From positions 1 through 23,397 of IMG/VR virus record IMGVR_UViG_3300032213_002275: a stretch of 23,397 bases of DNA. One strand, written 5' to 3'. The notes below the pieces were generated by a model. It had not been told where the DNA came from and searched no databases. It saw nothing but the letters and a program-made list of their open reading frames with translations. The translations under genes and the position numbers were made by a program. Origin of the DNA: a virus. How positions within the stretch are numbered: position 1 is the stretch's first letter; every line of letters starts with the position of its first letter. Of this stretch, positions 1 to 23,397 are shown piece after piece.

Positions 1-1
1 G

Positions 2-97
2 GATATTCAGACGGATTACCTTCTGGAGCTTGTCGTTGCGATGCTTGGCATGGGCGGGCTGCGAACCTTCGAGAAAATGCGCGGGGTGGCGCGATGA
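2..97 (+). CDS. Holin C-terminus (partial, 5' end outside window)
   Basis: An open frame enters from the left edge and ends at TGA 95-97. The 31 visible residues end in GLRTFEKMRGVAR, which resembles the conserved C-terminus of the small three-helix holins common in alphaproteobacterial phages and gene-transfer agents. A holin forms the inner-membrane lesions that let the endolysin reach the wall. The membrane segments would lie outside the window, so the call rests on this tail and on position: the stop overlaps the endolysin ATG (ATGA, 94-97), a normal holin-endolysin arrangement. Confidence 0.55.
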   Translation, partial: DIQTDYLLELVVAMLGMGGLRTFEKMRGVAR

Positions 98-549
98 TTT
101 CCGCCCGGTGTGAATTGCGTTTGGCTGGGGTGCATCCTGATCTTGTGCAAGTGGTGCGGCGCGCGGCGGAAGGCGGCGTGGCGTTCCGGGTTGAAGAAGG
201 ATTGCGGACAGTAAAACGCCAGAAACAGCTTGTGGCGTCCGGGGCGTCTCAAACCATGAACAGCCGGCACATTACCGGCCATGCGGTGGACCTTCTGCCT
301 TTGGTAGATGGGCAACATACATGGGATTGGCAATACTACTACCCCATGGCCGACGCTATAGCCGATGCGGCGCGCAAGGAAGGCGTTCCGTTGATATGGG
401 GCGGCGCATGGGCGCGACTGGTGCAAGACTGGCCCAAGGGCGGCGCTAAAGCGGCGCAGGATGCTTATGTGGCGGAACGGCGCGCGGCAGGGCGCAAGCC
501 GTTCCTTGATGGGCCGCACTTTGAATTGCCGGCGGGGAGTTATCCGTAA
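94..549 (+). CDS. Endolysin, peptidase M15 family (L-alanyl-D-glutamate / D-Ala-D-Ala type)
   Basis: This 151-residue protein should cut the peptide part of peptidoglycan at the end of infection. It has the M15 zinc-peptidase signature: SRHITGHAVDL with H59 and D66 as the first two ligands, and DGPHFEL near the C-terminus with H142 as the third. The segment around EGLRTVKRQKQL (35-46) matches the usual start of the M15_4 fold. The length is normal for a single-domain phage enzyme and there is no signal peptide, so export depends on a holin; a holin-like frame ends on its start codon. A hairpin terminator covers its stop codon. Confidence 0.88.
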   Translation: MISARCELRLAGVHPDLVQVVRRAAEGGVAFRVEEGLRTVKRQKQLVASGASQTMNSRHITGHAVDLLPLVDGQHTWDWQYYYPMADAIADAARKEGVPLIWGGAWARLVQDWPKGGAKAAQDAYVAERRAAGRKPFLDGPHFELPAGSYP

Positions 550-561
550 CGGATAACTTTT
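538..561 (+). terminator. Rho-independent terminator of the lysis cassette
   Basis: AGTTATCCG (538-546) pairs perfectly with CGGATAACT (550-558). The 3-nt loop is the endolysin stop codon TAA, and the run TTT follows. The T-tract lies only on the + strand side, so it would stop rightward transcription before the convergent leftward operon. Confidence 0.7.
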
Positions 562-600
562 CGCTGATATCAACAAAATGCTTGCGCCGTGGCGGTAGCA

Positions 601-666
601 TTAGAAGGCTGCGCTTATTTGAACCATTCCCCCGACATCCAGCGCGGCGCGGATGGGGTTACTCAT
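601..666 (-). CDS. Tiny ORF or truncated gene at the end of the leftward operon
   Basis: A 21-residue frame starts at ATG 666 and overlaps the end of the preceding minus-strand gene, whose TAA is 661-659; coupling of this kind is the rule in this operon. It begins MSNPIRAALD, which resembles the N-terminus of larger phage hypothetical proteins, and ends after 21 residues at TAA 603-601. It could be the stump of a longer gene that has been lost. No function can be given, and it may not be expressed. Confidence 0.25.
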   Translation of the reverse strand: MSNPIRAALDVGGMVQISAAF

Positions 667-1024
667 TGCATTCCCCCTTCGCCAGCGCGCGGATGGCGGC
701 GGCAACTACTGATGGTGTTGATATGGATAAGTTGATAACAACCTTCGCGGCTTTCTCTATCCCCTCTAGGCGCGCGGTAGCGATGCGCGCATCCATTTCG
801 CCGGGCGCGAGGCATGGGCCGGCATAATTAAACAGGAGCGCCTCCCGCAACCGGGCGTTCTCGGCCCGCAACGCATCACGCTCGGCGGCGAGGGATTGGA
901 GGGCGGCGGCGGCGTTACGCATCGCGTGGTCAGTGTACGGCTGATATCGCGCTCCCTGCGGCGCCTCGGCATCATTAGCAAGCCGTTCCGCCAGCAGTTC
1001 CGCTTCTTCCGTGGTTATGGTCAT
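659..1024 (-). CDS. Hypothetical protein with central coiled coil
   Basis: A 121-residue protein. Its ATG overlaps the stop of the upstream gene (ATGA, 1024-1021). Residues about 36-64 (AAALQSLAAERDALRAENAR region) are Ala/Leu/Glu/Arg-rich with heptad spacing and should form a coiled coil. The C-terminal part is a second helical, Ala/Ile-rich stretch ending in GECNE. I do not recognise the family; similar short coiled-coil proteins occur in early regions of alphaproteobacterial prophages. No membrane segment or catalytic motif is visible. Confidence 0.7.
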   Translation of the reverse strand: MTITTEEAELLAERLANDAEAPQGARYQPYTDHAMRNAAAALQSLAAERDALRAENARLREALLFNYAGPCLAPGEMDARIATARLEGIEKAAKVVINLSISTPSVVAAAIRALAKGECNE

Positions 1025-1416
1025 TTCTTCCGCGCCTCCATCATCGCGTCGGCATTATCCCAAACAATCTGACACTGTTCTGGCGTCAGTTCATTGTCAG
1101 AGAGCGGCCTCGATAGAAACGCCGCGACAATCGCTATCGCAAATTCATCGCGCAGGGTTTTACGGTCATACACCTCAAGAAACGGGCCGGGGCCGGCGGC
1201 GAGCAGCTTTGCCCGCCAATCCGCTTCGGTTTCCTGCACGGCAGGCGGCGTGTCACTGACACAGACTTCGCTGATTAGGTCCATAACACGAGCAGCGCCA
1301 ACAAAAGAACCATCTTCCTTATAATACTTGAAGCCATCGCCAGTGAAGTTCCTTTGGATTGGGCCAGACACCTGCCCGTCCCGCGTCCGGTAATACTTGC
1401 CCGCTTCGATTTTCAT
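1021..1416 (-). CDS. Hypothetical protein
   Basis: A 131-residue protein, coupled to both neighbours by ATGA overlaps (1416-1413 upstream and 1024-1021 downstream). The N-terminal third (MKIEAGKYYRTRDGQ to FKYYKEDGSFVG) is rich in aromatics, charged residues and glycine, and looks like a small beta domain. The C-terminal half (ADWRAKLLAAG to NADAMMEARKK) is helical, with phrases such as DRKTLRDEFAIAIVAAF and LTPEQCQIVWDNADAMM. It is probably a soluble phage accessory protein. I do not recognise the family and assign no function. Confidence 0.7.
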   Translation of the reverse strand: MKIEAGKYYRTRDGQVSGPIQRNFTGDGFKYYKEDGSFVGAARVMDLISEVCVSDTPPAVQETEADWRAKLLAAGPGPFLEVYDRKTLRDEFAIAIVAAFLSRPLSDNELTPEQCQIVWDNADAMMEARKK

Positions 1417-1544
1417 ATCACCACCCCCAATATCGCCAGCGCCAGAATAGCGCCGCAGATTGTCACGATAGCCGCCGCTTGCCCGCGCGTGATCGGCGCG
1501 TAATTCCGATCAGGGCCAGGGCCGGGATAAAAGCCGCCGCTCAT
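1413..1544 (-). CDS. Small single-pass membrane protein
   Basis: A 43-residue ORF. It has a Gly/Pro-rich head (MSGGFYPGPGPDRNYAP) followed by one hydrophobic segment from about residue 25 to the end (AAIVTICGAILALAILGVV). Start and stop both sit in ATGA-type overlaps: ATG 1544-1542 with the stop of the upstream gene, and TGA 1415-1413 with the ATG of the next. This is strong evidence that it is translated. Orientation and role are unknown. Candidates are an inner-membrane accessory protein or a modulator of lysis or superinfection, but the sequence does not decide. Confidence 0.65.
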   Translation of the reverse strand: MSGGFYPGPGPDRNYAPITRGQAAAIVTICGAILALAILGVVI

Positions 1545-2176
1545 GGGGATGCCTCCTGTATGCCAAGTAAATGCTCAATCACAGACAGTCGGTCGCGCAC
1601 CAATGCAGGCAAACGATTGCGCGGCAACGTGCGAATATCTCGCACCGCATCTCGCGCGTTCTGCACCATCCAAGGCATTTTTGCTGCTCTCTCAACGGCG
1701 TGGGGGCGCTTCATTGCCACATCGTCTACAGCTCGCGCACACAAACCGCAAATTGCGTCCGTTTCCGGGTCATATTCAGTTGGAAAGCATTCCAAAACGG
1801 AGCGCCAATTTTCTTTGGGCCATGGATATACTTGCTGACATCCACGGCATCGCAAGCCCGCAACATCGCGAATAAATCGCATAACCGTTTTCAAGTCATA
1901 AAGATAAACCATGGCCCAGCCAGCAGCTATCAAACGGTCATCGGTTACCCAAAACCCATGGGTCTTTACGGAGGAAGCTGCCATGCGATCATCATCGCGC
2001 ACCCAGGTTTTCGTTGGGTACGGCAGGAAAACGCAACCGTTTTTCGCATTGGCCGCATGATCGGCTTTGATGGCGTCTATTGAAACTGGCAGCCAAGAAC
2101 GGGCTGCCAACCATTCCAACATGTCGGCATACTCATGAGTGCTAGCATGCAAATGGTGGTAGGTGGGCACAATCAT
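1541..2176 (-). CDS. Hypothetical protein with zinc-binding cysteines
   Basis: A 211-residue soluble protein. Two CxxC pairs, C110-R-G-C113 and C143-G-L-C146, are about 30 residues apart, as in a four-cysteine zinc site. The N-terminal half has a compact, aromatic-rich stretch (FLPYPTKTWVRDDDRM), and the C-terminus is Arg-rich and helical. Start and stop overlap the neighbouring genes by ATGA. It probably binds zinc and perhaps nucleic acid, but no named family is recognised. Confidence 0.7.
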   Translation of the reverse strand: MIVPTYHHLHASTHEYADMLEWLAARSWLPVSIDAIKADHAANAKNGCVFLPYPTKTWVRDDDRMAASSVKTHGFWVTDDRLIAAGWAMVYLYDLKTVMRFIRDVAGLRCRGCQQVYPWPKENWRSVLECFPTEYDPETDAICGLCARAVDDVAMKRPHAVERAAKMPWMVQNARDAVRDIRTLPRNRLPALVRDRLSVIEHLLGIQEASP

Positions 2177-2394
2177 GACAGCAACGCCCGCAAGTTAGCG
2201 GTTTCGCTAATTTCAGTGCCCAACAGCCTCCGCGCCTTCGCTTCAGCGTGAACGGTATCGTTGATGCGTCCGGCGAGTTGTTGAATCGCGCGGATGCGCT
2301 CCATATCGCCGCTGCCATTCCTCAATGCGTCGATCTCATCCCACATCGCATGGCGTAAGCCGTTAAAGGTGCGTTCAGTGGTTCGCTTGCTCAT
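2173..2394 (-). CDS. Small helical hypothetical protein
   Basis: A 73-residue, probably all-helical protein (TFNGLRHAMWDEIDALRNG, then ERIRAIQQLAGRINDTVHAEAKARRLL). It has a good ribosome site: on the minus strand AAAGGAAA lies a few bases before the ATG at 2394. Its stop overlaps the next gene's ATG. Similar short helical proteins appear in recombination operons of alphaproteobacterial prophages, but no function can be assigned. Confidence 0.65.
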   Translation of the reverse strand: MSKRTTERTFNGLRHAMWDEIDALRNGSGDMERIRAIQQLAGRINDTVHAEAKARRLLGTEISETANLRALLS

Positions 2395-2421
2395 TTGGTT
2401 TTTTCCTTTCGGGTGTTTTGG

Positions 2422-2673
2422 TTAGAATGGAATGTCATCATCAAGATCAGCCGGCGCCGGGCGTGGCGCAACTGGCGCGCTGGCGCCGTCTTTCGGTTTG
2501 GCCGTCAGACTGAAAAACTTGCCCGATCCATCCTTGCGTTCCTTGATCCAGCCTGATAGCCAATACTCGCGGCCTTCGATATTGATCGAACCGGAAAAGT
2601 CCGGATGCGTGTCTTGAGTTTTCCGGTCATTGCGCCCGAAAATGCCCTTGTTCGTGTTATCGTATCCGCTCAT
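2422..2673 (-). CDS. Small OB-like protein with SSB-type acidic tip
   Basis: An 83-residue protein placed directly after the RecT-like gene with an ATGA overlap (2673-2670). Residues about 22-62 (HPDFSGSINIEGREYWLSGW, then SGKFFSLTAKPKDG) look like alternating beta-strands, similar to short phage proteins of DUF736 or SSB-like type. A Pro/Ala-rich linker leads to the final six residues DDDIPF (78-83), the tip by which bacterial SSB recruits partner enzymes. It may bind single-stranded DNA or mimic the SSB tail. It is too short for a classical SSB. Confidence 0.7.
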   Translation of the reverse strand: MSGYDNTNKGIFGRNDRKTQDTHPDFSGSINIEGREYWLSGWIKERKDGSGKFFSLTAKPKDGASAPVAPRPAPADLDDDIPF

Positions 2674-3515
2674 TCTGCTTCTTCCTGTTCTGTGGTTTCT
2701 TCCAAGCGCGCCGTGATGGCCGCGCGAATGTCTGCAACGGTGTCGGGGTAGCGCGCTTCAACGGTGGCAAATGTGCCAAGGTTCGCATCAGCCCAGGCCC
2801 GCAGCGCGCCGGGGTCATGCGCCAACAGGCCAATCGCCTTCATTGCGGCGCGGTGCCAAAGCTCTATGGTGGCGATAGAGTGTTCTTTGGCGTTCGGGTC
2901 AATCAGCGGCAACGGTTCGCTCGCGGGCCGTGCGGCGGGCGCTGGGGCCGGTGCAACAGCGGCGGCGAGGTTTTCCACATGACGCGGTTCGGGGGGCGTG
3001 TCCTCCGCTTCCTCGCGCGTTAGAACCCCGCGCAACGCATCCGGGAACACGTCACGAATAGCAAAGCCGCGCGCCCTGAGCTGCAACATGCGATCCGGGT
3101 ATTGCGTCCAGGGGCCGGCCTTGCCCCAAAGCCCGGCGCGCTTGGCGTCGGCAATGGAGAACGTCCGGCGCTGGGGTTGTTCGTCCCGGCGCGTGACTTC
3201 GCACCAGCCATGCCGGGCATCGCCTTCGCCTTCTGCGCCCTCCTGCACAGACTGGCAATCAGGATGCCCCCGCACCAGCGCAAGCGCAGCATCGCCCCAG
3301 ATCGAAGGCCGGCCATTAATTACGGCGATGTTCTGGAGCGCCTGGAGCGGGCCAAGGCCAACTTCCCGGCCCCATTGGATTGCGACCAGCACATTCCCAG
3401 GCTTGCCCTGAAAATCGCGCGGGATCATGGTGGAGCTTGCCAGGATTTCAGAGAAGCGCATGGCTTCTTGGATCGTGGTCGGCTCCAGCGAGGTTTTGTG
3501 AAGGGTTAGGCTCAT
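2670..3515 (-). CDS. RecT/Bet-like single-strand annealing protein
   Basis: A 281-residue protein with hallmarks of the phage RecT group: an N-terminal LGPLQALQNIAVINGRPSIW block (about 54-73), the following GDAALALVRGHPDC, and WGKAGPWTQYPDRMLQLRAR (about 130-149) leading into GFAIRDVFPDALRGVLT. In this family these segments form the DNA-binding core that anneals complementary strands during recombination and replication. The C-terminal part after residue 175 is an Ala/Pro-rich linker and a helical acidic tail. It starts at ATG 3515, with AAAGGAAAA upstream and one base after the preceding stop. The neighbouring Gp157-like and SSB-tip genes fit a recombination module. Confidence 0.72.
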   Translation of the reverse strand: MSLTLHKTSLEPTTIQEAMRFSEILASSTMIPRDFQGKPGNVLVAIQWGREVGLGPLQALQNIAVINGRPSIWGDAALALVRGHPDCQSVQEGAEGEGDARHGWCEVTRRDEQPQRRTFSIADAKRAGLWGKAGPWTQYPDRMLQLRARGFAIRDVFPDALRGVLTREEAEDTPPEPRHVENLAAAVAPAPAPAARPASEPLPLIDPNAKEHSIATIELWHRAAMKAIGLLAHDPGALRAWADANLGTFATVEARYPDTVADIRAAITARLEETTEQEEAE

Positions 3516-3516
3516 T

Positions 3517-4065
3517 TCATTTTTCCTTTGAGGTTATCACTAAAGAGGGCGGCGCTTGCACCAGCACGGCGCCTTTGATTTTGTCGCCTTTCGCCAAGCG
3601 CGCCTTGATATAAGCCTTGTCGGGTTCGCGCTTGGTGCGGAAACAGTCATCGGGCAGCGCCTTTTCATCGGTGATTTCCGCCGACTTGGCGCCGTTGCCG
3701 CGCAGCGTGGCGCGGTGGTGCCTGCTTTCCGTTACCGCCGCGCCAGGGTCGCCACATTCAGCCAGGCCAGCGCGCAATGCTTCACGGGCTTGTGCCGCGC
3801 CGCGCGTCAATTCCGCCTGGATGCGCGTCCAGTATGTGACCGCGCGCTTGGCTTCTGTATCGGCATCTTCCAATGCGACAATGGCGTCTAGCGTTCCGGT
3901 AAAGGTGGCGTCGAAGCTATTGGCCTGCGCTGCTTTGCTAGTCGCCACCTTAGCGGCTATAAGCGTTAAACGCATCGGATGCGCGTCGTAATCCGGCATT
4001 GTCGCCGGCACTTGCACGGCGCGCACGGCTTCCCGCAAGGTGGCGGCGATTTCCTCGGCGGTCAT
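3517..4065 (-). CDS. Gp157-like phage protein
   Basis: A 182-residue protein from ATG 4065, which overlaps the upstream TGA (4064-4062). A longer in-frame start at 4167 would run deep into that gene and is rejected. The N-terminal region is helical (TAEEIAATLREAVRAV, later AKRAVTYWTRIQAEL, a coiled-coil-like stretch). The C-terminus, REPDKAYIKARLAKGDKIKG followed by AVLVQAPPSLVI, resembles the C-terminal strand block of the siphovirus Gp157 family, whose members commonly sit beside annealing proteins. The biochemical role of Gp157 proteins is not established here. Homology is moderate and judged by eye. Confidence 0.5.
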   Translation of the reverse strand: MTAEEIAATLREAVRAVQVPATMPDYDAHPMRLTLIAAKVATSKAAQANSFDATFTGTLDAIVALEDADTEAKRAVTYWTRIQAELTRGAAQAREALRAGLAECGDPGAAVTESRHHRATLRGNGAKSAEITDEKALPDDCFRTKREPDKAYIKARLAKGDKIKGAVLVQAPPSLVITSKEK

Positions 4066-4310
4066 TGTCCATCTCCAAAAAGTGAAAGCTGCCCCGGTTC
4101 GGGGATCAGCACTTGCGCGCCCGCCGCTGTCAGCAGCGCCGCCAATGCGGAAGCTTCCGCGCGGCATTGCGCGGCGTCATCGCGGGATTGCGCGGCGCGG
4201 TCAGGATCGGCGCGGTCATGGCGATCCGCCGATGCTTCAAGGTGGCGGGCGTTCAACACGCATCGCGCGTGAAGCCCGGCAACGGTGGCAATCTGAAAGG
4301 CGTTCATCAT
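4062..4310 (-). CDS. Small protein ending in a beta-clamp binding motif
   Basis: An 82-residue protein of otherwise unknown family. The body is helical and charged (HLEASADRHDRADPDRAA, then AQCRAEASALAALLTAAG). The last residues, PGQLSLFGDGQ, contain QLSLF (74-78), an exact match to the consensus QL(S/D)LF by which polymerases, MutS and other proteins dock on the bacterial DnaN sliding clamp. Both ends overlap neighbours by ATGA, and a second ATG lies directly after the first. Context (annealing protein, SSB-tip protein) suggests a replication-linked role, for example bringing phage factors to, or blocking, the host clamp. Confidence 0.65.
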   Translation of the reverse strand: MMNAFQIATVAGLHARCVLNARHLEASADRHDRADPDRAAQSRDDAAQCRAEASALAALLTAAGAQVLIPEPGQLSLFGDGQ

Positions 4311-4471
4311 GCCACCCCCAGCAGCACAAGCCAGACCGCCACGACCCAGGCGATGCCTTGGAATAGCGCCTCAAAGGCGCCAGAGACAACCGTGCCGCCA
4401 AAGGCGAGGCAGGCAAGAAAGATCAGGATTAGGGGGCAAAGGACGATGATCCATGCGGGTTTTTCGGTCAT
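4307..4471 (-). CDS. Small two-helix membrane protein
   Basis: A 54-residue ORF from ATG 4471 to TGA 4309-4307, overlapping both neighbouring genes by ATGA. After MTEKPAW come two hydrophobic segments, about 8-24 (IIVLCPLILIFLACLAF) and about 38-53 (QGIAWVVAVWLVLLGV), joined by a short GGTVVSGAFEALF turn. It should be an inner-membrane hairpin. It is in the early operon, not the lysis cassette, so a holin role is less likely than an exclusion or membrane-anchor role, but this is a guess. Confidence 0.65.
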   Translation of the reverse strand: MTEKPAWIIVLCPLILIFLACLAFGGTVVSGAFEALFQGIAWVVAVWLVLLGVA

Positions 4472-5238
4472 GGTGTATCCCTCCAACGCTTTATGGCTTT
4501 GGCAAACATTGCCAGAATGTCTTGCGTTTCATCGCCAAGAGCCGTCCCGGCGCGCGTGGCCTTCCAATGCTTGCGGCATTCTTCCAGCGTAAAAAACCGG
4601 CAACCGGCTTTAATGTAAAAACCATCCTCGCAATGCCAAAGAAAAAACTCGTAGCCGTCGGAGCGCATGGCGCGGCGCAGGATACCGATGGCGGTTTTGT
4701 CGTTGGCAAGGCGGACGCCGACAAGGTTGGCCCCGTCAAGGCTGGCCCCGTCAAGGTTGGCCCTGGCAAAGCTGGCCCTGGCAAGGCGAGCCCTGGCAAG
4801 GTTGGCCCTGGCAAGGCGAGCCCTGGCAAGGATGGCCCCGTCAAGGTTGGCCCTGGCAAGGTTGGCGCCGTCAAGGCGGGCGCCGTCAAGGCGGGCGCCG
4901 ACAAGGCTGGCCCCGTCAAGGTTGGCGCCGACAAGGATGGCCCCGTCAAGGCGGGCGCCGACAAGGTTGGCCCCGACAAGGTTGGCCCCGTCAAGGCTGG
5001 CCCCGTCAAGGTTGGCGCCGACAAGGATGGCCCCGTCAAGGTTGGCCCTGGCAAGGTTGGCGCCGTCAAGGTTGGCCCTGGCAAGGTTGGCGCCGTCAAG
5101 GCGGGCGCCGTCAAGGCGGGCGCCGACAAGGCGGGCGCCGACAAGGCTGGCCCCGTCAAGGTTGGCTCGCTTGCCGCCTCCATTGCGCAACCATTTAAGA
5201 TGATCCGCCAACACGGCGGCGATTTGTTCCTGTGTCAT
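4468..5238 (-). CDS. Pentapeptide-repeat protein
   Basis: A 256-residue protein from ATG 5238, which shares its A with the upstream TAA (TAATG). Residues 25-179 are 31 consecutive pentapeptides of type A(N/R/S/I)L(D/V/A)(G/R), enough for almost eight turns of the right-handed quadrilateral beta-helix typical of this family. The N-terminal 24 residues are helical (TQEQIAAVLADHLKWL). The last 77 residues form a separate domain with GYEFFLWHCEDGFYIKAG and CRFFTLEECRKHW, a module that recurs in phage pentapeptide proteins. Some family members (Qnr, MfpA) mimic DNA and bind gyrase. Whether this one does is unknown; its surface is rich in Asp but also Arg. Confidence 0.85.
   Translation of the reverse strand: MTQEQIAAVLADHLKWLRNGGGKRANLDGASLVGARLVGARLDGARLDGANLARANLDGANLARANLDGAILVGANLDGASLDGANLVGANLVGARLDGAILVGANLDGASLVGARLDGARLDGANLARANLDGAILARARLARANLARARLARASFARANLDGASLDGANLVGVRLANDKTAIGILRRAMRSDGYEFFLWHCEDGFYIKAGCRFFTLEECRKHWKATRAGTALGDETQDILAMFAKAIKRWRDTP
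4702..5166. repeat. 15-bp tandem repeat array encoding the pentapeptides
   Basis: About 31 near-identical 15-bp units of the type GTTGGCCCCGTCAAG (plus-strand reading, with GCGGGC, GGCGCC and CTGGCAAG variants) run without interruption. The unit is five codons, so copy changes keep the frame. The array leaves several other frames open, which explains long spurious ORFs on both strands. Confidence 0.9.
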
Positions 5239-5606
5239 TACGCGGCACCCCGGCGCATGTTCCAATTATCAATTGAGCGATAAAATCCGCCGTTCAGGCT
5301 GTCATCTTCCGCGCGGCGCTCGGCTTCACCCGTGACGGTGGCAGCGCTTTCAACCAGCACGTTAATCGCGTGGTCAATATCCTCAGACGCGCGCTGGCTT
5401 GGCGCGGCGGCGCTGATTTCCAGCAATTGCGCCACCATGCGTTCAATTTGCAACATCGCGGTCCAAGCCGTGGTCGCGGCATCGTGCCAGTTGCCGTTTC
5501 TGTCATCTGGGCACTTTTCCAGACGGGTGCGGTAGCCCGCCAGGCTGACCAGCGCTTCATGCTTGGCTGGCGCTTCGGGCGGTTGTGTGGGGAGTAACTT
5601 GAGCAT
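5238..5606 (-). CDS. First gene of the leftward operon, hypothetical
   Basis: A 122-residue protein. I chose ATG 5606 because the leftward promoter (-35 at 5669-5664, -10 at 5646-5641) would start the mRNA near 5634; the longer frame to 5669 would begin inside the -35 box. AAAGG lies upstream of this ATG. The protein has a Pro-rich head (MLKLLPTQPPEAPAK), a middle segment (TAWTAMLQIERMVAQLLE), and a helical, acidic second half (ASEDIDHAINVLVESAAT). Its TAA overlaps the start of the pentapeptide gene. The family is not recognised. Confidence 0.68.
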   Translation of the reverse strand: MLKLLPTQPPEAPAKHEALVSLAGYRTRLEKCPDDRNGNWHDAATTAWTAMLQIERMVAQLLEISAAAPSQRASEDIDHAINVLVESAATVTGEAERRAEDDSLNGGFYRSIDNWNMRRGAA

Positions 5607-5640
5607 GGCGTGGTGCCTTTGTTCGGGTTGCGATGGGCTA

Positions 5641-5669
5641 ACCCTATGCCGTGCCGTGCCGCGTGTCAA
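5641..5669 (-). promoter_or_regulatory. Leftward early promoter
   Basis: Read on the minus strand: TTGACA (5669-5664), a 17-base spacer, then TAGGGT (5646-5641). The -35 is a perfect sigma70 consensus; the -10 is GC-leaning. Transcription would start near 5634, about 28 bases before the ATG at 5606. Confidence 0.65.
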
Positions 5670-5709
5670 TCATAAAATAAATGCCCGATGCTTTTTTTTA
5701 TGATTGACA
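5664..5709. promoter_or_regulatory. Inverted-repeat operator between divergent promoters
   Basis: TGTCAATCATAAAA (5664-5677) and TTTTATGATTGACA (5696-5709) are perfect 14-bp inverted repeats with an 18-bp spacer. The outer six bases of each arm are the -35 boxes of the two divergent promoters, so a dimeric repressor bound to both arms would shut both. The Cro-like gene starting at 5741 is the obvious candidate regulator. Confidence 0.7.
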
Positions 5710-5733
5710 AGCCCCGCGCGGTGGGGTTAGGGT
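5704..5733 (+). promoter_or_regulatory. Rightward early promoter
   Basis: TTGACA (5704-5709) is followed after 17 bases by TTAGGG (5727-5732), or after 18 by TAGGGT (5728-5733), the same -10 hexamer as the leftward promoter. The expected start site is about 5740, practically on the ATG at 5741, so the first transcript is probably leaderless or nearly so. Confidence 0.65.
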
Positions 5734-5740
5734 TTGGGCC

Positions 5741-5941
5741 ATGACAGTCTCAGACCTTATCGAGCAGGCAGGTGGCACGCGAAAACTGGCGGAAACGCTA
5801 GGCTGCCGTCCTAATGCCGTTTGCAACTGGCGCTATCAAGGCGTCCCATATAAGCATCACGCCCGGCTGCGCGTCATGCTGCGCCGCCGTGTGGAACGCC
5901 TGGCGCTGGCCGAGGCCCTGGAATGGAGGCCGAGTAAATGA
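5741..5941 (+). CDS. Cro/YdaS-like helix-turn-helix repressor
   Basis: A 66-residue protein. Its N-terminal two thirds match the YdaS/Cro helix-turn-helix pattern: DLIEQAGGTRKLAETLGCRP as helices 1-2, then NAVCNWRYQGVP as the recognition helix region and turn. Proteins of this type bind operators as dimers and control the early divergent promoters of temperate phages. It lies just right of the inverted repeat at 5664-5709. No Shine-Dalgarno sequence precedes the ATG, consistent with a leaderless start. Its TGA overlaps the next ATG. No divergent CI-like gene is visible, so whether the phage is temperate is open. Confidence 0.75.
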   Translation: MTVSDLIEQAGGTRKLAETLGCRPNAVCNWRYQGVPYKHHARLRVMLRRRVERLALAEALEWRPSK

Positions 5942-6660
5942 GCGGCCCTTCACCTTGGACAGAAGAGCGCGACGCGCAGCTCACCGCCAATTGGGCGGCA
6001 GGCTTTACGACGTCCGAGATCGGCGAGCGCATGGGCATCAGCAAGAACAGCGTCATAGGCCGCGCGCATCGTTTGATGCTGGCGCCGCGTGGTTCGCCGA
6101 TTAACCTAAAAGCGTCGCAGTCTTGGACTGAGGCGGATGATGCGACGTTGCGCGCCATTTACGGCGGGTTTCTCACTGCTGCCGAAATTGGCGCCCGCAT
6201 GGGCCGCAGCGTCGGGCAAATTTCCTACCGCGCGAAGTTTCTTGGCCTTGTAGCCGGGCGTCGCGCGAAACAGACAAGGCCGCGCGCCCCCTCATCCGCG
6301 CGGCCTTTGGCGGGTCGGGATGCCTCTGTCCCTGGGCAAGCCCGGCCCGTCACCACATGCCGGCCACGTGCCGCGCAACCGGGCGCAGCGGCAGCTACTG
6401 CGTATGGTGGTCTTCCTCCCCTAAACTTGCCCGAGGTTGCAGCAATGCAGCCTCGGGTCTTTTCAGGGACGGAATGCTGCCATCCGATGGGCGACCGCAC
6501 TTGCGATGAGCCCGTCCAAGCCAATGCGCGCGGGCTGAAATCGTCTTATTGCCCCGAGCATTTTGCCTTGATTTACGCGGCGCCGCCCGCCAAGAGCGCA
6601 AATAATCCGCCGCCTGCGACTTGGCTGAAAAATCGCGGCATGGTTTGGGCGCGCGGGTGA
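5938..6660 (+). CDS. GcrA-family transcription regulator with two N-terminal DNA-binding domains
   Basis: A 240-residue protein. Residues 6-50 (SPWTEERDAQLTANWAAGFT, then SEIGERMGISKNSVIGRAHR) closely follow the GcrA DNA-binding domain. Residues 62-107 (SWTEADDATLRAIYGG, then TAAEIGARMGRSVGQISYRA) look like a second, diverged copy. After a Pro/Ala/Arg-rich linker, residues 173-212 carry the GcrA-type C-terminal block GTECCHPMGDRTCDEP and YCPEHFALIY. In Caulobacter, GcrA binds sigma70-RNA polymerase and activates promoters with methylated GANTC sites. A phage copy could redirect host polymerase or methylation-dependent genes. The start overlaps the upstream stop. An intrinsic-terminator-like hairpin lies in the linker coding region. 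Confidence 0.75.
   Translation: MSGPSPWTEERDAQLTANWAAGFTTSEIGERMGISKNSVIGRAHRLMLAPRGSPINLKASQSWTEADDATLRAIYGGFLTAAEIGARMGRSVGQISYRAKFLGLVAGRRAKQTRPRAPSSARPLAGRDASVPGQARPVTTCRPRAAQPGAAAATAYGGLPPLNLPEVAAMQPRVFSGTECCHPMGDRTCDEPVQANARGLKSSYCPEHFALIYAAPPAKSANNPPPATWLKNRGMVWARG
6430..6463 (+). terminator. Terminator-like hairpin inside the GcrA-like gene
   Basis: CCCGAGGTTGCA (6430-6441) pairs with TGCAGCCTCGGG (6446-6457), a 12-bp stem with one G-U pair and a GCAA tetraloop, followed by TCTTTT. It has the form of a Rho-independent terminator on the + strand but lies in coding sequence, at about residues 165-174 of the GcrA-like protein. Confidence 0.5.
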
Positions 6661-6691
6661 TGAACAAGCAAAACACAATGGAGGATGAAAC

Positions 6692-7207
6692 ATGCCGTTA
6701 GACACGGCCTATGCGGAGTTTCTGGCGGGCAAGCGGCCTGCCGCCAATGCAGTCGGCCTTGATAAAGTGCCTGACTTGCACCGCGACCTTATGCCGCACC
6801 AGCGCGATTGCGTGGCGTTTGGATTGCGCCAAGGGCGCTTTGGCTTGTTCCTTGATACGGGCCTTGGCAAGACATTCGCGCAGCTTGAATGGGCATCGCC
6901 TGTATGGATGACCGTTGACCAGACAAATGTTTTAAATGTGAATGCCGCAAAAGATCAAGCGGATGAAAAGCATCTCTGCCCGTTGCAGCTTGATGTTATC
7001 GAGCGTTCTTTGATTATGTGGAGCAATACCGGCGATGTGGTGCTGTCGCCATTTATGGGGATTGGCAGCGAGGGCTTTTGCGCCATGAAGCTAAAGCGCA
7101 AGTTTCTCGGTGTTGAATTGAAAGACAGCTATTTTCGCCAAGCCTGCCGCAACATAGACGCGGCAGAGAAATCGGCAGAGAGCCTTTTTGATTACGATGC
7201 CGCGTGA
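6692..7207 (+). pseudogene. Internally deleted helicase-DNA methyltransferase fusion
   Basis: An intact 171-codon frame with GGAGG before its ATG. Residues 1-68 match the start of a large phage helicase-methylase protein, including LMPHQRDCVAFGL (Q-motif-like) and Walker A DTGLGKT (55-61). Residue 69 onward is the end of a beta-class N6/N4 DNA methyltransferase: DEKHLCPLQLDVIER (91-105), SAM-binding motif I SPFMGIGSEG (119-128), and FLGVELKDSYFRQACRNI (138-155). The rest of the helicase and the methylase N-terminal half with motif IV (DPPY type) are absent, so neither activity is expected. The join near 6893-6900 is in frame. Helicase motif order and beta-class motif order are established knowledge; the deletion is inference. 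Confidence 0.75.
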
Positions 7208-7371
7208 TGCTTGTGGTCCTGACCTTTCGCATCTGCGCCAGCGACGGCACCCAATGCGAGCCGGGCTATCAGGCGCATCGCAGCTGCATCGCGGCGCAAG
7301 CGTATGTGCGGGCGCGGTTGCATCCGTCGTTGATGATTAAAGACATTGTTTGTTCGGAGGGGAAGAAATGA
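7207..7371 (+). CDS. Small cysteine-containing hypothetical protein
   Basis: A 54-residue ORF whose ATG uses the last base of the preceding TGA (TGATG, 7205-7209) and whose stop overlaps the next ATG (7368-7371). It has four cysteines (residues 10, 17, 27, 49) and an Arg/Ala-rich middle (AAQAYVRARLHPSLMIKDI). Spacing is not that of a standard zinc finger. The family is unknown. Gene coupling on both sides is the main support for expression. Confidence 0.55.
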   Translation: MLVVLTFRICASDGTQCEPGYQAHRSCIAAQAYVRARLHPSLMIKDIVCSEGKK

Positions 7372-7496
7372 TTAGGGCTGCGATATGGCTTCGCATTTCT
7401 GCGGGCGCGTTTAAGGTTTCTGAATGGTTAAATGCGCTGGGTGAATGGGCGTATCGGCGCTGGCGCAGGGCTATGGGGTTGGGGCGTGAGAAATGA
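7368..7496 (+). CDS. Small basic, tryptophan-rich hypothetical protein
   Basis: A 42-residue ORF between two ATGA overlaps (7368-7371 and 7493-7496). GGAGGGGAAG lies just upstream as a good ribosome site. It has a short amphipathic or hydrophobic N-terminal helix (IRAAIWLRISAGAFKV), followed by EWLNALGEWAYRRWRRAMG with four tryptophans overall. It is possibly membrane-associated. Function unknown. Confidence 0.5.
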   Translation: MIRAAIWLRISAGAFKVSEWLNALGEWAYRRWRRAMGLGREK

Positions 7497-7954
7497 TTAT
7501 CGGCATAGACCCCGGCGCGACCGGCGCCGTCGCCATTATGTCAGACAATGGCTATCTCATTGACTTGTTCGACTTGCCGCATATTAAAGGCAGCGGCCTT
7601 AGCCCGCAGATGCTGGCGACGGCGCTTGGTGAATGGGATGATGTCAACCACGCATTCGTTGAGCGCGTGGCAGCAAGGCCCGGCGCGGGCGTTTCTGGCA
7701 TGTTCAATTTTGGGCGCGATTTTGGCGTTATTCTTGGCGTTTGCGGCGCGATGGCAATTCCCTATTCGCTTGCCACTCCTTCCAAGTGGAAGCGCGACCT
7801 TGGCCTGACTGCCGACAAGGATCAGGCCCGCGCCCGTGCCGCGCAACTTTGGCCGGGTGCGGCAAAGCAATTCGCGCGCAAGAAAGATGATGGCCGGGCC
7901 GAGGCTGCGCTTATCGCGCTTTGGGGCAGTAAGCATGGGAAGGCGTTGCCATGA
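7493..7954 (+). CDS. RuvC-like Holliday junction resolvase
   Basis: A 153-residue RNase H-fold nuclease. It has IIGIDPGATGAVAI at the N-terminus with catalytic D6, VERVAA with E57, and the C-terminal acidic cluster KKDDGRAEAALIAL with D132/D133 and E137. This is the four-carboxylate arrangement of the RuvC family, at about the usual length. In phages such enzymes resolve branched replication and recombination intermediates before packaging, matching the annealing-type recombination genes on the other strand. Coupled to both neighbours by ATGA. Confidence 0.85.
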   Translation: MIIGIDPGATGAVAIMSDNGYLIDLFDLPHIKGSGLSPQMLATALGEWDDVNHAFVERVAARPGAGVSGMFNFGRDFGVILGVCGAMAIPYSLATPSKWKRDLGLTADKDQARARAAQLWPGAAKQFARKKDDGRAEAALIALWGSKHGKALP

Positions 7955-8220
7955 CGGACAAAACCCTCGCCCTTGCCGGCGTCGAAGTGCGCTACGCCTT
8001 GGATTGGTTTAACCTGTCCCCTAATGATCGCCTGAAAGTCTTGGCGGCAGAAATGGCAAGAATCACGGTTGAAACGCCCACGCAAGATAAATGGCCCGCG
8101 CCCGCGCAAGGCACCGTCACCCTTGTGTACGGCTACATCATAGCGGCGCGGCGTAAGGCGGCGATTGCAAGAGCAACACCGCATGGAAGCGCGTTGTGCT
8201 GGCTGAGGCGCCACGTATGA
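7951..8220 (+). CDS. Hypothetical protein
   Basis: An 89-residue ORF coupled to the resolvase gene (ATGA 7951-7954) and to the next small ORF (ATGA 8217-8220). Early residues include GVEVRYALDWFNLSPNDRLK; the middle is AAEMARITVETPTQDKWPAP, followed by a short hydrophobic stretch TVTLVYGYIIAARRKAAI. The last 15 residues look less protein-like but the frame is clean to the shared stop. The family is not recognised. Confidence 0.6.
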   Translation: MTDKTLALAGVEVRYALDWFNLSPNDRLKVLAAEMARITVETPTQDKWPAPAQGTVTLVYGYIIAARRKAAIARATPHGSALCWLRRHV

Positions 8221-8357
8221 GTGCGCCACCCTCCCCAATCACCGCTTGGGCTATCCGCGTGTTCGAGACATTGCGCGACCGTGAGCCTGATCCGGTGGAA
8301 GCGTTGGAACGTGAAGCGCACTTTGAGACGGCGAAGAACAAAGGCGCGAAGAAATGA
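8217..8357 (+). CDS. Small charged hypothetical protein
   Basis: A 46-residue ORF between two ATGA overlaps. After MSAPPSPITAW it is a single predicted helix, strongly charged (IRVFETLRDREPDPVEALE, then REAHFETAKNKGAKK). No motif is recognised. The coupling fits the pattern of the whole module and argues for translation. Confidence 0.5.
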   Translation: MSAPPSPITAWAIRVFETLRDREPDPVEALEREAHFETAKNKGAKK

Positions 8358-8926
8358 GCGCGGGCATAGACACTGAGAGGATGTGTGAGCCGTTGCTTTG
8401 TTTTGGCAATACGCCTGAAAGCCCTGGTAAGGCTTCGCAGCTTTCTTTGGTGGTTTGTTCGGTTGAACACGCGAGAGGCCTTGTTAAAAAGTGGCACTCA
8501 CGATTGCCGGTTACGCAACCAAGCCCATGGCGCTTTGCTTTTGCGGCGCAATATGACGGACTAACTTACGCCGTTGCTTTGTGGAACAATCCAAGCGCGC
8601 GAACATTGCCTAGTCATTGGCTTGAATTGCGGCGGATGGCGGTCAGCAGCGATGCGCCGCATTGCACCGCGTCTTGGTTTTTGGGCGCCATGCTCAGGTT
8701 TTTCCGCACGCATGAAATCAGCGCAGAGAAATTGATTTCCTACCAAGATTGCGACGTTCATCGCGGCACGATCTACAAAGCGGCGGGCTGGCATGTTGCT
8801 TATGTTTCAAAGCCAAGAGTGAGAGACAGAAGCACTAAGCGCCCCAGCGGGCGCATGTATCGTTGGAACATTAACAGCGATGCGCCGGACGCGGCGGGTA
8901 AAGCTAGATGGGAAATTTGTCTATGA
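8354..8926 (+). CDS. Mom-like DNA-modification acyltransferase (XF1762-like)
   Basis: A 190-residue protein resembling phage Mu Mom and the related XF1762-type GNAT proteins. Visible blocks are KKWHSRLP (45-52), ELRRMAVSSDAPHCTASWFL (91-110) continuing into GAMLRFFR, and LISYQDCDVHRGTIYKAAGW (127-146). Mom converts adenine in phage DNA to a carbamoylmethyl form and so protects it from many restriction enzymes. It sits between resolvase and primase genes, starts in an ATGA overlap, and its stop overlaps the primase start. The enzyme class is well supported by the blocks; the exact modification is inference. Confidence 0.75.
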   Translation: MSAGIDTERMCEPLLCFGNTPESPGKASQLSLVVCSVEHARGLVKKWHSRLPVTQPSPWRFAFAAQYDGLTYAVALWNNPSARTLPSHWLELRRMAVSSDAPHCTASWFLGAMLRFFRTHEISAEKLISYQDCDVHRGTIYKAAGWHVAYVSKPRVRDRSTKRPSGRMYRWNINSDAPDAAGKARWEICL

Positions 8927-10938
8927 GCCTCACCGCGTCCGCCCTTTGGCTGGCAGAGGAAATGCGCCTGCCGGTGTTCGCCTGCGGGCATGACAAGCGC
9001 CCGGTCACACAACACGGCTTCCATGACGCGACACGCGACCCGGCAGAGATCAAGGCGCAGTTCGGCACTCCAGGCGCGGCCATGATCGGCGTCCCGACCG
9101 GCCAAGGCGCCGGTTTTTTCGTGGTGGACCTGGACGTTAAGAACGGGGCGCAGGGGTTGGAATGGCTTGCTGCAAACCAGCACCGGCTACCCCGGACCCG
9201 GACGCACAAGACACGATCCGGCGGGCAGCATCTTCTTTTCCAATGGCCGGAGGGCCGCACCGTGCGCAACAGCGCGTCGCGCATCGCCCCAGGTGTCGAC
9301 GTGCGGGGCAACGGCGGATACATCATCGCTCCGCCTTCCCCGGATTATGAGATAGCCGATCATAGCGCGCTTGCAGAAGCGCCCGCGTGGTTGCTGGCGA
9401 TGATTGACCCGCCTGTAGCACCTCGTGCTATAGATGCGCCAAGGCCATCCCCAGCGCCCCGCCAATCTGGCGACGGCACGCGCTACGGCCTGCAAGCCCT
9501 AGACAATGAGTGCCAGGCCATCTTAACCGCTCCGGACGGCGGTAAGCATGACACCTTAAACCGGGCGGCGTTTTCAATCGGCGGGCTTGTCGCAGCGGGT
9601 GAATTGGCGGAAGGCCCTGCCCTTCAAGCACTGGCGTCCGCATTGGCCGGCATAGCGTCACGTTGCGAGGATTACCCGGCGGCGCAGAAAACCCTAGGCG
9701 CGGCATTTAGGGCAGGCATGGCCAAGCCCCGTGAAGCCCCGCCCCGGCTTATCCGCCGCGTGGTGGAGGAATACGCCCCTACGCGCCCGGAGCCGCCGCC
9801 CCTGACAGAAGCGCCTGAGCATTGGGGCGCAGAGCCAGACATGGAACCGGACATAATGGTGGAGCGCGTGGCGCCGGACATCAAGGCGACCGGCTTGCCA
9901 CTTGTCTATTTTGGAGAAATTAAGCCCGCGCTCACCGGCGATGATTTTGTCGAGGGCTTGCTGATCCGGGCCGCGATGTCAGTCATCTATGGCCCGTCCA
10001 ACTGCGGCAAGACGTTCCTGATGGCGGACCTGGCGTTGCATGTGGCGCTGGGCTGGAAATGGTGGGGGCGCGATGTCACCCAAGGCGCGGTCATCTATTG
10101 CGCCCTTGAAGGCGCTTTCGGTATCCGCAACCGCGTAGCAGCCTTTGCGCTACATCACGGCCTAGATGGGCAGGAAATCCCGTTTGCTATCATCCCGGTG
10201 GGCTTGAACATTCTGGATCCGGAGGCGGACACTGACCGGCTGATAGCCGCCATAGAGGAAGCCGCCGAAAAGCTTGGGATGCCGGTGGCGCTTGTGGTGA
10301 TGGATACCCTAAGCCGGGCCATTGCCGGCGGCAATGAAAACTCCCCGGAAGATATGGGCGCCCTGGTGGCCAATTCCGACAAAATCCGCCAAGTGACGGG
10401 CGCTCATATCGCTTGGGTGCATCACTCCGGCAAGGATCAAGCCCTAGGCGCGCGTGGCCATAGCCTTCTCCGGGCCGCGACTGACACTGAGATCGAGATT
10501 TCCCGCACGGACGCCAATAGCCCGTCCACCGCCCGCGTCACCAAACAGCGCGAGCTTGAGATTGACGGGGTTTTCACGTTCATCCTGCATCGCGTGGAAT
10601 TAGGCCTAAACCAGCGCGGCAAGCCCGTCACGTCATGCGTGGTGGAACCGGCAGAGGAAGGCCCTGCCAAGGCCCGTGTAAGCCTCACCAATGGCGAGGC
10701 CATGGCGCTTCGCATCCTTCATGACGTGATGGCCACGCAACCCGCCCATGTGCCTTACCAAGCCTCGCAAGCGGGCGTGACGGTGGCAGCAAGCAAGCAA
10801 GCATGGCGGGAAACATTCTTCGCGCGTTCAACCGCAGATAGCCATGAGGCGAAGAAGAAAGCGTTTAACCGGGCAGCCGATGGGCTGGCCCAAAAGGGAC
10901 AAATCGGGGTGCATCATGACACAGTTTGGGCGGTCTAA
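8923..10938 (+). CDS. Bifunctional primase-polymerase / RepA-like helicase
   Basis: A 671-residue replication protein. The N-terminal PrimPol domain (about 5-170) shows VVDLDVKNG with metal-binding D69 and D71, the sGGxH motif SGGQHLLFQ (H103), and PGVDVRGNGGYIIAPPSP. The central ATPase domain has Walker A GPSNCGKT (357-364), Walker B LVVMDT (D461), and WVHHSGKD plus GHSLLRAATDTEI, as in RepA/AAA_25 hexameric helicases. It should prime and unwind DNA at the phage origin. I chose ATG 8923, which overlaps the upstream TGA; 8908 is a possible earlier start. Iteron-like repeats begin inside its 3' end. Confidence 0.88.
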   Translation: MSLTASALWLAEEMRLPVFACGHDKRPVTQHGFHDATRDPAEIKAQFGTPGAAMIGVPTGQGAGFFVVDLDVKNGAQGLEWLAANQHRLPRTRTHKTRSGGQHLLFQWPEGRTVRNSASRIAPGVDVRGNGGYIIAPPSPDYEIADHSALAEAPAWLLAMIDPPVAPRAIDAPRPSPAPRQSGDGTRYGLQALDNECQAILTAPDGGKHDTLNRAAFSIGGLVAAGELAEGPALQALASALAGIASRCEDYPAAQKTLGAAFRAGMAKPREAPPRLIRRVVEEYAPTRPEPPPLTEAPEHWGAEPDMEPDIMVERVAPDIKATGLPLVYFGEIKPALTGDDFVEGLLIRAAMSVIYGPSNCGKTFLMADLALHVALGWKWWGRDVTQGAVIYCALEGAFGIRNRVAAFALHHGLDGQEIPFAIIPVGLNILDPEADTDRLIAAIEEAAEKLGMPVALVVMDTLSRAIAGGNENSPEDMGALVANSDKIRQVTGAHIAWVHHSGKDQALGARGHSLLRAATDTEIEISRTDANSPSTARVTKQRELEIDGVFTFILHRVELGLNQRGKPVTSCVVEPAEEGPAKARVSLTNGEAMALRILHDVMATQPAHVPYQASQAGVTVAASKQAWRETFFARSTADSHEAKKKAFNRAADGLAQKGQIGVHHDTVWAV

Positions 10939-11123
10939 ACCAATGCAAAATTGTAATGACATGCCTCTTTTCAGGGGTATTTATGCCGGGACATTGCCGG
11001 GACAAATCGGGACAAATCGGGACAATTACCCCCCGGCTGATGCCCCGCAGTCGGGACAATTTGGAACCCCCCCCCTAAAGGGGGGGGTCCAATGTCCCGC
11101 CGGGACAGGGGTGGGAATGTCCC
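10896..11123. repeat. GGGACA iteron-like cluster, candidate replication origin
   Basis: GGGACA occurs at 10896, 10988, 10999, 11009, 11019, 11053 and 11102, and its complement TGTCCC at 11093 and 11118. Three copies at 10999-11028 are contiguous 10-bp direct repeats (GGGACAAATC twice, then GGGACAATTA). They flank a C9/G8 hairpin and lie right after the primase-helicase. Similar iteron arrays bind replication initiators. An origin function is inference. Confidence 0.5.
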
Positions 11124-11326
11124 GCGTCCCGGATGATGCGCTTGAAAAAAACACAAAGCGAAACGAAAGCCGAGAGGCGATTTTCCAAGCGTGGCTGGCC
11201 GAGTGCCGAGCCTATGACGCGGCAGGCCGGCAGGATGAAGTCCCGCCTTTGCCACCGGGCTACCTGTCCAGCGGCCCCAAGCTATGGCGCGAAGGTGCAA
11301 CCCATTCTGGCAAGAGGTGGCGCTGA
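10916..11326 (+). CDS. Hypothetical protein overlapping the candidate origin
   Basis: A 136-residue frame from ATG 10916, with GGGG a few bases upstream; 10943 is an alternative start. The first 70 residues are a by-product of the DNA repeats (GQIGTNRDNYPP, QSGQFGTPPLKGGV). The second half reads like a real domain: ALEKNTKRNESREAIFQAWL, AECRAYDAAG and PPLPPGYLSSGPKLW. Translation of the first part passes a run of nine C and eight G, where slippage or sequencing error is likely. The real gene could start later, for example at the ATG encoding MSRVPDD (11118 region). Function unknown. Confidence 0.5.
   Translation: MTQFGRSKPMQNCNDMPLFRGIYAGTLPGQIGTNRDNYPPADAPQSGQFGTPPLKGGVQCPAGTGVGMSRVPDDALEKNTKRNESREAIFQAWLAECRAYDAAGRQDEVPPLPPGYLSSGPKLWREGATHSGKRWR
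11066..11088. other. Homopolymer hairpin (C9-TAAA-G8)
   Basis: Nine C (11067-11075), TAAA, then eight G (11080-11087) form an almost pure G-C stem of at least eight pairs, with A11066 and T11088 able to extend it. No T-tract follows, so it is not a normal terminator. It lies between the GGGACA repeats. Confidence 0.6.
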
Positions 11327-11331
11327 TAAAA

Positions 11332-11535
11332 ATGACCCCACGGCAAATCGGCGCCTATCACGCGGCGATTGACATGCGCGACTTTGCCCAAGGCCGGGCA
11401 CATGCCGCGCGCAACGCTGCCACACAAGCCGATAGCCAAGACGGGCGGGATTACCGGGCTGGCGAGGCGGAATGGTGGGAGCAACGCGCCAAGGTGGCGG
11501 AAGAGATTATCCGGAAGCAGGAGCGTCAACCATGA
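11332..11535 (+). CDS. Small helical hypothetical protein
   Basis: A 67-residue protein from ATG 11332, five bases after the previous stop. AAGAGGTGG lies upstream, somewhat far for an ideal ribosome site. The protein is helical and charged: RQIGAYHAAIDMRDFAQGRA, then AEWWEQRAKVAEEIIRKQER. Its TGA overlaps the next ATG. A longer in-frame start (11284) would lie inside the previous gene and is not needed. Family unknown; similar small proteins precede terminase genes in other phages. Confidence 0.6.
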   Translation: MTPRQIGAYHAAIDMRDFAQGRAHAARNAATQADSQDGRDYRAGEAEWWEQRAKVAEEIIRKQERQP

Positions 11536-11615
11536 AACATCTTCCCAAACCACCCAAGCCCATGCTAGACCGGAAAAACAGATCAGGAGCCAGAAATGGT
11601 AGAAAAGGCGCTTGA
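11532..11615 (+). CDS. Very small basic ORF
   Basis: A 27-residue frame starting in an ATGA overlap (11532-11535) and ending inside the following gene. It is Lys/Arg/Pro-rich (KHLPKPPKPMLDRKNRSGAR). The ribosome site of the next gene (AGGAG, 11586-11590) lies within it. It may be a leader whose translation opens the next start. There is no other evidence that the peptide matters. Confidence 0.3.
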   Translation: MKHLPKPPKPMLDRKNRSGARNGRKGA

Positions 11616-12021
11616 CATGGTAGAAACCCCGCGCGCGCGCGCGAAACCGGCGAGCGGTATCCCGGCGAGCGGTATTCCAGCCGGCGGCGTCGGCACAGGT
11701 GGGCCGGCAAGCGGCGCACCTGCCCGCGCGCCGTTTGGCGAGGCGCCACAGCCTGCGCCTTGGACCAAGAGCGAGGGCCGGCGCGTGGCGGCTGAAATTC
11801 GCGCCAGCATTGCAGATCGGCGCCAGGAGCTGCTTGATGCCCAGATGACCCGCGCGCTTAATCCTGCCCATCCGCAAGGCCACGCGGCAGCGGTGAACCT
11901 GCTTGACCGGATTATGCCGCCCGAAAGCAAGGCGACCCTTGCCGGTGATCCTGACGAACCGGTGGCGATCACCCGGATTGAGCGCGTGATTGTGGAAAAG
12001 GCGCAAGACGCCAAAGATTGA
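11596..12021 (+). CDS. Putative terminase small subunit-like protein
   Basis: A 141-residue protein from ATG 11596 with AGGAG six bases upstream. The N-terminal 50 residues are a low-complexity Pro/Gly/Ala linker with a doubled PASGI unit (an imperfect DNA repeat around 11645-11680). The C-terminal half is helical, with GRRVAAEIRASIADRRQELL and QGHAAAVNLLDRIMPPESKA ending in RIERVIVEKAQD, which resembles C-terminal regions of small terminase proteins. If so, it would recognise the packaging site. It is unusual that five other genes separate it from the large subunit. It could instead be an unrelated DNA-binding protein. Confidence 0.4.
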   Translation: MVEKALDMVETPRARAKPASGIPASGIPAGGVGTGGPASGAPARAPFGEAPQPAPWTKSEGRRVAAEIRASIADRRQELLDAQMTRALNPAHPQGHAAAVNLLDRIMPPESKATLAGDPDEPVAITRIERVIVEKAQDAKD

Positions 12022-12038
12022 AAGAATGCCCCTTGACT

Positions 12039-12105
12039 CCTTAACCGCTGGTCCCGGCTGGCGTATCTCTTCAACCAGCGCGCAAGCGCCAACACGGCGT
12101 TAAGG
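12039..12105 (+). ncRNA. Structured non-coding segment (possible three-way junction)
   Basis: CCTTAAC (12039-12045) pairs with GTTAAGG (12099-12105). Inside, CGCTGGT (12046-12052) pairs with ACCAGCG (12074-12080), and CGCC (12087-12090) with GGCG (12096-12099). The outer stem can alternatively pair CCCCTT (12029-12034) with AAGGGG (12102-12107). It could be an RNA element or a protein-binding DNA site such as a packaging signal. It is not a tRNA. Confidence 0.3.
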
Positions 12106-12143
12106 GGTGGTGATGAAGTGTCGTGATGGTTGGAACCGGGAAT

Positions 12144-12168
12144 AAAAAAACGCGCGCCGCGCATTTTT
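12144..12168 (+). terminator. Terminator-like hairpin before the late promoter
   Basis: A GCGC-GCC-GCGC stem-loop (within 12151-12162) is flanked by seven A (12144-12150) and five T (12164-12168). This could stop transcription from the replication genes and, being A/T-symmetric, perhaps from both directions. The stem is short. Confidence 0.4.
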
Positions 12169-12172
12169 CCTG

Positions 12173-12201
12173 TTGACAGTGCGGGCCAATGGTCCTATGT
12201 T
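12173..12201 (+). promoter_or_regulatory. Sigma70-type promoter of the packaging/head operon
   Basis: TTGACA (12173-12178), exactly 17 bases, then TATGTT (12196-12201). The start site would be near 12208, giving a leader of about 44 bases to the ATG at 12252. It is the best promoter match on the plus strand between 6 and 22 kb and lies directly after a terminator-like hairpin. Confidence 0.7.
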
Positions 12202-12251
12202 CCCGTTATCAGCAAGGGCAATCAAGCCCGGCTGGCACGGAAGATAGACAG

Positions 12252-12449
12252 ATGGACGCAGCGCAAAACCTTACTGGCCGCAAGTTTCCTGGCCACACAT
12301 TGGCAGAATTGAAAGCCTTTGTTGCGGCTGGCAAAGGCACGGCGGAAATGATGACCGAAATTGCAAACCGCGAAACCGGCACAAGCACGCATTACCGCGT
12401 GCCGCAGTTGATTGGCGGTAAAGTTTCGCTTTGCATTGGCCGGATGTAA
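12252..12449 (+). CDS. Hypothetical protein, first gene after the late promoter
   Basis: A 65-residue protein from ATG 12252 with GGAAG upstream. The N-terminal half is helical (FPGHTLAELKAFVAAGKGTA, then EMMTEIANRE); the C-terminal half ends in VPQLIGGKVSLCIGRM. A longer frame from 12189 is rejected because it would begin inside the promoter. First position in the operon is often regulatory, but no DNA-binding motif is visible and no family is recognised. Confidence 0.6.
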   Translation: MDAAQNLTGRKFPGHTLAELKAFVAAGKGTAEMMTEIANRETGTSTHYRVPQLIGGKVSLCIGRM

Positions 12450-12461
12450 GGAGATAACCCG

Positions 12462-12638
12462 ATGACAAACCTTCCCGCAAAGCGCGCATACCTCACCAAC
12501 GCCGGCAAAGCCGGCTGGTTCCTGACCATCGTTGAAGCTGGCCAAGAATACGGCGCTGGCCAACGTGTGACCGTTTCCGGACGCCGCGAAGCCCGCCGCG
12601 TTTGCGCTGAACTCGGCGCGGTGGCGTGGAATTTCTAA
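12462..12638 (+). CDS. Small hypothetical protein
   Basis: A 58-residue ORF with a strong ribosome site AAGGAG (12448-12453) 8 bases before ATG 12462. It contains TNAGKAGWFLTIVEAGQEYG, then RVTVSGRREARRVCAELGAV, suggesting a short beta-hairpin and a helix. It is basic. The family is unknown, but the ribosome site and the tight placement before an HTH gene support expression. Confidence 0.6.
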   Translation: MTNLPAKRAYLTNAGKAGWFLTIVEAGQEYGAGQRVTVSGRREARRVCAELGAVAWNF

Positions 12639-12639
12639 C

Positions 12640-12867
12640 ATGACCCCTGACCAATTCCGCGCTGCCCTTGCCGATCTAAGCTTATCTCATTCCGGCTTTG
12701 CGCGCATGGCCATGGTGGACGCCCGTACCGTCCGCCGCTGGTGCGACGGAACGCGGGCGGTTCCTGGGCCGGTAGTGGCGCTGTTGCGGATGATGATGGC
12801 TAAGGATGAATGCCGCGAAATTGCGCTTGAACAGTGGAATGCGCTAACGCCAGGAAAAAGCCCATGA
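12640..12867 (+). CDS. Small helix-turn-helix DNA-binding protein
   Basis: A 75-residue protein starting one base after the previous stop. TPDQFRAALADLSLSHSGFA and RMAMVDARTVRRWCDGTRAV form helices 1-3 of a Cro/antitoxin-type helix-turn-helix, with TVRRW as the recognition helix, followed by PGPVVALLRMMM. Such proteins bind short operators. Its place at the head of the packaging operon suggests autoregulation or late-gene control. Its target is not evident. The stop overlaps the next ATG. Confidence 0.7.
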   Translation: MTPDQFRAALADLSLSHSGFARMAMVDARTVRRWCDGTRAVPGPVVALLRMMMAKDECREIALEQWNALTPGKSP

Positions 12868-13130
12868 CTGAACCCGTCGCCGTATTTCATGCCGCGCCTG
12901 GCTGGAAATGCCAGCGCTGCTATAAGGTGTTGCCCGAGGTCGGGTTTGTGCCGGCGCATCCTGACATCTGCCTGCGATGCGTGGCGATAGTCGAGCCTGA
13001 CCTGGAGTTTGACGTTCACGCGCTGGCCGCTGCCCGGTTTGATCGGATGTATCAGGAAGAGCGCGCCAATGGCGCAGATAGCCTGCTGGCCATTGCCCGC
13101 GCCGGGCGCCGGAACAAGGGGTTAGCATGA
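12864..13130 (+). CDS. Zinc-ribbon-like hypothetical protein
   Basis: An 88-residue protein with two CxxC pairs, WKCQRCYK (C16, C19) and DICLRCVA (C36, C39), spaced as in a treble-clef or zinc-ribbon site. The C-terminus is helical and basic (RFDRMYQEERANGADSLLAI, then ARAGRRNKGL). The start is chosen at ATG 12864 because it overlaps the upstream TGA; the longer frame from 12834 is not needed. It probably binds nucleic acid or a protein partner. Family not known. Confidence 0.65.
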   Translation: MTEPVAVFHAAPGWKCQRCYKVLPEVGFVPAHPDICLRCVAIVEPDLEFDVHALAAARFDRMYQEERANGADSLLAIARAGRRNKGLA

Positions 13131-13291
13131 CCACAGAACAGCATGCCTTAGCTGTGGCAGAAGCCTTGCGTGAGCGGTTGGATTGGTTGGAACGGGCCAT
13201 TAAGTCCGGCAACCACAAGGGCTATGCCGCCGCATCTTACCGCAAATTCTGCGAAATGATGCAGCATTGGTGCGTCGAATTGCAGAAATGA
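13127..13291 (+). CDS. Small helical protein before the large terminase
   Basis: A 54-residue ORF with ATGA overlaps at both ends (13127-13130, 13288-13291). It is one or two helices, TEQHALAVAEALRERLDWLE and YRKFCEMMQHWCVELQ. It has no recognisable motif. Its coupling to the large terminase start suggests co-translation with the packaging motor. It is too short to call a small terminase. Confidence 0.55.
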   Translation: MTTEQHALAVAEALRERLDWLERAIKSGNHKGYAAASYRKFCEMMQHWCVELQK

Positions 13292-14514
13292 CCGCTCTGC
13301 AAATCCAAACCCCAGCTTGGGCTAAGCCGCTGCTGGCGCCTTCCCGATACAAGGGCGCATGGGGCGGGCGCGGCTCCGGCAAGTCGCATTTCTTTGCCGA
13401 GGCCATGATTGAGGCGCATATCCTGGACCCTGGCACCTATTCGGTATGCGTCCGAGAAAACCAGAAGAGCCTTGCCCAATCCGTCAAGCGCTTGCTTGAA
13501 ACCAAAATCGAAACCCTAGGCGCCGGAGATTACTTCGAGGTTCAAGAGGCAGTCATTAAGTCGCGCCGGGGCGATGGGCGCATCATTTTTCAGGGAATGA
13601 AAACCCATACGGCGGACAGCATCAAGTCCTTGGAGGGCTATGACCGGGCTTGGGTGGAGGAGGCGCAGAGCCTAAGCCAAACCAGCCTAGACATGCTGCG
13701 CCCCACAATCCGCAAGCCTGGCAGCGAGCTATGGTTCACCTGGAACCCGCGCGAGAAATCCGACCCGGTTGACCATTTGCTGAGGGGCGACACCCCGCCC
13801 AAGGATACCGTGGTCATTGGCGTGAATTACAATGACAATCCTTGGTTTCCGGACGTGCTACGCGATGAAATGGAGTATGATCGGCGCCGCGATCCGGACA
13901 AATACAAGCACGTTTGGCTTGGCGGGTATCTGGCCAACAGCGAGGCGCGCGTGTTCCGGAATTGGCGTGTCGAGGAGTTTGACGCGCCGCGCGATGCTAT
14001 CCACCGCATGGGGGCTGACTGGGGTTTCAGTGTGGACCCTTCCGTCTTGGTGCGTTGCCACATTATAGGCCGGACGCTCTATGTGGATTATGAAGCCTAT
14101 CAGGTTGGGTGCGAGATTGTGAACCTGCCCGAGTTGTTTATGACCATTCCCGAGGCAGAGAAATGGCCCATGACAGCCGATAATGCCCGGCCCGAGACTA
14201 TCTCGCACATGCGAAAGCATGGCTTCCCGCGCATCTTTCCGGCGGTAAAGGGGCCGCGATCCCTGGAGGAGGGGGTGGAATGGCTGAAATCCTATGACAT
14301 TGTGGTCCACCCGAGATGCGTCCACACGATTGACGAGCTAACCCTGTATTCCTACAAGCGCGACCCCTTGACCGACCGCATCTTGCCGATCCTCGAAGAT
14401 AAGAAGAACCACGTCATAGATGCCTTGCGCTATGCCAGCGAAGGCGTCCGCCGCGCCAAGGTAGAAAACCGCCCCCCAATTATACCCTTGCCAAGTGCCC
14501 ATCGTTGGGGGTAA
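13288..14514 (+). CDS. terL: Terminase large subunit (PBSX / Terminase_3 type)
   Basis: A 408-residue packaging motor from ATG 13288, overlapping the upstream stop. The ATPase domain has Walker A GGRGSGKS (26-33), and DRAWVEEAQSLS (119-130) with the Walker B/catalytic acidic residues, followed by the coupling segment ELWFTWNPREKSDPVD. The nuclease domain has D244 in MGADWGFS, D298 in TADNARPET, and D378 in NHVIDALRYA, the three acidic residues of the RNase H-like headful nuclease. It pumps DNA into the prohead through the portal and cuts it. The length is normal for the family, and the portal gene follows. Confidence 0.92.
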   Translation: MTALQIQTPAWAKPLLAPSRYKGAWGGRGSGKSHFFAEAMIEAHILDPGTYSVCVRENQKSLAQSVKRLLETKIETLGAGDYFEVQEAVIKSRRGDGRIIFQGMKTHTADSIKSLEGYDRAWVEEAQSLSQTSLDMLRPTIRKPGSELWFTWNPREKSDPVDHLLRGDTPPKDTVVIGVNYNDNPWFPDVLRDEMEYDRRRDPDKYKHVWLGGYLANSEARVFRNWRVEEFDAPRDAIHRMGADWGFSVDPSVLVRCHIIGRTLYVDYEAYQVGCEIVNLPELFMTIPEAEKWPMTADNARPETISHMRKHGFPRIFPAVKGPRSLEEGVEWLKSYDIVVHPRCVHTIDELTLYSYKRDPLTDRILPILEDKKNHVIDALRYASEGVRRAKVENRPPIIPLPSAHRWG

Positions 14515-14525
14515 CATACCGTCCC

Positions 14526-16895
14526 ATGGCGCGCATTTCCCGAGAGCAGGCCCTGGCAAACCTCCATCAGGAGGCGATGGCGGAATTTGACCGCATTCAA
14601 TCCGCGTTGCGGGACGAACGATTGCAATGCCTGAAAGACCGGCGTTTTTATTCCATTGCCGGCGCCCAATGGGAAGGCCCGCTTTCGAAGCAATTTGAGA
14701 ACAAGCCCAAGTTTGAGGTGAACAAGGTTCACCTTTCCGTCATTCGCATCTTTAACGAGTTCCGGAATAACCGTATTTCGGTTGCTTTTGTGTCCAAGGA
14801 AGGCCGGGAAGATGATCCTTTGGCCGAGACTTGCAACGACCTATACCGCGCCGATGAACAGGATAGCGTGGCAGAGGAAGCCTATGACAACGCCTTTGAA
14901 GAGGCGGTGGGCGGAGGCTTTGGCGCTTGGCGCTTGCGGACGGAATACGTTAATGAGGAAGATGAGGACGACGATAAGCAGCGCATCCGGATAGAGCCGA
15001 TCTATGATGCTGACAGCTCCGTGTGGTTTGATTTAGACGCCAAGCGCCAAGACAAGGCTGACGCCAAGTGTTGCTTTGTGCTGACTTCCATGACGCCGGC
15101 AGCCTATGAGCGCGAATGGAATGACAGCCCGGCAAGCTGGCCCAAGGAAGTGCAGCAGCTAGAGTTTGATTGGGCATCGCCCGATGTTGTCTATGTGGCG
15201 GAATATTACAAGGTGGAAGAGGTTTCCGAAACCATCCGGATATTCCGGACACTTGCCGGGCAAGAGGAAAAGCATTCTCAGGACGAGTTCGACGAAGATG
15301 AAGAGCTTGAAGCCCGCCTGGCTGCAACCGGCGCGCGGGAATTGCGCCGCAAGCGCGTGAAGCGCCGGAAGGTGCGGAAATACATCCTGAGCGGCGCCAA
15401 GGTTTTGGAAGATTGCGGGCATATTGCGGGGCGGCATATCCCGATTGTGCCGGTTTATGGCAAGCGCTGGTTTGTGGATAACGTCGAGCGGTGCATGGGG
15501 CATGTGCGGCTGGCGAAGGACGCGCAACGCTTGAAGAATATGCAGCTTTCCAAGTTGGGCGAGATTGCGGCGCTTTCCAGTGTGGAAAAGCCGATTGTAA
15601 CACCCGAGCAGGTTGCCGGTCACACTCAAATGTGGTCAAACGATAATCTGACAAATTTCCCGTATCTATTGTTAAACCCCATCACAGACGTTAGCGGAAA
15701 CCAGCAACCCGCCGGGCCAATGGCCTATACCAAGCCTCCGCAAATACCGCCCGCATTGGCTGGCATGTTGGCCTTGACCGAACAGGATATGCAGGAAATC
15801 TTGGGAGCGGCGCAGCAGGCCGACAAGATGGTATCGAACATTTCCGGCAAAGCGGTGGAGATGATTCAACAGCGCTTGGATATGCAGGCCTATATCTACC
15901 TGTCCAACATGGGCAAAGCCGTGAAACGGTGCGGCGAAGTTTGGCTTTCCATGGCAAAGGACGTGTTTGTTGAACAAGGCCGCAAGATGAAGGCTATCGG
16001 CGCGCAAGGCGAGGTTTCCACCGTCGAGCTTATGCGCCCGATCATGAGCGATGACGGCGAGGTTGAGCATGAGAATGACCTATCTGACGCCGAGTTTGAC
16101 GTTGCGGTGACGGTTGGCCCGTCCAGTTCCAGCAAGCGCGCGGCTACCGTGCGCGCCCTGACTGGCATGATGGCCATTACACCCGATCCAGAGACGCAAA
16201 AGGTGCTGCAAGCCATGGCTATGATGAACATGGAAGGCGAGGGCATTGATGAGGTGCGAGAGTATTTCCGCAAGCAGCTTGTGCAGCAAGGCGTATTAAA
16301 GCCGACTGACGAGGAAGCGCAAGCAATGGCACAGGCCGCGCAAGAGCCGCCGCCCCCGACGCCGGAACAACAATACTTGATCACGCAAGCGCAGAAGGCA
16401 TTGGCCGAGGCCGATAAGATCAAGGCCGAAGCGCAGAAGATTGCGGCAGAGTTCTCGCCCGAGATGATCCAGGCAAAGCAGGCCGGCGAAGTGGCGAAGA
16501 TTGACGCTGATGTGGAAAAGGCCAGGCTTCAGGCTGAAACCGCGCGATTGAATGCAGATGTGGCCCGGATTAAGGCGCTGGCCGAGGTTGAGATGGAGCG
16601 GGAGAAAGCCCGCGCCGTGGTGGAAGCGCCGCAACGCGAGACTAACAGCAACCCGCCTTTGATTGTGGTGGATCAGAACGGCGGCATTCAGAAGGTAATG
16701 GCGCCGGCCATTGAGGCTATGAGCATGGCGCTTGCTGATGCGGGCGCTGCCATCGAAAGCCTGGCGCAAAGTCAAGGCCAGATGGTGGAGAAGATGGACG
16801 CCAATCACGCGCAATCGGAAAGGTCTCGCAAGTCGAAGGTTGTGGTGCGGAAGGCGGCTGACGGTTCCTACGTTGGCGAGAGGATTGATGGTTGA
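14526..16895 (+). CDS. P22 gp1-like portal protein
   Basis: A 789-residue protein from ATG 14526, chosen over the TTG at 14505. The portal core is seen in LKDRRFYSIAGAQWEGPLSK, KFEVNKVHLSVIRIFNEFRN, the IYDADSSVWFDLDAKR stretch and HIPIVPVYGKRWFVDNVERC, all typical of the P22 portal family. Residues from about 610 to 720 are an Ala/Glu/Lys/Gln-rich helical stretch (QAQKALAEADKIKAEAQKIA), matching the long barrel or coiled coil of P22-type portals. The dodecamer sits at one capsid vertex and docks the terminase. P22 gp1 is 725 residues, so this is slightly long, mainly in the C-terminal part. Confidence 0.9.
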   Translation: MARISREQALANLHQEAMAEFDRIQSALRDERLQCLKDRRFYSIAGAQWEGPLSKQFENKPKFEVNKVHLSVIRIFNEFRNNRISVAFVSKEGREDDPLAETCNDLYRADEQDSVAEEAYDNAFEEAVGGGFGAWRLRTEYVNEEDEDDDKQRIRIEPIYDADSSVWFDLDAKRQDKADAKCCFVLTSMTPAAYEREWNDSPASWPKEVQQLEFDWASPDVVYVAEYYKVEEVSETIRIFRTLAGQEEKHSQDEFDEDEELEARLAATGARELRRKRVKRRKVRKYILSGAKVLEDCGHIAGRHIPIVPVYGKRWFVDNVERCMGHVRLAKDAQRLKNMQLSKLGEIAALSSVEKPIVTPEQVAGHTQMWSNDNLTNFPYLLLNPITDVSGNQQPAGPMAYTKPPQIPPALAGMLALTEQDMQEILGAAQQADKMVSNISGKAVEMIQQRLDMQAYIYLSNMGKAVKRCGEVWLSMAKDVFVEQGRKMKAIGAQGEVSTVELMRPIMSDDGEVEHENDLSDAEFDVAVTVGPSSSSKRAATVRALTGMMAITPDPETQKVLQAMAMMNMEGEGIDEVREYFRKQLVQQGVLKPTDEEAQAMAQAAQEPPPPTPEQQYLITQAQKALAEADKIKAEAQKIAAEFSPEMIQAKQAGEVAKIDADVEKARLQAETARLNADVARIKALAEVEMEREKARAVVEAPQRETNSNPPLIVVDQNGGIQKVMAPAIEAMSMALADAGAAIESLAQSQGQMVEKMDANHAQSERSRKSKVVVRKAADGSYVGERIDG

Positions 16896-16908
16896 TGGCT
16901 ATGCAATC

Positions 16909-16980
16909 ATGTCGGCACCTAAGCGCGTTGTGCGAGGCCCTAATGGCCGCGCCATGGACGGCGAAACCGTTTTAAATTGA
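16909..16980 (+). CDS. Mini-ORF resembling the portal C-terminus
   Basis: A 23-residue frame (PKRVVRGPNGRAMDGETV), with another in-frame ATG at 16888. It resembles the last residues of the portal just upstream (SKVVVRKAADGSYVGERI), so it may be a duplicated or split-off portal tail. There is no strong ribosome site. It may be a remnant. Confidence 0.3.
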   Translation: MSAPKRVVRGPNGRAMDGETVLN

Positions 16981-16992
16981 TCGGGAAATACC

Positions 16993-17439
16993 ATGTCAGC
17001 AACCAATGCCTTTGAGACAAGCCTTTTGCAGCACATCTTCCAAAACGCTGCGATTGCCAACATTGGCGATGCTACGGGCCTGCCGGCCTCCGCTACTGCT
17101 GGGTCATTGCATGTGTCTTTGCATACGGCGGACCCTGGCGAGGCCGGGGCGCAGAATACCAGTGAGGCGGCCTATACCGGCTATGCTCGCCAGGCGGTTG
17201 CGCGCTCTGGTGCGGGCTGGGTGGTGTCTGGCAACAACGCATCAAACGCGGCGGCGGTGGCGTTTGGGCCTTGCACGGCAGGCAGCGAGACCATTACGCA
17301 TTTCGGCATCGGCACCGCGTCAAGCGGCGCGGGAAACTTGCTTTTCAAGGGCGCTTTGACCGCTTCAATTTCTGTCACGACAAGTGCAAACGCAACGCAA
17401 ACCTTCGCCATTGGCGCGCTTGATGTAAACGTTGACTGA
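16993..17439 (+). CDS. Virion surface-type protein, hypothetical
   Basis: A 148-residue protein rich in Ala, Gly, Ser and Thr, of a type common in virion genes of alphaproteobacterial phages. Recognisable phrases are LHVSLHTADPGEAGAQNTSE and AYTGYARQAVARSGAGW; the C-terminal half looks like beta strands (ASISVTTSANATQTFAIGAL). GGGAAA precedes the ATG. It lies between portal and scaffold with other repeat-rich proteins, suggesting a decoration or fibre component. No enzymatic motif is seen. Confidence 0.65.
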   Translation: MSATNAFETSLLQHIFQNAAIANIGDATGLPASATAGSLHVSLHTADPGEAGAQNTSEAAYTGYARQAVARSGAGWVVSGNNASNAAAVAFGPCTAGSETITHFGIGTASSGAGNLLFKGALTASISVTTSANATQTFAIGALDVNVD

Positions 17440-17442
17440 TGC

Positions 17443-18744
17443 ATGATCCTACTTAACTCCACCTCCGACAAGCTTAGGCTGGTCACGGCGCAAGCGGGCG
17501 ATATTCGCGTCCACGCTGCTTTTGCCGATCTAGCAAGCGGGGCAGTCACGGTTGGGCGGCTGAATACGGCTATCTCTACCGCGACCACGACTGACATTGT
17601 AGCAAGCCCCGGCGCTTCAACTTCGCGCGCCGTGCAGCTTGTGAATATCTGGAACGACAGCGCGACAGACGCGAACAAGATCACCATTCAGCATACCGAT
17701 GGCACAACCACGGTTGACATCTATTCTCTTTCGCTTCCAGCGCAGGCTGGTCTTGTTTATGTGGAAGGCGAAGGCTGGACTGTCACGGGAAATTCAAGGC
17801 CTACAAACATCCAAGTCTTTGCCGCCAATGGCACTTGGAACAAGCCGACGAGCTTCAATCCAGCAGTGGTTATGGTTCGCGTTTGGGGCGCAGGCGGCGG
17901 CGGTGGCGGTGGCTCATCTCTGGCGACTGCGACCGTCACCAAAGGCGGCGGCGGCGGCGGTGGCGGATGCTTTGTCGAGCGCATTTTCCGCGCCAGTGAT
18001 CTTGGCGATACGGTGAGCGTGACCATCGGTGCAGGCGGTTCGGTTGGCACGGGTGCAACGGCAGGCGGTTCCGGTGGTGACGGCGGCGTAGGGGGCAACA
18101 CGACATTCGGTGCGCTGCTGACCGGCTATGGGGGCGGCGGCGGGAGGGGCGGGCAAAACTCTGCGCTTGCGACTGGCGGCGGAGGCGGCGGGGGCGGGCA
18201 TTCCGCAGGCACATCGGCAAGCGCCGCAGTTGGCGGTAACGGTGGTCAACCAACATCGGCTGGGCCGGGATTTGACATTCAAGGAATCACCGGGACGATT
18301 GGCGCTGGTAGTACTCACTACGCACATTTGGGCGGTGGCGGTGGGGGCGGTTCGTCGTCGTTTCCGACAATGACGCTGGGCGGCGGGTCGCTGTTCGGCG
18401 GCGGCGGCGGCGGCTCGGGCGGCGGAACCACAGCAGTTCCTGCTGTGGTTGCTGCGTCTTCCGGCGGTGGATTTAGTTCGAGTGTTGGTGGTGGCGGTGC
18501 AGCGGGCGTTTCTGGCCCAGTACCTCAGCCAGGTGAGGCGGGCGGGCCGACTAACGGCACTAATGGCGGTGCGGGCGGCGGGGGCGGCGGTTCAACCGTG
18601 CAGGCTTCCACCAATGGCGCGGCGGGCGGCGCAGGCGGCCTTGGCGGCGGTGGCGGCGGTGGCGGTGGCCGTGGCAGTACTCCGGGCCTTGGCGGCGCGG
18701 GCGGCATCGGCGGTGACGGCTACTGCGTCGTGATTTCTTGGTAG
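17443..18744 (+). CDS. Glycine-rich surface/adhesin-like protein, copy 1
   Basis: A 433-residue protein. Residues 1-115 form a beta-rich domain (STSDKLRLVTAQAG, TTTDIVASPGAST, ITIQHTDGTTTVDIY). From about 127 (NGTWNKPTSFNPAVVMVRVW) to the end it is a glycine-rich domain with runs of six to eight Gly, ending GGDGYCVVISW, which fits the glycine-rich tail-fibre domain. In other phages such poly-Gly modules pack as polyglycine-II helices and carry receptor-binding loops. It starts four bases after the preceding stop, without a clear ribosome site, and is clearly paralogous to the next gene. Its TAG stop follows the same terminal Trp as the paralog's TGA. Confidence 0.75.
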   Translation: MILLNSTSDKLRLVTAQAGDIRVHAAFADLASGAVTVGRLNTAISTATTTDIVASPGASTSRAVQLVNIWNDSATDANKITIQHTDGTTTVDIYSLSLPAQAGLVYVEGEGWTVTGNSRPTNIQVFAANGTWNKPTSFNPAVVMVRVWGAGGGGGGGSSLATATVTKGGGGGGGGCFVERIFRASDLGDTVSVTIGAGGSVGTGATAGGSGGDGGVGGNTTFGALLTGYGGGGGRGGQNSALATGGGGGGGGHSAGTSASAAVGGNGGQPTSAGPGFDIQGITGTIGAGSTHYAHLGGGGGGGSSSFPTMTLGGGSLFGGGGGGSGGGTTAVPAVVAASSGGGFSSSVGGGGAAGVSGPVPQPGEAGGPTNGTNGGAGGGGGGSTVQASTNGAAGGAGGLGGGGGGGGGRGSTPGLGGAGGIGGDGYCVVISW

Positions 18745-18748
18745 CGCC

Positions 18749-20047
18749 ATGATCTATTTGGCGTCCACCTCTGACAAATTGCAGGTCGTAACTTCCAGCG
18801 CGAACCCTATTCATGTTCATGCGACCTTCATGGACTTGTCTGGCACGACTGTAACGCCAGACCGCACAGACATTAGCATTGGGGCGGCGACCACGACTGA
18901 CGTTGTGGCCAGCCCCGGTGCGTCAACCACGCGCAAAATCAAGTTCCTTAGCGTGTTCAATGACCATGCCACGGCGGCGCAGAACATCGTTATTAGGCAC
19001 ACTGACGGGACGACTGTTGTTGATTTGTGGGCCGGGTCTGTGCCAGCGCAGACCGGCGTTACCTTTGACGAAAAAAGCGGGTGGCGAGTAGCATCGCCGT
19101 TCCCATCGGCTGACATACAGACGTTTGACGCTCCGGGCGGGAATTGGATCAAGCCGACCGGCCCGCGCACCGGGCTGACCCTGATCCGGTTATGGGGCGG
19201 TGGTGGTGGGGGCGGTGGGGGCGCCTCGCTGGCGACTGCATCTGTCGCTAAGGGCGGCGCGGGCGGTGGCGGGGGCGCGTGCGTCAGCCAACTTTATCTA
19301 ACCGATGAACTGCCTGATCAATTTCGTGTTCTTATCGGCACAGGAGGCGGCGGCGGCCCCGGCGCGTTAGCTGGCCAAGCGGGCACGGCTGGCACTAATG
19401 GCGCATACTCGGCTGCCCGCGTTGTGACCTACACGTTACTGTTTGCTTATGGCGGGCTTGGGGGAATTGGTGGTCAGGCCAGTGCTATTGTTACCTCCGG
19501 TGGTAGTGGTTCCGGCACTCACGCGACTGCCGGGGCTGTGAGCAGTTCCGCAGCATCCGGGCAACCCACAAACGGTAGCAACTCATCGCCGTTTGGCCCT
19601 ACATGGGAAGGCGGTTCTGGCGGCGGTGGGTCGAGCAACAGCCCAACCGTGCCTATCGTGACGGCAGGCGGAACTTCCCGGTGGGGTGGCGGCGGTGGTG
19701 GTTCTGGCGGTTGTCATACCAACGTCCCGGCAAACGTAGATGCTACGGCAGGCGGCGGAACCGGAAACAGCGTAGGCGCTACGGCGGGCGGGCTTGGCGG
19801 TGCAGCGGGCACGAGCGGCGTATCGCCCACGGCAGGGGCAAACGGCGTTGACACTAACGGCATTGTAGGCGGCACGGGCGGGGGCGGTGGCGGAACAACC
19901 ATCACGGCTTCCACGGCAGGCGCAAACGGTGGCAACGGTGGCAAAGGTGGCGGTGGTGGTGGCGGCGGCGGGGTGGGTATGAATCCCGGCATAGGCGGCA
20001 ACGGCGGCAACGGCGGCAACGGTTACGGGATCATCATGTCATGGTGA
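18749..20047 (+). CDS. Glycine-rich surface/adhesin-like protein, copy 2
   Basis: A 432-residue paralog of the preceding gene with the same layout. The N-terminal beta domain (STSDKLQVVTSSANP, TTTDVVASPGAST, IVIRHTDGTTVVDLW) is clearly homologous to copy 1. The Gly-rich domain begins near GNWIKPTGPRTGLTLIRLWG and ends NGYGIIMSW. The Gly-rich part differs in insertions (SPFGPTWEGGSGGG, AARVVTYTLLFAYG), which suggests variable display loops. It starts four bases after copy 1's stop, and its end overlaps the next ORF by seven bases. Confidence 0.75.
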   Translation: MIYLASTSDKLQVVTSSANPIHVHATFMDLSGTTVTPDRTDISIGAATTTDVVASPGASTTRKIKFLSVFNDHATAAQNIVIRHTDGTTVVDLWAGSVPAQTGVTFDEKSGWRVASPFPSADIQTFDAPGGNWIKPTGPRTGLTLIRLWGGGGGGGGGASLATASVAKGGAGGGGGACVSQLYLTDELPDQFRVLIGTGGGGGPGALAGQAGTAGTNGAYSAARVVTYTLLFAYGGLGGIGGQASAIVTSGGSGSGTHATAGAVSSSAASGQPTNGSNSSPFGPTWEGGSGGGGSSNSPTVPIVTAGGTSRWGGGGGGSGGCHTNVPANVDATAGGGTGNSVGATAGGLGGAAGTSGVSPTAGANGVDTNGIVGGTGGGGGGTTITASTAGANGGNGGKGGGGGGGGGVGMNPGIGGNGGNGGNGYGIIMSW

Positions 20048-20262
20048 ATGTGGATAAGAAGTTTGCCTTGGTGCGTGTCGCGGATGGCTGGGTGTGGAAC
20101 ACCTGCCGGTGGGATGGCGTGACGCCATGGAACCATCTGCCACCCGGTATTGATGAGTTCGAGTGCCCCGAATACGTCGGGCCGGGGTGGTTTTACAGCA
20201 ATGGCGAATGGTTGCCACCCGCACCACTTGAGCCCCCGTCCGATCCTCCGCCCGAGGAATAA
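20041..20262 (+). CDS. Small Trp/Pro-rich hypothetical protein
   Basis: A 73-residue protein overlapping the end of glycine-rich copy 2 (20041-20047). It is rich in Trp, Pro and acidic residues: VADGWVWNTCRWDGVTPWNH, then PEYVGPGWFYSNGEWLPP and a Pro/Glu tail. It resembles short phage virion accessory proteins found near tail-fibre genes, some of which assist fibre folding. A chaperone role for the two glycine-rich proteins is a speculation from position only. Confidence 0.6.
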   Translation: MVNVDKKFALVRVADGWVWNTCRWDGVTPWNHLPPGIDEFECPEYVGPGWFYSNGEWLPPAPLEPPSDPPPEE

Positions 20263-20265
20263 ACG

Positions 20266-21168
20266 ATGGCCCGGTTTGGCGCCTTCAATCCGATCTTAGA
20301 ACCCAAAGCGTGGTTTGACGCCAAGGTTCTGCCCAAGGGTTGGTTCACTGATGAACTAATCCCCGAGCCGACTGGCGGCGGCGGGGCTATATCTGGCGCG
20401 ACAACGCTAACCTTCACGCCGGCAGGCGCTTTGCTTGGCGACAGCCTGATTACCGGCGCATCAACGCTAACCTTTACCACGGCGGCAGACCTTATTGGGT
20501 CCGGCGGCGCGGGCGCCAACATTGAAGGCGCGACCTCGCTAACCTTCACGCCAAGCGCCACGGCGTTTGGTGGCGCGGTAATTGAAGCGGCTTCTACCGT
20601 CACGTTCACCACGGCGGGCGACCTAACCGGATCAGGCAGCGCCAGCGGCGATATAGCCGGTTCGACATTGCTCACGTTTGCCTTATCGGGTGCGCTGGCC
20701 GGGGCAAGTATTGTTTCCGGCGCGACTTCGCTCACGTTCACGGCAACGGGTACGGTGGAGCAGCCTATTACCGGCAGCGGCGGTCCTGGCAACGCGCAAC
20801 GCGGGCGCAAGCGCGCGGTCTATATGGTGGATGGCAAGGTTTTCGACCGGGCAGAGGACGCCGCGCGATACCTTGCCAGCGTCACCTTGCCCGAGCCGCA
20901 AGATGAAGCGCAATCCGCGCCGCGCCCGCGCCGCGCCGCGCCGGTGGCAGAGGTGGAGATTGAAGGCGAGCGCATGGCCCTGGAGCCTATCGCGCTGCCC
21001 GTGAGCGCCACGCCCGAATTCGTGGCTGATATGGTCCGGGGCGAATTGCAGGCTGCCAGGCGCAAGCTACAGCGGCGGCAGGAAGCGATGGAGCGCGAGG
21101 AAATGGCGGCTGTCATGGCGGCAATGCAACTGCTGCTGGAAGACGGCGAAGAGATTGTTTTTCATTAA
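20266..21168 (+). CDS. Beta-repeat virion protein, hypothetical
   Basis: A 300-residue protein. The N-terminus (FGAFNPILEPKAWFDAKVLP, then KGWFTDELIPE) is typical of phage virion proteins. Residues about 40-165 are repeats of the form (I/L)xGA(S/T)xLTFT followed by a Gly/Ala turn (GATTLTFTPAGAL, GASTLTFTTAADL, GATSLTFTPSATA, AASTVTFTTAGDL, GSTLLTFALSGAL, GATSLTFTATGTV). The C-terminal 130 residues are different: basic linker, KRAVYMVDGKVFDRAEDAAR, and a long charged helix (ARRKLQRRQEAMEREEMAAV). It may join a beta-prism to a helical anchor. It is probably a structural protein of the head or fibre. Confidence 0.65.
   Translation: MARFGAFNPILEPKAWFDAKVLPKGWFTDELIPEPTGGGGAISGATTLTFTPAGALLGDSLITGASTLTFTTAADLIGSGGAGANIEGATSLTFTPSATAFGGAVIEAASTVTFTTAGDLTGSGSASGDIAGSTLLTFALSGALAGASIVSGATSLTFTATGTVEQPITGSGGPGNAQRGRKRAVYMVDGKVFDRAEDAARYLASVTLPEPQDEAQSAPRPRRAAPVAEVEIEGERMALEPIALPVSATPEFVADMVRGELQAARRKLQRRQEAMEREEMAAVMAAMQLLLEDGEEIVFH
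20386..20763 (+). repeat. Coding repeats of the beta-repeat protein
   Basis: Six units of about 60 bp plus variable spacers, each encoding GA(S/T)xLTFT. Recurring DNA words are CTAACCTTCACG and related forms such as CTCACGTTCAC. Units are more diverged than those of the pentapeptide array. Confidence 0.6.
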
Positions 21169-21178
21169 GGAGCATCGC

Positions 21179-21334
21179 ATGAAAAAGCCCGTCTGGAAAA
21201 CCAAAGACCCGACCAAAGGCGACAAGAAGCTAGCGCCCAAGCAAAAGGCGGCGGCGAAAGCCATGGCAAAGGAAGCCGGGCGCCCGTATCCGAACCTTGT
21301 GGATAACATGCGCGCCGCGCGCAAAAAGAAATAA
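21179..21334 (+). CDS. Small very basic protein
   Basis: A 51-residue ORF with AAGGAG (21167-21172) before ATG 21179. It is Lys/Ala-rich (KKPVWKTKDPTKGDKKLAPK, then AAKAMAKEAGRPYPNLVDNM) and resembles a short, lysine-rich type recurring near capsid genes of alphaproteobacterial phages, with the conserved ending GRPYPNLVDN. It may bind DNA or a capsid component. Function unknown. Confidence 0.65.
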   Translation: MKKPVWKTKDPTKGDKKLAPKQKAAAKAMAKEAGRPYPNLVDNMRAARKKK

Positions 21335-21366
21335 CGGCATCCGCCCTGCCGGTGAAGGGTGAGACA
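21335..21366 (+). promoter_or_regulatory. Leader element upstream of scaffold (copy 1)
   Basis: CGGCATCCGCCC, a short variable loop, then GGGTGAGACA. CGCCC can pair with GGGTG. The same arrangement recurs at 22293-22322 before the coat gene. It lies directly 5' of the scaffold start (ATG 21377). Confidence 0.45.
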
Positions 21367-21376
21367 GGAATCCAAA

Positions 21377-22216
21377 ATGAGCGAAACACAGACGAAAGAG
21401 CCTGACCTTGAGATCGAGGAACAGGTTGCACCGCTTGACGCGCCAGAGGCTGAGGCGCTAGCCCCGGAGCCGGAAGAGGTAATTGTCACCATTGGCGATG
21501 AACCCGCCCCCGAGCCGCCCGAGGCAGCCCCTGAATGGGTGCGGGAATTGCGCCGCGTCAACCGCGAGCGCGAGCGTGAAATCAAGGAATTGCGCGACAA
21601 GCTGGCGGCGAAGGAAGCAACCCCGCCGCCCGCAACCGATCCCGGCAAGAAACCTACGCTGGAAGATCACGATTACGATACCGAGGCGTATGAGCGCGAA
21701 ATTACGGCTTGGTATGAGCGCAAGCGCAATGCCGATGCTGAAATCACGCGCCAGCTTCAAACGGAACAGGAGCAACAAAAAGCCTGGCAAGCCAAGCTGG
21801 AAGGCTACGGCAAGGCCAAGGCTGAATTGCGGGTGCCGGATTATGAAGAAGCGGAAGCCGTGGCTCAAGCTACGTTTAGCGTGCCGCAACAGAGCATCAT
21901 CGTGGCCGGCGCCGAAAATCCAGCCTTGCTGATTTACGCCATGGGCAGAAGCCCGGCTAAAGCCAAGGAATTGGCTGCCATTACCGATCCCGTCAAGTTT
22001 ACCTTTGCCGTAGCCAAATTGGAGGCACAATTGAAAGTCACCCCCCGCAAGGCGCCCCCCGCGCCTGAGAAGCAAATCCGATCAACCGGCGGCGTTCCCA
22101 TGTCCGGTGCCGTGGATAGCACCCTGGAGCGGTTGCGCGAAGAAGCTGCCCGGACGGGCAATGCTACAAAAGTCCATGCTTATAGAATGGAAAAGCGCAA
22201 TGCCGGAAAAAAATAA
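21377..22216 (+). CDS. Scaffolding protein
   Basis: A 279-residue, highly charged protein from ATG 21377 with CAGGAA about eight bases upstream. The N-terminus is acidic (EPDLEIEEQVAPLDAPEAEA). Residues about 59-80 (VRELRRVNREREREIKELRD) form a coiled coil, followed by a long helical middle (ITRQLQTEQEQQKAWQAKLE). The basic C-terminus (ATKVHAYRMEKRNAGKK) is the kind used by P22 gp8 to bind coat protein. Position between portal-associated genes and coat is the usual one for scaffold. It would guide procapsid assembly and then leave the head. Confidence 0.75.
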   Translation: MSETQTKEPDLEIEEQVAPLDAPEAEALAPEPEEVIVTIGDEPAPEPPEAAPEWVRELRRVNREREREIKELRDKLAAKEATPPPATDPGKKPTLEDHDYDTEAYEREITAWYERKRNADAEITRQLQTEQEQQKAWQAKLEGYGKAKAELRVPDYEEAEAVAQATFSVPQQSIIVAGAENPALLIYAMGRSPAKAKELAAITDPVKFTFAVAKLEAQLKVTPRKAPPAPEKQIRSTGGVPMSGAVDSTLERLREEAARTGNATKVHAYRMEKRNAGKK

Positions 22217-22246
22217 TTGACGCCAAGCCGGGCGCTGGCGTAAAGT
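22217..22246 (+). promoter_or_regulatory. Promoter-like site before the coat gene
   Basis: TTGACG (22217-22222), an 18-base spacer, then TAAAGT (22241-22246), starting immediately after the scaffold stop. It could give extra transcription of the coat gene. The -10 sits in the loop of the hairpin at 22230-22256. Confidence 0.45.
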
Positions 22247-22256
22247 GTCAGCGCCC
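22230..22256. other. GC-rich hairpin in the coat leader
   Basis: GGGCGCTG (22230-22237) and CAGCGCCC (22249-22256) are perfect inverted repeats around an 11-base loop. No T-tract follows, so this is more likely an mRNA-stability, attenuation or protein-binding element than a terminator. Confidence 0.55.
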
Positions 22257-22292
22257 AGGTGTCGCGAGCCGTAAATCGCAGAGGGCATAGAA

Positions 22293-22322
22293 CGGCAGCC
22301 GCCCGGCCTTATGGGTGAGACA
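22293..22322 (+). promoter_or_regulatory. Leader element upstream of coat (copy 2)
   Basis: CGGCAGCCGCCC, a variable loop, then GGGTGAGACA, the same core as at 21335-21366. It lies about 40 bases before the coat ATG (22363). GAGGC (22351-22355) serves as ribosome site near that start. Confidence 0.45.
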
Positions 22323-22362
22323 TGGCAACAATCCCCATCTCTCAACATAGAGGCTATGAAAC

Positions 22363-23334
22363 ATGGCAAACAGTTTTAGCAAAGAAGAGCGCATCGCCTT
22401 CGAGAATATCCTTGAAGGCTTTCAGGACGCGCTTGTTCTTTCCCGCAATGTGGCGGTCTACAACACCGATCAGGTGATGATGGAGCGCACAAACAACATC
22501 ATCTGGCGCCCGCAGCCGTACATCGCGACGAGCTACGCCGGCACCGATATGACTGCCAACTTCGATGATTACACGCAGTTGACCGTCCCGGCCACAATTG
22601 GCTTTCAGCGTTCCGTGCCATGGGTGATGACCGGCACCGAATTGCGCGATGCCTTGCAGGAGAATCGCCTTGGCGATGCTGCGAAGCAGAAGCTTTCTTC
22701 TGACATCAACGTGGCGATCATGAACGTGGCGTCGCTGCAAGGCACGTTGTTTGTGAAGCGCACGGTTGCCGCGTCCGGCTTTGATGACGTGGCGCAGTGC
22801 GAAGCCATCATGAACGAACAAGGCGTGATGATGGAAGACCGCTATCTGGCGCTTTCCACACGCGACTATAACGGCATGGCGAGCAACCTTCAGGCTGTGA
22901 CCCGTTCCTTCGGCAACCAAACCAGCGATAACGCGCTACGCCGCGCGCTTGTCGGCACGGTGGCCAGCTTCGATACCTACAAACTGGACTATGCCCTTCG
23001 CAAAACTGCAGCCGCTGGTGGCGCGGGCTTGCAGATCAACACGACCGTGGCTGGCGCGCAGTTCTATGTCCCGAAGGCCACCGCCGTCGCGGCGACTGGC
23101 GAAACCAGCAATGTTGATAACCGCTTCCAAACTGTCACAATCTCCAGCACGACAAGCGTGGCGCCGGGCGATGCCTTCACCATTGCGGGCATCGAAGCGG
23201 TGCATCACATCACCAAGCAAAGCACGGGGGTTCTTAAAACCTTCCGCGTGATCAGCGTGCCAAGCGCGACGACGCTGGTGATTTCGCCGCCGCTTATCAC
23301 GGCGCCGGGCGGCACTGATGCGGAAGTGCAGTAG
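22363..23334 (+). CDS. P22 gp5-like major capsid protein, interrupted by in-frame TAG; frame continues to window end
   Basis: 323 codons then TAG (23332-23334); the same frame stays open through 23397. Family features include NIIWRPQPYIATSYAGTDMT, TGTELRDALQENR, and NVDNRFQTVTISSTT (from N250), which matches the P22 gp5 segment NVDNRFATVTLSATT; ISPPLITA follows. P22 gp5 has 430 residues, so a product ending here lacks roughly the last 100, needed for the HK97-fold core. Codons after the TAG read QNCVAASVTTTAAI, which aligns with the P22 stretch after AYANV, the TAG taking the place of Tyr. The gene is therefore a nonsense allele, a sequencing error, or translated by readthrough. It is the HK97-fold shell subunit, about 415 copies per P22 head. 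Confidence 0.88.
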   Translation: MANSFSKEERIAFENILEGFQDALVLSRNVAVYNTDQVMMERTNNIIWRPQPYIATSYAGTDMTANFDDYTQLTVPATIGFQRSVPWVMTGTELRDALQENRLGDAAKQKLSSDINVAIMNVASLQGTLFVKRTVAASGFDDVAQCEAIMNEQGVMMEDRYLALSTRDYNGMASNLQAVTRSFGNQTSDNALRRALVGTVASFDTYKLDYALRKTAAAGGAGLQINTTVAGAQFYVPKATAVAATGETSNVDNRFQTVTISSTTSVAPGDAFTIAGIEAVHHITKQSTGVLKTFRVISVPSATTLVISPPLITAPGGTDAEVQ

Positions 23335-23397
23335 CAGAATTGCGTGGCTGCCAGTGTGACGACCACTGCCGCTATCGTGTTCAGGAATACCGTGACC

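Follow-up and report, generated by a model that had tools for sequence, protein, structure and literature searches.

A small phage protein with an invariant C-terminal sliding-clamp motif accompanies exchangeable annealase cassettes

The consensus clamp-binding motif of bacteria is QL[S/D]LF (PMC12309361). It reads QLSLF at the C terminus of B. subtilis PolC, with a KD of 3.8 uM for the species' own DnaN and a submicromolar one for E. coli DnaN (PMC12309361), and when a transposase was re-engineered to carry this pentapeptide, it bound three clamps, those of E. coli, Leptospirillum, and the alphaproteobacterium Acidiphilium (PMC4549789). The clamp pocket is also where SocB of Caulobacter crescentus binds, by way of a clamp-binding motif, to block replication elongation (PMC9690074), and it is the target of the pneumococcal protein RipA (PMC12795458). 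Among phage proteins, Twort gp168 and G1 gp240 have been listed as binding DnaN and stopping replication of the host (PMC3594737). On the side of recombination, RecB carries a clamp motif of its own (PMC13254535), and Sak4 is stimulated by its SSB via the SSB C-terminal tail (PMC5928155).

The protein described here, which we call the clamp-tail protein, resembles each of these systems in part. PolC and the IS-family transposases likewise have the consensus QLxLF near the C terminus, PolC with the identical QLSLF (PMC12309361, PMC4549789), but they are large enzymes, whereas the clamp-tail protein is a stand-alone hairpin of 81 to 82 residues without an enzymatic domain. SocB and RipA, likened to it by their descriptions, aim at the protein-binding pocket of DnaN, as is proposed for the clamp-tail protein; they are chromosomal toxins of toxin-antitoxin systems, however, and the clamp-tail gene belongs to a phage recombination operon; its product has no known toxicity, profile searches returned no homologue, and no antitoxin-like neighbor was identified beside it. 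The staphylococcal phage proteins gp168 and gp240 also target DnaN and are compared with it by description only. The clamp-tail gene is embedded in an annealing cassette of the Redbeta/RecT and Sak4-SSB kind. In the published account of the Sak4 cassette (PMC5928155) the word "clamp" is absent, whereas the phages examined here have a distinct small protein for the clamp peptide. Our literature search found no description of a clamp binder from a phage annealase operon.

The gene lies in a 23,397-base virus contig, which is partial and is referred to as a whole as the window (Table 1). It is read from the minus strand, the plus-strand reading of the interval not being open, and its 82-aa ORF encodes MMNAFQIATVAGLHARCVLNARHLEASADRHDRADPDRAAQSRDDAAQCRAEASALAALLTAAGAQVLIPEPGQLSLFGDGQ, ending in QLSLFGDGQ. 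A preliminary description made from this DNA had placed QLSLF at residues 74 to 78, four residues before the C terminus, as an exact match to the consensus; the translation agrees, and the pentapeptide fits the QL[S/D]LF and QxxLF patterns of clamp-binding proteins. The true start is probably the second ATG, at 4307, because codon 1 varies among relatives, where it is often a nonstart codon (GTA, ATA) or a different one, while Met2 is invariant. This start would give a product of 81 aa with the motif at residues 73 to 77.

Table 1. Locations of the clamp-tail gene, its neighbors, and compared features (window positions unless another contig, designated L, is named)
Feature	Location	Strand	Evidence
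Clamp-tail protein gene	4062..4310	minus	ORF and translation, relatives, AF2 model
Clamp-binding pentapeptide codons, QLSLF (residues 74-78), CAG CTT TCA CTT TTT	4077..4091	minus	translation, 20-sequence comparison
GDGQ codons 3' of motif, holding GGAG	4065..4076	minus	sequence; varies to GDAQ, GDSQ, GDGTQ
Sipho_Gp157/Mu Gam-like end-protection protein, 182 aa	3517..4065	minus	Pfam PF05565 E 2e-6 (just under gathering), phrog_253 E 3e-9
RecT-type ssDNA annealing protein, 281 aa	2670..3515	minus	Pfam RecT, phrog_561 E 8e-51
Common annealase C-terminal domain	2670-2930; L010:7516-7776; also L004, L005, L007, L012, L014, L035	minus (window)	
Short SSB-like protein, 83 aa, SSB-type tail DDDIPF	2422..2673	minus	phrog_7364 E 1e-17, sequence
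Full-length SSB after recombinase	L010:7776-8195; L004:2645-3100		
Hydrophobic 59-aa protein, probably membrane-spanning, directly upstream	4307..4486	minus	ORF; adjoins gene in most relatives
Pentapeptide-repeat protein, 265 aa, upstream	4468..5265	minus	Pfam PF00805 E 6e-41, synteny
GcrA-like cell-cycle regulator	5938-6660	plus	Pfam GcrA E 4e-16
171-aa ORF, helicase/ATPase-like start and N6/N4 DNA methylase C-terminal part	6692-7207	plus	Pfam E 7e-12 (methylase part)
Unrelated 72-aa ORF in the clamp-tail slot	L159:3786-4001		no clamp motif

An AF2 model built from the family alignment consists of a two-helix hairpin (helices 4 to 31 and 36 to 62, pLDDT about 95) followed by a tail, residues 63 to 82, that has no secondary structure and whose pLDDT falls to 40 to 60 at the end. 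QLSLF is thereby predicted to sit in an exposed, flexible terminal segment, accessible as in known clamp-binding proteins. Short linear motifs usually sit in this way, on an exposed tail carried by a compact anchor. The fold itself is uninformative: a search of the PDB gave only generic ferritin helices (E above 0.5), and one of BFVD gave a single true homologue, an unnamed protein of an uncultured phage (A0A6J5NJF8, 81% identical), with no informative fold match to the hairpin. The helical, charged body had been described as belonging to no known family, and the searches bear this out. The best Pfam and PHROG profile matches were at chance level (E 0.07 to 0.5), none reaching a curated cutoff, and NCBIfam and PDB sequences yielded no match. 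A protein search of bacterial genomes, plasmids, and GenBank phages found zero relatives.

Relatives were recovered by scans of the viral collection, on 20 viral contigs. QLSLF is present in 20/20, even as pairwise identity between bodies drops to 36%, and every tail reads QLSLFGD followed by GQ, AQ, SQ, or GTQ; the relatives all come from one loose phage group, and the conservation is to that extent phylogenetically narrow. Two of the scans used tail patterns, and an additional one was run against search bias with a pattern taken from helix 2 only; it returned 18 relatives, all on motif-bearing contigs, and zero without the motif, although its pattern was derived from motif-bearing members and a very diverged motif-less branch could escape it. 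Conservation of the motif on diverged bodies was a check proposed in the preliminary description, and homologues without the motif were among the counterevidence it named; the body-only scan, like the others, gave none. A further scan of viral contigs with QLSLFGDG, seeking the same tail on unrelated bodies, recovered the clamp-tail family and some unrelated proteins, namely, one recurring protein with an internal QFSLFGDG and one unrelated ORF (on L046) with a QLSLFGDGD tail. The GenBank phages PBR31 and MW202867, of the same terminase group, have no strict C-terminal clamp motif in a comparable gene.

Chance is ruled out as the source of the motif by its conservation and by the expected number of copies, which is 8e-5 for QLSLF in the shuffled clamp-tail protein and 0.018 for QL[SD]LF over all 140 mechanically called window ORFs of at least 60 aa. 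A window-wide check found the relaxed clamp motif in no other plausible gene. We compared codons across 20 sequences (the window and 19 relatives, one duplicate being excluded). Synonymous divergence is similar in the two parts of the gene (pS of 0.50 in the body versus 0.48 in the motif), but nonsynonymous divergence is not (pN of 0.224 versus 0.028), and the motif value stems solely from two-step leucine codon paths, all motif residues being identical. The resulting pN/pS is 0.058 for the motif versus 0.445 for the body, so that the motif is conserved beyond its surroundings; 5/5 motif columns are invariant, against 18/65 body columns at a lowest pairwise body identity of 36%. Within the motif, two codons are used for Q, three for the first L, four for S, and three for the second L, with F always TTT. 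Because the Q, L, S, and L codons vary synonymously without any replacement, the comparison indicates strong selection at the protein level, for the peptide rather than for the DNA sequence. The accessible C-terminal clamp peptide suggested beforehand thus gains in substance, by which the earlier reading of a factor acting on host DnaN is supported in part, and we regard the clamp-tail protein as a new, unnamed family that, by motif, modeled exposure, and selection, belongs among the clamp-binding proteins, with binding predicted.

The genomic setting is that of a recombination operon, as the preliminary description had it, with the Sipho_Gp157/Mu Gam-like, RecT, and SSB-like genes directly downstream on the same strand. 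The Gp157/Gam start overlaps the clamp-tail stop (ATGA) and the stop of the 59-aa gene overlaps the clamp-tail start; therefore, the operon is tightly coupled in translation. The first genes of a divergent operon encode a small HTH protein and a GcrA-like protein, and the operon extends to the gene of a Prim-Pol/AAA_25 RepA-like replication protein; a replicative DNA polymerase was not seen in the partial contig. The gene of the GcrA-like protein varies strongly among relatives (31 to 63%). Together with a nearest annealase match in Komagataeibacter phages, the GcrA-like protein suggests an alphaproteobacterial host. The nearest terminases are those of an environmental Manatee Spring phage and Xanthomonas phage PBR31.

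Across the relatives, the recombinase next to the clamp-tail gene is exchanged. RecT, Sak4, or exonuclease VIII genes adjoin it in 19/20 relatives: the RecT type of the window in seven of them as well as in the window, a Sak4-like core (phrog_124 E 2e-11) in another seven, a RecT that has diverged in three, and exonuclease VIII (phrog_412 E 4e-82) on two contigs with the same protein. L017 is the exception: its clamp-tail gene remains, but neither a recombinase nor a Gp157 gene was found next to it, and a phage integrase lies nearby. In several relatives the downstream gene changes, and the clamp-tail C terminus remains the same. The RecT-type and Sak4-type annealases have in common a C-terminal domain of ~83 aa that is about 60 to 90% identical, although their cores are unrelated, which on sequence comparison is a swap of the catalytic core with retention of the C-terminal domain; this domain may be a module that binds SSB or another partner. 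The recombinase is followed by one of two kinds of gene, for a full-length SSB or for the short SSB-like protein of 83 aa. The latter terminates in DDDIPF, the two full-length forms examined in DDEIPF and SDEIPF. In a distant locus, L159, a diverged Gp157/RecT-like pair occurs with an unrelated 72-aa ORF in the clamp-tail slot. Recombination would therefore be possible without the clamp-tail gene, which is then an accessory, and from these gene arrangements we consider that it usually accompanies annealing cassettes but can be dispensed with.

Since QLSLF is a proven clamp ligand, both in PolC and in the engineered transposase, docking on the host clamp is the most economical reading, and we think it likely, from the sequence and from these analogies, that the clamp-tail protein docks on host DnaN. 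What the docking would serve is less certain. We give about an even chance to its being a small clamp-docking accessory, an adaptor, that serves the phage's cassette for recombination by single-strand annealing. In this reading the hairpin of two helices would be the phage-specific part, which probably self-associates or holds an inferred phage partner, and QLSLF, on the exposed tail, would enter the pocket in which the host sliding clamp binds its protein partners. The adaptor could thereby bring or keep RecT or Sak4, SSB, and the Gam-like protein where clamps are loaded on DNA, at the forks and lagging-strand gaps that are the sites of annealase action; alternatively, it could direct the host's clamp and polymerase to intermediates of recombination. 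The narrower proposal, that a dedicated phage adaptor links an exchangeable annealase (RecT or Sak4, with the common C-terminal domain) to the host clamp, is one we put forward only tentatively. If this narrower proposal is true, it would offer a physical explanation of phage annealase action at the replication fork. The motif is already known; a specific, testable lead comes from where it is found, in phage annealase cassettes that are exchangeable. An invariant clamp peptide on a phage hairpin in annealase operons makes a link between annealase and clamp directly testable.

We favor the adaptor over an inhibitor because the gene keeps constant company with a recombination cassette whose core is exchanged, which argues for a working accessory role. 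L017, with the gene but no recombinase beside it, fits a dedicated recombination adaptor less well and fits better with a possible, if doubtful, competitor for the clamp pocket that occupies DnaN and blocks host clamp users, so that host replication is shut off or repair is silenced. In one variant, mismatch repair, RecBCD-type processing, or translesion polymerases would be silenced and annealing between diverged DNAs would not be undone; given RecB's own clamp motif, the target could be host recombination and repair. The strong consensus form of the motif and the precedents of SocB, RipA, gp168, and gp240 also speak for competition. However, the phage has a Prim-Pol/AAA RepA-like protein but no visible polymerase and probably needs the host clamp itself, the gene lies inside a recombination operon with no antitoxin-like partner identified, and a single peptide of micromolar affinity would be a weak inhibitor unless oligomerized. 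Were the clamp-tail protein an inhibitor after all, it would be a compact natural DnaN ligand.

It is unlikely that the tail is kept for another cause, either binding to a phage protein or a DNA constraint from the ribosome-binding site or start of the next gene, with the clamp match a coincidence. The GDG codons just 3' of the motif hold a GGAG that is likely the ribosome-binding site for the downstream start, and conservation covers most of the last 12 residues, beyond the five of the motif. Conservation of GDGQ is therefore weaker evidence, having this second possible cause. Retention of QLSLF itself merely for that site is ruled out by its synonymous codon variation with zero replacement, the caveat on GDGQ remaining. 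GDGQ, moreover, does vary, the tail is constant in several relatives whose downstream gene differs, and the chance expectation per protein is very low. Docking for phage DNA replication, with the host clamp (and, through it, Pol III) recruited to the phage replication start or to Prim-Pol/RepA, is quite improbable: the window encodes Prim-Pol and AAA_25 with no polymerase seen and the clamp-tail gene persists when the recombinase core changes, but RepA lies in the divergent operon, not adjoining the clamp-tail gene, and nothing points to a partner there.

Two further genes of the window deserve mention. The pentapeptide-repeat gene is on the other, downstream side of the clamp-tail gene in three relatives (L015, L016, and L019) and absent in some, and several relative contigs stop in or near it, possibly at assembly breaks. 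Some pentapeptide-repeat proteins are DNA mimics that bind gyrase. On the opposite strand, the 171-aa ORF opens like a helicase/ATPase (GLRQGRFGLFLDTGLGKTFAQLEWA) and goes on as the C-terminal portion of an N6/N4 DNA methylase, as if two genes had been joined by fusion or by an internal deletion.
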